DNA of 64,000 bases from Brucella sp. 21LCYQ03 (lineage in GTDB: Bacteria > Pseudomonadota > Alphaproteobacteria > Rhizobiales > Rhizobiaceae), in assembly GCF_023554105.1 (NCBI RefSeq), contig NZ_JAMJWE010000001.1, positions 186,001 through 250,000 on the forward strand. The letters run 5' to 3'. The notes beneath the pieces were generated by a model. That model made no database searches and had not been told where the DNA came from. It saw only the letters and a program-made list of their open reading frames with translations. Each line of letters starts with the position of its first letter. Position 1 is the stretch's first letter. Below are positions 1-64,000 of this stretch, one piece after another. A program made the position numbers and the translations under genes.

Positions 1-618
1 TTCGCCGTCCTTGGCTTCTGCTTCGCCTTCTGCATTTTCTTCCGACTTGAGAGCGGCAGGTGCAGCGATAGTGGCGATTGTGAAGTCGCGATCCTGAATG
101 ACAGGAGTTGCATTCTTTGGCAGCTTGATCGCCGAGATGTGCACAGAATCACCGACTTCAAGACCTGTGAGGTCGAATTCGAGAGCTTCTGGAATTGCAT
201 TCGCAGGAACAATCAGTTCAACATCGTGACGAACGATGTTCAGAACGCCGCCCTTCTTGATGCCAGGTGCTGCGTCTTCATTCTTGAAGTGAACTGGAAC
301 GTTGACGGTAACAACTGACTTCGCAGAAACGCGCAGGAAGTCAACATGCTGTGGGAAGTCACGAACTGGATCCAGCTGGTAGTCCTTAGGGAGAACCTGA
401 ATCTTCTTGCCGTCTACTTCGATCGTAGCGATCGTGGTTTTGAAACCGCCGCCGTGGATCTTGTAGAAGATTTCCTTATAGGAAACAGCAATCGAGATTG
501 GCTCCTGCTTGTCGCCATAGATGACTGCAGGAATTAGGCCGTTGCGGCGAAGTTCGCGGGAGGACCCCTTACCAACCCGGCTGCGCAGATCGGCCTTGAG
601 CACGTAAGTATCGCTCAT
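1..618 (-). CDS. rplY: 50S ribosomal protein L25/general stress protein Ctc (3' end cut by window)
   Basis: This is the 5S rRNA-binding ribosomal protein L25 in its long, two-domain Ctc/TL5 form. The 206 codons visible start [20 protein letters not shown] and carry the typical L25 core (about residues 1-95) followed by the TL5 beta domain with the stretch VHISAIKLP (about 145-185) and an acidic, Ala/Glu-rich tail. The frame is still open at base 1, so the stop codon lies outside the window. The ATG at 616-618 is preceded on the minus strand by an AAAGGTA-type ribosome site. In many Rhizobiales rplY lies near prs and is followed by pth; here an ATPase gene and chrA sit between rplY and prs. 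Identity is secure from sequence alone; only the C-terminus is unknown. Confidence 0.95.
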
Positions 619-925
619 GGCATTACCTTTCAAAGTTACTGGAGTGTTGTTTCTGATTTGATTCAATAAACAACATGAAACAGCCCGTAATGCCTTCCAC
701 AAGGTGAAAGACCGGGCCGATCCATTCCGCGTTGCCTCCAAGGGTGTCTACGCGGATAGCGGTGCTATAGAACAAAGGGGCTTTTCATGCAAGGCGTTCC
801 ACAGCTTCTGTGGGCTTTTGTCTTAACGGGTGGCATTGGTCGCGTCAAAAATGTTAAGCGGATGCCCGACTGATCGCAGGTTATTTGCCGAGTCGTCGCA
901 AGATTCACAAAATAAAGGAAACGAG
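619..925. other. Divergent intergenic region rplY / HerA-like ATPase
   Basis: About 300 bases between two divergent genes, so it should hold promoters for both. A short inverted repeat, CCGCGT at 728 and ACGCGG near 751, could form a hairpin. The ATPase frame stays open back to 830, but no convincing ribosome site precedes the upstream ATG, whereas AAGGAAACG precedes the ATG at 926. No RNA gene was recognised. Confidence 0.4.
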
Positions 926-2470
926 ATGCAGGTCGGTATCGACATGGGTTCCGTTGCTGGAAGCGGTTCTGCCTCGGCAGCGGCGCTTGGTGGTGGCAAG
1001 CAGGCCATGCTTGATCTTGAAGAGCTTCTCGCAACCCGTCTTCTGGTGCAGGGCAATTCAGGGTCGGGTAAGTCGCATCTTTTGCGCCGCCTGCTCGAGC
1101 AGAGCGCGCAATGGGTGCAGCAATGTATCATCGATCCTGAAGGCGATTTCGTAACATTGGCTGACCTTCATGGTCATGTGGTGGTCGATGCTGCGCGTTC
1201 GGAAGCCGAACTCACGCGTATTGCAAGCCGTATTCGCCAGCATCGTGTATCGGTTGTGCTGAACCTTGAAGGTCTGGACGTCGAGCAGCAGATGCGTGCC
1301 GCCGCAGCTTTCCTTGGCGGCCTGTTCGATGCCGAGCGTGATTACTGGTATCCGATGCTCGTTGTGGTCGATGAAGCGCAGCTTTTTGCGCCTGCCGCTG
1401 CTGGTGAAGTGTCGGATGAAGCGCGCAAGCTTTCGCTCGGCGCTATGACGAACCTCATGTGTCGTGGTCGTAAGCGCGGTCTTGCCGGTGTGATTGCTAC
1501 ACAGCGTTTGGCAAAGCTTGCCAAGAATGTGGCTGCGGAAGCATCGAACTTCCTTATGGGCCGTACTTTCCTTGATATTGATATGGCGCGCGCGTCTGAT
1601 CTTCTCGGGATGGAGCGCAAGCAGGCGGAGCAGTTTCGCGATTTGCAACGCGGCCATTTCATTGCGCTTGGACCGGCCTTATCGCGCCGTCCGTTGCCGA
1701 TTAAAATCGGCAAGGTCGAAACTTCTGCGCGTTCGTCGTCGCCAAAGCTGATGCCTTTGCCGGATGCTCCAGAAGATGCACGCGATCTGATTTTTACGCC
1801 TGCGCCGGAAGAAATCCGCACGGTTGTGCGTCGCACACCACCGCCGCCTCCGCCACCATCAACGGCAGAAATTCTGGCACAGGTGACAAAGCCCAAGCCG
1901 GAAGCTGAGCCTGTTGAAGCGCCATTGTTCCCCGGCATTGTGGAAGCCGAGCGTGACAGCCTGCTCGAAAAGGTCATGCGCGAGATCGTTGATGATCCCG
2001 AAGCATCGTTCCGTTCAGTTGCGGTGCTTTATCAGGATTTTCTCGTGCGCTGCCGCATTCACCGCGTTCCGGGTGAACCGCTTGCTTTACCAGCCTTCCG
2101 TCGTCGTCTTGCCGTTGCGCAAGCCAGTATCGAGAGCGATGTAGCAACCGGCGAGACCTGGCAAAAGGCGCTGGCCCTTTCCGAAAGCCTGACCGATGAT
2201 GTTCAGGGCGTGTTTCTGATTGTCGCACAGGCGGCGGTGACGGGTGCCACATGCCCGTCAGATGCGGCGCTTGCGCGTGCTTATGGCACACATTCCTTAA
2301 GCCGTGCGCGTCGCTTGCTCACCTATTTCGAGGAACGTGGTCTGCTGGTCGTTCGTAACGATTTCAAAGGTTTGCGCATCGTCAACTTCCCTGATCTTCA
2401 ATGCGAGACGGCGCCGGGTGATCCCAATGCGCCGGATGATCAGGCGGATGAAGCAACCGCTGCTGAATAA
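926..2470 (+). CDS. HerA/DUF87-type P-loop ATPase
   Basis: A 514-residue ATP-binding protein of the HerA/FtsK-like group (DUF87 region). With the start at 926, chosen for the AAGGAAACG ribosome site, the Walker A motif GNSGSGKS is at residues 43-50 and the Walker B motif LVVVDEAQLF has its acidic pair at 149-150. A central segment resembles the HerA core, with an Arg-rich stretch LMCRGRKRGL followed by ATQRLAKL. A proline run (seven Pro) near residue 310 separates the ATPase core from a C-terminal helical domain that looks like a winged helix. HerA ATPases usually work with a NurA nuclease or act as DNA-pumping hexamers, but no nuclease gene is adjacent, so the substrate is unknown. The next gene, chrA, follows after 75 bases on the same strand. 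Family placement is fairly sure; function is inferred only in general terms. Confidence 0.8.
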   Translation: MQVGIDMGSVAGSGSASAAALGGGKQAMLDLEELLATRLLVQGNSGSGKSHLLRRLLEQSAQWVQQCIIDPEGDFVTLADLHGHVVVDAARSEAELTRIASRIRQHRVSVVLNLEGLDVEQQMRAAAAFLGGLFDAERDYWYPMLVVVDEAQLFAPAAAGEVSDEARKLSLGAMTNLMCRGRKRGLAGVIATQRLAKLAKNVAAEASNFLMGRTFLDIDMARASDLLGMERKQAEQFRDLQRGHFIALGPALSRRPLPIKIGKVETSARSSSPKLMPLPDAPEDARDLIFTPAPEEIRTVVRRTPPPPPPPSTAEILAQVTKPKPEAEPVEAPLFPGIVEAERDSLLEKVMREIVDDPEASFRSVAVLYQDFLVRCRIHRVPGEPLALPAFRRRLAVAQASIESDVATGETWQKALALSESLTDDVQGVFLIVAQAAVTGATCPSDAALARAYGTHSLSRARRLLTYFEERGLLVVRNDFKGLRIVNFPDLQCETAPGDPNAPDDQADEATAAE

Positions 2471-2545
2471 AGCGGTTCTGTGCAAACTGTCATGAACCTG
2501 TAATGATCCTCGGCAACTGCTGGGAGGATCATACAGAGAGCAACA

Positions 2546-3829
2546 ATGACGATACAGCCGCAGCCTGATTTCAGAGAATTGTTTATCACCTTTGGCAAAG
2601 TCGGGCTTTTGTCGTTCGGTGGGCCTGCCGCGCAGATTGCCATGCTGCAACGCGTGTTGGTTGATGAAAAGCGCTGGATGGATCAGGAGCGGCTGATCCA
2701 TGCGCTGAATTTCTGCATGTTGTTGCCGGGGCCGGAGGCCATGCAGCTTGCCACCTATGCGGGCTGGGCGGTGAAAGGCTGGCGCGGCGGATTACTGGCG
2801 GGGTTGCTGTTCGTTCTGCCCGGTGCTGCCGTGATGCTGGCGTTGTCAGCGCTTTATGTTGCCTTTGGCCATGTCGATATTGTTGCGGGGCTTCTGTTTG
2901 GTCTCAAAGCTGCTGTGCTGGCGATTGTGTTTGAAGCGCTTTACCGGATGGGCAAGCGCACACTGGCTTCTGGCTTTTCCTATGCGGTGGCAATTGCCGC
3001 TTTCATCGCGATTGCGTTTTTGAAGCTTCCATTTCCGCTTGTCGTGGTGCTGGCAGCCCTTGCGGGTGGCTGGCGTCATTGGCTGCGAGGTGGAGCCGTG
3101 GGAAGCAGCGTGACGCAAGCTGCTCCCAATGCATTTCGCGAGTTTTCGCTGCAAGCCCAGATCTGGGGTGGATTGTGGTTGGTGCCACTCATCGCGCTTT
3201 ATCTGGTCTTTGGCGGGCAGCATGTGTTCACAGCGGAGGCTGCGTTCTTCTCAAAGCTGGCCGCTGTCACCTTTGGCGGTGCCTATGCAGCGCTTTCCTA
3301 TACGGCACAGCAAGCGGTGGATCATTTTGGTTGGATGCAACCCGGCGAGATGCTGACGGGGCTGGGACTGGCGGAAACCACGCCGGGGCCGCTGATCCTC
3401 GTGTTGGTGTTTGTCGGCTTTGTGGGCGCTGCCAATCTGTCCGGCCTGCCGCCGCTGTTGGGCGGTTTATTCGGAGGGCTGATTGCGCTTTGGTTTACCT
3501 TTGTGCCTTGCTTTCTCTGGATACTGGCTGGCGCGCCGTTTGTTGAGCGTCTGCGTCAATTGCGCTGGCTATCCGCCATGCTGGGCGGGATTACCGCTGC
3601 GGTTGTTGGCGTGATTGCCAATCTGGCGCTCTGGTTCTCGCTGCATGTGTTGTTTGGCAACGTGGTCGATCATCAGGTCGGCGTTTTCAGCTTGCCGCTA
3701 CCAGATGTCAGCACAATAGACAATGCCGCCGTCCTGATTGCAGGCGCGGCGGCATTATTGCTTATCGTTTTGAAGCTCAACATGCCGCTGGTGCTGTTGC
3801 TTGCGGCATGTCTTGGTATTCTGATTAGA

Positions 3830-3847
<18 letters not shown>
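2546..3847 (+). CDS. chrA: Chromate transporter, long-chain CHR family
   Basis: A 433-residue inner-membrane protein of the CHR superfamily, which exports chromate. It shows two homologous halves, each with the family signature: near the N-terminus [19 protein letters not shown] and [13 protein letters not shown], and in the second half [16 protein letters not shown] and [15 protein letters not shown]. About ten hydrophobic segments can be counted. The ATG follows a GAGAGCAACA leader, a weak ribosome site. It lies 75 bases after the HerA-like ATPase and its last 18 bases overlap the end of the convergent prs gene. No chrB regulator is nearby, so inducible chromate resistance is not shown; the physiological anion could differ. 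Confidence 0.92.
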
Positions 3848-4762
<915 letters not shown>

Positions 4763-5091
4763 TCTTTTTGCCTCTGAAGCCGGAGCAGTTTCGTTCTGTC
4801 GCAAAAAGTCCGTGAAACGGACGTGATCTCTGATTTCAAGCGAAACGGAAACAGGTCCGACTTCGCTGTATCATCCTTTAAAAACTTTAAAGCCGCGTAC
4901 TTTTTCACAAGGTGTCAAGTGCCGCAGCTTTCAAGGTTTTCTCGAATGAGCGGCCTATTGCAAAGAGTCACCGTCATTGCAAGTCCTGTGAGGTCACAAT
5001 TGCAGTAAAAAGGCTGGTCACTGTGCTTTCCCACAGGACTGCACCCATGATTCAGCGAAAGATTTCAGTCTTTTGCCGCATAACTGATTTT
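4763..5091. other. Gene-free stretch between the lipoprotein gene and prs
   Basis: Roughly 330 bases between two minus-strand genes. It should contain the prs promoter and leader. An AT-rich patch around 4870-4910 could hold the promoter. No RNA gene, repeat or convincing terminator was found; small frames here have no ribosome sites and no recognisable product. Confidence 0.3.
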
Positions 5092-5655
5092 TCATGCGCG
5101 ATTTGCCGCAAGCCAGCTTGAATATTCCTGCATGGTCTTGTCGGCGATGGATTGCATGGCAGAAGGAGGCACAACGCTCCATGAGTCTGCCGCCGCACCC
5201 GGCACTTTTTCCTGTCCCTGAATGCGATGGAGACGATTGCCAGAGGCATCCATCACGTCCCAGACATAGAGAATAGTGGTCTGGTTGTCTTCAGACAGAA
5301 CCGAGAAATAGCCCTTCATGACATAGGCGGCATCGGCCCCGCCATTGCCCGCAAGCTCAACGCCTTTGGCGCGGGCATCGTCATTGATGCGATGGGTGAG
5401 AGGCGTCACGACATTAACCGGCGCGCCGATGATGGGAGCAATGTAAAGCTTGCCTGGCTTCAGAGTTGCTGTGCGTGCTGGTGGGGTGGCGGGTGTTGTT
5501 GTTTGAGTTGGCGTCGTTGTATTTTGGGTGGCTTGTGCGGATTGCTGGTTGGAGCCCTGCACGTTCAATGCGGATTCCGTGCTGTTGCACGCGGTTAGAA
5601 ATCCAGTCAGCAACAGCAATATTGAAATATGAGCCTTGTTCATGTTCAGCTTCAT
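5092..5655 (-). CDS. Conserved rhizobial lipoprotein of unknown function
   Basis: I do not recognise a named family. The product begins MKLNMNKAHISILLLLTGFL and has a clear lipoprotein signal with the lipobox LTAC, so it should be lipidated (by the Lgt encoded nearby at 8858) and anchored in the envelope. After the lipobox comes a low-complexity Gln/Thr/Pro linker, then a compact domain of about 120 residues starting GKLYIAPIIGAP and ending in a Trp-containing helix. The start is uncertain: an upstream in-frame GTG at 5676 and a second ATG at 5643 are also possible; the GGAG at the first ATG is too close, so none has an ideal ribosome site. It stands alone on the minus strand between prs and the M24-like gene. 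Confidence 0.7.
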   Translation of the reverse strand: MKLNMNKAHISILLLLTGFLTACNSTESALNVQGSNQQSAQATQNTTTPTQTTTPATPPARTATLKPGKLYIAPIIGAPVNVVTPLTHRINDDARAKGVELAGNGGADAAYVMKGYFSVLSEDNQTTILYVWDVMDASGNRLHRIQGQEKVPGAAADSWSVVPPSAMQSIADKTMQEYSSWLAANRA

Positions 5656-5730
5656 GCTCCAGAAAGTGCAGACCACTCCTGCACTATGAACGGAGTTTAT
5701 CGCTCATCCCGGCTCACTTGACAATCATCT

Positions 5731-6885
5731 CTAGAGAACGACGGGCATATCCAGCGAATGCCGTGAAAGCGGTACGGCTGCACCATTCGTCGTCAGGTAA
5801 GTCTGGCCCAGTGTCATGGCGGTTTGTGTGTCTGAATCCATGATGATCATATGGGCAAACAGCGTCATATCTGGCTGGATGCTTTCAGGATTGCCCGAAT
5901 AGAACATTTGCGGGTCCATCCATGATGGCGTGAACCGTGCACCGACTGAATAGCCACAGGCATTCAGGCGATGGCGGGTGAGGCCGTGGGCTTCCATGAC
6001 GCGAGAATGCGCGTCAAACACGTCGCCAAAGGTGGAGGCCGGTGTCATGGCCTGTTCAACGGCTTCCAGCGCTTCACGTGCTGCATTGTAAAGTTGATGG
6101 TGTTCCGGCTTCGGCTCGCCGATAATGACGGTGCGCATCATGGGCGCATGGTAGTGGCGGAAAACACCGGACCATTCGAGCGTCAACTGGTCATTGGCGG
6201 AAAGTGTGCGACTTCCGGATTTATAACGGCACAAAAGCGCATCAGCGCCGGAGCCGATGATATATTCATTGGCTGGATAGTCGCCATCGCCCGCAAAATT
6301 GGCGCTCATCATCGCAGCGAGAATATCGGCCTCGCTGGCGCCAGCTTTGGTAAGTTTTAAGGCTGCATCCAGTGCATCATCGCTCAGTTCTGCTGCGCGT
6401 TTGACGAGGGCGATTTCAGCCGGACTTTTCAGCAAGCGTAGCCGGTCCACCATGCCGGATGCATCGTAGAGTTTAGCGAAGCTCTGCAACTGTTCGTCGA
6501 GCTTGCGGGCATTGGCTCCTGTCAGTCCATGTGTCTGATATTCAATACCGATGCGCGTGCCGAGCAGATCAAGTTCAGTGAGAATATTGCGCAAATCAAT
6601 TGCCGGGTTGGCGTTGTCGCGATCCGTCCAGACCACGATATTCTCGATGTTTGATGTGTGACGCGCTTGTCTCAGATCGGCAGAGCGCGTCATCAAAACG
6701 GTAGACCCATCGGCCTTAACCACGAGACATTGGAAAAAACAGAAGCCGAATGTGTCGTAGCCTGTGAGCCAGTACATGCTTTCCTGCGCAAACAGCAGGA
6801 TTGCATCCAGCTTTTCTTCCTCCATCTTCAGGATCAGGCGGTCGCGACGTGCGGCGAATTCTTCCGGCTCAAAGTGAAGGGCCAT
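5731..6885 (-). CDS. M24-fold (pita-bread) hydrolase, creatinase/ectoine-hydrolase-like
   Basis: A 384-residue protein with the two-domain creatinase/prolidase architecture: N-terminal domain about 10-145, C-terminal pita-bread fold about 155-370. Family blocks are recognisable, but all five metal-ligand positions of true Xaa-Pro peptidases look replaced: Glu 237 and Met 250 at the two Asp positions (LEWSG and HAPMMRT), Tyr 312 in GYSVG where peptidases have GHGIG, and non-acidic residues where the two Glu should be (FAHMII, TLGQTYL). Creatinase and ectoine hydrolase (DoeA) also lack these metals, so a metal-free C-N hydrolase is more likely than a dipeptidase. The GGAGATC ribosome site overlaps the stop codon of pgeF, 9 bases upstream, suggesting coupled translation. 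Confidence 0.75.
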   Translation of the reverse strand: MALHFEPEEFAARRDRLILKMEEEKLDAILLFAQESMYWLTGYDTFGFCFFQCLVVKADGSTVLMTRSADLRQARHTSNIENIVVWTDRDNANPAIDLRNILTELDLLGTRIGIEYQTHGLTGANARKLDEQLQSFAKLYDASGMVDRLRLLKSPAEIALVKRAAELSDDALDAALKLTKAGASEADILAAMMSANFAGDGDYPANEYIIGSGADALLCRYKSGSRTLSANDQLTLEWSGVFRHYHAPMMRTVIIGEPKPEHHQLYNAAREALEAVEQAMTPASTFGDVFDAHSRVMEAHGLTRHRLNACGYSVGARFTPSWMDPQMFYSGNPESIQPDMTLFAHMIIMDSDTQTAMTLGQTYLTTNGAAVPLSRHSLDMPVVL

Positions 6886-6894
6886 GCAGATCTC

Positions 6895-7692
6895 CTAATC
6901 GTTGATAATGGCGATTGCCGCAATCTGGCGACCGTAATCCGGCTCAGAGCGATGCGTTGTGCGCCGGTAGGAATAAAACTGGTCTTCATCGGCATAGGTG
7001 CACTGACGCAGCGCATCTGCCTTAACGCCTGCGGCAGTCAGGCGGTCGGTGATGAAGGTCCAGAGATCGAAAAGCTTGTGGTCTTCCTTGTCGGAAGGCT
7101 GAAAATACTTGGTAAAAGATGCGTCCTTGCCGGTGAATTCCGCATAGAATTCCGGTCCGACTTCATAATTGTCAGGGCCGATTGTCGGTCCAAGCACAGC
7201 AATGATGTTCTCACGTTTTGCGCCAAGCTCAATCATCGCTTCAATGGTGTTTTCGAGAACGCCGGTGAAAGCCCCTCGCCAACCAGCATGGGCTGAACCG
7301 ATGACACCTGCTTCATGATCGGCAAACAGCACCGGGCCGCAATCAGCCGACAAAGCACCAATTGCAATGCCCGGAATATTCGTCACCATGGCATCGGCCT
7401 TGGGGCGCGGAGTGCTTAATGGCTCGGTCACATAAACCACATCAGGCGAGTGGACCTGATGCACTGTCATCAAGTGATCAGATGCAACGCCTAGCGTTTC
7501 AGCAACGCGACGGCGATTCTCTGTGACCAATTCCGGCACATCATTTGAACCGCTGCCGACATTCAGACCCGCATAGATGCCGTTCGATACGCCGCCCTTA
7601 CGGGTGAAAAAACCATGCGCAATGCGCTTGCCGTTTGTTCCGGCAGGGCCATCCAGCAGAGGGGAGCGAAGCGGTTGCAGCTTATCGGTCAT
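6895..7692 (-). CDS. pgeF: Peptidoglycan editing factor PgeF (YfiH/laccase-domain)
   Basis: A 265-residue member of the DUF152/YfiH family. In E. coli the homologue removes wrongly incorporated L-Ser from muropeptides; other members have been described as multicopper-type oxidases or purine nucleoside enzymes. The conserved His-Cys-His zinc or copper site is visible as TVHQVHSPDV, LSADCGPVLF and GSAHAGWRGAF, and a C-terminal YSYRR block completes the signature. It sits between midA (81 bases upstream) and the M24-like gene (9 bases downstream) on the same strand, an arrangement with lgt that is common in Rhizobiales and fits a role in envelope maintenance. Confidence 0.92.
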   Translation of the reverse strand: MTDKLQPLRSPLLDGPAGTNGKRIAHGFFTRKGGVSNGIYAGLNVGSGSNDVPELVTENRRRVAETLGVASDHLMTVHQVHSPDVVYVTEPLSTPRPKADAMVTNIPGIAIGALSADCGPVLFADHEAGVIGSAHAGWRGAFTGVLENTIEAMIELGAKRENIIAVLGPTIGPDNYEVGPEFYAEFTGKDASFTKYFQPSDKEDHKLFDLWTFITDRLTAAGVKADALRQCTYADEDQFYSYRRTTHRSEPDYGRQIAAIAIIND

Positions 7693-7773
7693 GGATTTTC
7701 TCTTTTCAAAACGGCTGGATGGTGGGGGAGGCTGGTTTGCTTGTCAATCGCAGCTTTTTGACAGGGTACTTTG

Positions 7774-8865
7774 TTATGTCTTATCGAATGGAAAGATGGG
7801 CGTCTTTGGATCGCTGATCGCCAGCACTTTGAACAGGGTTCCCATCTGGTCGGGTGACGCCAGTCTTTCGACATCTTCGCGAATCTTATTTTGAAAGTTA
7901 GCATCGCGTCCCGCGCCTAAACGACCGGCCCTGTCGATCAGCCCCATAGCGAGCAGAAAATCGCCTTGCGTCATGGTTGCGGTTTTGCAGCCGTAATTGC
8001 ACGCAGTTTTTTCCAGCATGTCGAAATCAACGTGGCTGGTCAGGTCTGCCTCTCCGGGGTGCGCGAAGACGTCATCATAGGTATGTTTCAACATGGCTTG
8101 CAGCGTGTCGTCAAATCCTGATTTTAGATGGCCGTAATCGATGGACAGGGCTGCACCACGCGTTGAGGAGATGCACTGCGCAATCTCCTGCATCAATGCG
8201 GTGCGCGCGGGAGCTGCTTCAAAAATAGCGCCTTCGGGTGCTGTTTGATGTCCTTCGGGCAAGAGTGCTGCATCAATGCCAGCAGCGCCGCTGACGAACT
8301 GAAATTCGTCTTGTTCGTTGAGTGCGATCAGCCGTTCGACAAAGCGGCCATTGGCTTTCACAAACTGCCGGAATGGAATTGCGTCAAACAACTCGTTGGA
8401 TACGAGGATCAGTGGTCCATTTGGAATATCTGCAAAGCGTTCAAACCAGTCGATAGAAGCATTAAGAGGCGCAAGCTTTTCTTTCTGTTTTTCGATAAGG
8501 CGAGGGCTGGTTTCGACCATGGCAACACGAAGAGATTCTGCCATTTGTGGCGCAAGCTTTGCAATCGTGCGCAGCATGTCGCTCATCAATGTACCGCGAC
8601 CGGGGCCTATTTCGCAGAGGACGGCATCGGTTGGGCGTCCGAGACCGTCCCAGACGCCGACGCACCATATCCCAATCAGTTCGCCGAACATCTGGCTTAC
8701 TTCCGGGGCCGTGATGAAATCACCATCGCGCCCGAAGGGTTCACGCGTCGTGTAATAGCCCTGTTCCCGGTCGCCAAGGCAGGCTGCCATATAGTCGGCC
8801 ACGCTGATTGGCCCTGTGGTACCGATCAGTCGTTTCAGCCGGTCTTTGAGTGTTGCCTCAGGCAT
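7774..8865 (-). CDS. Class I SAM-dependent methyltransferase, MidA/NDUFAF7 family
   Basis: A 363-residue protein of the DUF185/COG1565 family. The eukaryotic relative NDUFAF7 (MidA) dimethylates an arginine of a complex I subunit, so a role in respiratory complex assembly is possible but not proven in bacteria. Visible features are the SAM-binding motif [15 protein letters not shown], the family block [15 protein letters not shown], and the C-terminal [17 protein letters not shown]. Its ATG overlaps the end of lgt by 8 bases, so the two are translationally coupled; pgeF follows. Confidence 0.9.
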
Positions 8866-9700
8866 GTTTTGCTGCGGCTCTGTTGGCGCGCCACATGGCC
8901 CAAAGACCGATGAGCACCATTGGCAGCGACAGGATCATACCCATGGTAAGCCACCCACCGAATAGATAACCAAGCTGCGCATCGGGTTCGCGGAAAAACT
9001 CCACAACAATACGGCTGAGGCCATAGCCCAGAACAAACGTGCCTGCGATAAAGCCCGGTGCTTTCAGCTTCTTGCCGACCCACACCAGCACGAACAGAAC
9101 GAAAAACAGAACGAAGCCTTCAAGGAATGCTTCATAGAGCTGGCTTGGATGACGTGGAAGACCACCGCCATTTGGAAAACGCACTGCCCACGCCACATCG
9201 CTGACGCGGCCCCAGAGCTCGTCGTTGATGAAGTTTGCAACGCGCACGACGCCAAGGCCAACAGGTACGCCAGCGGCCACGACATCGAACATGCTCCACA
9301 CCTTGATCCCGCGTGAGCGCGCAAACCACATCATTGCAATCGTGGTGCCTAAGATGCCGCCGTGGAACGACATGCCGCCGTCCCACACAGCTGGAATGGC
9401 GAGCGGGTTTGCGAAGTAATAGGCGGAATTGTAGAAGAGCACATAGCCAAGGCGTCCACCGATCACCACGCCAAGCGCTGCCCAGATAACAAAGTCGTCG
9501 AGCGCTATCGGCTGCATAGGCGGCTGGTTGTTGGCCCACAGGCGATGGTTACGAAGCAGCTTCTTGCCATACCACCATGCAAACATGATGCCGACAACAT
9601 AGCCCAGCCCATACCAGTGCACGGCAAAGGGGCCGATCGAAAAGATTATCGGATCGATATTCGGAAAGGCGAGGCCAGAGGCAGACTGCAAAGTCTCCAT
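8858..9700 (-). CDS. lgt: Prolipoprotein diacylglyceryl transferase
   Basis: Lgt transfers diacylglycerol from phosphatidylglycerol to the lipobox cysteine of prolipoproteins in the inner membrane, the first step of lipoprotein maturation. The 280-residue product has seven predicted membrane segments, the catalytic HGGILG motif in MSFHGGILG, and the Lgt signature around GRLGYVLFY and [12 protein letters not shown]. The start at 9700 follows a GGAG ten bases upstream. It heads a minus-strand run lgt-midA-pgeF-M24-like. Several lipoproteins in this window (5092, 19889, 24565) are plausible substrates. Confidence 0.97.
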
Positions 9701-9854
9701 AATACAATAACTCCATTTTCCGGCGGACCATGCGCGACGATATCTGAGTGGTCAAGTCATCACGTTTATACAGCTTCACTTGCATCAGAACCGAGACGGC
9801 CCTATTTCAAATTGAGGTTTTCAACAAGACCGTATCGAAATAGGGAATAAAGCT

Positions 9855-10175
9855 ATGACCAGCGGATCGAACCGGGTTCTCGATGAACTCGCAAAGCTTG
9901 TGACGGATGCGGCAGGCGCTGCGCAAGGTGTGCGCCGCGAAGTCGAGACTGCTTTACGCTCGCAGAGCGAACGCGTGCTCAACACGCTTGATGTTGTGCA
10001 GCGCGAAGACTTCGAAGCAGTGCGTGAAATGGCGATCAAAGCACGCGCCGAAAACGCCGCTTTGCTTGTCAAAATCGAAGCACTTGAAGCGCGTCTTGCT
10101 AAATTTGAAGTTGATTCGACTGCAAAAACGGCAAAAACCTCTGCGACAGCAGCGAAATCCAAAGATAATTCATAA
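9855..10175 (+). CDS. ubiK: Ubiquinone biosynthesis accessory factor UbiK (BMFP domain)
   Basis: A 106-residue protein of the BMFP/YqiC family. In E. coli UbiK assists aerobic ubiquinone synthesis, and relatives promote membrane fusion in vitro. The N-terminal two thirds is a helix-rich region (LDELAKLVTDAAGAAQGVR) and the C-terminal part forms the typical coiled coil REDFEAVREMAIKARAENAA followed by LEALEARL. The tail is Lys/Thr/Ala-rich. The gene is divergent from lgt, with 154 bases between them. Length and motif order match the family. Confidence 0.88.
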   Translation: MTSGSNRVLDELAKLVTDAAGAAQGVRREVETALRSQSERVLNTLDVVQREDFEAVREMAIKARAENAALLVKIEALEARLAKFEVDSTAKTAKTSATAAKSKDNS

Positions 10176-10601
10176 TTTTTTATTAACAGGCCGTAAGTGC
10201 CAAAAACCCTTGTCTTAGAGTCGCTTAAGGCAGGGGTTCCGACCTGTCCTTCTCATATTTCCACATGCTTTAATGCCTCTTTCGACAAAAGGGGCTGGCG
10301 TTCAGATTCAGCATCAATAGACTGAAAACACTACATGATTCGTAATGTGGTCATGTAGGCAGCGGCGAGGGGCTGTAGTTTTAGTTTTCGCGTCTTCAGG
10401 CTGCTTTCCAGTATCAGTTGCGTATGTGCGTGTGCCATTGAGGCGTTGCATGTTTTTAAAGCATGTCGATTCCTCGACCGATCAATTCGTGTCTTTTTTC
10501 TGCACTTGGTCTTGTGCGGAGCGAGGCGCGGGCGAGCAGTGACTTGCGCGCCGGGAATTTGGAAGTGCCTTTCGAGGCGCTTCGCAGAACAGGAAACGGA
10601 C
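10176..10601. other. 426-base intergenic region with two hairpins
   Basis: No gene was recognised between ubiK and the YbjN gene. Two inverted repeats stand out: CCCTTGTCTTA pairing with TAAGGCAGGGG at about 10206-10235 (allowing G-U pairs), and CTACATGA with TCATGTAG at 10331-10358 around a 12-base loop. Neither is followed by a T-run, so they are not standard terminators. The stretch is a long leader or holds an unrecognised RNA. An open frame runs through 10446-10601 into the YbjN gene but lacks a ribosome site. Confidence 0.4.
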
Positions 10602-11102
10602 ATGAGCCTTCTTGAGCTTGAATTTGCACGCGACGCGCATCCGGTGGATGTGATTGAGCATGTTGCGAATTCAAACGACTGGACGTTCGAGCGGACTGGC
10701 GACGACGAAATTGCAATTTCGGTAGCGGGTAACTGGACTGACTACCATATCTCGTTCTCCTGGATGGAGGACTTTGAAGCGCTGCATCTGGCCTGTGCCT
10801 TTGATATCAAGGTTGCTGAACCTCGCGTCAATGAAGTGATGCGGTTGCTGTCGCTCATCAATGAAAAGCTTCTGATGGGCCATTTCGATCTTTGGCAGCA
10901 GGAAGGCGCGATTATGTATCGTCAGTCGCTTCTGCTTGCAGGTGGTGCAGAGCCGACAAGCCGTCAGGTTGAAGTATTGCTTTCTGCGGCACTGGAAGCG
11001 TGCGAAACCTATTTTCAGGCGTTTCAGTTTGTCGTCTGGTCTGGTGTAAGTGCGCGTGAGTCTTTGGAAAGCGTTCTGTTCGAAACCGTCGGACGCGCAT
11101 GA
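10602..11102 (+). CDS. YbjN domain-containing protein
   Basis: A 166-residue protein of the YbjN family (PF10722-type), which resembles type III secretion chaperones in fold and in enterobacteria affects motility and stress responses. Starting MSLLELEFARDAHPVDVIEH, it has the family pattern of an alpha-beta-beta-beta-alpha domain with DYHISFSWMEDFEALHLAC and a GHFDLWQQEGAIMYR block. The start at 10602 has AGGAAACGGAC directly upstream; the frame continues upstream to 10446 without support. It ends just before a strong terminator. The molecular role in alphaproteobacteria is unknown to me. Confidence 0.85.
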   Translation: MSLLELEFARDAHPVDVIEHVANSNDWTFERTGDDEIAISVAGNWTDYHISFSWMEDFEALHLACAFDIKVAEPRVNEVMRLLSLINEKLLMGHFDLWQQEGAIMYRQSLLLAGGAEPTSRQVEVLLSAALEACETYFQAFQFVVWSGVSARESLESVLFETVGRA

Positions 11103-11111
11103 TGAATTCTG

Positions 11112-11138
11112 ATCCCGGCATAGTTGCCGGGATTTTTT
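11112..11138 (+). terminator. Rho-independent terminator after YbjN gene
   Basis: Perfect 9-bp stem ATCCCGGCA / TGCCGGGAT with a four-base loop, followed by five T. It lies between the YbjN stop and the CsaA-like gene, so those two genes are probably separate units. Confidence 0.9.
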
Positions 11139-11155
11139 AAGTGGGGATGGCGGAT

Positions 11156-11503
11156 ATGAGCGGAACTGAAACGATTACCTGGGCCGATTTCGAGCAGGTC
11201 GATATTCGCACTGGAACAATCGTTGAAGCGGTGCCATTTCCCGAAGCGCGCAAGCCAGCTTTTAAGCTGAAGATCGATTTTGGTGACAAGATCGGTATTA
11301 AGAAGTCGTCTGCGCAAATTACCAAGCACTATCAGCCGGAAGATCTGATCGGTCGGCAAATCATGGCTGTGGTCAATTTTCCACCGCGCCAGATCGGGCC
11401 ATTTATGTCCGAAGTGCTCACACTTGGCTTCCCCGATGAAAATGGCGAGGTCGTTCTCGCTGCAATCGATAAAAAAGTTCAAGACGGCGTCAAATTATTC
11501 TGA
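11156..11503 (+). CDS. tRNA-binding (OB-fold) protein, CsaA-like
   Basis: A 115-residue single OB-fold protein of the tRNA_bind/EMAP-II group. CsaA-type proteins act as chaperones or tRNA-binding factors in the cytoplasm. Characteristic segments are the N-terminal WADFEQVDIRTGTIVEA and the later FPPRQIGPFMSEVLTLGF, close to the CsaA consensus. The ATG at 11156 is preferred because GGGGA lies nine bases upstream; an upstream ATG at 11147 and GTG at 11141 have no usable spacing. Its cognate partner is not evident from neighbours; crcB follows 41 bases downstream. Confidence 0.87.
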   Translation: MSGTETITWADFEQVDIRTGTIVEAVPFPEARKPAFKLKIDFGDKIGIKKSSAQITKHYQPEDLIGRQIMAVVNFPPRQIGPFMSEVLTLGFPDENGEVVLAAIDKKVQDGVKLF

Positions 11504-11544
11504 TCTGTTAGGTGCAGTCTCAACGCACTTAATGTCATTGGAAT

Positions 11545-11937
11545 ATGCAGATGCAGGGAACGATTGTCGTCGCTATTGGCGGGGCGCTTGGAAGCGTGTT
11601 GCGCTATTGGTTTTCGCTCTGGTTGGCGCCGATCAGCCGCGATCTGCCTTGGAGCACCATTGTCGTCAACATCATTGGTTCATTTGCCATCGCGTTTTTC
11701 GGTGCAATGACGATTGCTTCCAGCCGCTTTGAACTGCCAGAAATCTGGCGTGTTGCTTTCCTTGTCGGCGTCTGCGGTGGCTTCACCACCTTTTCCTCAT
11801 TCAGTATGCAAACCGTTGATTTGCTGCGTTCGGGAATGCCGGGACGTGCTTTGCTGAATGTGGGTATTTCGCTGGCTGCATGTTTTGCAGCAACAGCGCT
11901 TGGTTATGTTGCGGCGCAGGCACTGAATAAGGTTTAA
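11545..11937 (+). CDS. crcB: Fluoride efflux transporter CrcB/FluC
   Basis: A 130-residue four-helix membrane protein of the CrcB/Fluc family, which exports fluoride as a dual-topology dimer. Visible signatures are [13 protein letters not shown] near the N-terminus, the [11 protein letters not shown] block, and [15 protein letters not shown] with the conserved GGxTTFSTF-like motif that binds the central sodium and lines the pore. The gap to the upstream CsaA-like gene is only 41 bases, too short for a fluoride riboswitch, so fluoride-responsive control is not seen. Confidence 0.95.
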
Positions 11938-11992
11938 CTCTTTTTTGCCGCGCATCTTATCCGAAATAGGCTCCCCAGCTTTTCGGGATGCG

Positions 11993-13336
11993 CTAGGCAG
12001 GAATTCGGATAATCGCTCTCAGGCCACCCTTGGGAGCGTTTTCCAGTTCAATGTCGCCGCCATGGCTTCTGGCAATGTCGCGGGCGATGGCGAGGCCAAG
12101 CCCGCCTGTTCCGCCTGAATCCTGCGTGCGTGCTTCATCAAGGCGCACAAACGGTTTGAACACATCTTCGCGGCGGTCTTCCGGAATACCGGGGCCGTCA
12201 TCGTCCACGACGATTTTTAGCCAGCCATCATCATGCGTGACCGCAAGCTCGACATTTTGTGCGTGACGGAATGCGTTGGAAACGAGATTGCTGACAAGGC
12301 GCGAGAAGGCATTGGGGCGGACATTGACTTCGCTGTCGCCTTCAATCGAATACTCGAAACCGCGCTCGCGCAAACGTGCTTCATTGGCGAGCTTATCGCA
12401 GAGCAGGCGTACATCATAGGTGGCTGCTTCTTCTGATCCTTCACCGCGCGCAAAGGCCAGATAGCCTTCGAGCATGGTCTGCATGTCGGCAATGTCCTGA
12501 TTGAGCGGTTCGGTATCAATAGCATTGCCGGTCAGCGCCAATTGCAGCTTGAAGCGCGTCAGAATGGTTCGCAGATCATGGCTGACGCCTGAAAGCATGG
12601 CTGTGCGCTGCTCGATCTGGCGTTCAATGCGTGAGCGCATTTGAATGAAGGCTACACCCGCGCGACGAACTTCTTCCGCGCCATGAGGTCGGAAGCCTTC
12701 CGGCATAGGGCGACCCTTACCAAAGCTCTCCGCTGCTTGTGAAAGCTGCTGGATCGGTTTGATTTGATTACGCAGGAAAGCAATAGAGATAATGAGCAGA
12801 ACAAGCGCGGTGCCGATCATCCATGTCAGGAAGATGCCAGTATTCGACGCATAGGCCTGACTGCGGCGAGCAAAAACGCGCAGCACCTTGTCTTCAAGCT
12901 TGATGCGGATTTCAATGAGATCGGAATCACCGACCGTATCCACCCAGAATGGGCGGTTGATCTGACGGGTGATCTCTTCGCTCAGGAAGTAATCAAGAAT
13001 GGCGAAGAAAGGCTTCGGCCCGGGCGGTGGCAGCGGGTCAGGTGGAAGGATCGATATATTAAGCCCCAGACGCTGCTGCGAAATACGGATGAGATTGTCG
13101 TAGCCGGGCTCTTGCGGATAGGTTTCCAGTGTGTCGATGATCGCAGAAATATCACGCACAACTGCGGTTGAGAGCCGCTCCGTCACCATCTGCCAATGAC
13201 GTTCCATGAACACATAGGCAATGATCGCCTGGAGCAACACCATCGGTGCGATGATGATGATCAGCGAGCGCGCATACAGCCCTTTGGGCATACGGCGCGC
13301 AAACCAGCGCGATAGGGTTTTCCAGAGGGACGTCAT
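11993..13336 (-). CDS. EnvZ-type sensor histidine kinase
   Basis: A 447-residue transmembrane histidine kinase. Hydrophobic segments at about 23-44 and 166-188 bracket a periplasmic sensor domain of about 120 residues; a HAMP-like linker precedes the H-box SGVSHDLRTILTRF with the phosphorylated His at 253. The ATPase domain has NLVSNAFRHA, DDGPGIPEDRRED and GGTGGLGLAIARD. The architecture and short H-box match EnvZ-like osmosensors. The gene lies 73 bases downstream of an OmpR-type regulator on the same strand, so the two form a pair. The actual stimulus in this genus is not evident from sequence. Confidence 0.9.
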   Translation of the reverse strand: MTSLWKTLSRWFARRMPKGLYARSLIIIIAPMVLLQAIIAYVFMERHWQMVTERLSTAVVRDISAIIDTLETYPQEPGYDNLIRISQQRLGLNISILPPDPLPPPGPKPFFAILDYFLSEEITRQINRPFWVDTVGDSDLIEIRIKLEDKVLRVFARRSQAYASNTGIFLTWMIGTALVLLIISIAFLRNQIKPIQQLSQAAESFGKGRPMPEGFRPHGAEEVRRAGVAFIQMRSRIERQIEQRTAMLSGVSHDLRTILTRFKLQLALTGNAIDTEPLNQDIADMQTMLEGYLAFARGEGSEEAATYDVRLLCDKLANEARLRERGFEYSIEGDSEVNVRPNAFSRLVSNLVSNAFRHAQNVELAVTHDDGWLKIVVDDDGPGIPEDRREDVFKPFVRLDEARTQDSGGTGGLGLAIARDIARSHGGDIELENAPKGGLRAIIRIPA

Positions 13337-13409
13337 CGTCTCAGAATACTCCAGACGCTTCTGCTAATTTATGTTTTCGGTCACGCTCTGAAATTTGCGA
13401 CGCTCCGCT

Positions 13410-14132
13410 CTATTCGATACTCAGTTTGTAGCCGATGCCGCGAACGGTTTGCAGCCAGACAGGGTTTGCCGGATCTTGCTCAATCTTGCGACGCAGACGG
13501 TTGATCTGAACGTCAATGGTGCGTTCACCGACATCGCCGTCCTGCCCCGTCAGTTCATGACGCGGAATGGTATCGCCAGCGCGTTCAGCGAAAATCGCCA
13601 TGATGTCCTGTTCGCGATCAGTCAGCTTGATTGTCTCGCTGCCCTTCTTCAATTCGCGGCGCGGTATGAAGAAAGTATATGGACCAAAAACGATCTGCTC
13701 GATCTTTGGTTGCGCCGGGGCTGCTCCGCGTCGCAGAATATTGTTGATGCGCAGGATCAATTCGCGCGGATCAAATGGCTTTGGCAGATAGTCATCCGCA
13801 CCTGCGGACAGGCCATCAATGCGGCTGTCGGTTTCAGACAGCGCAGTCAGCATCAGGATTGGCACGCTTTTCTGTTCGCGAAGCGAACGGGTCAGCGAGA
13901 CGCCGGTTTCGCCCGGCATCATCACATCAAGAATTAGCAGATCGAAATCGATGCCTTCGAGCTTGCGGCGCGCTTCAGCGGCGCTGGCTGCCATGGTGAC
14001 CCGGAAGCCGCTTGTCGTCAGATATTGCGACAGAAGGCTACGAATGCGGGTGTCATCATCGACAACAAGAAGATGAGGCGCGTCGTCTGAAAGGTTCTTT
14101 TCTTCTAGAGCCATGGCGTCGTTAGATCCCAT
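13410..14132 (-). CDS. OmpR-family response regulator
   Basis: A 240-residue two-domain regulator: receiver domain about 19-135 with the phospho-acceptor Asp 69 in LLILDVMMPGETG, acidic pair in VVDDDTR, and conserved Lys in YLPKPFDPRELI; C-terminal winged helix about 145-238 with INRLRRKIEQDP and VRGIGYKL. This is the OmpR/PhoB type and closely resembles OmpR of rhizobia. It precedes the EnvZ-like kinase gene. The ATG at 14132 has GGAA five bases upstream; a second ATG at 14114 is possible. Confidence 0.92.
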   Translation of the reverse strand: MGSNDAMALEEKNLSDDAPHLLVVDDDTRIRSLLSQYLTTSGFRVTMAASAAEARRKLEGIDFDLLILDVMMPGETGVSLTRSLREQKSVPILMLTALSETDSRIDGLSAGADDYLPKPFDPRELILRINNILRRGAAPAQPKIEQIVFGPYTFFIPRRELKKGSETIKLTDREQDIMAIFAERAGDTIPRHELTGQDGDVGERTIDVQINRLRRKIEQDPANPVWLQTVRGIGYKLSIE

Positions 14133-14271
14133 CCTGTTCCACGTCTCGCTACGCGCTTAATCGTGCGGGCGTGGCAATAATTCCAAGCATCTCTTATGAG
14201 GTAAACCAGTTTTGGTTTTCCTGACAGAATATGCCGACATGCTACATCTTAACGACAGGAAAGTGGCGCGT

Positions 14272-14796
14272 CTATGTGAGCGTTTCCACAGCTGCTTCGG
14301 CTGCTGCAAAGTCATCAATCTGAACACGCCGTTCAGGATTGACCATGTTGTAAAGAAAGCGCTCAATTACTTTCCGGTCGTCAGGCTGACTTCCCTCCAA
14401 TGCCCGCGCGATACGGCGCGACTGTGGCAGAGTGATCGAGAGAGCAAGCTGTCGGCCACTTTTTGTTGGATAAAGTTTACGATGACGACGATCATCGAGG
14501 CCTGTTTCCTGAACGACATGGCCTGTATCAATGAGTTGCTTGAGAACGCGTGACAGGCTTTGTTTGGTAATACGCAGCACATCCAGAAGCTCTGCGACCG
14601 TCATGCCCGGCTTACGATTGATAAAATACAGCACACGGTGATGGGCGCGGCCAAATCCGATCTTTTCAAGGATCAGGTCCGGATCGGCAGTGAAATCGCG
14701 ATAAGAGAAGAACAGCAGTTCAATGACGTTGAGATCGTCAGCCTCCCGACACGTCAGAGGATCGCTGATATAGTTCACGTCGTTGGTCGAATTCAC
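14272..14796 (-). CDS. MarR-family transcriptional regulator
   Basis: A 174-residue MarR protein, an obligate dimer that normally binds palindromic DNA and is released by small ligands. The winged-helix region is clear: GRAHHRVLYFINRKPGMTVAELLD, then the recognition helix ITKQSLSRVLKQLID and the wing with DDRRHRKLYPTKSG (quoted in parts). The frame extends upstream to a TTG at 14850, but a GTG at 14794-14796 has GGAG seven bases before it and leaves a palindrome in the promoter, so GTG is preferred. The gene is divergent from ilvE, making that gene or MarR itself the likely target. Confidence 0.85.
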   Translation of the reverse strand: MNSTNDVNYISDPLTCREADDLNVIELLFFSYRDFTADPDLILEKIGFGRAHHRVLYFINRKPGMTVAELLDVLRITKQSLSRVLKQLIDTGHVVQETGLDDRRHRKLYPTKSGRQLALSITLPQSRRIARALEGSQPDDRKVIERFLYNMVNPERRVQIDDFAAAEAAVETLT

Positions 14797-14823
14797 ATCT
14801 AGGCTCCATCCTGTTGCGATAAA

Positions 14824-14844
14824 TATGTCAGCATTGTTGACATA
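14824..14844. promoter_or_regulatory. Candidate MarR operator
   Basis: Perfect inverted repeat TATGTCA-N7-TGACATA located about 28-48 bases upstream of the preferred GTG start of the MarR gene. Another half site TGACATA followed by TGTCC occurs at 14946-14958, nearer the ilvE promoter side. Position and shape suit an operator bound by the adjacent MarR dimer; this is inference. Confidence 0.5.
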
Positions 14845-15223
14845 ACTCAATCGCCAAGATAATTTTTGGTAAGTGCAGGCCGTTTTTTTTGGAATAAAGT
14901 TTGCGCTGACGCATGTTGGAGGAGAGATAATTACGCGGTTTGCTGTGACATACTGTCCAATAAGGACGGTAATGCATAATAGCGAGCTTTATTTTTCGTA
15001 ATTACCGGAAATATCTTTGTTTTACATGCTTTATCTGGCTGATTTCAGCACAATTGATTGCGTTGAAATCAGTGTATCTGGTCGTAAAATACCAGTCTAT
15101 TTGAAGAAAAACACATCTTGCTTGCCAGTTAATCGATTTAACTGACTGAGTTTGACTAGGGAAAGGCCCAATCGGGCCAAACGGGCTGACAGGAAAACAA
15201 AGCCCAACTTTGAGGATGCTAAA
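14845..15223 (+). other. ilvE upstream region with inverted repeats
   Basis: Gene-free stretch of nearly 380 bases. Besides the TGACA-TAC-TGTCC element at 14946, it has a 9-bp perfect inverted repeat CTGATTTCA / TGAAATCAG at 15039-15072 and a 7-bp repeat CAGTTAA-tcgat-TTAACTG at 15126-15144. The last is about 80 bases before the ilvE start and may be an operator or leader hairpin. A Thr/Arg-rich N-terminal extension of the ilvE frame back to 15152 has no homology to the enzyme. Confidence 0.4.
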
Positions 15224-16114
15224 ATGGCTGCGATTCCATTCGATCAACGCGACGGATTTATCTGGCAGGACGGCGAATTTGTCGCCTGGAAGGATGCAAA
15301 GGTGCATGTGCTGACCCATGGTCTGCATTATGCGAGTGCAGTGTTTGAAGGTGAGCGCGCTTATGGCGGCGAGATTTTCAAGTTAACTGAGCATACTGAG
15401 CGTTTGCATGAATCGGCTCGAATTCTTGGTTTTGAGATTCCTTACAGCGTTGAAGAAATCGACAATGCCTGCCGTGAGCTTCTGAAAAAGCAGGGTTTTG
15501 AAGATGCTTATGTGCGTCCGATCGCATGGCGTGGTTCCGAGTCGCTCGGCGTTTCCGCACAGAACAATCGCATTCATCTGGCAATCGCGATCTGGCAGTG
15601 GCCAAGCTATTTCTCGCCTGAAGAAAAGATGAAGGGCATTCGCCTCGATATCGCAGAATATTGCCGTCCAGACCCACGCACAGCACCTTCGCGTTCCAAG
15701 GCTGCTGGTCTTTATATGATCTGCACCATTTCCAAGCATGCAGCCGAAGCCAAGGGCTATGCGGATGCGCTGATGCTCGACTGGCGCGGTCAGGTGGCAG
15801 AAGCTACTGGCGCCAATGTCTTTTTCGTGAAAGACGGCGCTTTGCATACGCCGAAGCCTGATTGCTTCCTCGACGGTATTACACGCCGCACGATCATTGA
15901 TCTTGCCAAGCGTCGTGGTCTCAAAGTTGTCGAGCGGGTCATCATGCCAGAAGAACTGGCAGATTTCAGCGAATGCTTCTTGTGCGGCACAGCTGCCGAA
16001 GTGACGCCGGTTTCAGAAATTAGCAAATATCAATTTACTCCCGGAGAAATTACGAGCTTGCTTATGCAAGACTATGTTAATGAAGTTAAACCCAAGCGAA
16101 TAGCGGCAGAATGA
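15224..16114 (+). CDS. ilvE: Branched-chain amino acid aminotransferase
   Basis: A 296-residue fold-type IV PLP enzyme that reversibly transaminates leucine, isoleucine and valine with 2-oxoglutarate. The PLP lysine is Lys 159 in RSKAAGLYM, the N-terminal THGLHYASAVFEG block and the C-terminal CFLCGTAAEVTPV match IlvE. Start at 15224 (MAAIPFDQRDGFIW) has TGAGGA upstream and matches homologue length; the longer frame is not needed. A terminator follows. The divergent MarR gene and palindromes upstream suggest control by that regulator. Confidence 0.94.
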   Translation: MAAIPFDQRDGFIWQDGEFVAWKDAKVHVLTHGLHYASAVFEGERAYGGEIFKLTEHTERLHESARILGFEIPYSVEEIDNACRELLKKQGFEDAYVRPIAWRGSESLGVSAQNNRIHLAIAIWQWPSYFSPEEKMKGIRLDIAEYCRPDPRTAPSRSKAAGLYMICTISKHAAEAKGYADALMLDWRGQVAEATGANVFFVKDGALHTPKPDCFLDGITRRTIIDLAKRRGLKVVERVIMPEELADFSECFLCGTAAEVTPVSEISKYQFTPGEITSLLMQDYVNEVKPKRIAAE

Positions 16115-16130
16115 TATATTTTTAAACAGA

Positions 16131-16157
16131 AAAAGTGGCTTATCAGGCCGCTTTTTT
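16131..16157 (+). terminator. Terminator after ilvE
   Basis: AAAAGTGGC pairs with GCCGCTTTT (one G-U pair) around a seven-base loop, followed by further T. Confidence 0.8.
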
Positions 16158-16259
16158 ATTATCTGGATGCTTATTGTTTGACTTTTGCAAGTTTCAGTTC
16201 AAGGTTTTGCTAGTCGGACTCGCGTTATTCCGGCATTTAACTCAGATGGGGTGACGATT

Positions 16260-16541
16260 ATGGAATCTCTACTGCCTATCATTCTTCAGCTTGTTTCGGG
16301 TGCGGTCGGTGGCAATATTGCTGGCGCCGTTAAAAACCTGAGCCTCGGTACTGCTGGCAATACGGTCGCCGGTGGTATCGGTGGTGTCATTCTTGGCCAG
16401 CTCCTGCCGATGTTATCCGGCGGCGGACTGGATTCTGTTCTTAATGGTGTGATTGGTCAGGTAGCGGGTGGTGGTGTGGGCGGTCTCGTTCTCACGGCAA
16501 TCGTCGGTCTGATCAAAAACTCGCTGGCAAGCAAAGCCTAA
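16260..16541 (+). CDS. Small glycine-rich hydrophobic protein
   Basis: A 93-residue protein not recognised as a named family. After [14 protein letters not shown] it consists of repeated Gly-rich hydrophobic segments such as [22 protein letters not shown] and [14 protein letters not shown], resembling glycine-zipper membrane proteins with two to three short membrane-associated helices. The ATG at 16260 has GGGGTGACG upstream; the frame extends to 16185 but that part is Arg-rich and unrelated. It is a monocistronic gene between two terminators. Localisation to a membrane is inferred from composition only. Confidence 0.65.
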
Positions 16542-16593
16542 CTGAATAACGCGGTTGTGGGGACAACAACCGATTGATTTCCTGCGAGAGGGG

Positions 16594-16625
16594 AAACGGG
16601 CGGCTTTGGTCGCCCGTTTATTTTA
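16594..16625 (+). terminator. Terminator after glycine-rich protein gene
   Basis: AAACGGGCG / CGCCCGTTT stem, eight-base loop, followed by an AT-rich tail with T-runs. Confidence 0.85.
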
Positions 16626-16704
16626 TGTCTTTGAAAGCGTGATGTGCTGCATTATCTCATGAGCGACGGTAATTTTTGAACATAATGACTGAATGGAGTT
16701 TTTG

Positions 16705-17361
16705 ATGGGACAATTGCAGGCAATCATCGTTCCGGTGACGCCATTTCAGCAGAACTGCACGATCCTTTTCGATGGTGATACCAAAAAAGGCGTCGTGATT
16801 GATCCGGGCGGCGATCTTGAGCGCATCAAAGAAGCCATCGCATCGCAGAATGTCAAAGTCGAAGCGATCTGGATTACGCATGGCCATATTGATCATGCGG
16901 GTGGCGCATCAGAATTGAGAGATGAGCTTGGTGTGGATGTTGTCGGTCCGCATAAAGACGATGCGTTCTTGCTCGATAATCTGGTGACGACTGGCCTGAA
17001 ATACGGCCTGACCGAGGGCGTGCGGAACATTACGCCAGATCGCTGGCTGGAGGAAGGTGACAAAGTCACTGTGGCAGGTCATGTGTTTGACGTTTTGCAT
17101 TGTCCGGGGCATGCGCCGGGTCATGTAGTTTTCTATAATCCAGAAGCGCATTTTGCGATTGTTGGCGATGTTTTGTTTAATGGATCAGTCGGACGTACTG
17201 ACTTGCCGGGTGGCGATCATGCGGCACTTATTCATTCGATCAAAGAAAAGCTTTTGCCTCTTGGCGACGATATTGGCTTCCTGTGTGGTCATGGTCCGGG
17301 CGGGCGTTTTGGCGAAGAACGCCGCAATAACCCGTTCCTCAATGATATTGGGTATGCCTGA
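16705..17361 (+). CDS. Metallo-beta-lactamase fold hydrolase, glyoxalase II-like
   Basis: A 218-residue cytoplasmic hydrolase of the YcbL/glyoxalase II group, which hydrolyses S-lactoylglutathione or related thioesters. The two-metal site is complete: THGHIDHAGG, HCPGHAPGH, the Asp in GDVLFNGSVGRTDLPGGD, and a C-terminal His in CGHGPGG. The single-domain length and FQQNCTIL start match YcbL rather than two-domain GloB. The ATG at 16705 has GGAG six bases upstream; another ATG four codons earlier is less likely. Confidence 0.9.
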   Translation: MGQLQAIIVPVTPFQQNCTILFDGDTKKGVVIDPGGDLERIKEAIASQNVKVEAIWITHGHIDHAGGASELRDELGVDVVGPHKDDAFLLDNLVTTGLKYGLTEGVRNITPDRWLEEGDKVTVAGHVFDVLHCPGHAPGHVVFYNPEAHFAIVGDVLFNGSVGRTDLPGGDHAALIHSIKEKLLPLGDDIGFLCGHGPGGRFGEERRNNPFLNDIGYA

Positions 17362-17376
17362 TCAGGTTCAGTTGTG

Positions 17377-17405
17377 AAAAAAGCCGCCTTTAGAGGCGGC
17401 TTTTT
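17377..17405. terminator. Bidirectional terminator, hydrolase / BA14K
   Basis: AAAAAAGCCGCCT-ttag-AGGCGGCTTTTT. A-run and T-run on both sides of the stem suit both the plus-strand hydrolase gene and the minus-strand BA14K gene. Confidence 0.9.
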
Positions 17406-17420
17406 GTTTCGTTTATCTGA

Positions 17421-17888
17421 TTAGTTTGCGGAACAGAAATGATCCCGGCCATCATAGCCGCGATAAGTTCCGGTGTTTGCATTGAACGACCGATAGCGGT
17501 CGGAGCAATACTGATACCAGCCACGGCTCCATGGCTCATAACCCGCACGATATTGTACGCTGCGTGCTGGTGGTGCTGGATAATAGGCAGGTGGTGGTGC
17601 GTAAACCGGCGCTGGGCGAACATAGGTTGGCTGAGGCTGGCTCAATGCGCTGCCGATCAGTGCGCCCGCTGCGAGGCCAATGACGCCAGCTGCGAGTGCA
17701 TCTCCGCCACGGTCGCGATGGCGGTGATATGGACGGTCCCATCCACCACGATTGTATCCGCCACCATCCCATCCACGACGCTCCCAACCGCTGCGGCCCC
17801 AGGAGTCTGCCGAAGCCGTTGCGAGCGGTGCTGATACTGCCGCTATAGAGGCAACTGCCAAAATAGCTGTCTTAAGTAACTTGTTCAT
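17421..17888 (-). CDS. BA14K family exported protein
   Basis: A 155-residue secreted protein of the BA14K family, named after a 14 kDa Brucella antigen said to have immunoreactive and lectin-like properties. It has a signal peptide (MNKLLKTAILAVASIAAVSA then ATASA), a Gly/Arg/Trp-rich segment, a short hydrophobic glycine-zipper (LAAGVIGLAAGALIGSAL), a Pro/Tyr-rich linker and the family C-terminal motif with WYQYCSDRYRSFNANTGTY and final DHFCSAN. The ATG at 17888 has AAGGAGCGGAAA upstream, an excellent ribosome site; the longer frame is unlikely. Confidence 0.9.
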   Translation of the reverse strand: MNKLLKTAILAVASIAAVSAPLATASADSWGRSGWERRGWDGGGYNRGGWDRPYHRHRDRGGDALAAGVIGLAAGALIGSALSQPQPTYVRPAPVYAPPPAYYPAPPARSVQYRAGYEPWSRGWYQYCSDRYRSFNANTGTYRGYDGRDHFCSAN

Positions 17889-18200
17889 TTTCCGCTCCTT
17901 CAGAAGCACAACTTTAATTTCTTTGATGTGCAGGACCGTATCGGCACACTGCTTCAATCATGAATAACAAGTTAATAGTTTGGACATGAATGGAGGCTGA
18001 ACAATGGTGACGACATCTCCGAAAGCGCCATATTCTGGTAAATTAAAAGCAGCGTCGGTAATATTTCGCGCTTTGGTGAGACATACGATAACGAGCTTGA
18101 GCAGGGAGCGCTTATTAAAGCTGGAGAAAGTCGGCCTTCGTACAATAAAAAAACCCCGGCGTTAGCCGGGGATCAAATTCTTTATCAGTAAAATTCGGTT
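17889..18200. other. Intergenic region BA14K / csp
   Basis: 312 bases. The left part should hold the BA14K promoter; the right part holds the cold-shock gene terminator (18147-18171). No other gene or repeat was recognised. Confidence 0.4.
18147..18171 (-). terminator. Terminator of the cold-shock gene at 18201
   Basis: On the minus strand CCCCGGC-taac-GCCGGGG followed by seven T. Confidence 0.9.
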
Positions 18201-18416
18201 TTAATCATTAACCGAGATATTTACGGCCTTAGGACCCTTACCGCGACGATCCGGTTCAGTTTCGTAAGAAACCTTCTGGTTGTCAGCAAGTCCTGCCAGA
18301 CCTGAAGCCTGTACAGCAGAGATATGCACGAAGATGTCTGCGCCACCATCATCAGGCTTGATAAATCCGAAACCTTTTTCGGAATTGAAGAATTTGACCT
18401 GTCCGGTCTGTGCCAT
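18201..18416 (-). CDS. Cold-shock domain protein (CspA family)
   Basis: A 71-residue single cold-shock domain, an RNA chaperone binding single-stranded nucleic acid. RNP1 is KGFGFIKPD and RNP2 is DIFVHISAV, both intact. The preferred start MAQTGQVKFF at 18416 follows AAGGAACGG; 25 extra upstream codons lack homology. The transcript appears to have a long, highly structured leader (see 18417-18600), as is known for cold-inducible csp genes. A second csp gene lies at 36811. Confidence 0.93.
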   Translation of the reverse strand: MAQTGQVKFFNSEKGFGFIKPDDGGADIFVHISAVQASGLAGLADNQKVSYETEPDRRGKGPKAVNISVND

Positions 18417-18600
18417 GGGATCCGTTCCTTTTCCTTGGCGCCACCGCTTTATTAGAGACGGTGGAATTACAACTTCTGCCGAACGCACCACACACCCGGC
18501 AGAGGGTTATGCAGGCAGTTATCGACTTAGGAAAGGAACCGATCATTGCCGGAGATTAAATCTCCAACCCGGAACTTCTAGCGGTTCCGGCACGCCGTTC
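18417..18600 (-). promoter_or_regulatory. Structured 5' leader of the csp gene
   Basis: Four inverted repeats lie within about 180 bases upstream of the csp start: CCACCG/CGGTGG (18441-18464), CTGCCG/CGGCAG (18476-18502), GGAGATT-a-AATCTCC (18551-18565) and CCGGAAC/GTTCCGG (18569-18590). Such serial hairpins resemble cold-responsive csp leaders that refold with temperature. Whether the transcript starts this far upstream cannot be seen. Beyond it, 18600-18824 is AT-rich and gene-free. Confidence 0.5.
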
Positions 18601-18824
18601 TTCCAGTCTTCCGTTGTACTCAAATTGCCCGGACACTTGAAGACTGATCTAAGACGCGTGGTTTGGCAAGCAAATTTTTCACCAAATATGAGATTGGTTA
18701 TCTTTCAAACGGTATCGTTATTATTTTTTACAAAAATTATCAGAATATCGTCAATCTAATAACAAAAAAGAACAAGCTTAAGGAAATATATCGCTTCATA
18801 CTCTGGTATAGTATGCTCAATTGC

Positions 18825-19724
18825 TTATTTATTGCGCAAAACTATGCATGCGCCGCCCGCGGCGCGCAGTTTAGCGCAGATGCTATCCGCTTCACTACGG
18901 CTGTCTGCTCCAATGCGCACTGCATAGATACCTCGACGTGCAATTGGTGTGCGCACACGGCTGATCACCGGGTTATGTCCGGCGAGCACGGAGCTGAACT
19001 GTTTGCGCAGTCGGTTCCATTGATTGACAGCGGCGCTGCGCCGGAAGTTGCCCGCAACCTGAATGCCCCATGGCTTTGGCTTAATCCGCGACATTGGAAT
19101 TGTTGCGGTGCGGACTATGGGCAGGCGTTTGCAGGCTTCGCTAAAGCTTAGCTTCGCGTCTAACGGTCTGTTGGTGATCTCCTGACCAGCTGCGAAATTA
19201 TCGGCAGGTGCACCTGTCAGGTCCAGAACATAGTCTTCGGTTTCAAGCGGCAGAAAACCACCCGAACGCATCCAGTTGCCAACACGGCCCGGACCAGCAT
19301 TATAGGCCGCTGCTGCAAGCCCCCAGTTTCCGAAAGCACCCTTCAACTCGCTTAGAAAACCTGCTGAGGCGGGAATTGCCTGTTCGATGTCGAAAGGATC
19401 AGCCAGTCCGCGCTCTTTGGCGGTATAGGGCATGAACTGTGCAATGCCCTGTGCACCGACAGTGCTGATGGCACGATGATCAAAGCGGCTTTCTTTCCAG
19501 ATAAGACGCGCGAAAAAATCTTTTGGAATGCCGCGTTTTTCTGCGCTTTCTTCAATGAGTTGGCAGATCCGAGTGACAGTGGGCTCCGCTTTTTTTGAGG
19601 GCATTGGAGGGCCATAGACTTCCGCTGCCGGTTCGGTTTGAGCGAATGCGGATTTAATAGCATCTGGCCAGCAAAGAAGCTGAAAAAGCGCAATCACTGC
19701 GATAGCCAGATGCGAATGCGTCAT
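18825..19724 (-). CDS. Lytic transglycosylase (SLT domain) with SPOR-like tail
   Basis: A 299-residue exported murein hydrolase that cleaves the MurNAc-GlcNAc bond with anhydro product. After a signal peptide (MTHSHLAIAVIALFQLL...), the SLT domain has the catalytic Glu 78 in IWKESRFD, GAQGIAQFMPYTA and AAAYNAGPGRVGNWM. The C-terminal 80 residues end in a segment (IYAVRIGADSRSEADSICAK) resembling a SPOR repeat, which binds denuded glycan strands. The start at 19724 is preferred over a TTG at 19775 because it gives a proper signal peptide. Role in division or envelope turnover is inferred. Confidence 0.88.
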   Translation of the reverse strand: MTHSHLAIAVIALFQLLCWPDAIKSAFAQTEPAAEVYGPPMPSKKAEPTVTRICQLIEESAEKRGIPKDFFARLIWKESRFDHRAISTVGAQGIAQFMPYTAKERGLADPFDIEQAIPASAGFLSELKGAFGNWGLAAAAYNAGPGRVGNWMRSGGFLPLETEDYVLDLTGAPADNFAAGQEITNRPLDAKLSFSEACKRLPIVRTATIPMSRIKPKPWGIQVAGNFRRSAAVNQWNRLRKQFSSVLAGHNPVISRVRTPIARRGIYAVRIGADSRSEADSICAKLRAAGGACIVLRNK

Positions 19725-19888
19725 GCAGCTTTTCCACCCATAAACCCCGAAATCTTTGAAAACAGAGTAAAGCAAGTTTTTGACATGTCGATATGAGTTC
19801 GTACACAGCTATCGAATATCCAAAATATGTTCTTGCTCTAAAGGAGCTTTGCGCCATTTTAGCACTCAGATAACAGAGGGATAGAACC

Positions 19889-20350
19889 ATGCTGCTAAAT
19901 AAAATCAGTCGTTTGAGTGTGTTGGCGGGTGTGATGTTTCTGGCGGGTTGCGTGGCGGAAGGTGGGCCGGATTATCGGCCACCAGTCAGGCCGAGCCCAT
20001 CGCAGCCGCAAATGTGTCCGATGATTTATGCGCCGGTTTGTGGCGAGCGCGGTTCGTCGCGCAAGACTTTTGGCAATGCATGCCAAGCGCGTGCTGATGG
20101 TTATCGGATCGTCGGAAATGGCCAGTGTCGTTCACGACCAGTGACTGGCCCGGGTTCCGGCTGGAGAGGTGAGCGCCCGGGGCGTCCTCCGCAGCAGGGT
20201 AACAGGCCGGGCCGTCCGGGTGCTGGTGCTTGCACGCGCGAATTTATGCCGGTCTGTGCAAGAAGAGGGAGTGCTACACAGACATTTCCGAACCGCTGTG
20301 AAGCCGAACGTGCCGGCTACAATATAACCAGTGCTAATCGGTGCCGTTAA
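19889..20350 (+). CDS. Lipoprotein with two Kazal-type repeats
   Basis: A 153-residue lipoprotein: signal peptide with lipobox LAGC (Cys 21), a Pro-rich linker, then two Kazal-like modules separated by a Gly/Pro/Arg-rich hinge. Module 1 has Cys 43, 51, 65 and 80 with IYAPVCGERG and KTFGNACQA; module 2 has Cys 115, 123, 137 and 152 with FMPVCARRG and TFPNRCEAE. Kazal domains inhibit serine proteases; these have four cysteines (two disulfides) instead of the classical six, a form seen in bacterial members. A location on the outer membrane or periplasmic face is likely. Whether it inhibits a host or self protease is unknown. Its terminator appears to overlap the end of convergent uvrB. Confidence 0.85.
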   Translation: MLLNKISRLSVLAGVMFLAGCVAEGGPDYRPPVRPSPSQPQMCPMIYAPVCGERGSSRKTFGNACQARADGYRIVGNGQCRSRPVTGPGSGWRGERPGRPPQQGNRPGRPGAGACTREFMPVCARRGSATQTFPNRCEAERAGYNITSANRCR

Positions 20351-20368
20351 GCACTAAACCCTAATGAC

Positions 20369-23161
20369 TTAACGCCCCGGTCGGCCAGTTTTGCCGGGGC
20401 GGCGCTTTTTGCGGGCAGTTTCTGCCGGGTCTTCATAAGAGCCGACGCCAGCGCGTTCACGACGGATGATGGCATCATCCGCACCTGCTGGCTTTTCTGT
20501 CCGCTTGACGGTCATTTCATCCAGCGTGTTCTTGCGGAACAGCGGTTTGGCCATATCCGTGCCCGGGCCCATATTGTCGAGTGACGGCTTGGCAAAGAGC
20601 GATTTCTTCGGCTCGTCATCAACTGTGCGATGCGCTTTGCGTCCTGCATTGTGACGACCCTTGGTACGGCCCGTGACCGGGCTTTCCAGTTCAACTTCAC
20701 GCGCCATCGGATCATCGGCAATTGCCAGTTCCATCTCACGCAGGCGCTTGACCTCATCACGCAGTCTCGCAGCCTTCTCGAAGTCGAGATCGGCAGCCGC
20801 ATCGCGCATCTGCTTTTCAAGATGCTCAAGATGGGCGGCAAGATTGTTGCCCATCATCGAACCTTCTTCAGCAAAGCCCGAAAGATCGGCGCGGACGTGA
20901 TCCTGTTCGTAAACTGAATTGAGAATGTCCGAAATATTCTTCTTTACCGAGGCAGGCGTGATGCCATGCTCAAGATTGTAGGCTTCCTGCTTTTCGCGAC
21001 GGCGGCTGGTTTCATCCATCGCGCGCTGCATAGAGCCGGTGATGTTGTCGGCGTAAAGAATGACCTTGCCGTCAACGTTACGCGCGGCACGACCGATGGT
21101 CTGCACCAGAGACGTTTCCGAACGCAGGAAACCTTCCTTGTCGGCATCCAGAATGGCGACGAAACCGCATTCAGGAATATCGAGACCTTCGCGCAGCAGG
21201 TTGATACCCACCAGCACGTCAAACGCGCCAAGGCGCAGATCGCGGATGATTTCGATACGCTCGAGCGTGTCGATGTCCGAATGCATATAACGCACGCGAA
21301 CCCCTTGTTCGTGCAGATATTCGGTCAGGTCTTCGGCCATGCGCTTGGTCAGCACCGTGCAGAGCGTGCGATAGCCCTTGCGCGCAGTTTCGCGGATTTC
21401 GCCCAGCACATCATCAACCTGATTTTTCGCAGGACGAACTTCAACCGGCGGATCGATCAGGCCAGTCGGGCGGATGACCTGTTCGGCGAACACGCCGCCA
21501 GCTTCTTCCATTTCCCATTTGCCCGGCGTTGCCGATACCGCAATGGTCTGCGGACGCATGGCGTCCCATTCCTCAAAGCGCAGCGGACGGTTATCCATGC
21601 AGGATGGTAGGCGGAAGCCATATTCCGCCAGTGTTGCCTTACGCCTAAAGTCGCCGCGATACATGCCGCCAATCTGTGGAACCGTGACGTGGCTTTCATC
21701 GAGGAAGACCAGCGCATTGTCTGGAATATATTCGAACAGCGTTGGCGGCGGCTCACCCGGCTGACGCCCAGTGAGATAACGTGAATAGTTTTCAATGCCG
21801 TTGCAGACACCCGTTGCTTCAAGCATCTCAAGATCGAAATTGGTGCGCTGCTCAAGGCGCTGTGCTTCGAGCAGTCGACCGGCGCGGTTCAGCTCTGCAA
21901 GGCGATGCTGCAATTCTTCCTGAATGGACTTGATCGCCTGATTAAGCGTCGGACGCGGCGTTACATAGTGCGAATTCGCGTAGATCTTGACTGATTGCAG
22001 ATCGCCGGTTTTCTGAGCGGTCAGTGGGTCAAATTCGGCGATGGTTTCAATCTCATCGCCAAACAGCGAGATACGCCATGCGCGATCTTCCAAGTGGGCT
22101 GGGAAGATTTCAATCGTATCGCCACGCACGCGGAACGAGCCGCGCACGAAGTTGATGTCTTGCCGCTTATATTGCTGCGCCACGAGATCGGCGAGAAGCT
22201 GGCGCTGGTCGAGCCGGTCGCCGATCTTCATCTCAAACGTCATGGCCGTATAGGTTTCGACCGAACCGATACCGTAAATGCACGAAACAGAGGCAACGAT
22301 GATGACGTCATCACGCTCAATCAGCGCACGCGTTGCTGCGTGGCGCATCCGGTCGATCTGTTCGTTTACGGTCGATTCTTTTTCGATATAGGTGTCCGAC
22401 CGTGCCACATAGGCTTCCGGCTGGTAGTAGTCGTAATAGGAAACGAAATATTCGACGGCATTGTTCGGGAAGAAGTTCTTGAACTCCCCGTAGAGCTGTG
22501 CTGCCAGCGTTTTGTTTGGCGCAAGAATGAGCGCGGGGCGCTGCGTTTCCTGAATAACCTTGGCCATGGTGAAGGTCTTACCGGAGCCGGTGACGCCGAG
22601 CAAAACCTGTGTGCGGTCCTGATCATCAAGGCCGCTGACCAGATCGCGAATAGCGGTCGGCTGATCGCCCGAAGGCTCGAAGCTCGATTCCATCTGAATC
22701 GCAATGCCGCCTTCCGACTTGGGTGGCCGGGCAGGGCGGTGCGGTGTCCAGAGTTCGCCGTTCTTGAACAGCGGATTGCCGGATTCAATCAGATCGGACA
22801 GTGCCTTGACGGTTGCTGTCGCGCCTGTTGGGTTCAGCGCGGTGGCATCTTCAAGGCTGATGTCTAGACCGGAGACAGGATTAAGACCGGCGGCAGCGCG
22901 TTCTTTTGCGGAAGCTGCGCCACCCATCGAAGTGCCGCGAGAACTACGCGAAGGTTCCTTGCTGCGCTCAGGCACCTTCTTGGGTGCCTTTGGTGTTTTG
23001 GCTTTCGTCTGAGGCTTGTCGGCCTCTTCGCCAATGTCTTTGGCCCAATCAGAGATCGAGCCCGAGAATGGTGTGCCTGACAAATCGCGCTGTGGCACTT
23101 CGCCAAAGCCGCGTGTTTCGTCATGCGAATCCTGAGTGTATTTGTCTTTTGAGGAGGCCAT
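20369..23161 (-). CDS. uvrB: Excinuclease ABC subunit B with N- and C-terminal extensions
   Basis: UvrB is the helicase-like damage-verification subunit of nucleotide excision repair. At 930 residues it is about 260 longer than E. coli UvrB. The canonical protein starts only near residue 155 ([14 protein letters not shown]); Walker A GVTGSGKT is at about 190, the beta-hairpin with [11 protein letters not shown] follows, then [12 protein letters not shown], and helicase motif [16 protein letters not shown] and QTIGRAARN. The C-terminal UVR domain is followed by a basic tail of some 100 residues. The N-terminal extension is rich in Lys/Pro/Ser and looks disordered. The ATG at 23161 is chosen; a GTG two codons upstream is possible. 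The extension appears to be common in Rhizobiales. Confidence 0.96.
20373..20410 (+). terminator. Possible Kazal-gene terminator inside the uvrB 3' end
   Basis: CGCCCCGG pairs with CCGGGGCG, followed after GCGC by five T on the plus strand. It lies inside the last codons of the convergent uvrB gene, so coding sequence and terminator share bases. Confidence 0.45.
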
Positions 23162-23273
23162 GGACACAATATGGAATTTCGCAGCACAAATGAAAAGGGT
23201 GCAGCGATTAAAACCGCCGCACCATGTATCAGATTTGCATGGCTCCTGACATCAGGCTGTCAGGAGTTGCCGC

Positions 23274-23861
23274 TCACCGTGGCCCTCTTGGACGCCAGCG
23301 ATCGCCCGGACCGTAGAAATTGGGGTGGTATCCGGGGTGGTCACGCCAGCCGGGACGATCACCCCAATGAGGTCTTGGCTCACCCCACTGACCCGGTCCA
23401 CGCCAACCTGGACCCGGACGAAACGGTCCCGGACCCCAGCCGGAATTATATGGTCGCGACCCCCAGCCGGGCCCCCATCCTGGCCCGTCGTCCCAACGAT
23501 TGTGGTTGTTGATTGCCGAGCCAATGACTATTCCAGCGATGAGTGGAATGCCAATTGCTGCTGCAGTCGGGCCGAAATTATCATTGGTGGTATAACCGCC
23601 GCCGCCCGTTTGTACGGCGATGTAGCGGGATGACGCCCAGCCATCAAGACCGGCATAATTTACGCGACACCAGCCATAGCCACTCGTGCAGCCTGCAACA
23701 CCGATGACAACGCCATTTGGAATGCGCCCCATCGATGCATATTGTGTGCCAGGACCCGTGCGTAAATTAATTGTAGCGGTTGCCAAACCGTTTGATGCTT
23801 CTGCGCTTGTTGTAAATAAAAGTGCTAATGTAGTAATAGATGTTGCAATAATTAGTTTCAT
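23274..23861 (-). CDS. Exported SH3b-domain protein with Gly/Pro/Trp-rich tail
   Basis: A 195-residue exported protein. A signal peptide (MKLIIATSITTLALLFTTSA) is followed by a bacterial SH3 domain (about 26-83) with ATINLRTGPGTQYASMGRIP and GWCRVNYAGLDGWASSRYI, typical of wall- or peptide-binding SH3b modules. A short hydrophobic glycine-zipper (IPLIAGIVIGSAI) and a long tail of GPGW/GPG repeats follow. The tail composition resembles BA14K and related rhizobial envelope proteins. Function is unknown; binding to peptidoglycan is a reasonable guess. Confidence 0.82.
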   Translation of the reverse strand: MKLIIATSITTLALLFTTSAEASNGLATATINLRTGPGTQYASMGRIPNGVVIGVAGCTSGYGWCRVNYAGLDGWASSRYIAVQTGGGGYTTNDNFGPTAAAIGIPLIAGIVIGSAINNHNRWDDGPGWGPGWGSRPYNSGWGPGPFRPGPGWRGPGQWGEPRPHWGDRPGWRDHPGYHPNFYGPGDRWRPRGPR

Positions 23862-24144
23862 TTTATGCCCCCAGCATTCAATGTAATAATCTTAATATAA
23901 ATCTATATTGTTATAATAGGCATAATTTTTTCCATCTAATTGATTTTACCATTAATATTTAAAATTTTATACTTAATTTTTATTTTTAGTCGGAAATAAC
24001 ATAATCCCGGGATAAAGTTTTGATACGCTGCGCTGATATGTGATTTTGTTGTGCATGGCTGCGGTGCGCGTGTAGCACTTTTACTCGTTCGCGGCTTACC
24101 GCATACTCAGCCCGACTCTGTTCAGGTGATTGAAGGAAACATTG

Positions 24145-24534
24145 ATGATTGATTTGAACGCGCCAAAGGGCATGTTGACCGTGCGTACACAGGCCATGCC
24201 GAATGATACCAACGCAGCGGGCGATATTTTCGGTGGTTGGGTTATGGCGCAGATGGATATTGCAAGTGCTATTCGCGCCTCAGAACGTGCTAAGGGGCGC
24301 GTTGTAACGGCGGCTGTGCGCGAAATGTCGTTTGCGAAGCCGGTCAAGATTGGCGATGTACTTTGTGTTTATACGGAAATTACGCGTGTTGGTCGCACGT
24401 CGATCACGCTGCGCGTGGAGGCATGGGCACAGCGCTATCTCGCAGAAGAGATGGATCTGGTGACGCATGGCGAGTTCGTGATGGTCGCGCTCGACAAGAC
24501 CGGTCAGCCAACACCGGTTCCTGCGGAATCGTGA
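24145..24534 (+). CDS. Acyl-CoA thioesterase, YciA type
   Basis: A 129-residue hot-dog fold thioesterase that hydrolyses acyl-CoA in the cytoplasm. The signature is PNDTNAAGDIFGGWVMAQMD, with the conserved Asn/Asp region and central helix; RVVTAAVREMSFAKPVKIGD and TEITRVGRTSITLRVEAW (quoted in parts) complete the domain. The ATG at 24145 has AAGGAAAC upstream; the TTG at 24130 is not needed. Upstream 23862-24144 is notably AT-rich with no gene. Preferred chain length cannot be told. Confidence 0.9.
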   Translation: MIDLNAPKGMLTVRTQAMPNDTNAAGDIFGGWVMAQMDIASAIRASERAKGRVVTAAVREMSFAKPVKIGDVLCVYTEITRVGRTSITLRVEAWAQRYLAEEMDLVTHGEFVMVALDKTGQPTPVPAES

Positions 24535-24537
24535 TCT

Positions 24538-24563
24538 AAAGCCCGGATATAACAGGGCTTTTT
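24538..24563. terminator. Terminator between convergent thioesterase and extensin-like genes
   Basis: AAAGCCC / GGGCTTT stem with ten-base loop and trailing T; it ends two bases before the extensin-like stop codon. Confidence 0.75.
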
Positions 24564-24564
24564 G

Positions 24565-25422
24565 CTATTTGCAGGCGCGATAACCGCTGCGGCGCTGCAT
24601 CAGATCAAAGTGAAAATGATCTGCGTGTTCGCGATTATAACCGGGTCCGAGGACCGTGGTGAAATAAGAACACGCATCGGAGCGAACGCTGTTGAGCAGG
24701 CCTTTCTCGCGGAAGGCGAAGAAGCCCGGTTTGCGCACTGTGATGCTCTTGCCGTTGTTCAGAACGATTTTCGTAACATCGATAGCATTGCCACTGGAAT
24801 GCTCCGACATTTTCGCCCCGCGACGGTGGTTCATCGTGCGGCAGGAATAGCCACCCGCATTGTGGATCGTGTTGATGCCGGAGAGATAACGCAAACGCGC
24901 TGACGGTTGGAGATCGCCCTTGATCCAGCGTGCGAAGGCTTCCGTCACCTCGCAATTCAATGTTGCTGCTGGCTTGAAAGCGATGTTGCCGCTGTTGAAG
25001 CCGCGTACTTCAATCGGGTTGTCGATGCGACAGCTTCCACCTTGATTGATGGGCGATTTTTCGGTGAAGACCACACCAAGGCGCTTTAAGCGCGTTCGGC
25101 AGGCGGCTTCGGAATTCGACATCGCATAGATGTTTTCGATTGTGCTGACAGGATTTTGCACCGGTGTGGCAAAGCCATAGTCGCCTGCGTAATGGGGCTG
25201 GCTTTGCGTTGTCATCTCATTTGCGTTGTTTTCGATTTCCTCAGCCAGACCAACCACGCGCGGCTCCCTTGGCGCTGGTGGTGGCACGACAATATCTGCA
25301 TTGGCAATGTCTGCTTGCGGTCGCGGCGGCCGATCACCCGAACAACTGGCTAAGAGAGTCAAAAGCGCAAGACCTGTTGGCAATGCATAACGATGAAAGC
25401 GGTTGGACAACGCAAAACTCAT
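24565..25422 (-). CDS. Extensin-like lipoprotein with LAS-peptidase-type zinc motif
   Basis: A 285-residue lipoprotein of the extensin-like C-terminal family. The lipobox is LASC (Cys 27). The C-terminal domain of about 180 residues carries SEHSSGNAIDV and EHADHFHFDL, i.e. the HxxxxxxD and HxH pattern of the LAS group of zinc peptidases (D-alanyl-D-alanine carboxypeptidase, MepA), plus conserved Cys residues. A peptidoglycan endopeptidase or carboxypeptidase role in the periplasm is inferred; the Pfam name derives from plant extensin and says little. The start at 25422 follows GCAGGGAC; five upstream codons are possible. Confidence 0.82.
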   Translation of the reverse strand: MSFALSNRFHRYALPTGLALLTLLASCSGDRPPRPQADIANADIVVPPPAPREPRVVGLAEEIENNANEMTTQSQPHYAGDYGFATPVQNPVSTIENIYAMSNSEAACRTRLKRLGVVFTEKSPINQGGSCRIDNPIEVRGFNSGNIAFKPAATLNCEVTEAFARWIKGDLQPSARLRYLSGINTIHNAGGYSCRTMNHRRGAKMSEHSSGNAIDVTKIVLNNGKSITVRKPGFFAFREKGLLNSVRSDACSYFTTVLGPGYNREHADHFHFDLMQRRSGYRACK

Positions 25423-25631
25423 GTCCCTGCCTTTCATTCCGGAAATGGTTCTGCACGCATATTAGACCATAAGCGTAAACGAACAGTCAGTGCTGCTGTT
25501 AAAGCCTATGGCGATAATCGGGCAGATCGTGGTCATAAGATTGGCGAAATCTCAACGTCACTCTGCTAACACTATCTTGCGGTTGAGGGCCAGACCGCGA
25601 CATGATCCTTCCGGTCCCCAAAGTTCTTCCC

Positions 25632-25982
25632 ATGTCAGCACTTATTTCGCCAAGCGTCTTGCCGATTCTGCTTCTCATCGGCTCAAACGTATTCATGACT
25701 TTCGCCTGGTACGGGCATTTGAAATTCACCAGCACGCCGCTGATAACGGTGATTTTCATCAGCTGGGGTATCGCGCTGTTTGAATATTTTCTGGCAGTAC
25801 CTGCCAATCGTATCGGGCACGAAGTCTATTCAGCTGCACAGCTCAAGACGATACAGGAAGTTATCACGCTGGTGATTTTCAGCCTGTTCTCGATCTTTTA
25901 CCTCAAAGAAGCTTTCACCTGGAATCATGTGATGGGCTTTGCGCTGATAGCCGGTGGCGCAGCGCTGATTTTTCGAGGCTAG
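25632..25982 (+). CDS. DMT-like small membrane protein (DUF486)
   Basis: A 116-residue inner-membrane protein of the DUF486 family, related to small multidrug-type transporters. Four hydrophobic segments are visible, with the family signature SNVFMTFAWYGHLKF and GIALFEYFLAVPANRIGH, then YLKEAFTWNHVMGFALI. The second ATG (25632) matches homologue length; an ATG ten codons earlier is possible and neither has a good ribosome site. Substrate unknown. It is convergent with the EamA transporter. Confidence 0.85.
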   Translation: MSALISPSVLPILLLIGSNVFMTFAWYGHLKFTSTPLITVIFISWGIALFEYFLAVPANRIGHEVYSAAQLKTIQEVITLVIFSLFSIFYLKEAFTWNHVMGFALIAGGAALIFRG

Positions 25983-25992
25983 TTTTTCTTTT

Positions 25993-26013
25993 CGCACTTT
26001 TGCTGGAAATGCT
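25993..26013 (+). repeat. Short dispersed repeat, copy A
   Basis: The 21 bases CGCACTTTTGCTGGAAATGC plus T recur at 53856-53876 and, with one change, at 54334-54354. This copy lies between two convergent stop codons. It is shorter than the other two copies, which add AAAACCGCTA on the left. Confidence 0.6.
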
Positions 26014-26016
26014 GGG

Positions 26017-26919
26017 TTATTCAGCCGCCACTGGGATTGGTTCCGCTCTGCGTTTCCAGAACATCGGAACCAATTCCACTGCCATCATTGCGATAAACAA
26101 CAGTCCGCAGCCGATAAAACCGATAAATGTCAGGCGGTCGCCGAGGAAGATTGCGCCAAACATAGCGGCAAAGATTGCTTCGGATGAGAGGAAAATCGCC
26201 GCCTGCGCCGAGGTTGTATAACGTTGGCCAATGGCTTGCAGCGTGAATGCGACGCCTGATGAAAAGACGCCAGTAAACAGCAGCTCTTTCCACGTTAGCG
26301 CAATGAAGTTCCAGTTGATGTCTTCAACCACCACAGCAATGGCCAGTCCGGCAACAGCGGCGGTTGCAAACTGCACGCAGCTTAGTGTTATGGGGCGGCC
26401 TGCACGATTGGCACGGCTGATCAGCAAAACCTGCATGGCCCAAAACACTGCACCAATGATGACGAGCCAGTCACCTTGTTTGAGTGCGCTTAAAGTGCCG
26501 CCGGATAGTAAAAATATTCCCGCGAGACACGCAACGGCGCTTGGCCAAACAATCGGGTGTGGCCAGTTTCGAAACACAATGACACCCAGAACGGGCACCA
26601 TCACAACATAAAGGCCGGTGAGAAAGCCTGCATTGGTTACGGACGTGGTGATGAGGCCGATTTGTTGCAGGACGAGGCCGGTGAACAGCATCGAACCCAC
26701 AAGCATAAAATACAGATAGTTCGAACGTTGCAGTCTATGGGGTGATCGTCTGCCTTCGGCAATCGACCATGGCAGCACAGTGATTGCGGCAATAGCCGAG
26801 CGGACACCGATAAACAGAAATGGTCCGATGCTGGCCATCGCGGTTGATTGCGCAACAAAGCCCATCCCCCAAATGACACCCGCCAGAAGAAGGAGTAAAT
26901 TTGCCTGAACGCGTGTCAT
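26017..26919 (-). CDS. EamA-family (DMT) transporter
   Basis: A 300-residue inner-membrane transporter with two EamA repeats and ten predicted helices. The N-terminal LLLLAGVIWGMGFVAQS and the second-half start with LVIIGAVFWAMQVLLIS are the usual repeat openings; ending FIGCGLLFIAMMAVELVPMF. Such proteins export amino acids or metabolites; the substrate is not predictable here. Start taken at the second of two adjacent ATG codons because GAGG lies five bases before it. The C-terminal end abuts the short repeat at 25993. Confidence 0.85.
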   Translation of the reverse strand: MTRVQANLLLLLAGVIWGMGFVAQSTAMASIGPFLFIGVRSAIAAITVLPWSIAEGRRSPHRLQRSNYLYFMLVGSMLFTGLVLQQIGLITTSVTNAGFLTGLYVVMVPVLGVIVFRNWPHPIVWPSAVACLAGIFLLSGGTLSALKQGDWLVIIGAVFWAMQVLLISRANRAGRPITLSCVQFATAAVAGLAIAVVVEDINWNFIALTWKELLFTGVFSSGVAFTLQAIGQRYTTSAQAAIFLSSEAIFAAMFGAIFLGDRLTFIGFIGCGLLFIAMMAVELVPMFWKRRAEPIPVAAE

Positions 26920-27059
26920 CATTGCCTCATAAATGCGGGATCAGCTTAGCGGCTTGGCGCGTCATCCCTTCGCGGCTATGCTATAGGCAATAGTCGATAA
27001 CGGCGGCAAGGGATTTCCTTGTGCGGCGTATTTGGGGATGCTTTTTCGGGAGGGGCTAC

Positions 27060-28109
27060 ATGTTTTCTTTTTTCACTAGAAACAAAGCAATTCTGGCAGG
27101 CGCTGCGCTTGCAGCTGTTTTGGCCAATGCTGGTCCCGCTACTGCGGCTTTCAAGCAAATTCGCGATAGCTGGGTTCAGTGCGATTTCGCATCCAATTGT
27201 ACGCTTGCGCTTAAAAGCACGGATAATGGTCCGATATCGTTCAGTCTTTATCGCAGCAGTGCAGTCAATTCGCAGCCTTCATTGCGCCTGTCCGGTTTTG
27301 ATCAGGGTGCGAAGGCTGGCAAGATCGTCGTTGCTGTTGATGGCAAGCAGGTGATTTCTTTCGACCTCTCAGTGCTGAAGCTCGATGATGGTCAAGGCTA
27401 TTATGAAAATGCAGCAGACGTAAAAAAGCTGCTTGATGCCATGAAAGCCGGTCAAAAGCTGACGCTGCAATATAATGGCAAAACATATAGCTATTCGCTC
27501 TCAGGCTTTGTTGGCGGGTTGATTTACATGGATGAGCAACAGTCGCTGAACGGAACTGTTGCGGCTTTGCAGGCCAAGGGCAATAAGGCGGCTCCGCCCG
27601 CTCCAGACGTGTCACTGATTACAACGATCAATGAACTGCCAGAGTCTATTCGTAAAGATTTCAGTGGCGAGGATTCGGTTTGTGGCACTGACGACGGAGA
27701 CCCTTTTCAGAATGGTGGGGGGTTCAATGCAAAAATAGCCGATGGAACAAACCTCATTGGCGTGCCGTGTGGTTCACCGGGTGCCTATAACCAACCCTTT
27801 GCTTTTTATAGTCAGTCGGATGACAAAGTGGTTCCGATCTCCTTGCCGACGATCTCCGATGATGGTCCGAGCACTGTTGATCAAGCTTGGAATATCGACT
27901 GGTCGCAATCCTCCAAGACACTGACCGCCTTTTTTAAAGGCCGTGGCATCGGTGATTGCGGAACCTATGATGTCTGGAAGGCAATTGACGACGTAGATGG
28001 CAAAGTGCGCTTCGTTCTCCTTGAAGAGCGCTCGAAAGGCGATTGTGACGGCAACTATGCCGGTGGCCCCGAAAAATGGCCTGCAAGCTGGCCTGTCTCG
28101 AAAAAATAG
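27060..28109 (+). CDS. DUF1176 exported protein
   Basis: A 349-residue exported protein of the DUF1176 family, function unknown. The signal peptide is MFSFFTRNKAILAGAALAAV ending at ANAGPATAA. The first domain contains FKQIRDSWVQCDFASNCTLA and SFSLYRSSAV, with paired Cys; the second has FKGRGIGDCGTYDVWKAID and a final GDCDGNYAGGPEKWP block, the recurrent DUF1176 ending. The ATG at 27060 is preceded by GGGAGGGG; the frame opens at 27021 but without homology. A periplasmic location is inferred. Confidence 0.85.
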   Translation: MFSFFTRNKAILAGAALAAVLANAGPATAAFKQIRDSWVQCDFASNCTLALKSTDNGPISFSLYRSSAVNSQPSLRLSGFDQGAKAGKIVVAVDGKQVISFDLSVLKLDDGQGYYENAADVKKLLDAMKAGQKLTLQYNGKTYSYSLSGFVGGLIYMDEQQSLNGTVAALQAKGNKAAPPAPDVSLITTINELPESIRKDFSGEDSVCGTDDGDPFQNGGGFNAKIADGTNLIGVPCGSPGAYNQPFAFYSQSDDKVVPISLPTISDDGPSTVDQAWNIDWSQSSKTLTAFFKGRGIGDCGTYDVWKAIDDVDGKVRFVLLEERSKGDCDGNYAGGPEKWPASWPVSKK

Positions 28110-28196
28110 CGCGATTTACGCGTATAATTAACAGGCTGAAATTTTTGTTCGTGAAATGATCTTTTAAAATGCTATAGTTTCACCAACATCTCTTTG

Positions 28197-28238
28197 AACG
28201 GTTCCGAAGCGATTGCTTCGGGGACCGTTTTCTTTTTG
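28197..28238 (+). terminator. Strong terminator/attenuator upstream of greA
   Basis: AACGGT and CCGAAGC on the left pair with GCTTCGG and ACCGTT on the right around GATT, followed by TTTTCTTTTT. It lies 88 bases after the DUF1176 stop and 139 bases before greA, so it may end the former or act in the greA leader. Confidence 0.8.
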
Positions 28239-28376
28239 TGTGCCGCCGGGTGATTTCACCTGTCGGACGGTGATTTTGGTTCTAGTGTGAAGCAAAATCA
28301 GGCGGGCAATCAAACTGCCGCTGCACTTAAATCCCGGAGGGAAGTGTAGCGGGCGATGGAAAGGACTGGACTGGGT

Positions 28377-28850
28377 ATGGAAAAGTTCCCGATGACCCCT
28401 AGCGGTTTTGAAAACCTCAAGGAAGAACTGCGCACGCGTCAGCAAGTTGAACGGCCAAATATTATTGAGGCAATTGCTGAAGCACGTGCGCATGGCGATC
28501 TTTCCGAAAATGCGGAATATCACGCAGCGAAAGAAGCGCAGAGCCTCAATGAAGGCCGCATCAACGAGCTGGAAGATCTCGTTGGTCGCGCCGAAGTTAT
28601 CGATGTCACCAAGCTTTCCGGCGACAAAATCAAGTTTGGCGCCACCGTTACGCTGATCGACGAAGATAGCGAAGAAGAAAAAGTCTATCAGATCGTTGGC
28701 GATCAGGAAGCCAATGTGAAGCAAGGCCGTATTTCGATCTCTTCGCCAATCGCGCGCGCACTGATCGGCAAAGGCGAAGGCGACACGATTGAAGTCAATG
28801 CACCGGGCGGTTCGCGTTCTTACGAGATCATCGGCTTCAAGTTTATCTGA
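28377..28850 (+). CDS. greA: Transcription elongation factor GreA
   Basis: A 157-residue factor that stimulates RNA polymerase to cleave backtracked RNA. The N-terminal coiled coil (about 10-75) has [20 protein letters not shown] with the acidic tip residues, and the C-terminal globular FKBP-like domain ends SRSYEIIGF. The start MEKFPMTP at 28377 matches homologues; an in-frame ATG at 28356 is not favoured. The stop codon TGA overlaps the ATG of the glycosyltransferase gene by one base, an arrangement also recalled for greA-lpsB in rhizobia. Confidence 0.95.
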
Positions 28851-29908
28851 TGTCTGATGTGACGGTTCCTGTCGATGAGGTTGAGGTTATAGCGCCGAAT
28901 TTCAAGCGCCGCCTTTCTGGTGTAACTTCAACCATCGTGCAGCTCATCCCTTTGCAACGCGCAAAGGGATTGGGCATTGCCACAATGGGACCGGGACTGC
29001 CTGAGAGCCTTCCGCATCTTGGCTGGTCGGCTCTTTTCTCCTTCTGGAAAAAGCCCGCAAAGCGACGCTTTCGCATTTGGCATGCACGCCGCAACATTGA
29101 AATGCTGGCAGGCATTGTCATGCGTGATGTCTTGCGCATGAATTTACGGCTGGTGTTCACCTCCGCTGCACAGCGTCATCATAAACCCTTTACGAAATGG
29201 CTGATCCGTCGAATGAATGCGGTGATTGCGACCAGTGGCCGCTCGGGAAGCTTTCTTGAAGTGCCGCATGACGTGATTATGCATGGCGTTGATCTAGAAC
29301 GCTTTCATCCGCCGGTCGGTGAGGATGATCAGTTCAGTGCATCAGGCTTGCCGGGCAAATATGCTATCGGTTGTTTTGGACGTGTGCGTCATTCCAAAGG
29401 CACAGACCTGTTTGTCGATGCGATGATCGCGCTTTTGCCGAAATATCCGGACTGGACAGCGATCATAACCGGCCGCACGACGTCTGAGCATCAGGCTTTT
29501 GAAGATGATCTTAAAGCGCGCATTGCGGCGGCTGGCCTACAAGATCGTATTCGTATTCTGGGCGAAGTGCCGGATGTGCGTATCTGGTATCGGCGCTTGA
29601 CGCTTTATGTTGCCCCGTCACGCAATGAAGGCTTTGGCTTGACGCCGCTTGAGGCCATGGCTTCAAAAACCGCTGTCGTTGCAAGTGATGCTGGCGCTTA
29701 TGCGGAAATGATCGTTGAAGGCACGGGTAGTTTTGTTGCAGCCGGTGACGGCAACGCTTTGCGTGATGCAATTGAGTCTTATCTGGCAGATCCGGCAATG
29801 GCTGAGCGTCATGGTGAAACCGCGCTAACATATGTGCGCGAAGCGTTTCCGCTCGAAAAAGAAGCCGCTGCAATCAGCGCGGTCTATGAGCGCGTATTTA
29901 ACAGCTGA
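28850..29908 (+). CDS. wadC: LPS core mannosyltransferase, GT4 family (WadC/LpsB type)
   Basis: A 352-residue GT-B glycosyltransferase of family 4. The N-terminal Rossmann domain lacks a long GG-rich loop; the C-terminal nucleotide-sugar-binding domain has CFGRVRHSKGTDLFVDAM and the EX7E motif in NEGFGLTPLEAMA. Position directly after greA, and followed by lrp, trkH, trxB and vtlR, matches Brucella wadC (LPS core lateral branch) and Sinorhizobium lpsB. It should act at the cytoplasmic face of the inner membrane, adding mannose to the LPS core. Its ATG overlaps the greA stop (TGATG). Exact acceptor inferred from the orthologues. Confidence 0.85.
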   Translation: MSDVTVPVDEVEVIAPNFKRRLSGVTSTIVQLIPLQRAKGLGIATMGPGLPESLPHLGWSALFSFWKKPAKRRFRIWHARRNIEMLAGIVMRDVLRMNLRLVFTSAAQRHHKPFTKWLIRRMNAVIATSGRSGSFLEVPHDVIMHGVDLERFHPPVGEDDQFSASGLPGKYAIGCFGRVRHSKGTDLFVDAMIALLPKYPDWTAIITGRTTSEHQAFEDDLKARIAAAGLQDRIRILGEVPDVRIWYRRLTLYVAPSRNEGFGLTPLEAMASKTAVVASDAGAYAEMIVEGTGSFVAAGDGNALRDAIESYLADPAMAERHGETALTYVREAFPLEKEAAAISAVYERVFNS

Positions 29909-29922
29909 GTTTTTGTCCAAAT

Positions 29923-29956
29923 AAAAAAGCGACTGCGCAGGACGCAATCGCTTTTT
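29923..29956. terminator. Bidirectional terminator wadC / lrp
   Basis: AAAAAAGCGACTGCG pairs with CGCATCGCTTTTT-like right arm (one bulge) around CAGGA; A-run and T-run suit both convergent genes. Confidence 0.85.
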
Positions 29957-29973
29957 CTTGGAATTTTATCTGA

Positions 29974-30444
29974 TCAGAGAATCATCAGAGGTTCGTCCTT
30001 AACCGGACGAATGGTCAGTGCTGTGCGGACCGAATCCACATTGGGCGCTGCTGTCAGCTCTTCGATGACGAAGGTCTGGAACGTGTTGAGGTCGCGCGCA
30101 ACGCAATGCAGCAGGAAGTCAGATTCGCCTGAAACCATCCATGCGCGGCGTACCAGCGGCCACTGCTTTGTTTTCTCGGCAAAAGCCTTCAAATCGGCGT
30201 CTGCCTGGCGATGCAAACCAACGGAACAGAAAGCCACCAGATCCTGTCCGAGTGCATTGCCGTTCAGGATGGCGCGATAGCCGCGAATAACGCCGCTTTC
30301 CTCAAGTTTGCGCACGCGACGCAAGCAAGGAGGGGCGGAAATTCCGACCCGTTCGGCGAGTTCGACATTGGTGATGCGCCCGTCATTCTGGAGCTCCCGA
30401 AGGATTTTCCAATCGATGTCGTCCAGATCAGCCTTAATAGGCAT
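29974..30444 (-). CDS. lrp: Lrp/AsnC-family regulator
   Basis: A 156-residue feast/famine regulator. The N-terminal winged helix has LDDIDWKILRELQNDGRITN and VELAERVGISAPPCLRRVRK; the C-terminal RAM domain (about 75-150) forms the ligand-binding octamer core with VSGESDFLLHCVARDL. The family senses amino acids such as leucine and controls amino-acid metabolism genes. It is convergent with wadC and lies 123 bases upstream in position of trkH on the same strand. In rhizobia lrp is linked to the lps cluster and trxB, as here. Confidence 0.92.
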   Translation of the reverse strand: MPIKADLDDIDWKILRELQNDGRITNVELAERVGISAPPCLRRVRKLEESGVIRGYRAILNGNALGQDLVAFCSVGLHRQADADLKAFAEKTKQWPLVRRAWMVSGESDFLLHCVARDLNTFQTFVIEELTAAPNVDSVRTALTIRPVKDEPLMIL

Positions 30445-30567
30445 ATAAAACTCCGCGCAAGGAAATTTCAGTCAATTGTAATTTTAAAACACTCAGCGCC
30501 ATTATAGCGCAATACTATCTTGCTCATACCAAAAGAAGCGAGTGGATGTAAACCGCTTAAAGCGTTG

Positions 30568-32106
30568 TTAGCGCATCCAGAAAGTGCGTGTGAACAGGAT
30601 AAAGATTGTGATGAGTTCGAGACGGCCAACCAGCATCAGAAATGAAAGCACCCAGAGTGCTGGATCATGGATGGTGGAGAAGTTGCCGACCGGACCGATG
30701 ACATCGCCAAATCCCGGTCCAACATTGGACAGAGCCGTCAGTGCCCCCGTGAAAGCCGAGACGAAATCGAGGCCGAGAGAAGCCAGCAGAACTGCGCCGA
30801 TAACCAGCGATGCAATGTAGAGAAACAGATAGAGCAGGACGTTTTGCGCGATCTCGCCTGACACTTCAGAAGAGCCGTACCGGATTTTGATGACCGCGTG
30901 CGGCATCACAAGGCGCGCAAGATTAGCGCGTGTCAGGCTCCACAGGATGATCAAACGGTTCATTTTGATGCCGCCGGAGGTTGAACCCGCACAGCCTCCA
31001 AGGAAACAGGCGAGAAAGAAGATGCCGATGGCTGGTGGTCCCCACAGCGAATAATCTTCTGTGGTGAAGCCGGTCGTCGTGATGACCGAGACAAAATGGA
31101 ACGATGCAGCAATCAGCGCGTCGCCAAACGGAATATGGGTGCCAAGCCGCAGGACGATTGCAAGAATGAAGCTGAAACCAATCACGATGGTGAAAAAGAG
31201 CTTTACCTGCGGGTCTTTTAAAAGCTCCGTTCGTCGGGGCATGAAAGCTTTGATATAGAGAATGAAAGGCAGGGCGGACAGCACCATGAAGACGGTCGAA
31301 ACCACCAGCAGCATCCGATTGCCTTCGTAATAAGCAAACGAGTTGTCGTGGGTGGAGAAGCCCGCCGTTGCTACCGTTGCCAGACCATGATTGACGGCAT
31401 CGAAGATGCTCATGCCAACTGCAAAATAAGCAATCATGCAGGCAGCTGTCAGGCTGAGATAGGCGATGATGATGCCAAGCGCGATCTGGTTCATGCGCGG
31501 CAAAATCTTTTCAGACTTGTCTGAGTTTTCCATATGGAAAAGCGCCAAGCCGCCCGCGCGCAGCGAGGGCAGCATCAAAAGCGCCAAGCCGATGAAGCCG
31601 ACACCCCCGATCCAGCATAAAAGCGAACGCCACAGCAGAATGCCGCGCTGCATGTCATCAAGGCCGGTCAGAGCGGTCGCACCCGTCGAAGTGACGCCTG
31701 ACATCGCTTCAAAAAATGCCGTCGCATAGCTGATTGGCAGATGTGAGAAATAAAGTGGTATCGAGCCGAGAAAGCTCGCTGTCAGCCACAAAGACGCCGT
31801 CAGCAGAAAGCCAAGACGTGGGGTGAAGCGCGTATTCTGGTTTTGTGTGGCGAGCAGAATCAGTAGCGATAATGCGCCGGTTGCCGCAGCCGATCGGATA
31901 AAGATCAGCCAATCGTCACTGCCGTCGCGCAGGTCGATAGCCGCAGGCAGCAGCATTGCAACAGCCATAACAAGGCCGAAACGCGCACAGATATTGGCGA
32001 CTGTCTTATAAATGGCGGTCGGCTCCAGCGTTTTTTGAAAGCGCCCAGCGTCTTTTATAAACGCAATGTATTCTGTGTCTTTAACGCGGGAATTTGCCCT
32101 CTGCAA
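30568..32106 (-). CDS. trkH: TrkH/Ktr-type potassium uptake channel subunit
   Basis: A 512-residue potassium-translocating membrane subunit that works with the NAD-binding TrkA. Four filter-like P-loops are visible: GVTSTGATALTGL, ATVATAGFST, VITTTGFTTED and LSNVGPGFGD, each with the conserved Gly; the G-S-T-S-G-G loop CAGSTSGGIKM is intact. The start is uncertain: no ATG exists before Met 47, and TTG at 32106 has AGGTGCA just upstream. This gives about 25 residues more than typical TrkH. trkA is not in the window. Confidence 0.92.
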   Translation of the reverse strand: MQRANSRVKDTEYIAFIKDAGRFQKTLEPTAIYKTVANICARFGLVMAVAMLLPAAIDLRDGSDDWLIFIRSAAATGALSLLILLATQNQNTRFTPRLGFLLTASLWLTASFLGSIPLYFSHLPISYATAFFEAMSGVTSTGATALTGLDDMQRGILLWRSLLCWIGGVGFIGLALLMLPSLRAGGLALFHMENSDKSEKILPRMNQIALGIIIAYLSLTAACMIAYFAVGMSIFDAVNHGLATVATAGFSTHDNSFAYYEGNRMLLVVSTVFMVLSALPFILYIKAFMPRRTELLKDPQVKLFFTIVIGFSFILAIVLRLGTHIPFGDALIAASFHFVSVITTTGFTTEDYSLWGPPAIGIFFLACFLGGCAGSTSGGIKMNRLIILWSLTRANLARLVMPHAVIKIRYGSSEVSGEIAQNVLLYLFLYIASLVIGAVLLASLGLDFVSAFTGALTALSNVGPGFGDVIGPVGNFSTIHDPALWVLSFLMLVGRLELITIFILFTRTFWMR

Positions 32107-32305
32107 TGCACCTGTGACTTATAGGTTTGCTGAAAGGTCACAAGCTGTGGGCGAAGGCCGACAAACGCCGCTCAAACCTTGCAAAGGCGGGTTTGTGAAC
32201 CTACCTTGTCAAACAATATCAGGATATTGGCAAAGCAGGGTGCAGGATCGTTTTTCTCACTTGCCGAAAATGGCCTGAAACGATTTTTGGACCGGAGATT
32301 TCCCT

Positions 32306-33280
32306 ATGTCACAGCGTCACGCGCCCGTTATCATCATCGGCTCAGGTCCGGCGGGTTATACCGCCGCAATCTATGCAGCGCGCGCGATGCTTAAACCGAT
32401 CATCATCACGGGTTTGCAGCAGGGCGGTCAGCTGATGATCACCACTGATGTTGAAAACTATCCGGGCTATGCGGAACCTGTTCAGGGTCCATGGATGATG
32501 GAGCAGATGGCGACGCAGGCTGAGAAAGTCGGTGCCGAAATTCTTTATGACATCATCACTGAAGTTGACACTCAATCGCGTCCCTTCCGCCTGATCGGCG
32601 ATGGCGGCACGGTTTATACCTGTGATGCTCTGATTATCGCAACTGGTGCACAGGCCAAGTGGCTTGGCCTGGAAAGCGAACAGACCTTTATGGGCGGCGG
32701 CGTTTCAGCTTGTGCCACCTGTGACGGCTTCTTCTATCGCGGCAAGGATGTTGTGGTTGTTGGCGGCGGCAATACGGCTGTCGAAGAAGCGCTTTATCTC
32801 TCGCATATCGCAAAGAGCGTGACTGTTGTTCATCGCCGCGAAGGCTTCCGCGCTGAAAAGATCATGCAGGACCGTCTGCTGTCGCGCGACAACGTTAAGG
32901 TCGTTTGGAACAGCGTGATCGATGAAATCGTCGGCACCGAAGCCAAGCCGCCAGTGGGCGCGACCGTGACTGGCGTGCGTCTTAAGAATATTGTCACGGG
33001 CGAAACGCATGTTCACGACGCGCATGGTGTTTTCATCGCTATCGGCCATGCTCCTGCCGTTTCTTTGTTCGAAGGTAAGCTCAAGCAGAAGCCAAACGGC
33101 TATCTTTGGACTGCGCCTGATTCGACGGCGACGGATGTTCCGGGCATTTTTGCTGCTGGTGACGTCACCGATGATATTTACCGGCAGGCAGTGACTGCCG
33201 CTGGTATGGGCTGCATGGCGGCGCTTGAATCCGAGCGCTATCTGGCTGCACAGGAACCGCTGCACGAAGCTGCGGAGTAA
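32306..33280 (+). CDS. trxB: Thioredoxin-disulfide reductase
   Basis: A 324-residue NADPH-dependent flavoenzyme that reduces thioredoxin. FAD motif IIGSGPAGYTAA at about 10, redox pair C136-A-T-C139 in SACATCDGF, NADPH motif VVVGGGNTAVEEALYL, and C-terminal GIFAAGDVTDDIYRQAVTAA (quoted as one block of twenty) are all present. Start at 32306 has GGAG nine bases upstream. vtlR follows after 15 bases, so the two likely form an operon. Confidence 0.97.
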   Translation: MSQRHAPVIIIGSGPAGYTAAIYAARAMLKPIIITGLQQGGQLMITTDVENYPGYAEPVQGPWMMEQMATQAEKVGAEILYDIITEVDTQSRPFRLIGDGGTVYTCDALIIATGAQAKWLGLESEQTFMGGGVSACATCDGFFYRGKDVVVVGGGNTAVEEALYLSHIAKSVTVVHRREGFRAEKIMQDRLLSRDNVKVVWNSVIDEIVGTEAKPPVGATVTGVRLKNIVTGETHVHDAHGVFIAIGHAPAVSLFEGKLKQKPNGYLWTAPDSTATDVPGIFAAGDVTDDIYRQAVTAAGMGCMAALESERYLAAQEPLHEAAE

Positions 33281-33295
33281 TGAGAGGGGGAGAAG

Positions 33296-34201
33296 GTGGT
33301 CGCACCACTCGACTGGGATAAACTGCGCATATTTCATGCCGCCGCAGAAGCGGGGTCGTTTACCCATGCCGCACAGACTCTGCATCTGTCGCAGTCAGCT
33401 ATTTCGCGCCAGGTTAGTGCGTTGGAACAGGATGTGGGAGTTCCCTTGTTCCATCGCCATGCACGTGGCCTTATTCTGACGGAACAGGGCGAAACGCTCT
33501 ATCGCACAGCGCATGATGTGCTGATGAAGCTCGAAAATGTGCGTTCCAAGCTTGCAGAGAGCAAGGAAAAGCCGACGGGTCGCCTGCGTGTGACCACAAC
33601 GGTTGGTCTTGGCTCTGGCTGGCTGATTGAGCGCATTCAGGAGTTCGTTGAGCTTTATCCGGATATTCAGTTGCAGCTTATCCTCGACAATGAGGAACTG
33701 GATCTGACCATGCGTCATGCGGATTGCGCAATTCGTTTGCGCCAGCCGCAGCAGCCGGACCTGATCCAGCGTCGTCTGTTCACCGTGCATATGCACGTCT
33801 ACGCATCGGCGGGATATGTTTCCAAGCATGGAAAGCTCAATTCTATTGACGAAATTGACCAGCATCGCGTGGTGACGTTTGGTGAGCCTGCGCCAAGCTA
33901 TCTGACAGGGTTGAACTGGTTGGAAGTCGCAGGTCGCACAGATGGAAGCTCACGTATTCCTGTCTTGCAGGTCAATAATCTTCTGTCGGTGCGTCGTGCT
34001 GTGCAGCGCGGCGTCGGCATGGCGGTTCTGCCTGATTACATGGCCGACAAGGAATCCGGTCTGGTGCAGTTGTTGCCTGATCTTGAGGAAATTCCGTCCT
34101 TCGATACGTTCTTCTGTTACCCGGAAGCGTTGAAGAATTCGGCCAAGCTTCATGCTTTCCGTGACTTCCTGTTTTCAAAGGCGCGTAACTGGACCTATTG
34201 A
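33296..34201 (+). CDS. vtlR: LysR-family regulator VtlR/LsrB
   Basis: A 301-residue LysR regulator. N-terminal helix-turn-helix: DWDKLRIFHAAAEAGSFTH, then LHLSQSAISRQVSALEQDVG (about 30-50); the effector domain spans about 95-295. The sequence and its place directly after trxB match Brucella VtlR and Sinorhizobium/Agrobacterium LsrB. In Brucella abortus VtlR is needed for virulence and activates the sRNA AbcR2 as well as small DUF1127-type genes; LsrB links to oxidative stress and LPS. GTG start at 33296 with a strong GAGAGGGGG ribosome site. It is followed by a terminator, then by the sRNA gene it probably controls. Confidence 0.9.
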   Translation: MVAPLDWDKLRIFHAAAEAGSFTHAAQTLHLSQSAISRQVSALEQDVGVPLFHRHARGLILTEQGETLYRTAHDVLMKLENVRSKLAESKEKPTGRLRVTTTVGLGSGWLIERIQEFVELYPDIQLQLILDNEELDLTMRHADCAIRLRQPQQPDLIQRRLFTVHMHVYASAGYVSKHGKLNSIDEIDQHRVVTFGEPAPSYLTGLNWLEVAGRTDGSSRIPVLQVNNLLSVRRAVQRGVGMAVLPDYMADKESGLVQLLPDLEEIPSFDTFFCYPEALKNSAKLHAFRDFLFSKARNWTY

Positions 34202-34219
34202 TCTGTCCTGATGGTTTTT

Positions 34220-34253
34220 AAAAGGTCGCGTAGGTTTCTTACGCGGCTTTTTT
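34220..34253 (+). terminator. Terminator of trxB-vtlR
   Basis: AAAAGGTCGCGTA pairs with TACGCGGCTTTT around GGTTTCT, followed by T. Confidence 0.85.
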
Positions 34254-34401
34254 GTTTCTTAAAGAAAGTGATTTGCTGTTTTTCGCGGCATATCGAAGCT
34301 GTTGATGCCTTATGTTTAGGCGATCTATTTTGAAGTTTTATGGAATGCTAGTATTTTGGTTAACAGGTAAGATATTGAAAATATTAATTTTTTTTAGAAA
34401 T

Positions 34402-34430
34402 GACAGCTATGCAAGAATTGCATAGCTGTC
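34402..34430. promoter_or_regulatory. Perfect palindrome with T-N11-A: candidate VtlR operator
   Basis: A 13-bp perfect inverted repeat GACAGCTATGCAA-gaa-TTGCATAGCTGTC. Its core TGCAAGAATTGCA is a LysR T-N11-A box (T at 34410, A at 34422). The centre is about 67 bases before the predicted start of the AbcR sRNA, the usual place for a LysR activation site. The regulator gene vtlR lies just upstream. Binding is inferred. Confidence 0.7.
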
Positions 34431-34446
34431 TTGTGATAAAGTTGAG

Positions 34447-34477
34447 TTGCAAAAACAATAATCACAAGGCATATAAG
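34447..34477 (+). promoter_or_regulatory. Predicted promoter of the AbcR sRNA
   Basis: -35-like TTGCAA at 34447-34452 and -10-like CATATA (34470-34475, spacer 17) or TATAAG (34472-34477). Transcription would begin about 34482-34484. Confidence 0.55.
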
Positions 34478-34482
34478 AAACA

Positions 34483-34595
34483 TCTTAGCGCTGCGTTTCT
34501 CCTCCCATTTGCGCGCGCTGAGTGTTCCCCTCTGGAGGTTTGCCTCAATGGCACCTTCAAAACTCAAAGCCAGACACTTGTCTGGCTTTTTTTTT
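34483..34595 (+). ncRNA. abcR2: AbcR-family trans-acting small RNA (alpha-r15 family)
   Basis: About 113 nt in the vtlR-aspartate aminotransferase gap, the place where AbcR RNAs lie in rhizobia. It has the two C-rich unpaired anti-Shine-Dalgarno seeds typical of AbcR, CTCCCATTT (34502) and TTCCCCTCT (34525), then a small GCC-tcaat-GGC hairpin and a canonical terminator AGCCAGAC-actt-GTCTGGCT with eight T (34568-34595). AbcR RNAs bind Hfq and lower translation of ABC-transporter periplasmic proteins. Only one copy is present here; in some genera two lie in tandem. The 5' end is estimated from the promoter, and the 1/2 numbering from the vtlR linkage. Confidence 0.82.
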
Positions 34596-34639
34596 GGCTT
34601 TGTGCTGGGGCATATGCTTTTGCTAGAAATACAGATACG

Positions 34640-34662
34640 AAAAAGGGGCCTTTCGGCCCCTT
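34640..34662 (-). terminator. Terminator of the aspartate aminotransferase gene
   Basis: Minus strand: AAGGGGCC-gaaa-GGCCCCTT followed by T. It lies 22 bases after the stop codon. Confidence 0.9.
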
Positions 34663-34684
34663 CGTCATTCTATATCTCAGGAGT

Positions 34685-35911
<1,227 letters not shown>

Positions 35912-36137
35912 TCAGATAACCGGCACCGGGCGTGGTCCGGTCTTGCGGGCTTTCTATGTCGCATTGCCGCACGAATCGCAACAAAAGCTTTGCAGTTTCG
36001 CAACAAATTCCGCGGTCTCGCGCAATTGTGTTGCTTAAAAGTTCTGATCCATCAGCGATCCACGCATATTCGTTCAACTAAACTGATTGGACAGCTGGCA
36101 ACAGCATCGACATGTTATAGGGATACAGGAGAAGCAG

Positions 36138-36749
36138 ATGCTCACGATCTACTCACAGCCAGATTCTGGAAATTGTTATAAGCCACGGCTTTTGCTTGCG
36201 AAACTCGGCAAGCCATTTAAGCACATTGCGGTTTCCGCGCTTGATGGTTCGACCCGAACGCCGGAATATCTGGCCAAAAATCCAAACGGCAAGGTTCCGT
36301 TGCTCGAACTTGAAGACGGGCGCTTCATTGCCGAATCAAATGCAATTCTTCTCCATCTCGCAGAAGGCACAGCCTATCTGCCAAAAGATGCTTATGAGCG
36401 TGCGCTTGTCTATCAGTGGCTGTTCTTCGAGCAGTACAGCCATGAGCCTTATGTAGCTGTGCGTCGGGCTTTGATGGTTTATCCGGAGCGCGCACGTGAT
36501 GCGACGCCTGAACGGTTGGCATCAACGCTTGTTGGGGGCGACAAAGCGCTCAGTGTGATGGAAACGCAACTCAAGAAAACACCGTTTCTGGCAGGGGATA
36601 CGTTAAGCATCGCCGATATTGCACTCTATGCTTATACGCATGAGGCCCATCGGGGCGGCTTCAATATGGACCAGTATCCAGCTGTTCAGGCGTGGCTTGC
36701 GCGTGTGGCTGCCGATAAAGGCCATGTGCCAATGGATTGGCTGCCTTGA
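36138..36749 (+). CDS. Glutathione S-transferase family protein
   Basis: A 203-residue soluble GST. The N-terminal thioredoxin-like domain starts MLTIYSQPDSGNCYKPRLLL, with the glutathione-binding KVPLLELEDGRFIAESNAIL; the C-terminal helical domain has LAGDTLSIADIALYAYTH, the usual N-capping box. A Ser/Cys pair near residue 11-13 could be catalytic. The start at 36138 follows AGGAGAAGC, an excellent site. Substrate unknown; the closest guess is the beta-class-like detoxification type. Confidence 0.9.
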   Translation: MLTIYSQPDSGNCYKPRLLLAKLGKPFKHIAVSALDGSTRTPEYLAKNPNGKVPLLELEDGRFIAESNAILLHLAEGTAYLPKDAYERALVYQWLFFEQYSHEPYVAVRRALMVYPERARDATPERLASTLVGGDKALSVMETQLKKTPFLAGDTLSIADIALYAYTHEAHRGGFNMDQYPAVQAWLARVAADKGHVPMDWLP

Positions 36750-36761
36750 ATTTTGATAAAG

Positions 36762-36790
36762 AAAAAGGCGGGGTGTTACCCCGCCTTTTT
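36762..36790. terminator. Bidirectional terminator GST / csp
   Basis: Perfect AAAAAGGCGGGG-tgtta-CCCCGCCTTTTT between convergent genes. Confidence 0.95.
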
Positions 36791-36810
36791 CTTTGCTTTA
36801 TGGGCAAAAC

Positions 36811-37020
36811 TTATACTGCGACGAGGTTGTCTGCAGACGAACGGCCCGAACGACGGTCTTCAACGATTTCGAAAGAAATCTTCTGACCTTCGTCAAGCGT
36901 GGTCAGACCAGCGCGCTGAACAGCAGAGATGTGGACGAAAATGTCCGTGCTGCCCTGATCAGGCTGAATGAAGCCGAAGCCCTTGGTCGTGTTAAACCAC
37001 TTAACTGTTCCCGTAGCCAT
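36811..37020 (-). CDS. Cold-shock domain protein (CspA family), second copy
   Basis: A 69-residue cold-shock domain with intact RNP1 (KGFGFIQPD) and RNP2 (DIFVHISAV), starting [10 protein letters not shown]. The ribosome site AAAGGAATTTCCC precedes the ATG at 37020; the open frame upstream has no homology. It is about half identical to the copy at 18201. RNA-chaperone function is family knowledge; whether it is cold-inducible is unclear, since its leader lacks the obvious serial hairpins of the other copy. Confidence 0.93.
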
Positions 37021-37459
37021 GGGAAATTCCTTTGTAACATTAGTAGTCGTTAGTCCGTATGCTTCGCACACGTCCCTGTGGATCGAATTTATGGACAGGA
37101 GATCGTCAGGAAGCACGGCAGGCCGGGCGGGTCGCAAAGTCACTTGACCGAAAAATCGATTGCCGAACTATATGCGACAAATTTGACCAGCACAAGACAG
37201 GCTTTGCACTCTCTAAAGGCCTATTTTCGTAATGCTTTTTCTCTTTTCCTCGGTTCTGCACGGAAAGGCTTTTGTGAGAAGAGTTGTGGTCACTCCATGT
37301 TTTTCAGAAGGTTTTTAAAGTGTCTCGCCCTATCTTCGCGTGAAAGTTACGTCTTATATGTACTCAAGACCGCGCGAGTTGTTGAAAACAACGGGATTCC
37401 GTCTGGTTTTGGTCACTATATTTCGTCAGTAATAGCGGCAACGTGAAATCGTACATGCG
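37021..37459. other. Divergent region csp / ABC transporter
   Basis: 439 bases with no supported gene. It should hold the promoters of both divergent genes and the csp leader. An open frame at 37078-37446 has no ribosome site, atypical composition for this genome and no recognisable motif. No strong inverted repeat was noted. Confidence 0.35.
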
Positions 37460-39277
37460 ATGAGGAAAGACGTGGTATCCCAGTCAAAGCAGGATGAGCC
37501 GCAAGGTATTGATCGTCGCCTCACGAAGCCGCAAGCTGAAGTGCTGCCGGACGGCAACGATCTTTTCTCGCAAGTCCGCATGATGATGAGCGCATTCTGG
37601 GTCTCTCCAGTGCGCAATCAGCTTATTGCTCTGGGAACTGGCATATTTGCGCTGATTGTTCTGATTGCTGTTGGGCAGGTGGCGATCAATCGCTGGAATG
37701 TGCCTTTCTATAATGCGTTGTCTGATCGCAATCTGAGTGCCTTCTTCCATCAGTTGCTGATTTTCTTCGCGATTGCAGGCACGGTTCTCATTCTCAACGT
37801 GTCGCAGACTTGGCTGAACCAGATGTTCAAGCTGAAATTGCGTGACGGGTTGGCACGAGATCTCGTTGGTCAATGGTTGCAGCCGGGGCGGGCCTTCCGT
37901 TTGGCAAAGGCGGGCGAGATCGGCATTAACCCCGATCAGCGTTTGCAGGAAGATGCGCGGCACCTTGCGGAAACAACCAGCGATCTGGGCATAAACCTGC
38001 TGCAATCCACGGTTATTCTTGTAAGCTTCGTCGGTGTGCTGTGGTCGCTTTCGAGCGGCTTTGTGTTTCATGTCTGGGGTTATAGTTTTTCTATTCCCGG
38101 TTACATGGTGTGGGCGGCTGTGTTTTATGCAGGCTCCGCTTCGCTGCTTTCCTGGTTCGTGGGTCGCAGCCTCGTTAATCACAATGCGGATCGTTATGCG
38201 CGCGAGGCTGATTTCCGCTTTTCGCTGATGCGCGTGAACGAACATATTGATGCTGTGACGCTGGCGCGTGGTGAGGCAGATGAGCGTCGCAGACTGGATC
38301 GCGATCTTGACGCAGTGCTGCTCGCTATAAAGCGCATTGTTATTGCAACCACCAATCTCACATGGGTTACGGCAGGCTATGGCTGGTTTACCATTGTTGC
38401 GCCAATTCTCGTCGCAGCCCCTGTTTATTTCTCTGGTGGGCTGACATTTGGTGGCTTGATGATGGCAGTTGGCGCCTTCACGCAGGTTCATAATTCGCTG
38501 CGCTGGTTTGTCGATAACTTTGGTGCGATTGCTGACTGGCGGGCAACACTGTTGCGTGTCGCGAGCTTCCGGCAGGCGATTTTGCGTATGGATGAGATCG
38601 GCCATCTTGATCGACAGATTGCCGTTGAGAACAATACGGACGAGCAATTGACGATCGACAATCTGTCGATTGCAGCGCCAGACGGTTGTCTCAATCTCGT
38701 TGAGAAGAAAGTTGTCATTAATCCCGGTGAGCGTCTGCTCGTTACGGGTGCCACGGAATCTGAGCGTAGTATGCTTTTCCGCGCACTCGGCGGTCTATGG
38801 CCTTGGGGCAGTGGGCGGATTGGATTGCCTGCGGGCGATCGCGTGGTGTTCATTCCACATGCTCCCTATATCCCTCCGGGCAATTTGCATGATGCGGTTG
38901 TCTATCCACTCAATGCTGCTGATTTTTCAAAAAATCAGGTTGCTGAGGTTTTGAGATTGGCTGGGCTTGAGCGACTGGTACCGCAGATCGATCGTGTTGT
39001 TCGCTGGGATCGGACATTGACGGCTGATGAACAACAAAGCCTCGCTTTGGCGCGGTTGGTGCTGCAAAATCCAAGCTGGATTGTGATCGATGGTACGCTT
39101 GATGGTATGGATGAAGAGGCGCGAAAACGTGCTTATGATATTCTGGAAGGGCCGCTGAAAGCCGCTTCCGTGATCCATATTGGCAAGGGATTGGGCCATA
39201 ATGGCTTGTTTCCGACCAAGCTGCATCTTGAGATAGATTTGGACGCCACACCACTGCGCTTGCCGCATCAATCTTAA
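37460..39277 (+). CDS. ABC transporter of the YddA/ABCD type with degenerate ATPase motifs
   Basis: A 605-residue half-transporter: six-helix membrane domain of the ABC_membrane_2 (SbmA/YddA/ABCD) type at about 50-400, and a C-terminal nucleotide-binding domain. All catalytic motifs of the latter are altered: Walker A reads GATESERS at 430-437 (Lys replaced by Arg), the Q-loop FIPHAP has His for Gln, the signature is LTADEQQS at 520-527 in place of LSGGEQQR, Walker B ends IDG at 543-545 with Gly for the catalytic Glu, and the H-loop has Lys in IHIGKG. The frame is intact with normal codon use, so it is not a recent pseudogene. Start at 37460, or GTG at 37472 preceded by AGGAAA. Substrate unknown. 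Confidence 0.85.
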   Translation: MRKDVVSQSKQDEPQGIDRRLTKPQAEVLPDGNDLFSQVRMMMSAFWVSPVRNQLIALGTGIFALIVLIAVGQVAINRWNVPFYNALSDRNLSAFFHQLLIFFAIAGTVLILNVSQTWLNQMFKLKLRDGLARDLVGQWLQPGRAFRLAKAGEIGINPDQRLQEDARHLAETTSDLGINLLQSTVILVSFVGVLWSLSSGFVFHVWGYSFSIPGYMVWAAVFYAGSASLLSWFVGRSLVNHNADRYAREADFRFSLMRVNEHIDAVTLARGEADERRRLDRDLDAVLLAIKRIVIATTNLTWVTAGYGWFTIVAPILVAAPVYFSGGLTFGGLMMAVGAFTQVHNSLRWFVDNFGAIADWRATLLRVASFRQAILRMDEIGHLDRQIAVENNTDEQLTIDNLSIAAPDGCLNLVEKKVVINPGERLLVTGATESERSMLFRALGGLWPWGSGRIGLPAGDRVVFIPHAPYIPPGNLHDAVVYPLNAADFSKNQVAEVLRLAGLERLVPQIDRVVRWDRTLTADEQQSLALARLVLQNPSWIVIDGTLDGMDEEARKRAYDILEGPLKAASVIHIGKGLGHNGLFPTKLHLEIDLDATPLRLPHQS

Positions 39278-39293
39278 AGCAAGAGCTGAAACT

Positions 39294-39327
39294 AAAAAGG
39301 CCGCAGATTTTCATCTGCGGCCTTTTT
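39294..39327. terminator. Bidirectional terminator ABC gene / carB
   Basis: AAAAAGGCCGCAGAT-tttc-ATCTGCGGCCTTTTT, perfect 15-bp arms between convergent genes. Confidence 0.95.
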
Positions 39328-39345
39328 AAATTGCTCATGTGAAGC

Positions 39346-42300
39346 TTATGCGCGGAAGTAATCCTGAAGCGGACGAACTTCCATCGAACCAGCCTTGAGT
39401 GCGGCAATAGCTTCTGCGGCAGCTTCTGCACCAGCCATGGTGGTGTAATAAGGCAGCTTCTGCATCAAGGTTGCGCGGCGGATCGACTTGCTATCCGAAA
39501 CAGCGCTCGCGCTGTCGGTCGTGTTGAAGACCAGATGGATCTGACGATTGCGGATCGCATCTTCAACATGCGGACGGCCTTCGATGACCTTGTTGATCTT
39601 GACCGCTTCGACGCCATTGGCTTCGAGAAACTGCTGCGTGCCGCCGGTTGCCATGACCTTAAAGCCAATGCTTGCCAGCTTGCGGACCGGACCGAGAACA
39701 CGTTCTTTGTCCTCATCACGAACCGACACGAAAACCGTACCTTCACGTGGAAGCTCTACACCTGCGCCGAGCTGCGCCTTAGCGAATGCCAGTGCGTAAT
39801 CGTAGTCGAGGCCCATGACTTCGCCGGTCGAGCGCATTTCTGGTCCGAGCAATGTGTCAACACCGGGGAAGCGCGCGAATGGGAACACGGCTTCCTTAAC
39901 CGCGATGTGCGGACGAGCGCTTGACTGTGGCTTGCCGCCATAGGCGTTGATCGCCTCTTCAAGGCTTTCGCCAGCCATGATGCGTGCTGCAACCTTGGCA
40001 ATTGGCGTGCCAATAGTTTTTGCGACGAACGGAACAGTACGCGATGCGCGTGGGTTCACTTCAAGAATGAAGATTTCATCATCCTTGATGGCGAACTGCA
40101 CGTTCATCAAGCCGCCGACATTGAGCGCCTTTGCAAGCAAGGCTGTCTGGCGTTCCAGTTCAGCGACGATTGTTGGCGAAAGCGTATGCACTGGCAGCGA
40201 GCAGGCGCTGTCGCCGGAGTGAATGCCAGCTTCTTCGATATGCTCCATTATGCCGGAAACATAGCTGGCCTTGCCATCGCAAAGGCAATCAACGTCCACT
40301 TCGATAGCCTGTGTGAGGTATGTATCGAACAGAAGCGGGTTCTTGCCGAGAAGCGTGTTGATCTGGCCGGTCTTGTCGTTCGGATACTTAGCCTTGATGT
40401 CTTCTGGCACCAGTTCAGGAACGGTGTCGAGAAGATAGGTCTGCAAGCCGCGCTCGTCGTGAATGATCTGCATGGCACGGCCACCCAGAACGTAAGACGG
40501 ACGCACAACCAACGGGAAGCCAAGGTCAGCAACAATCAGGCGAGCCTGTTCAACCGAATAGGCGATGCCGTTCTTTGGCTGATTGAGACCGAGCTTGATG
40601 AGAAGCTTCTGGAAGCGGTCACGGTCTTCTGCAAGATCGATAGCATCTGGCGACGTGCCAAGGATCGGAATGCCAGCCTTTTCCAGTGCATTTGCAAGCT
40701 TGAGTGGTGTCTGGCCACCGAACTGAACGATCACGCCATGAAGCGTGCCTTTTTCTTGCTCAACGCGCAGGATTTCCAGCACGTCTTCAGCAGTTAGCGG
40801 CTCAAAGTAGAGACGATCCGAGGTGTCGTAATCGGTGGAAACGGTTTCCGGATTACAGTTGATCATGATGGCTTCATAATCAGCATCATTGAGCGCGAAG
40901 GCCGCATGGCAGCAGCAATAATCGAACTCGATGCCCTGACCGATACGGTTTGGGCCGCCGCCGAGAATGACAACCTTCTTGCGATCCGAAACTTCTGCTT
41001 CCGAACGCGGCTGACCAACGAAAGGTGTTTCGTAGGTCGAGTACATATAGGCAGTTGGCGAAGCAAATTCCGCAGCGCATGTGTCGATGCGCTTGTAAAC
41101 TGGATGCACATCCAGCTCGTTACGCAGCTTTGCAACGTCTTCAGCGTCCTTGCCGATAAGGCTTGCAAGGCGTGCATCAGAGAAGCCCATGGCTTTGAGC
41201 ATACGCAAGTTTTCTGCGTCCTGCGGCAGACCGTGTTCACGGACGCGTGCTTCCGTTAGGACGATCTCTTCCATCTGTTCAAGGAACCATGGATCGATCT
41301 TCGATACATCGTGGATTTGTTCAGTGGTCAGGCCAAGGCGCATTGCCTGTGCAACCATACGAAGACGGTCCGGCGTTGGTGTGCCGATGGCAGCGCGGAT
41401 TGCGTTCTTTTCGTCGCCTTCTTCAATGTTCGGAATCGCGATTTCATCAAGGCCGGTGAGGCCGGTTTCAAGACCGCGCAGTGCTTTCTGTAAGCTTTCC
41501 TGAAAAGTACGGCCAATGGCCATAACTTCACCGACCGACTTCATGGCGGTGGTCAGGATTGGCGAAGAGCCCGGGAATTTTTCAAAGGCAAAGCGTGGGA
41601 TCTTAGTGACGACATAGTCAATCGATGGTTCAAACGAAGCCGGTGTCGCGCCGCCGGTGATGTCGTTGTCCAACTCGTCCAGCGTGTAACCAACTGCAAG
41701 CTTGGCTGCGACCTTGGCAATCGGGAAGCCGGTTGCCTTCGACGCAAGAGCCGACGAACGCGATACGCGTGGGTTCATTTCGATGACGATCATGCGGCCA
41801 TTGGCTGGATTGATCGCGAACTGAACATTCGAACCACCGGTTTCAACGCCGATCTCGCGCAGCACCGCAATCGAGGCGTTACGCATGATCTGATATTCTT
41901 TGTCGGTCAGCGTCAAAGCAGGGGCTACGGTAATCGAGTCGCCCGTATGCACGCCCATCGGATCAAGGTTTTCGATGGAGCAGATGATGATGCAGTTATC
42001 CGCCTTATCGCGGACGACTTCCATTTCATATTCTTTCCAGCCCAGAACCGATTCTTCGATCAGCACTTCGGTGGTTGGCGACGCATCAAGGCCGCGTTCG
42101 ATGATCTCGAAAAATTCCTGACGGTTATAGGCAATGCCGCCGCCGGTGCCGCCGAGCGTGAAGCTCGGGCGGATGATCGCTGGAAGGCCAACATAATCCA
42201 TCGCCTGCGCAGCCTTTGCAAGCGCATGGCTCATATAGCGCTGCTTGCGTTCAACTTCGCCGAGCTGCCATTCGGTTTCGAGCTTGTCGAGCGCCTTGTC

Positions 42301-42834
42301 GAGGTCGTCACCTGAATATTGCGACTTCACTTCGTTGCGCTTGGCTTCGTGACGCTTGCGGTCTTCGTCTTTTATTTCGGTCGCGTTCGCCAGCATGGAA
42401 TTCGGCGTATCAAGGCCGATCTTGTCCATGGCTTCACGGAAAAGCGCGCGGTCTTCCGCCTTGTCGATGGCTTCAGCGTGCGCGCCGATCATCTCAACAT
42501 TGTAGCGCTCAAGAACGCCCATGCGGCGGAGCGACAATGCGGTGTTGAGCGCGGTCTGGCCGCCCATGGTTGGCAGCAGCGCGTCCGGGCGTTCCTTGGC
42601 GATGATTTTAGCGACAACTTCAGGGGTGATAGGCTCGATATAGGTCGCATCTGCCAGATCCGGATCGGTCATGATCGTGGCCGGATTGGAGTTGACGAGG
42701 ATGATGCGGTAGCCTTCCTCTTTCAGCGCCTTACAAGCTTGCGTGCCGGAGTAATCGAACTCGCAAGCTTGACCGATAACAATTGGGCCCGCGCCGATGA
42801 TCAGGATGGACTTGATATCTGTACGTTTCGGCAT
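39346..42834 (-). CDS. carB: Carbamoyl-phosphate synthase large subunit
   Basis: The 1162-residue large subunit that makes carbamoyl phosphate from bicarbonate, two ATP and ammonia supplied by CarA, for pyrimidines and arginine. The two homologous ATP-grasp halves start [20 protein letters not shown] and [19 protein letters not shown]; each has its glycine-rich loop and metal-binding [17 protein letters not shown] and [17 protein letters not shown]. The C-terminal allosteric MGS domain ends before DYFRA. It is longer than the E. coli protein by about 90, with an inserted charged segment near 150-200 typical of Rhizobiales. carA is close but separated by an opposing metallopeptidase gene. Confidence 0.97.
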
Positions 42835-43179
42835 GGGGGCGTATCCTTGTTCTTAGCCTGCCAGAAAAGCCCGCGCGGATTTCCGGCGGGTTGGCAGAAG
42901 TATATTCTTTGGGCTAAGTGGGCCTTATAGGCAATGATGAGCCAAAGCGGAACCCCACAAATGCCCTTATTTCAAAGAAAATGCGGGCATTCACCAAAAC
43001 TTATGGGCAAGCTTGGTTGTAATGCTGGTTTGTAGACGCATTTGTTGCATATGCGTCTTTGTTTATGATTCATGCGCATTTACTTTTTGTGTTGCTGTAC
43101 CAACTGTTTGTGCGACAATTGTAAGCATTAGTTTGGTGTCACTGTTCACAGGTGGCATGCGGTGAAGGGGAGTTGGTCC
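42835..43179. other. Divergent region carB / metallopeptidase with inverted repeats
   Basis: 345 bases, gene-free. Two perfect inverted repeats are visible: AATGCCC / GGGCATT at 42960-42991 and AGACGCA / TGCGTCT at 43034-43058 (11-base spacer). They may be operators or leader hairpins for the divergent genes. Small frames here have no support. Confidence 0.4.
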
Positions 43180-44085
43180 ATGCGTTGGCAAGGCCGTAGA
43201 CAAAGCGATAATGTCGAAGACGTACGTGGACAACAGAGCGGAGGCGGAGGCTTTCGCGGTGGTGGCATGGGCGGTGGTCCCGGTTTTCGCATCATGCGTG
43301 GCGGTGGGCTTTCCGGTATTCTCATTCTTGTTGTAATGTTCTTTGTGCTGAAGGCTGTAGGTATTGATCCGCTGCCATTTTTGTTTGGTGATGGCAGCAT
43401 TAACCCGACCCAGACCTCGCAGCAGAGCACTGGCGGCAAGGTTGCCAATGACGAGGCGACGCAGTTTGCGCGCACCATTCTGGCGGAAACCGAAGACACA
43501 TGGAGCGGCATTTTTCAGTCGCGCGGACAAACCTATGCACCGCCGACCATGGTTCTGTTTTCCAATGGCGTGCGCTCTGCTTGTGGCATGGCATCGTCTG
43601 CTTCGGGACCATTCTACTGCCCCGGCGATAAAAAGCTTTATATCGACCTGACTTTCTTCAATGAGCTTGCAACCAAGTTTGGCGCATCAGGTGACTTCGC
43701 CAATGCTTATGTGATTGCGCATGAAGTCGGGCACCATGTGCAGAACCTTCTTGGTATCTTGCCACGCTTTAATCAGATGCGTCAGCAGATGAATGAAGCG
43801 CAAGCCAATCAGATGTCAGTGCGTGTTGAGTTGCAGGCAGACTGCTTTGCGGGTGTCTGGGGCTATTACACCGATCAGAAGGGCATTCTGGAGGCCGGTG
43901 ATCTGGAAGAAGCGATTAATGCCGCGCATCAGATTGGTGATGATACGCTGCAGAAGCGTTCTCAGGGTTATGTCGTTCCTGAAAGCTTCAATCACGGCAC
44001 ATCCGCACAACGTGCCAAATGGTTCCAGCGCGGTTTTGATAGCGGGAAGATTGATTCCTGCGATACGTTCAGCGGCGATATTTGA
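43180..44085 (+). CDS. Neutral zinc metallopeptidase, YpfJ family
   Basis: A 301-residue membrane-anchored putative zinc protease (PF04228 family). After a charged, Gly-rich N-terminus (QSGGGGFRGGGMGGGPGF) there is one membrane helix (GLSGILILVVMFFVLKAVG), then a periplasmic domain with the zinc motif VIAHEVGHHVQNLLG (HEVGHH) and a downstream LQADCFAGVWGYY with the third ligand candidate. The start at 43180 has GGAG seven bases upstream; a GTG six codons earlier is less likely. It lies between carB and carA but on the other strand, so it is not part of a car operon. Substrate unknown. Confidence 0.88.
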   Translation: MRWQGRRQSDNVEDVRGQQSGGGGFRGGGMGGGPGFRIMRGGGLSGILILVVMFFVLKAVGIDPLPFLFGDGSINPTQTSQQSTGGKVANDEATQFARTILAETEDTWSGIFQSRGQTYAPPTMVLFSNGVRSACGMASSASGPFYCPGDKKLYIDLTFFNELATKFGASGDFANAYVIAHEVGHHVQNLLGILPRFNQMRQQMNEAQANQMSVRVELQADCFAGVWGYYTDQKGILEAGDLEEAINAAHQIGDDTLQKRSQGYVVPESFNHGTSAQRAKWFQRGFDSGKIDSCDTFSGDI

Positions 44086-44109
44086 TCGCTGCGATAAATA
44101 TGGACAAAG

Positions 44110-44139
44110 AAAAAGCCGGGATTTTATCCCGGCTTTTTT
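44110..44139. terminator. Bidirectional terminator metallopeptidase / carA
   Basis: AAAAAGCCGGGAT-ttt-ATCCCGGCTTTTTT between convergent genes. Confidence 0.95.
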
Positions 44140-44149
44140 GTTTTTAGCT

Positions 44150-45373
44150 TTATGCAGCTTCTTCGCGTTCTGGAAGAAGGGCTTCGCCCTTGTTTTCGCG
44201 GATCAGGTTGATGAACCGGCGGAACAAATAGTGGCTGTCCTGTGGGCCCGGCGAAGCTTCCGGGTGATGCTGCACGGAGAAGACAGGCTTTCCGATAACG
44301 CGCAAGCCGCAATTGGTGCCGTCAAATAGCGATACATGCGTTTCTTCGACATGGTCTGGCAGGCTGTCGGAATCAACCGCGAAGCCGTGGTTCATCGAAA
44401 CGATTTCAACCTTGCCAGTGGTGTAATCCTTGACCGGATGGTTCGCGCCATGATGGCCCTGATGCATCTTTTCGGTTTTTCCGCCGAGTGCGAGAGCCAA
44501 CATCTGATGACCCAAGCAGATACCGAAAACAGGCAATTCGCTATCAACCAGCTTCTGAATGGTTGGCACTGCATATTCGCCTGTTGCAGCAGGATCGCCG
44601 GGGCCATTCGACAGGAAAATACCGTCTGGATTGTAGGCCAGCACGTCTTCTGCAGTGGCCGTTGCAGGCAGAACGGTGACTTTCGCGCCAAGGCCCGAAA
44701 GCAGACGCAGAATGTTGCGCTTTACACCGAAGTCGAGTGCAACGACATGATACTGGGCGTCGCCCTGTTCGCCATAGCCTTCACCGAGCGCCCATGGGGT
44801 CTGATCCCAGGTCTGGCTCTGGCCGATGGTGACGTCTTTTGCGAGGTCGAGGTTTTCAAGGCCGCTCCAGTTCGCAGCGCGAGCCTTCAATGCTTCGATG
44901 TCAAACTTGCCTTCCGGGTCATGCGCGATGACAGCATTCTGTGCGCCACGCTCGCGGATGAGCGAGGTGAGCGCGCGGGTATCAATGCCGGTCAATGCGA
45001 TAACGCCGCGGCTTTTCAGCCATGCGTCCAGATGTTCGGAAGCGCGGAAATTGGATGGGCTTGTGATGTCTGCCTTGAAGATCGCGCCGACTGCACCGTG
45101 GCGATTGGCTGGTGTCAGGTCTTCAATGTCTTCTGCGTTTGCGCCGACATTGCCGATATGCGGGAAGGTGAAGGTGACAATCTGGCCTGCATAGGATGGG
45201 TCGGTCAGTATTTCTTCATAGCCGGTGAGGGCGGTATTGAAGACGACTTCCGCCTCAATCGCGCCGGTTGCACCAACGCCCTGACCTTCGATGACGGTGC
45301 CATCGGCCAGCACCAGAACGGCGGTTCGCTTGGCAATTGTCCAGGGTGCTGTGTTCGATGGGGATTCGGTCAT
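44150..45373 (-). CDS. carA: Carbamoyl-phosphate synthase small subunit
   Basis: The 407-residue glutaminase subunit that feeds ammonia to CarB. The N-terminal domain begins near [20 protein letters not shown] with the conserved [17 protein letters not shown]; the class I glutaminase domain carries the nucleophile Cys in [16 protein letters not shown] and the His-Glu pair in [14 protein letters not shown]. The ATG at 45373 has GGAG eight bases upstream; a GTG three codons before is possible. It is divergent from the yqeY-like gene. Aspartate from aatA and PRPP from prs feed the same pyrimidine pathway. Confidence 0.97.
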
Positions 45374-45719
45374 GGCGTGCACTCCTGCGTGGTTTCGCGC
45401 TGCCGTCTGGCGCGCGTTTTCGGTTTATCAGTCATGCGGCATGTATCCGTGTTTCAGCCGCTCAAGACTGAGCAACTTGAACACCGATGTTTTCGGGGCC
45501 ATATATGCGCCAAAAAGCAGCGGGGATTAAACTTCCCGCCGTGAGCACATGCCGATGTCCTGCTAAGCTTTGAGCAATAGAGAAACTTGCACTCCGGGTC
45601 AATTGCCAGAATGCAAGCTTTTCATGAAATGTCGGATTTGAGCGTGTCATTGCTTATGCCCCTGCTTTCAGACTAGAAGCAGTTTTAACCGAACAATTTA
45701 CAGATATTAGGAGACACCT
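45374..45719. other. Divergent region carA / yqeY
   Basis: 346 bases, gene-free, presumably holding both promoters and the carA leader. I saw no pyrimidine attenuator with a T-run or other strong structure. The YqeY start is preceded by TAGGAGACACCT. Confidence 0.35.
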
Positions 45720-46172
45720 ATGCTGCGCCAAGAGATTTCTGATGCAATGACCGCCGCTATGAAGGCGCAGGATAAGCTTCGCTTGTCCACACTGCGTCTG
45801 ATCATGGCTGCGGTGAAGGATCGCGATATTGCCAATCGCGGTGCGGGAAAAGATCCCGTTGGCGACGAAGAACTGCTTGGCATTCTTGGCAAGATGGTCA
45901 AGCAGCGCGAAGAATCCGCTCGCATCTATGAAGAAGGCAACCGCATCGAATTGGCTGAAGGTGAGCGTGCTGAAATTGCGATCATCAGCGATTTTTTGCC
46001 AGTTCAGATGAGTGATGACGAAGCCAAAGCGGCTTGTGAAGCTGTTATTGCTGATATTGGCGCGAGCGGCTTGCGCGATATGGGCAAGGTTATGGCAGCT
46101 CTTAAAGAGCGCTATGCAGGCCAGATGGATTTCACCAAAGCGAGTGCGCTGGTGAAAACGCTGCTGCAATAA
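45720..46172 (+). CDS. GatB/YqeY domain protein
   Basis: A 150-residue protein of the YqeY family, related to the C-terminal tRNA-binding domain of the amidotransferase subunit GatB. Features are LRQEISDAMTAAMKAQDKLR, LSTLRLIMAAVKDRDIANRG and a GLRDMGKVMAALKERYAGQM block with the usual Lys/Asp pattern. The family may bind tRNA or assist amidotransferase, but the role is not established. It stands divergent to carA, the usual alphaproteobacterial context, and dnaG-rpoD follow farther downstream, as is common. Confidence 0.92.
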   Translation: MLRQEISDAMTAAMKAQDKLRLSTLRLIMAAVKDRDIANRGAGKDPVGDEELLGILGKMVKQREESARIYEEGNRIELAEGERAEIAIISDFLPVQMSDDEAKAACEAVIADIGASGLRDMGKVMAALKERYAGQMDFTKASALVKTLLQ

Positions 46173-46367
46173 GCCGCTCAAAAGAGTTTTTGGTGGTCAG
46201 TTGCTTTTGTGAACTATCAAATACAAGCAGACATTCATGTCTGCTTACATGAGTTTACAGAAATTTTGCGCATTTTAGATTGCTGTAAATATCTTCCTGA
46301 AGCATTCTGATCGTTCACTCGTGAGATTTTTGCCAAGCAAGGCCAAACGAAGATCGGATGAACGGCC

Positions 46368-46796
46368 ATGGAAACAAATCAACTTCATCGTGGTCGGCTC
46401 ATCGACCATATTCAGCTTGTCGTCCGCGACTTAAAGGCCAGTCAAGAGTTTTACACGGCGGTGCTGGCCGTGTTGGATATTCCTATCAATACGACATCTG
46501 ATGGCTACTTCTGGGCTGATGAACTTGTAGTTTCGTCGGCAGATAGTCCGGCAGCGCTTGGCGTTTTAACAGGACGGCATCATCTGGCGTTTCAGGCAAA
46601 AGATCGTGCGACCGTGGATGTGTTCTATCGTGCCGCACTGGATAATGGCGGACAGGATAATGGTGCCCCCGGCGAGCGTCCGTATCATCCTGATTATTAT
46701 GCAGCTTTTGTTCTCGATCCCGATGGCAATAATATTGAGGCCGTGTTCCATGGTGAAGCACGGCGTAGCGCACCTTCAGTGGTGATCGATTTCTAA
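46368..46796 (+). CDS. VOC-family (glyoxalase/dioxygenase fold) protein
   Basis: A 142-residue single-chain vicinal-oxygen-chelate protein. Two beta-alpha-beta-beta-beta modules: the first from IDHIQLVVRDLKASQEFYT, the second from HHLAFQAKDRATVDVFYRAA, ending DPDGNNIEAVFHGEA. Candidate metal ligands are His in IDHI, His in HHLAF and Glu in NNIEAVF. The activity (glyoxalase I-like, fosfomycin resistance-like or dioxygenase) cannot be fixed from this. No operon partner is obvious; a terminator follows. Confidence 0.85.
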   Translation: METNQLHRGRLIDHIQLVVRDLKASQEFYTAVLAVLDIPINTTSDGYFWADELVVSSADSPAALGVLTGRHHLAFQAKDRATVDVFYRAALDNGGQDNGAPGERPYHPDYYAAFVLDPDGNNIEAVFHGEARRSAPSVVIDF

Positions 46797-46836
46797 CGCC
46801 ATCGCTTCATTGGTCAGATGCAATCATGTTTTGTGC

Positions 46837-46871
46837 GCTCAGAAAGGCCGTCAACTTTCTGAGCATTTTTT
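46837..46871 (+). terminator. Terminator after the VOC gene
   Basis: GCTCAGAAAG pairs with CTTTCTGAGC around an eight-base loop, followed by ATTTTTT; its T-run touches the stop codon of the convergent gene. Confidence 0.85.
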
Positions 46872-48549
46872 ATGAACTCTGCTTGATTGTTTTCAAGCGT
46901 GTGGTGCCGAGCAATCCTTGTTCTTCAAGAACGGGATATGCCATAGAAGCCAGCAGTGAGTTGATTTGCTTCAAATCGCGGATTGTATCGAGGTGGATCG
47001 TGCTGGTTTCGATACTGCGTGTTGAACCATCGCGAAGGCGTGAGAAGTGGCGCATGCTCGTCTGTTTTTCCAGATCGCGCAGATTATCCTTTTCCTGCAC
47101 GAGCTGGCGTGCCGTATGTCCGTCACGCGAAACGATCACGTTAAAGGCCATATGCGCATTGGCAAGCACCATGGCATGAAAATGGCTAAGTTCCTTCCAG
47201 CCTTCCTCGGTAAATTCTAGGTTGTGATCCATCTTCTTTTGCACATGCGCGAGCATGTTGCGGACGATGATGTCGCCGACCTGTTCAAGTTTTACGCAAG
47301 CGCCCATCAATTCCTGCATGCGCAGTGCTTCAAACTCATCAAGGTTTTTACTGGCAAGCTTGGTCAGATAAAGCTTGATGGCGGCATGCTTCTTGTCCAC
47401 GCGATCATCAAGTGCTGCAAGTTCATGGATGCGCGCCTGATCGGGGTTTTCATAGAGGTCGATAATGCGTCGCAGCATCACCTCAATAGTGTCACAGACA
47501 CCGACAACCTCACGCGTTGCATTTGCCAGCGCCTGCGAAGGGCGGTCGAGAACAGCGTTATCCAGCGCACTATATTCTTCGACTTCAAGCGGTTGCATTG
47601 GGGCGTTTTTATCGCTGTTGAGATGCACCAATGCTTCAGTCGCACGCAGCACCAGTCCAGAAAGTGGAATGCCAGCGATCATAATAATGACGTTGAAGAG
47701 GATATGCGCGTTGACCACCTGCGAGACGGGATCTCCGCCCAGGAACGCAATCGAGGGTTTGAATGTCTCAAACAGGATGAGCATGACAAGCGAGCCAGCG
47801 CCACGCATCAGCAAATTGCCGAGCGGCACAACACGCGTCTCTGGCGGTGCCTGACGAGTAAGGATTGGTGCGATGATCGACGAGCCAAGATTGACGCCGA
47901 GTACCATGACCACGGCCAGCTCAGGCGTGATCAGTCCGCGTGAAGCAAAGGTAGTGAGCAGAATGACGGCGGCAATGCTTGAGTGAAACAGCCATGTCAT
48001 CAGCGCTGCCAGAAGATAGGCGGTGACCGGATCATTCGAAAGATAATCGACAATTACCGGCAGAAGCTCGCTCTGGCGGAGCGGTTCAGTTGCATGGCCT
48101 GTCATTTCCAGAGACATAATCAGTAGGCCGATACCGACCAGAATGCGCCCGATCTGGCGCCAGTCGCGCCGTTCTGTCGTCATGAAAATGGCGGTGCCGG
48201 ATACAAGGCAGAGTGGAACCAGAATAGTCAAATCATAGCTTAAAATTTTGACGACAAGCGCTGATCCAAGCTCGCCACCGCGCACAGCCATAAGGCCCGC
48301 GACCCCGCCGACAATGCCCGATCCGACAAAGGAGCCGACCAGAAGCGTTACAGCCGTAGAGCTTTGCAGCGCAATTGCAAGCGCAAGACCAAAGGCGATG
48401 GAGAGCAGCGGGTTTTGCATCTGGTTGCGCAAACGACGGCGCAAGCGATCACCATAGGCACGCTCCACACCCGTTCGCACCATGCGCGTCGCCCAAAGAA
48501 GGAGAGCAACAGCACCAGCAAGATGCAAAAGGACAAGAGAACCGTTCAC
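46870..48549 (-). CDS. Na/Pi cotransporter family protein with PhoU-like tail
   Basis: A 559-residue inner-membrane protein of the NptA/YjbB family. The membrane part (about 1-320) has two inverted repeats with the characteristic QSSTAVTLLVGSFVG and FHSSIAAVILLTTF motifs; the cytoplasmic part (about 340-545) is a helical PhoU-like domain with KLEQVGDIIVRNML. Such proteins export or import phosphate with sodium. There is no pho box that I can identify. The start at 48549 is followed by NGSLVLLHLAGAVALLLW. Confidence 0.9.
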   Translation of the reverse strand: MNGSLVLLHLAGAVALLLWATRMVRTGVERAYGDRLRRRLRNQMQNPLLSIAFGLALAIALQSSTAVTLLVGSFVGSGIVGGVAGLMAVRGGELGSALVVKILSYDLTILVPLCLVSGTAIFMTTERRDWRQIGRILVGIGLLIMSLEMTGHATEPLRQSELLPVIVDYLSNDPVTAYLLAALMTWLFHSSIAAVILLTTFASRGLITPELAVVMVLGVNLGSSIIAPILTRQAPPETRVVPLGNLLMRGAGSLVMLILFETFKPSIAFLGGDPVSQVVNAHILFNVIIMIAGIPLSGLVLRATEALVHLNSDKNAPMQPLEVEEYSALDNAVLDRPSQALANATREVVGVCDTIEVMLRRIIDLYENPDQARIHELAALDDRVDKKHAAIKLYLTKLASKNLDEFEALRMQELMGACVKLEQVGDIIVRNMLAHVQKKMDHNLEFTEEGWKELSHFHAMVLANAHMAFNVIVSRDGHTARQLVQEKDNLRDLEKQTSMRHFSRLRDGSTRSIETSTIHLDTIRDLKQINSLLASMAYPVLEEQGLLGTTRLKTIKQSS

Positions 48550-48858
48550 GGGAACTCCTTTCAGGTTGGCGACGGGGGAACAATATTTCAGTTAAGTCTA
48601 CGCAACAAAAAGAGAAAAAATATGTTCCGGCTAATCATATAATTAAGGGAATATGGGCCTGAAATGCCCGAAAATCAAGTCGTGTCGCGCCAATGTAAAA
48701 GTTATATGACAGTTTTATGACAAGTCGGCCGGTCCAAATGGCAGCCCGGAGCATGTGATTAACGGGGAGCGTTTGGCGCGGGTGATGGACTGCATGTGCG
48801 CGCGAGCCTATATAGTCTATAAACTATAGAGTTTGCTGACCTGAAAGAGACAGTCGTA
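48550..48858. other. Divergent region Na/Pi transporter / dnaG
   Basis: 309 bases without a gene. An AT-rich inverted repeat TATAGT-ctataa-ACTATA at 48811-48828 lies 31 bases before dnaG and may be part of its promoter or an operator. No other feature. Confidence 0.4.
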
Positions 48859-50808
48859 ATGCGTTTTCCGCCTTCATTCCTTGATGAGATCAGAGATCGT
48901 GTGCCGATCTCGACGCTGATCGGAACGCGCGTTTCATTTGATCGTAAGAAAAGCAATCCACCAAAAGGTGACTTTTGGGGCTGCTGCCCGTTTCATGGCG
49001 AAAAGACGCCGAGCTTTCACTGTGAAGACCGCAAGGGCCGTTACCATTGCTTTGGCTGTGGTGTAACGGGCGATCACTTCAAGTTTTTGACGGAACTTGA
49101 AGGTGCGAGTTTTCCTGAAGCTGTTGAGCGCGTTGCCGATATGGCAGGTGTGCCGATGCCTGAGCGCGATCCAGAAATGGAAAAGCGCGAGGCGCAGCGT
49201 GCAACGCTGTTCGATGTGATGGAACTTGCGGCACAGTTTTTTGAAGGTCAATTGCAGGTTGCTGCTGGTGCCAAGGCGCGAGCCTATTTGCGTGACCGCG
49301 GGCTTTCCAGTGCTACGCAGCAGACATTCCGCATTGGTTATGCTCCTGAATCGCGCAATGCGCTGAAAGAGTTTTTGGCGTCCAAAGGCGTTGCAAAAGA
49401 TCAGATAGAGGCTTGCGGCCTTGTGGTGCACGGTGAAGGCATTGCCGTTTCCTATGATCGTTTCCGCGACCGCATCATGTTTCCGATTGAGGATTTGCGC
49501 GGACGGATCATTGCATTTGGTGGTCGCGCGCTTTCTGCCGATGCGCCTGCGAAATATCTGAACTCGCCAGAGACTGAACTCTTTCACAAGGGCCGTATCC
49601 TTTATAACGGCTTGCGTGCACGAAAAGCTTGCCAGCCACAGGGTGGCGAAGAAGCAAAGCCGATCATCGCGGTTGAAGGCTATATGGATGTGATTGCGCT
49701 TGCGCAGGCTGGCATCCATCAGGCCGTCGCTCCGCTGGGCACTGCACTCACGGAAGAGCAGCTCGAATTGCTGTGGCGCATCAGCCCTGAGCCGATCCTG
49801 TGTTTTGATGGTGACGGTGCGGGTGTGCGGGCGGCGCATCGTGCGGCTGATCTTGGGCTTCCGACTTTGCAGCCGGGAAAGTCGCTTCGCTTTGCGATGC
49901 TACCCGAGGGGCAAGACCCTGACGATCTGGTCAAGGCAGAAGGTCCGTCGGCGTTTTACGCGGTGTTGCGTGATGCAAAGCCGCTGGTCGATATGGTCTG
50001 GACGCGGGAAACGGCGAGCGGTGTTTTTGATACGCCGGAGCGTCGTGCCGAGCTTGAAGCCCGTTTGCGCGAAATCACCAATCGTATCGCGAATGAAGAC
50101 ATTCGGCGTCACTATAGTCAGGAAATGCGTGACAGAGCGCAGGCATTTTTTGGTCAGCGGCGGCAGAGCAACGGCGGTAATACGTTCAATCGCGATAAGG
50201 GCAAGGGACGTGGACCACAACAACAAGGCCGTGGCGGTGCAGCCTTTGGCGGGCGCATGGCATTTTCAGACAGCCTCACGCGTTCGAATATGGTCAAAGG
50301 CCGCAATGCGCCAGCGCGTGAAACTGCAATCGTTTTGATGTTGCTTAATCATCCGCGTCTGATCGAAGAAGATTTCGAGGCGATGTCGACGCTCGATTTT
50401 GAACACGACGCTTTAAGAGTGCTGCATTTCGCAATGCTTGATGTTTTGGCATCCGATCATGTTCAGGACGGCTTTGCGATGCGCAAGGCGCTGGTCGCCG
50501 CGGGACATGGCGAAGCGATCGAAACTCTGGAAGCTATGGTTCGACGCACCCGTGAATGGACTGCCACTGCACAGGCGGCTGAAGACGATGTGCGGGAAGC
50601 CTTAAAACAGGCGCTTCACTTGCATCAGCGCGCACGCACCCTACATAGGGAACTGCGCGCCGTTGAAGCATCGCTCGATACGGACGAAACGGGCGAAGTC
50701 TTTGCTCGGCTTATCGACATTCAAAAGCAGATTGCACAGGCAGATGCGACCGAAGCTCTCATTGATGGCTTTGGACTTTCTTCGGGGCGTGCACCCGGTG
50801 CTTCGTAA
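48859..50808 (+). CDS. dnaG: DNA primase
   Basis: A 649-residue primase that makes RNA primers at the replication fork. The N-terminal CHC2 zinc-binding domain has Cys 43, His 46, Cys 64 and Cys 67 (CPFHGEKTPSF and YHCFGCG). The RNA polymerase core follows with the TOPRIM motif AVEGYMDVIALAQAG and CFDGDGAG. A Gly/Asn/Gln-rich linker (about 430-470) leads to the C-terminal DnaB-interacting helical domain. Followed by rpoD after 477 bases, as in the macromolecular-synthesis arrangement, although rpsU is absent here. Confidence 0.97.
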   Translation: MRFPPSFLDEIRDRVPISTLIGTRVSFDRKKSNPPKGDFWGCCPFHGEKTPSFHCEDRKGRYHCFGCGVTGDHFKFLTELEGASFPEAVERVADMAGVPMPERDPEMEKREAQRATLFDVMELAAQFFEGQLQVAAGAKARAYLRDRGLSSATQQTFRIGYAPESRNALKEFLASKGVAKDQIEACGLVVHGEGIAVSYDRFRDRIMFPIEDLRGRIIAFGGRALSADAPAKYLNSPETELFHKGRILYNGLRARKACQPQGGEEAKPIIAVEGYMDVIALAQAGIHQAVAPLGTALTEEQLELLWRISPEPILCFDGDGAGVRAAHRAADLGLPTLQPGKSLRFAMLPEGQDPDDLVKAEGPSAFYAVLRDAKPLVDMVWTRETASGVFDTPERRAELEARLREITNRIANEDIRRHYSQEMRDRAQAFFGQRRQSNGGNTFNRDKGKGRGPQQQGRGGAAFGGRMAFSDSLTRSNMVKGRNAPARETAIVLMLLNHPRLIEEDFEAMSTLDFEHDALRVLHFAMLDVLASDHVQDGFAMRKALVAAGHGEAIETLEAMVRRTREWTATAQAAEDDVREALKQALHLHQRARTLHRELRAVEASLDTDETGEVFARLIDIQKQIAQADATEALIDGFGLSSGRAPGAS

Positions 50809-51285
50809 TCTGGAAACCGGCGAATCACTCTAGATCGCCGGAATTTCAAACCGGCTTAGAATGCTCGTTTATAGAAAGTATCATTGCGTAAAAGCCCAGA
50901 GAATGGGCCGCGACAATAAATGATTCGCTTTTTAGACCCGAATCAGGTGAGTCGCTCTTGACGTGCGGTACAAATGACGGAATCACGACAGTTCGAGCAA
51001 GGATTTAAAGAACTGATATTGATCAATATTCCCTAAGTGGATCTCTGAAACCATCCTGAGCGGGCAAGAATTAAAGAGCGGGCAGGGCCTTAAAAGTGAC
51101 CAGTGTCCCCGGATCAAACCACAGGATTTTGGAACCAACAGGGCTCGTTAATAACCGCAGGGTTAATTCGGCATTAACGTGAAATCAGCTATTCGCAGAA
51201 TCAACAGTTAAACGGCGCTCTCGCAAAACCGTTTGGCCACTCTATATATCTTAGAAGCGACTGGTGTCGCCTGGAGACGAGCAAT
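50809..51285 (+). other. dnaG-rpoD intergenic region with competing hairpins
   Basis: 477 bases, no supported gene. Directly after dnaG, CCGGCGA pairs with TCGCCGG (50817-50841), while GCCGG of its right arm can instead pair with CCGGC at 50851-50855, so two exclusive hairpins are possible; neither has a T-run. The rest likely holds the rpoD promoter and leader. No sigma-32-type promoter could be assigned with confidence. Confidence 0.4.
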
Positions 51286-53307
<2,022 letters not shown>

Positions 53308-53315
53308 GACTTTTT

Positions 53316-53348
53316 CGCCCGATACCGGATATGGTTTCGGGCGATTTT
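53316..53348 (+). terminator. Terminator of rpoD
   Basis: CGCCCGA and ACC pair with GGT and TCGGGCG (one mismatch) around GGATAT, followed by ATTTTT. Confidence 0.85.
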
Positions 53349-53355
53349 TATGAGG

Positions 53356-53439
53356 GCGCATCCCGAAAAGTGTGAAACGTTTTCGGATAAGATGCGCGTC
53401 AAACAAAGACTTAGAGCGCCGATCTGATTACATCAGATC
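53356..53439. repeat. Rhizobiales-type palindromic intergenic repeat (mosaic)
   Basis: First a nested hairpin: GCGCATC (53356) with GATGCGC (53391), inside it CCGAAAA (53363) with TTTTCGG (53380). Then, after TCAAACAAAGACTTAGAGCG, a second palindrome GATCTGAT-tac-ATCAGATC (53421-53439). I remember near-identical text as a dispersed repeat in Brucella, Ochrobactrum and related Rhizobiales. It separates the rpoD terminator from hlyU and ends 28 bases before the hlyU start, so it may also influence that gene. Confidence 0.7.
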
Positions 53440-53467
53440 TAAATGTGCTCGAAAGAGAGGGAGCGTT

Positions 53468-53758
53468 ATGTCTTTTTTGAAGCGCCTTTTCGGCGGTGGT
53501 TCAGCGGAAGAAACACCAGCAGCACCAAAAGAAGCCGGACGCCTTGAACACAAAGATTTTCTGATCGTCGCAACGCCTTACAGCGAAGGCGGCCAGTATC
53601 AAGTGTGTGGTGTGATCTCAAAGACAATTGACGGCGAGCTGAAAGAGCATCGCTTTGTGCGTGCGGATCGTTGCCCGGGCATTGAAGATGCTGCCAGCAT
53701 TTCGCTCAACAAGGGTCGCCAGATTATCGATGAGCAGGGCGAAGCGATTTTCCGCTAA
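53468..53758 (+). CDS. HlyU-family protein
   Basis: A 96-residue protein of the HlyU family, named for a Vibrio haemolysin regulator. The N-terminal MSFLKRLFGGGSAEE, conserved LEHKDFLIVATPYSEGGQYQ and the later DRCPGIEDAA segment fit PF10115; this family differs from the ArsR-type HlyU and may be a small regulator of exported proteins. The start at 53468 has GAGAGGGAG upstream; an upstream extension of the frame runs through the repeat and is rejected. The gene is monocistronic. Its targets are unknown. Confidence 0.78.
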   Translation: MSFLKRLFGGGSAEETPAAPKEAGRLEHKDFLIVATPYSEGGQYQVCGVISKTIDGELKEHRFVRADRCPGIEDAASISLNKGRQIIDEQGEAIFR

Positions 53759-53776
53759 TCTGCTTTGATAGATTTG

Positions 53777-53810
53777 AAAAAAGCCGCGCATGGATAATGC
53801 GCGGCTTTTT
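53777..53810 (+). terminator. Terminator of hlyU
   Basis: AAAAAAGCCGCGCAT-ggata-ATGCGCGGCTTTTT; bidirectional in form. Confidence 0.95.
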
Positions 53811-53845
53811 GCATGCTTTAGTTATTTTATCGCATTATCCTACGC

Positions 53846-53880
53846 AAAACCGCTACGCACTTTTGCTGGAAATGCTTTAG
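53846..53880 (+). repeat. Short dispersed repeat, copy B
   Basis: Contains AAAACCGCTACGCACTTTTG followed by CTGGAAATGCT. It differs from copy C (54324) by few bases and shares its last 21 bases with copy A (25993). Its last bases include the stop codon of the convergent DUF2798 gene. Confidence 0.65.
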
Positions 53881-54137
53881 TGAGGATGGCAGACGAAGCT
53901 AACCATTTTGCGGACCATCGGCAGGATCGCCAGCAGGACCGGAAAGGCGATGGCCCATGACAACGCCCACGAGGTCATCCAGCTATAAGCGAGATCGGGA
54001 TGCGTAAAGCCAAGGCTTTTTGCCGTTGCGATCAATGAGACAACGAATGTCATCATGATTGATAGAATAAGCGGCATCACAACAGATGCATAACGCGCTG
54101 GCAGTTTTCTGCGGCGTGAACCGTTCAACTGAGACAT
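53877..54137 (-). CDS. DUF2798 small membrane protein
   Basis: An 86-residue inner-membrane protein of the DUF2798 family: basic N-terminus (SRRRKLPARYAS), two hydrophobic helices (VVMPLILSIMMTFVVSLIAT and WMTSWALSWAIAFPVLLAIL) and a short basic end ending CHPH. Function unknown. The gene is bracketed by two direct copies of a short repeat (53846 and 54324), the first overlapping its stop codon. Confidence 0.82.
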   Translation of the reverse strand: MSQLNGSRRRKLPARYASVVMPLILSIMMTFVVSLIATAKSLGFTHPDLAYSWMTSWALSWAIAFPVLLAILPMVRKMVSFVCHPH

Positions 54138-54323
54138 GTGTATTCCTGAATATTATGCGGGGAACGCGCAACGAAACATCAAAACGAATAGCCGTTCCCG
54201 GCAGAATTGATGCGTTGCTTAACGTAAGACGCTTACGATCATAAGGATGATGCGTCTTATCTATCGCAGCATCGCTTTTGTTTCAATAGGGAAGGGCGGC
54301 GATTTGCCCACGCTGTTCAAGGT

Positions 54324-54358
54324 AAAACCGCTACGCACTTTTGCTGCAAATGCTCTAT
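54324..54358 (+). repeat. Short dispersed repeat, copy C
   Basis: AAAACCGCTACGCACTTTTG then CTGCAAATGCTCTA, in the same orientation as copy B 478 bases earlier. It ends 11 bases before the YcgN start codon, so it forms that gene's leader. Confidence 0.65.
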
Positions 54359-54368
54359 ATGCAGCCCC

Positions 54369-54815
54369 ATGGATAAGAAACCTTTCTGGCAGACCAAATC
54401 TCTTGAAGAACTCAACCGACAGGAATGGGAAAGCCTGTGCGATGGTTGTGGTCAATGCTGCCTGCATAAATTGCTCGATGACGATACCGAGGAAGTCTAT
54501 TGGACAACGGTTGCCTGTACGCTGCTGGACAAGGATAGCTGCAAGTGCAGCGATTATCCGAACCGCCGCAAGACGGTGCCTGATTGCGTGTTTCTGACGC
54601 CTGAGATCGTGCATGAGGTTAATTGGCTACCTGCAACTTGTGCCTATCGTTTGGTTGCTGAGGGCGCTGATCTTTACTGGTGGCATCCACTGGTGTCCGG
54701 CTCACCGGACACGATCTACGAAGCAGGTGTGTCCATCCGTGGAAAAGTAACGGCTTTTGATCATGAGCTAGCCGATGAGGAAGAATATATCCAGCACATG
54801 GTTCCGCTGGATTGA
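54369..54815 (+). CDS. YcgN-family cysteine cluster protein (UPF0260)
   Basis: A 148-residue protein with the conserved cysteine cluster [12 protein letters not shown] near residue 26 and further Cys in [12 protein letters not shown] and VPDCVFLTP, matching the YcgN/UPF0260 family, probably an iron-sulfur or zinc protein. Start at 54369 directly follows the dispersed repeat; no strong ribosome site is visible. Function unknown. Confidence 0.88.
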
Positions 54816-55061
54816 ACGGTGTCTGCGTCACATTAATTAAGTTTAATATTGAAGTATGTAAGTGCTAGTTTGCGCGCTGACTTTGAATAAGAGATTGTTT
54901 TATATTGATAATATCCAATTCCTTGAAGCGAAATGTTTCGTGACTCTTATCAAGCTGAACGCGATATGAACGCTGGCTTGGCTTTCCGTTCATCTTTCAT
55001 GGGCTACTTATCGGGTGTCTCAGGTGAGCACCACCTGATAAAAGTTTGAAAGGGTTTCAAG

Positions 55062-55418
55062 ATGTCCGCAATTTCGTTCAAGTCACTTGTTGTTACTGCT
55101 GCAATTGGTCTTGCTGCCGTCTTCTCAGCGGGCGCATCTGCAAATGCTGCATCGCCTTCTTCCGCTCCAGCGTTTAGCACATCGGCGCATTCGCCTTTGA
55201 TCAAGATTGATCATCGTGGCAATCGCCATCATGGCCGCCCAGCTTACCGTGGTCCTGCCTGTTCGGTTGAGAATGCCAAGATGAAAGCGCACCGTATGGG
55301 CATTCGCAATGCACGCGTTGCCTATCGTGGGAAATCGGTTCAGGTGCGCGGCTTCCGTCATGGTCATCCAACTGGCGTTGTGTTTGCCAATGCACGCGGT
55401 TGCCCGATCATCCGCTAA
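55062..55418 (+). CDS. Small exported basic protein, unrecognised
   Basis: A 118-residue product with a signal peptide (MSAISFKSLVVTAAIGLAAV, cleavage after ASANA). The mature part is His/Arg/Gly-rich (NRHHGRPAYRGPACSVENAK) with two cysteines that could pair, and ends GFRHGHPTGVVFANARGCPI. I do not recognise the family; similar short basic periplasmic proteins occur in rhizobia. AAAGGGT lies upstream of the ATG, and the 55019-55037 inverted repeat (TCAGGTG / CACCTGA) is in its leader. The upstream stretch 54816-55018 shows nothing else. Confidence 0.65.
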   Translation: MSAISFKSLVVTAAIGLAAVFSAGASANAASPSSAPAFSTSAHSPLIKIDHRGNRHHGRPAYRGPACSVENAKMKAHRMGIRNARVAYRGKSVQVRGFRHGHPTGVVFANARGCPIIR

Positions 55419-55436
55419 CGGTCGCCTAATATGAGC

Positions 55437-55469
55437 AAAAGCCAGCCTGAGTTTCAGGCTGGCTTTTTT
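55437..55469 (+). terminator. Terminator of the small exported protein gene
   Basis: AAAAGCCAGCCTGA-gtt-TCAGGCTGGCTTTTTT, perfect arms of 14. Confidence 0.95.
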
Positions 55470-55493
55470 GTTTGATGATGGAAGGGAAGAGGA

Positions 55494-55672
55494 GGGCGCT
55501 AGTATGGCGAACCCGAAATTCGTATCACCTAGAAGCAGTTCTCGGAGCGAATTTCGGGTTCGAAGCCATACTAGTTAGCTTTTGAATCTAGTGTGGTCTA
55601 CGGATTTGAAGTTCCTAAACGTGAATGCAACGCCAATGATAGGAACTTCAAACCCACTACACTAGAGCGCCC
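55494..55672. repeat. Double-hairpin palindromic element, Bru-RS-like
   Basis: A 179-base element bounded by GGGCGCTAGT (55494) and ACTAGAGCGCCC (55661). Inside are two large hairpins: 55499-55574, with a 24-bp stem (CTAGTATGGC..., one 3-base bulge) and a 25-base loop; and 55588-55665, with CTAGTGT and TTTGAAGTTCCTA in its arms, an internal mismatch and a 22-base loop. It fills the gap between a terminator and the bp26 stop codon. From memory, a Bru-RS palindromic repeat, a hot spot for IS711 insertion, lies downstream of bp26 in Brucella, so this is probably the homologous element. No target-site duplication is obvious. Confidence 0.75.
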
Positions 55673-55677
55673 TTTCT

Positions 55678-56430
55678 TTATTCTTTGATTTCAAAAACGA
55701 CGTTGACCGAAACGTTGTAGCTGTTTTCGCCCGCTGCAACTGGAACTGAATCCTCGGGAGCCGCTGCCGCCATCATCTTTACCTGACGTGCGATTGGCAT
55801 TGGCATATAACCGCGGTTCTGCTCGTTGATTTCGACAACGCGCCCAAGGCTAACGCCTGCTGCATCGGCAAGGGTCTTTGCCTTAGCGATTGCATCGGCG
55901 ACTGCACGCTTGCGTGCTTCGTTGATTGTCGATGCCGGATCGTCATTAACGAAGGTCAAATCTCCGCCCTGATTGACGCCGAGCGTTACAGATTCATCAA
56001 GCACATTGCCGACCTTGGCCAAATCGCGCACGCGGACAGTCAGGCTGTTTGAAACGCTGTAGCCGCTGATCTTTGGTTCCTTCAGGCCATTCTTGTCGTC
56101 TGGATAAACATAGCGTGGCTGAATGTTAATGCCACTTGTCTGCAGATCACGCTCTTCAACGCCAGCCTTTTTCATCGCGTCCAACACTTTGGCCATCGCT
56201 TCATTGTTGGCGGTCATGGCTTCGCGTGCAGTTTCTGCATCACGCAAAACGGTGAGATTTAGTATGGCCATGTCAGGCGTCGAGTTCATCTTGCCTTCGC
56301 CGGTAACGGCGATGCGTGCGGGCTGCTTCGTCATCTGATTCTCCTGCGCTTTGGCTGGCAGTGCAAGTATGCCTGCAAGCATGATTGCCGAAATCGAAGT
56401 GGCAAGAAGAGTAGCAGCGCGGTTTTTCAT
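55678..56430 (-). CDS. bp26: Periplasmic SIMPL-domain protein BP26/Omp28
   Basis: A 250-residue periplasmic protein, orthologue of the Brucella immunodominant antigen BP26 (Omp28). Signal peptide to about residue 28 (LALPAKA then QENQM). The SIMPL (DUF541) domain starts [20 protein letters not shown] and continues [27 protein letters not shown] and [20 protein letters not shown], all close to BP26. Members of this family form ring-shaped oligomers; function unresolved. The stop codon lies five bases from the palindromic element, as recalled for Brucella. Confidence 0.93.
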
Positions 56431-56656
56431 GAGATCTCCTGTAGAGAATGTTGAGGCAGCTTTTGCAAAGCATTCTTTGCGATATTGCTATTTCTGCTTT
56501 GTTGCTCGTGTATTTAAGGTTCCTCTAAAGCAAAACGCCACATTATCTGATCTGAAATGCAGTTGAATTGCAATCAACTGTTTCAAATGAGGCCAATTGT
56601 GACTTGGGTTGCATGAATGACAATCGAATATGTGCGTATTAGGGCAACTTGTGTAA

Positions 56657-56686
56657 TTGACAGCTTGTGTCCCATGTTTCTTTAAG
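56657..56686 (+). promoter_or_regulatory. Predicted tRNA promoter
   Basis: -35 TTGACA at 56657-56662 and -10-like TTTAAG at 56681-56686, spacer 18, about 18 bases before the tRNA. Confidence 0.55.
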
Positions 56687-56704
56687 GTAGTTGCAGTGTT
56701 GTGT

Positions 56705-56781
56705 GGGCCTGTAGCTCAATTGGTCAGAGCCGGCGGCTCATAACCGCTTGGTTGGGGGTTCGAGTCCCTCCGGGCCCACCA
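56705..56781 (+). tRNA. tRNA with CAT anticodon, probably tRNA-Ile2 (lysidine type)
   Basis: A complete 77-base cloverleaf with encoded CCA: acceptor GGGCCTG pairs with CGGGCCC, D arm GCTCAATTGGTCAGAGC, anticodon arm GGCGG-CTCATAA-CCGCT, T arm with GGTTCGAGTCC. Anticodon CAT could mean elongator Met or Ile2 read after lysidine modification of C34. The GGGCC acceptor with A73 and the GCTTGGTTG variable region resemble Ile2 tRNAs more than elongator Met tRNAs, which often show GGCGG-type acceptors in rhizobia. Confidence 0.9.
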
Positions 56782-56953
56782 TTCTCTCTTAAAGAAATTT
56801 AACAAATGTCTTGTGCTCAACCCTGACGCTTGAGCACAATTTTGTGCATGGAATTTGTGCGTTAAACAAGTTTTTAGGAGTTTGTTAAAGAAATAGTAAC
56901 GTAATGAAACAATTTTTCATGTCACGTGAATTTAATTTAGGAGGTCTCAGGCA

Positions 56954-57448
56954 ATGACTAGAAAAACAACCGCTGTTGCGTTGGCGCTTGCAGGGTTGGT
57001 GGCGAGTTCTCTCGCGGCTTCGGCTAAGACAAGCTATATTGGCGAATTCCGGGATTGGGGTGTTTATCAGAACACGCAATTGCCTGGAAACAAATGCTAC
57101 GCGCTGACTGTGCCGTCGAGCTTCCTTCCGGCAAGTGTCCAGCATGGCGATAATTTTATCATGATTTCTAAGAATGCCGCGAGTTACAGTCCTCAACTGG
57201 TTATGGGGTATAATCTCAAGCCCGACAGCACAGTGAAGGTAATGATCGATGGCACACAGTTCCCGTTTTTTAGCGAAGGAAACAGGGCTTGGGCGCAGAA
57301 TGTTGGCGATGAGGCGCGCATAGTCAGCGCCATGCGTTCAGGACGCAGTATCAATGTACAAGCAACTTCAGCGCGTGGCACGCAGACCCGCTACACATTC
57401 TCACTGATGGGATTGTCCGCTTCGCTTCAGCGCGTTGATCGCTGCTAA
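56954..57448 (+). CDS. IalB-family exported protein
   Basis: A 164-residue exported protein of the invasion-associated locus B family (Bartonella IalB), widespread in Rhizobiales. Signal peptide MTRKTTAVALALAGLVASSL ending AASA; then TSYIGEFRDWGVYQNTQLPG, a Cys in KCYALTVP, MVIDGT-type strand (KVMIDGTQFPFF) and the terminal Cys in RVDRC. GGAGG nine bases before the ATG is a strong ribosome site. A role in invasion is only shown for Bartonella. Confidence 0.85.
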   Translation: MTRKTTAVALALAGLVASSLAASAKTSYIGEFRDWGVYQNTQLPGNKCYALTVPSSFLPASVQHGDNFIMISKNAASYSPQLVMGYNLKPDSTVKVMIDGTQFPFFSEGNRAWAQNVGDEARIVSAMRSGRSINVQATSARGTQTRYTFSLMGLSASLQRVDRC

Positions 57449-57459
57449 GCGAAGTAAAA

Positions 57460-57489
57460 AATAAAGCCCTGCCAAGGCAGGGCTTTATT
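57460..57489. terminator. Bidirectional terminator ialB / csbD
   Basis: AATAAAGCCCTGCC-aa-GGCAGGGCTTTATT, a perfect 30-base palindrome between convergent genes. Confidence 0.9.
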
Positions 57490-57509
57490 ATAAGATGATA
57501 GCGCGGCTT

Positions 57510-57719
57510 CTAAGAAAGCCATTGCTGGTGCTTGTACCAGTCATCGATATCAGACTTCGCACGGTCTTTAGCTAGGCCGTAGCGCTCCTGAATCTTACCT
57601 TCCAACTGCTCACGGCGACCATTTATCTGGTCCAGATCATCATCAGTAAGTTTGCCCCACTGTTCCTTGACCTTACCTTTAGCCTGCTTCCAGTTGCCTT
57701 CTACGCGATTCCAGTCCAT
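57510..57719 (-). CDS. CsbD-family stress protein
   Basis: A 69-residue helical, hydrophilic protein of the CsbD family, a general-stress group of unknown mechanism. MDWNRVEGNWKQAKGKVKEQ and WGKLTDDDLDQINGRREQLE match the family; the end is YKHQQWLS. AACGGAGGAAA precedes the start. Alone in its unit, between ialB (convergent) and choloylglycine hydrolase. Confidence 0.92.
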   Translation of the reverse strand: MDWNRVEGNWKQAKGKVKEQWGKLTDDDLDQINGRREQLEGKIQERYGLAKDRAKSDIDDWYKHQQWLS

Positions 57720-57821
57720 TGGATTTCCTCCGTTCTAGTTTGTTGTACTAAGACAATGCTTCAGCAGGCGATTGGTTCAGATTTTTCTCCGCGAGCAAAT
57801 GACAGTGACAAATGATGTCGA

Positions 57822-58889
57822 TCAAATTCCCAGGAATTTGAAAGGCTTAGCTTCCTTGAATTCGTTGTTCACAACACCTGAAAAAATATTTTTCTGATCT
57901 GGCCCGAGATCAAGCTTCTGAACTTTGCCCTTGTCGGCTGAGAAATCAATGGTCTTAAGGTCTACCCAAAAGACGTTTGGCGTGAGTGCGGATTCAAAGA
58001 AATAGAGCTTTTCCTTTTGGTCAGACACGGTGCGCCAGCGGGTCGAAGAAATGTTCGGCTCTTCTGGAGTTGTGATGCCAAATGGAACCGAGGCGTTACG
58101 GATGACGCCGAACACGCTGGCGATGGATTCAAGCGGGTCTTCAGCTTTTGGAATGGCATTGATGTAGAACGCGGCGCGCGTGAAACGGTCTGATGCGCGG
58201 TTTGTGCCCGGGAGCATCACGGTTCCACCGATCTGTTCCCAGTAGGAATGCAGCGCAAGCTGCTGTTCAAAGGTCGGGGAGTTGGTCATCACCTGATATG
58301 TTGGGCTGTGATGGATAACCTGCTTACCATCAATATATTCAAAAATTGCACTATCGCCGCTGGCATCAGAAATCGAAAGGTGCAGCGTAGCAAGGCGGCT
58401 TTCGCCCGGCACTGCATTCGTTACGATTGTAAATGGATTTTTGCTAAGCTCTTGTACGGCTTCATCGACGGTCGCAAAATTATCAAGCACATATTGTGCC
58501 CATGCTGCGATTGACAGGCCGGGGCCAGTGCCATCGAATTTTGGATACTCAGATTCGACCAGCCAAAGAACATTTGCAACCAGCCCGGCTTCGTTCATGC
58601 CGTCTGTTGTCGAGATGTCATAGCCGGAAGCGATGACACTGCCATATTTCGAAGTCCACTTGATAGAATCTGGTCCGGTTTCGCCCGTGCGTTCCATGCC
58701 GCGTGGGAAAATCCAAAGATTTGTCCCAACGTCAACCTTCCAGTCCATTGAGCGAGCAGTAATTACGTGATCATTCGCGCCGAGGTAAACCACACGTGTA
58801 CAGGCCTCGACAACGGGTGCTGCAAACATACTGACAGCGACGAGTGCACTGGTGCACGCTGCGGCGAAGGATTTCTTGAGAATAGTCAT
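57822..58889 (-). CDS. cgh: Secreted choloylglycine hydrolase (bile salt hydrolase type)
   Basis: A 355-residue Ntn hydrolase of the choloylglycine hydrolase/penicillin V acylase family. It has a signal peptide, MTILKKSFAAACTSALVAVS then FAAPVVEA, so that Cys 30 of CTRVVYLGAND becomes the catalytic N-terminal nucleophile after cleavage. Other family residues are visible: the Asp in SMDWKVD, Asn in VTNAVPGESR and Arg in FTRAAFY. Brucella cgh hydrolyses conjugated bile salts and contributes to oral infection; a periplasmic location fits here too. It lies on the minus strand, with an opposing shadow frame rejected. Confidence 0.9.
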   Translation of the reverse strand: MTILKKSFAAACTSALVAVSMFAAPVVEACTRVVYLGANDHVITARSMDWKVDVGTNLWIFPRGMERTGETGPDSIKWTSKYGSVIASGYDISTTDGMNEAGLVANVLWLVESEYPKFDGTGPGLSIAAWAQYVLDNFATVDEAVQELSKNPFTIVTNAVPGESRLATLHLSISDASGDSAIFEYIDGKQVIHHSPTYQVMTNSPTFEQQLALHSYWEQIGGTVMLPGTNRASDRFTRAAFYINAIPKAEDPLESIASVFGVIRNASVPFGITTPEEPNISSTRWRTVSDQKEKLYFFESALTPNVFWVDLKTIDFSADKGKVQKLDLGPDQKNIFSGVVNNEFKEAKPFKFLGI

Positions 58890-58980
58890 ACTTACCCCCT
58901 TGGTGATGTAGTTTACATACTATGCTTTATTGCTCGCGCGTTTGGAAGTCGGTGCAGATATTGGAAGCCATCAACAATAT

Positions 58981-59571
58981 TTATCTTTCCCCGCCATAGC
59001 CCCGGCGTTTCCATTCAGCGAGAGGCATGATGTCGGGCGGGCCGCCGCCGGGTTCAAACCAAGAGTCTACGGCCCATTTCATACCCGCATTGTCTTCCAT
59101 GACGGCGGTCCAATGAGGGTATCGCCCGTCAAAGAAACTGCCGCGCGTCGTTTTGCGTGCGGGTTTATGATATTTCAGCCAGCCGCGAGAATGCAGATAG
59201 CGGATGAATTCATCTGTATTGGTGGATTCATCAACACAATCCATCTGCCCCTTGATACGCGCTTTGCCAAATTGCATACGCGGCTTGTCTCTGACGCCAA
59301 TCGTAACTGTGCTGCGCTCTTCAAGAATTGAAACTGCTTTGCGCAAAGCTTCTCGTTCTGCGGCAGGCGATTTTGAACCGTTCCGCAGCAAGCCCTGAAT
59401 GCGACTTAAGTCGTTCGTGGATAGGATCACTTTGGTTCGATAATAGCAGTCGTAACCGTGACATATGCGGAAGGTTGCAGCATTCGCATGTGGTGTTGCC
59501 ACGAGTAGAAAAGCAGCTGCTACTGTGAAGACAGAGAGGCTGATTGAAGTGCCTAGTTTTACAAGTTTAAT
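58981..59571 (-). CDS. Exported protein of unknown function with unusual start codon
   Basis: I do not recognise the family. The mature part starts ATFRICHGYDCYYRTKVILS and has a Cys pair, VTIGVRDKPRMQFGKA, a conserved CVDESTNTDEFI (Cys, Asp) and a Trp-rich end with GRYPHWTAVMEDN. The only in-frame GTG (59502) would remove the signal peptide; extending the frame to 59571 restores IKLVKLGTSISLSVFTVAAA followed by a cleavage site, but the codon there is ATT (an adjacent ATT is at 59574). Upstream the frame is closed. The true start is therefore ATT, possibly coupled to the gene 9 bases upstream. A start-codon mutation is also possible. Confidence 0.6.
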   Translation of the reverse strand: MKLVKLGTSISLSVFTVAAAFLLVATPHANAATFRICHGYDCYYRTKVILSTNDLSRIQGLLRNGSKSPAAEREALRKAVSILEERSTVTIGVRDKPRMQFGKARIKGQMDCVDESTNTDEFIRYLHSRGWLKYHKPARKTTRGSFFDGRYPHWTAVMEDNAGMKWAVDSWFEPGGGPPDIMPLAEWKRRGYGGER

Positions 59572-59580
59572 AATGACAGA

Positions 59581-60345
59581 TTATCCGAGCTTGTGATTGG
59601 TGAACAGAAGTGAAGGTTCAATACGCTCAATGCCTTGATAGGGATTTGCATGAATTGCTAAAATCCAGAGGCAAAATGATGCGGTGGTTGCATAGATTAT
59701 AAGTGCTTTTATTCCTGCGACAACTCTGTCCGCATGGGTAGCCGCGATGGTTATTGCAGTCAGAATTGTAAGGAACAGAAGCAAATACCATTTATACATA
59801 TCAACGGATGTTGACCCAACGGACAGGCGGGTATTGCGGGCGTCCTGCAATTCATCGAAATCATGTATGATCTGTGAAATAATTGGTGACGGAATATCGG
59901 TCCTTGCAAGGTTGACGATCTCACGACGGATATTTTGCAGTGCCATTTCGACTGGTGCGGCTGGTTCTATGTTGTTATTTTTAAGCCATTCATCTTTCAC
60001 AACAGCTTCGCGATATTGGATGAGTGCACTTCGCAATCCAGGTTCATCCAGAATATCCGGGCTGGAAGTGCCGATAAGTCGTGAAATGGAAGATCTTTCT
60101 TCACTGGTTGCTTGATCCGCCTTGGAGTTTGCGGTCCAGATATCGGCGGCGACAAATCCCAAAGAAAGTGCCCAGGCTGTCGCGATGGTGCCGATAAAAG
60201 CGCCGATTGGAATAGAAAGAATATCATGGCTTGCATGTTTGAAGAGAATATAGAGCGCCGTCCGGCCGATCACGAAAACGCCTATGCCCAATAAAATAAA
60301 GGCAAAGAAAGAAGCGTAAACCGGGAGCTTAAAAATCAAATCCAT
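59581..60345 (-). CDS. Membrane protein with bestrophin-like (DUF4239-type) features
   Basis: A 254-residue inner-membrane protein. Two helices at the N-terminus (about 8-30 and 45-66) and two near the C-terminus (about 190-208 and 213-232) bracket a soluble segment of 120 residues with LGFVAADIWTANSKADQATS, which is the recurrent start of DUF4239-like proteins. Family membership is likely but not certain. It is followed, 9 bases on, by the exported protein gene with ATT start, so the two probably form an operon and may act together. Confidence 0.7.
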   Translation of the reverse strand: MDLIFKLPVYASFFAFILLGIGVFVIGRTALYILFKHASHDILSIPIGAFIGTIATAWALSLGFVAADIWTANSKADQATSEERSSISRLIGTSSPDILDEPGLRSALIQYREAVVKDEWLKNNNIEPAAPVEMALQNIRREIVNLARTDIPSPIISQIIHDFDELQDARNTRLSVGSTSVDMYKWYLLLFLTILTAITIAATHADRVVAGIKALIIYATTASFCLWILAIHANPYQGIERIEPSLLFTNHKLG

Positions 60346-60503
60346 TTATTCCTCGGTGCATAAAAACACTATAGTGAAGACCATTATTTCACATACATCT
60401 TTTTCGTAAAAAATAGTCCCCATTTTTTGGGGCGTGTTTTAATTGAAGTGAGAAAACTAAATGTTTCAAGTATGAAATTTGGGATACCTATTTCTTGTTT
60501 AAC

Positions 60504-60535
60504 AAAAAAAGCCGCCCATGGTGAGGGGCAGCTTT
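60504..60535 (-). terminator. Terminator of the outer-membrane protein gene
   Basis: Minus strand: AAAGCTGCCC / GGGCGGCTTT around an eight-base loop, one mismatch, then T-run of seven. Confidence 0.75.
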
Positions 60536-60568
60536 CGGGCTAATTTAAATTTTTGATATAATGCTTTT

Positions 60569-61426
60569 TTAAAACTGCATAGACCAGCCGACTACCGGTC
60601 CGTGTTGGGTCACGTCATATTTGAAATTCTCTAGACCATCATTGTCACGATAATCCTGATAAAGTGCGCGATAGCCGACACGCCATATTGTTGGAATATC
60701 GAAGATTCGGGTTCGGTAACCAAGATAAATCTGACCATTTGCACTTAGTTTGGTCCCAGCTCCAAAACCTCCGATGTCAGCTTCTGCGGAAATATTCCAG
60801 CGTTCTCCAATGTCATATAATATTCGTGTGCCGATGAACGGATCTGTCCAGTTTGCTTGTCGGGTTTCACTATACGGGTCGACATTCAATTTTGCTTTGA
60901 TTTGTGTCCAGCGGATGCCTGCTGTTGGCTCTATCGCAAAAACACGCTGTCGACCGTAATAGGTAAGACCATCAAGATCATGTTGATAAATCCTGTAGAA
61001 AACCCCGCCTGCCAAAGTTGTTGAAGTGATGTCGAGGCCTAATTGTCTGCCAAGAACATCCTCATCCTGACTGGTTTTTGTGTACTGCCCGTCAAAGTAT
61101 GCGCCGTAAGTACCGTTCGTAATTTCGATATTGCCCATAAAGCTCATATCAAGATTATTGAGTATGTCCTTAAATGGGACATCAACACTGGTCGACGCGC
61201 CTAGCAGACCCGCATTGCCGGTTAGAGAAGCGCCCCAAACATAAGGGCTAAAAATCACCCGCCAACGCTGTTGGTCTTGAATCTCCGTCTGAACAGGGGC
61301 AGGAGCAATCATGTCAGCTGCCAGGGCAGATGCAGTCGGCGTTAGAAACAGGGCACTCATTACAGCAACATTACGCATAGTTTTACCCGCAAAATTCCTG
61401 CTATTTTTGCTTGAATTCAGCTTCAT
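60569..61426 (-). CDS. Outer-membrane beta-barrel protein
   Basis: A 285-residue outer-membrane protein. Signal peptide at the N-terminus (NVAVMSALFLTPTASALA), then a barrel of alternating strands, e.g. RWRVIFSPYVWGASLTGNAG, EPTAGIRWTQIKAKL, GTRILYDIGERWNISAEADI and QIYLGYRTRIFDIPTIWRVG, ending in the terminal Phe in GWSMQF that signals BamA recognition. Length suits a barrel of about 8-12 strands. Substrate or role unknown. ATG at 61426, with a GTG one codon upstream; GGGGATTGATCC is a weak ribosome site. Confidence 0.82.
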   Translation of the reverse strand: MKLNSSKNSRNFAGKTMRNVAVMSALFLTPTASALAADMIAPAPVQTEIQDQQRWRVIFSPYVWGASLTGNAGLLGASTSVDVPFKDILNNLDMSFMGNIEITNGTYGAYFDGQYTKTSQDEDVLGRQLGLDITSTTLAGGVFYRIYQHDLDGLTYYGRQRVFAIEPTAGIRWTQIKAKLNVDPYSETRQANWTDPFIGTRILYDIGERWNISAEADIGGFGAGTKLSANGQIYLGYRTRIFDIPTIWRVGYRALYQDYRDNDGLENFKYDVTQHGPVVGWSMQF

Positions 61427-61671
61427 CACGGATCAATCCCCTTGGAGCGTAATTTAGAAAAAAATAAAGTATAACCTCAAAAGGTGTAGTTACATCAATA
61501 TGTTAATCATGCCTGAAAATAAACTGAAAAGTTGGAATATTGGGCAGTTTTACCCAATTGGTTTTGTTTAGAGTGAAGAATCTGAGCGTCGGTCATTGCA
61601 ATAGAATAGCATCCTTAATGGCGCTGATCTTTGAAAGCAGGGTGAGCGGACAGATAGCCGCTCCCGCAATA

Positions 61672-61971
61672 TCATGGTACGTCGTCATAAGCGGCGACGC
61701 CGCCTTCATTTTCAAGATTTGCCAGGCGTTTTGCTTCAGAGCGGTTAAATTTCAGCCTCACACCAAGTCCGCCGCCATTCTCCCATATAAATTGCGCTCC
61801 AACCTTCTCAAGCGTATCCTGTAAAGCCTGTTTCTGCTCTTCTGAAGGCGTGCCGATCTTACGCTCAAAATGCTCTATTACCTCAGCTTCAATACCCGAT
61901 AGTTGAGCAAGTCGATCACGGGAGAATTCAACAAGTGCACGGGCTGCACGGCATTGCGGTCCTGAAATCAT
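61672..61971 (-). CDS. XRE-family transcriptional regulator
   Basis: A 99-residue helix-turn-helix protein. The HTH spans about 5-60: CRAARALVEFSRDRLAQLSG then AEVIEHFERKIGTPSEEQ; a C-terminal part has the recurrent GAQFIWENGGGLGVRLK of small rhizobial XRE regulators. Such proteins are usually alone and autoregulated. The preceding 242 bases (61430-61671) are AT-rich and gene-free. Confidence 0.85.
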   Translation of the reverse strand: MISGPQCRAARALVEFSRDRLAQLSGIEAEVIEHFERKIGTPSEEQKQALQDTLEKVGAQFIWENGGGLGVRLKFNRSEAKRLANLENEGGVAAYDDVP

Positions 61972-62250
61972 AATTATCTCCGTTTCGGTGTTCGATGATA
62001 GGCTTTTTTCTGGATGATAAGTCTATGACAAAATTAAGCAATTGCGACATGGCCTTTTATTCCAGGAGATGGCGAACAGATTAATCACGCAGTCTTGAGT
62101 CTTGAGTTTTTTCGTGAACACAATTCTGCCATTGTTTTTCTTGTTCGCCGCCTTACTGCTCCTTACATAGAATACACAAGGCAGGAATAATCGCATTGTT
62201 AGATCGATAGTTTGGCCTGCCTCACAGACACAATAATCAGACGGTTTGCG

Positions 62251-63318
62251 ATGACCACTTATAAATACTTTATTTGGCCTGCTATTTTCACGGTGATTGG
62301 CCTTCTGGGTGCGCTCTGGCTTGGATATTCCACAACCGGCACGATTGGCGGGATGATCTCCGTTTTCATCATTTGTGCGGTCTTGAGTGTTCTCGAAATC
62401 TCGCTCTCGTTTGATAATGCTATCGTCAATGCGCGCATCCTGCGTGATATGACCCCCGAATGGCAGCATCGATTCCTGACATGGGGCATTATCATTGCCG
62501 TTTTTGGCATGCGGATTATCTTTCCGCTCGCGATTGTTGCGGTAGCTATGTGGACCGATCCGATTTCAGCGCTCAAACTCGCGATCTGGCAGCCGGATGA
62601 ATATGCGCGGGTGATTGCAGAATCCCACACAGGTATCGCGGCTTTCGGCGGCACTTTCCTGCTCATGGTTGGCATGAAATACTTTTTTGATGTCGAAAAA
62701 GACGTGCATTGGGTCAAGGTGATTGAAAGCAGTTTGTCGAAGTTTGCTTCCGTTCAGGGTATTGAGATCGGCGTTGCAATCGCTCTGATCCTGTTTTTCT
62801 CATATCAGCTTGATGCCGAACATTCCCACACATTCCTTGTGGCGGCGCTATTTGGCTTGTTGACCTTCCTCGCTGTTGAAGGCTTGGGCGCAGTGCTCGA
62901 CGCTTCGCAAGAGCAGGTCGATATGGTGCATCGCGGGGGCTTAGGCGCGTTTATCTACCTGGAAGTGCTTGATGCCAGCTTCTCGTTTGATGGCGTGATT
63001 GGTGCCTTTGCGTTGACGACAAATCTCTTTGTTATTGCGATTGGTCTTGGTATCGGTGCATTTTATGTGCGCTCGCTGACCATCATGTTGGTTGAGAAGA
63101 AGACATTGGGCCAATATCGCTATCTGGAACACGGCGCATTCTATGCAATTCTGGTGCTTGCTGTAATCATGTATGTGCAGACGCTTTTCCATATTCCAGA
63201 AGTTATCACGGGCCTGATTGGTGCTGTGTTGATCGGTCTCTCCCTCTATTCATCTATTCGCTATAACAAGCGGAATCCAGACTGGCAGAGTGAAGCCGAT
63301 GAAGCGGCGTTGCATTAG
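62251..63318 (+). CDS. DUF475 membrane protein (TerC-like/YjbE family)
   Basis: A 355-residue inner-membrane protein of the DUF475 family, related to TerC/MeeF-type manganese exporters. About nine helices; the acidic motifs shared with TerC are visible as LEISLSFDNAIVNARIL in the first half and LEVLDASFSFDGVIGAFAL in the second, forming a twofold repeat. This fits divalent-metal (Mn) export during metalloprotein loading; no yybP-ykoY riboswitch could be recognised upstream. Start at 62251 (MTTYKYF) chosen over a TTG 13 codons earlier. Confidence 0.87.
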   Translation: MTTYKYFIWPAIFTVIGLLGALWLGYSTTGTIGGMISVFIICAVLSVLEISLSFDNAIVNARILRDMTPEWQHRFLTWGIIIAVFGMRIIFPLAIVAVAMWTDPISALKLAIWQPDEYARVIAESHTGIAAFGGTFLLMVGMKYFFDVEKDVHWVKVIESSLSKFASVQGIEIGVAIALILFFSYQLDAEHSHTFLVAALFGLLTFLAVEGLGAVLDASQEQVDMVHRGGLGAFIYLEVLDASFSFDGVIGAFALTTNLFVIAIGLGIGAFYVRSLTIMLVEKKTLGQYRYLEHGAFYAILVLAVIMYVQTLFHIPEVITGLIGAVLIGLSLYSSIRYNKRNPDWQSEADEAALH

Positions 63319-63339
63319 CGCGCACTGCTTAATGGTGAG

Positions 63340-63364
63340 AAAGGCGGCTGTAGCCGCCTTTTTT
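63340..63364 (+). terminator. Terminator of the DUF475 gene
   Basis: AAAGGCGGC-tgta-GCCGCCTTTTTT. Confidence 0.9.
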
Positions 63365-63488
63365 GTTGACCGAATCACAAGAGTTGGCAAGCGTTGACTT
63401 GCTCGCGACAAGGCCCGTCGGAGCGTATCTTCATATGCCGTCAGTCAGGAATGACTGCGGCTGCGACTTTTTTGGAGAGGGGTTTTCC

Positions 63489-63989
63489 ATGGTCGTTACT
63501 CGTTTGAGCAAAACCGCATTTGTTGCGGCAATTGCCTTCTTTGCAACACTTGTCGCCTTCGGTAACATCACCGATTACGGCAGCAATTTCGCTTTCGTTC
63601 AGCATGTGCTTCTGATGGACACGATTTTCCCAGATGCCACGATCAAATATCGCGCTATTGAGAGCAATACTCTGCACAATGCCGGCTACATTTTGATCAT
63701 TGCTGCTGAAACACTGACAGCCATTCTCTGCTGGATCGGTGCTTTTGCGATGCTTGGCCGTTTGGGTGGCGATGCAAAGAGCTTCAATCACTCCAAGAAG
63801 TGGGGCATTGCTGGTCTTTCGGTCGGCTTTCTTGTCTGGCAGGTTGGCTTCATGTCGATTGGTGGTGAATGGTTCGGCATGTGGATGTCGTCTACATGGA
63901 ACGGAATTGAATCGGCATTCCGCTTCTTCATCACGATCATTGCCGTGCTGATTTATGTCGTTCTGCCGGATGGCGAAATCGAGAAATAA
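63489..63989 (+). CDS. DUF2165 small integral membrane protein
   Basis: A 166-residue protein with four predicted helices, matching the DUF2165 family by length and by the blocks FATLVAFGNITDYGSNFAFV, FVQHVLLMDTIFPDA and SIGGEWFGMWMSSTWNGIES. Function unknown. The start at 63489 has GGAGAGGGG upstream. The frame is open back to 63363, but that part overlaps the terminator of the upstream gene and is rejected. Confidence 0.88.
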   Translation: MVVTRLSKTAFVAAIAFFATLVAFGNITDYGSNFAFVQHVLLMDTIFPDATIKYRAIESNTLHNAGYILIIAAETLTAILCWIGAFAMLGRLGGDAKSFNHSKKWGIAGLSVGFLVWQVGFMSIGGEWFGMWMSSTWNGIESAFRFFITIIAVLIYVVLPDGEIEK

Positions 63990-64000
63990 TCAGATGAAAT

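What the first reader, a model, noticed from the sequence alone, without database searches (positions are those of the whole stretch)
34402..34595. AbcR small RNA preceded by a perfect LysR T-N11-A palindrome, next to vtlR
Seen: a 13-bp perfect inverted repeat with TGCAAGAATTGCA at its core, a promoter-like TTGCAA/CATATA, two C-rich anti-Shine-Dalgarno seeds and a canonical terminator, all between vtlR/lsrB and an aspartate aminotransferase gene. Known: in Brucella VtlR activates AbcR2; in rhizobia AbcR genes lie in this gap. Inference: the palindrome is the VtlR site at about -67. The clean T-N11-A box would be a strong definition of the VtlR operator and may let one find the rest of the regulon.
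Basis: partly seen in the sequence, partly recalled or inferred. Interest (0 to 1): 0.72.

Follow-up and report, generated by a model that had tools for sequence, protein, structure and literature searches.

The report
AbcR small RNA with VtlR operator
This is the known AbcR small RNA beside its known activator gene vtlR; the perfect palindrome is one strain's version of a binding site largely described before, and comparing it across relatives gives a sharper definition of that site and suggests a new target, the pyruvate dehydrogenase genes.

Summary
Window 34483-34594 is an AbcR (alpha-r15) RNA by Rfam (70.7 bits, cut-off 40), 282 nt after a LysR-type gene with a trxB-like gene upstream (vtlR/lsrB), with both AbcR seeds and a terminator. 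The 29-bp palindrome (34402-34430) is real and, of seven such repeats in the window, the only one not terminator-like.

VtlR control of AbcR and two box forms (GCAT-N3-TG-N3-T; TGCA-N6-GCAT) are in print; this site matches both. But arms of 10 bp or more occur in 1 of 86 AbcR promoters compared, the window's own. The T-N11-A half at its exact spacing is clade-restricted (58 of 86). The commonest unit is a 15-bp dyad, GCA-N9-TGC, centred 11 bp downstream (80 of 86; the window ends TGT).

That dyad also precedes ar14 RNAs, 13 of 14 DUF1127-ar14 loci examined and, unexpectedly, pdhA (24 of 29 loci within one mismatch; shuffles 0.09). VtlR binding there is inferred, not shown. So: an ordinary new member, with a sharper operator and one new candidate target.

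The parts
32306..33280 (+). trxB-like gene (pyridine nucleotide-disulphide oxidoreductase), upstream neighbour of vtlR
   Evidence: ORF, Pfam Pyr_redox_2; trxB upstream of vtlR is the published order
33296..34201 (+). vtlR/lsrB, LysR-type regulator, 301 aa, GTG start
   Evidence: ORF; Pfam HTH_1 and LysR_substrate; the best 80 of 564 relatives found were kept, 70-98% identical in the best segment
34220..34256 (+). Terminator-like hairpin after vtlR, so the palindrome probably lies outside the vtlR message
   Evidence: Inverted repeat I5 (85% complementary) followed by a T run; termination is an inference
34402..34430 (.).
   Evidence: conservation
34410..34423 (+). TGCA-N6-GCAT (T-N11-A), the form published for the S. 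meliloti nfeR1 promoter
   Evidence: published motif in PMC10746234
34420..34434 (+). VtlR box in the frame of the 15-bp dyad GCA-N9-TGC, centre 34427 (-56); matches GCAT-N3-TG-N3-T at 34420-34432; the downstream end reads TGT here
   Evidence: published 13-bp form in PMC7486931 and PMC8844928
34400..34412 (-). Mirror copy of the published 13-bp box (GCATAGCTGTCAT); its inner half is the conserved upstream half-site
34447..34475 (+). Sigma-70-like promoter TTGCAA-N17-CATATA
   Evidence: the aligned region in relatives is
34483..34594 (+). AbcR (alpha-r15) small RNA; AbcR2 in Brucella naming
   Evidence: Rfam RF02345, 70.7 bits, positions 1-112 of 112; fold -45.5 kcal/mol; AbcR2 by its place beside vtlR (PMC12595884)
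34502..34507 (+). Seed M1, CUCCCA
   Evidence: motif from PMC5461406
34524..34529 (+). Seed M2, GUUCCC
   Evidence: motif from PMC5461406
34566..34594 (+). Intrinsic terminator of AbcR
   Evidence: Inverted repeat I7 plus T run
34685..35887 (-). Class I/II aminotransferase, convergent neighbour
   Evidence: ORF, Pfam Aminotran_1_2

Best explanation
The stretch is the AbcR2-type small RNA gene with the operator through which the neighbouring VtlR activates it. VtlR, as a LysR-type dimer or tetramer, reads TGC/GCA half-sites. Here it faces a dyad centred at 34427 (-56), intact in its upstream half (GCATAGCT) and decayed at its downstream end (TGT for TGC), plus an extra half-site 10 bp upstream (TGC at 34410-34412). 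The two intact halves face each other and, with strain-specific outer bases, make the perfect palindrome. Bound VtlR recruits RNA polymerase to TTGCAA-N17-CATATA, and AbcR then silences ABC-transporter and other mRNAs through its CUCCCA and GUUCCC seeds. Shown here: the RNA family, the gene, the boxes and their conservation. Inferred: binding, activation, the oligomer, the start at 34483 and the targets.
For: RF02345 match. LysR domains and gene order. Both published box forms in place and near the published distance. GCA-N9-TGC in 80 of 86 AbcR promoters, against a mean of 0.4 in 90 shuffled 32-mers; TGC-N7-GCA in 58 of 59 promoters of the genus/Falsochrobactrum, Phyllobacterium-side and Bartonella sets. 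The genome's other AbcR copy has neither box within 220 nt before its seed, as expected since in B. abortus abcR2 but not abcR1 is under VtlR. Published gel shifts, northern blots and reporter fusions show VtlR/LsrB acting on such promoters in A. tumefaciens and S. meliloti (passages).
Against: No binding or transcript data were available for this strain. The window's own dyad is incomplete (TGT), so it fails the exact 15-bp form. In some searches the box was placed by its best match to a consensus within 26 nt, which favours its bases, and the shuffle control there keeps base composition only. The T-N11-A half at its exact spacing is missing in two of five groups, so it is not needed everywhere.
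Confidence: 0.9

Rival explanations
1. One reading: the T-N11-A palindrome centred at -67 is itself the complete VtlR operator, and the published 13-bp box is only its right arm plus neighbours.
For: TGC-N7-GCA is kept in 58 of 86 promoters; 9 of the 19 Mesorhizobium-side promoters have a TGC at N6 (4) or N8 (5) instead, so a half-site there may be kept with looser spacing; L126, dropped for length, has ATGC-N7-GCAT; TGCA-N6-GCAT was mutated in PnfeR1 with loss of LsrB binding.
Against: 0 of 8 Pseudochrobactrum/Paenochrobactrum promoters keep it at any spacing from N5 to N9 and 0 of 19 on the Mesorhizobium side at N7, while 8 of 8 and 18 of 19 keep GCA-N9-TGC. Three of seven box promoters in this genome have no such half at N7 on either side of the dyad.
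Confidence: 0.17
2. The palindrome is an RNA or DNA hairpin (terminator, attenuator, repeat element) and not a protein site.
For: A 46-nt stretch with it folds at -20.5 kcal/mol as RNA.
Against: No T run follows it on either strand; a separate terminator-like hairpin follows vtlR before it; perfect 8-bp arms are kept in only 12 of 86 promoters, so pairing is not preserved while the half-site letters are.
Confidence: 0.03
3. The dyad at pdhA, and perhaps at some other places, belongs to another LysR-type regulator with a similar box; VtlR acts only at the AbcR, ar14 and DUF1127 promoters.
For: Each of the 28 genomes tested has 16 to 84 matches to VtlR, so many LysR-type genes, and no genome tested lacked VtlR, so co-occurrence could not separate the two. 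Many pdhA boxes read GCATGNCAGCCATGC, unlike the usual AbcR form. A search for a published link found none.
Against: Same half-sites, same 15-bp frame and, in this genome, nearly the same distance from box centre to a TAT(A/T) element (41 nt for pdhA; 42, 42, 42 and 45 for four others; two further box promoters have no such element).
Confidence: 0.4

Closest known systems
AbcR1/AbcR2, alpha-r15 small RNAs (Rfam RF02345)
   Same: Full-length model match, both seeds, terminator, place beside vtlR
   Different: Nothing of note; a single copy beside vtlR and one elsewhere, as in Brucella, not the tandem pair of Agrobacterium and Sinorhizobium (arrangements from PMC5461406)
VtlR/LsrB box GCAT-N3-TG-N3-T (PMC7486931, PMC8844928)
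   Same: Present at 34420-34432, near the published distance
   Different: Relatives show it as part of a symmetric 15-mer GCA-N9-TGC, whose last base differs here
LsrB motif TGCA-N6-GCAT of the nfeR1 promoter (PMC10746234)
   Different: Here lengthened, in this strain only among 86, into a 29-bp perfect palindrome
CIN1 loci: DUF1127 gene with CcsR-like (cuckoo) RNAs (PMC10253847, passages, citing Reinkensmeier and Giegerich 2015)
   Same: Two DUF1127 genes of this genome have an ar14 RNA just downstream
   Different: Here they are preceded by the VtlR-type dyad; the Rhodobacter locus is described with an RpoHI/RpoHII promoter

Membership tests
AbcR / alpha-r15 (RF02345) | Covariance model at or above the gathering score | tested here: met
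   70.7 bits against 40, positions 1-112
AbcR / alpha-r15 (RF02345) | Seeds CUCCCA and GUUCCC, terminator | tested here: met
   seeds from PMC5461406
AbcR / alpha-r15 (RF02345) | Hfq binding and silencing of ABC-transporter mRNAs | not testable with these tools
   No RNA or protein data for this strain
VtlR/LsrB | LysR-type HTH and substrate domains, gene between trxB and abcR | tested here: met
   order as in PMC12595884 and PMC7486931. Not aligned with the B. abortus or S. meliloti proteins by name
VtlR/LsrB operator | GCAT-N3-TG-N3-T near -61 to -49 | tested here: met
   34420-34432, -63 to -51 counted from 34483
VtlR/LsrB operator | TGCA-N6-GCAT (T-N11-A) | tested here: met
   34410-34423
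VtlR/LsrB operator | Symmetric GCA-N9-TGC (proposed here) | tested here: not met
   34420-34434 reads GCATAGCTGTCTTGT; the last base differs. 80 of 86 AbcR promoters meet it
VtlR/LsrB operator | Binding by VtlR and VtlR-dependent transcription | not testable with these tools
   Needs gel shift and a regulator mutant

The most novel reading that the evidence does not exclude
VtlR/LsrB recognises a symmetric 15-bp dyad GCA-N9-TGC (best form GCATNNCWGNNATGC), often with one extra half-site 7 nt away, and through it runs one switch across the Rhizobiales: AbcR, stand-alone ar14 RNAs, DUF1127 genes whose 3' ends carry ar14 RNAs, and the pyruvate dehydrogenase operon. Redox sensing by LsrB would then set both the entry of carbon into the TCA cycle and a bank of anti-Shine-Dalgarno RNAs that close nutrient uptake.
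Probability: 0.45. Interest if true: 0.68.

Novelty: new member of a known kind. Interest (0 to 1): 0.42.

Why it matters
The locus itself confirms what is known. Its use is as a key: comparing it across relatives turns a loose 13-bp asymmetric box into a symmetric 15-bp one that can be searched, ties the DUF1127 genes known to depend on VtlR in Brucella to the ar14 RNAs known to depend on LsrB in S. meliloti, and points to pdhA. If pdhA is a target, part of the broad carbon phenotype of vtlR mutants (impaired growth on glucose, fucose and erythritol; PMC12595884, abstract passage seen) would have a direct explanation that can be tested at once.

Tried and rejected
Rejected: hairpin or terminator (no T run, arms not preserved). 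Palindrome as a repeat family: patterns of its core gave no second palindrome of this length in the part listed; one other exact pattern hit, C334:216811, was not followed, and one search's list of two-mismatch hits was cut. Co-occurrence of VtlR with the pdhA dyad: uninformative, since 28 of 28 genomes had VtlR at 64-96% identity. The window site 24053-24067 before a thioesterase-superfamily gene has the dyad but, by eye on the printout, no TATA-like element at the usual distance; left as noise. Structure prediction and fold search were not used.

Limits of the counts. one search kept the best 80 of 564 vtlR relatives. Of these 80, 14 had no AbcR core (a text pattern) within 3 kb downstream. 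Three promoter rows (L117, L126, first copy in L119) were dropped for short upstream sequence: L126 and that L119 copy have GCA-N9-TGC, L117 does not, and L126 also has the T-N11-A half. 96 promoters gave 90 distinct ones; 4 (L144, L145, L147, L150) were set apart as extra copies, 2 of them with the dyad; the remaining 86 include the second and third AbcR copies of L119, of which the second is the one Mesorhizobium-side miss. Grouping is by locus number and record title; L073 (Brucella endophytica) sits in the Phyllobacterium-side set. Reversed-pattern controls of the genome scans (12 against 44 strand-hits; 32 against 66; 31 against 45, per strand; 2 against 28) differ from the pattern in dinucleotide make-up and are weak. 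The pdhA pattern was settled after looking at the same loci, so 24 of 29 is not an independent test; the 29 include the window's own genome; L212 was dropped because its match was not the ftsB end; loci were fetched for 30 of the 34 genomes with a match, of 81 searched. ar14 counts rest on 30 loci from 30 of the 60 genomes with a match. DUF1127-like ORFs were called by a text pattern, and their start codons for the distances were chosen by me. Shuffles keep base composition only. In one search, coding means any ORF of 100 aa or more, so a few of the 26 'coding' places (ORFs of 109-145 aa) may be intergenic.

Full report
What is there. Window 33296-34201 encodes a 301-aa LysR-type regulator (Pfam HTH_1, LysR_substrate) directly after a thioredoxin-reductase-like gene (Pfam Pyr_redox_2). 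[quoted passage not shown] The genome (4.59 Mb, 621 contigs) has one more ar15 copy, on another contig. The nearest relatives by VtlR (97-98% identical) are records titled Brucella, Ochrobactrum or Rhizobiales bacterium.

Is the palindrome more than chance? Yes. Of seven perfect inverted repeats with arms of 13 or more and gaps of at most 12 in the window, it is the only one without the look of a terminator, and 20 dinucleotide shuffles gave none.

What is already in print. All papers were seen as passages found by terms, not read whole. In B. abortus, abcR2 but not abcR1 is under VtlR (PMC5461406). VtlR positively regulates AbcR2 and three small DUF1127 proteins in B. melitensis, as in B. abortus (PMC12595884). 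In A. tumefaciens VtlR binds the abcR1, atu1667 and vrsA promoters, with a proposed box GCAT-N3-TG-N3-T that was used there for a genome search (PMC7486931). In S. meliloti LsrB binds and activates abcR1, with that box at -61 to -49 and T-N11-A motifs noted in tandem upstream in most sequences (PMC8844928), and it binds nfeR1, an alpha-r14 RNA, at TGCA-N6-GCAT; point mutations there prevent binding (PMC10746234). The window matches both box forms. So the finding's central claim is largely known.

What the comparison adds. From the 80 vtlR loci kept and 30 genus loci I took 90 distinct AbcR promoters; 86 are counted and 4 set apart as extra copies. Counts: GCA-N9-TGC in 80 of 86 (24 of 29 in the genus and Falsochrobactrum, 8 of 8 Pseudochrobactrum/Paenochrobactrum, 20 of 20 Phyllobacterium and neighbours, 10 of 10 Bartonella, 18 of 19 Mesorhizobium and others); the published 13-bp box in 75 of 86; the T-N11-A half, TGC-N7-GCA, in 58 of 86 (28 of 29, 0 of 8, 20 of 20, 10 of 10, 0 of 19); perfect arms of 8 bp in 12 of 86 and of 10 bp in 1 of 86, the window. 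Against a simple absence of the half-site on the Mesorhizobium side, 4 of those 19 have a TGC at N6 and 5 at N8. Shuffled 32-mers hold GCA-N9-TGC in 0.4 of 90 on average. The window's dyad ends in TGT, as do four other distinct genus promoters (L056, L061, L066, L164).

Own genome. GCATNNCWGNNNTGC has 44 strand-hits at 35 places, against 12 strand-hits for the reversed control pattern, a weak control. At 9 of the 35 places no ORF of 100 aa or more covers the site. Six of those nine lie before DUF1127 genes (three), ar14 RNAs (two) and pdhA (one). The other three are the window site at 24053, one between an FAD oxidoreductase gene and an AsnC/Lrp-type regulator gene (L230), and L269. In four of these six, and in AbcR, a TAT(A/T) element begins 41-45 nt after the box centre; the two C334 promoters have none there. 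Four of the seven promoters, AbcR included, also have the N7-spaced extra half-site: upstream in AbcR and C223 DUF1127, downstream in C334 DUF1127 and pdhA. The second AbcR copy has no box within 220 nt before its seed. Seven DUF1127 matches exist in the genome; only these three have the dyad within the 350 nt I printed or in the scans.

ar14 and DUF1127. Of 30 ar14 loci from 30 genomes of the family, 14 have GCA-N3-CWG-N3-TGC within 400 nt upstream (shuffles 0.16 of 30). Three are at -49/-50, one at -89, and ten at -242 to -309 with a DUF1127-like ORF between. Of the 14 loci with such an ORF, 13 have the box when 800 nt are read; L255 does not. The box centre lies 90-117 nt before the ATG in the ten loci measured. 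Of the 16 loci without such an ORF, 4 have the box within 400 nt. The link of DUF1127 genes with CcsR-like RNAs is known as the CIN1 locus (PMC10253847). In the listings no paper holds DUF1127, VtlR or LsrB, and alpha-r14, NfeR1 or CcsR all together. Subscription papers, among them those cited on the Brucella small proteins and on LsrB-controlled RNAs in Agrobacterium, could not be read.

pdhA. The dyad GCATAGCAGCTATGC lies between a septum formation initiator gene (Pfam DivIC; ftsB by inference) and an E1 dehydrogenase gene (Pfam E1_dh; pdhA by inference). In 29 loci of the family, the window's genome included, 24 have GCATNNCWGNNATGC with at most one mismatch within 260 nt around and after the ftsB end, 15 without any, against 0.09 and 0.00 in shuffles; in most of these genomes BLAST aligned only the ftsB end of the query. 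Five have 2-4 mismatches (L203, L204, L213, L217, L218). The listings for pyruvate dehydrogenase with LsrB and for pdhA in S. meliloti with LysR show no paper on such control; PMC11975290 has no hit for pyruvate or pdh in its main text. A 2000 paper on symbiotic induction of these genes is cited in PMC8844928 (title seen in its reference list) and was not read. That VtlR reads this element is an inference from likeness; 28 of 28 genomes tested have VtlR, also those without a good dyad, so presence and absence could not decide.

Verdict. AbcR beside vtlR is secure by homology; VtlR control is well supported by published work on orthologues; the perfect palindrome is a strain's variant and not the operator's definition. 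The dyad and its targets are the part worth following.

Noticed in passing
G000:C223:263336-263350 (L052, L272): Perfect VtlR-type dyad GCATAGCAGCTATGC before a pyruvate dehydrogenase E1 gene, kept within one mismatch in 24 of 29 loci of the family
   Followed up: partly
L133 (C223:222.3-222.7 kb), L134 (C445:191.2-191.6 kb): DUF1127 genes with VtlR-type dyads upstream and ar14 RNAs with repeated CTCCTCCC stretches downstream; L133 has a further such stretch before the ar14 match
   Followed up: partly
Window 34201-34483 against L053-L065, L077, L100: vtlR and AbcR are 282 nt apart here, but 14 of 80 named loci (12 of them titled Brucella, Ochrobactrum or Rhizobiales bacterium, 2 Bartonella) show no AbcR core within 3 kb of vtlR, and L056 and L066 have it about 1.3 kb away: material may have been gained or lost between them
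   Followed up: no
L144, L145, L146, L147, L150: Some genus genomes have three ar15 matches; the promoters of L144 and L145 (L146 has the same) show a GCA-N9-TGC dyad though no vtlR motif was found in the 1.5 kb around them
   Followed up: no
L002 (C445:196.8 kb): The second AbcR copy has no VtlR box; its TTGAA...CCATAT stretch resembles the RpoH1-type promoter published for S. meliloti AbcR2
   Followed up: partly
Window 24053-24067: GCATGGCTGCGGTGC dyad before a thioesterase-superfamily gene (24130-24534); no TATA-like element seen at the usual distance
   Followed up: partly
L136 (C334:85.05-85.3 kb): A third box-preceded DUF1127 gene, with the nearest ar14 match 2.6 kb away and no -10 element at the usual place; B. 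melitensis has a fourth DUF1127 gene that goes up in a vtlR mutant (PMC12595884), which may or may not be its counterpart
   Followed up: no
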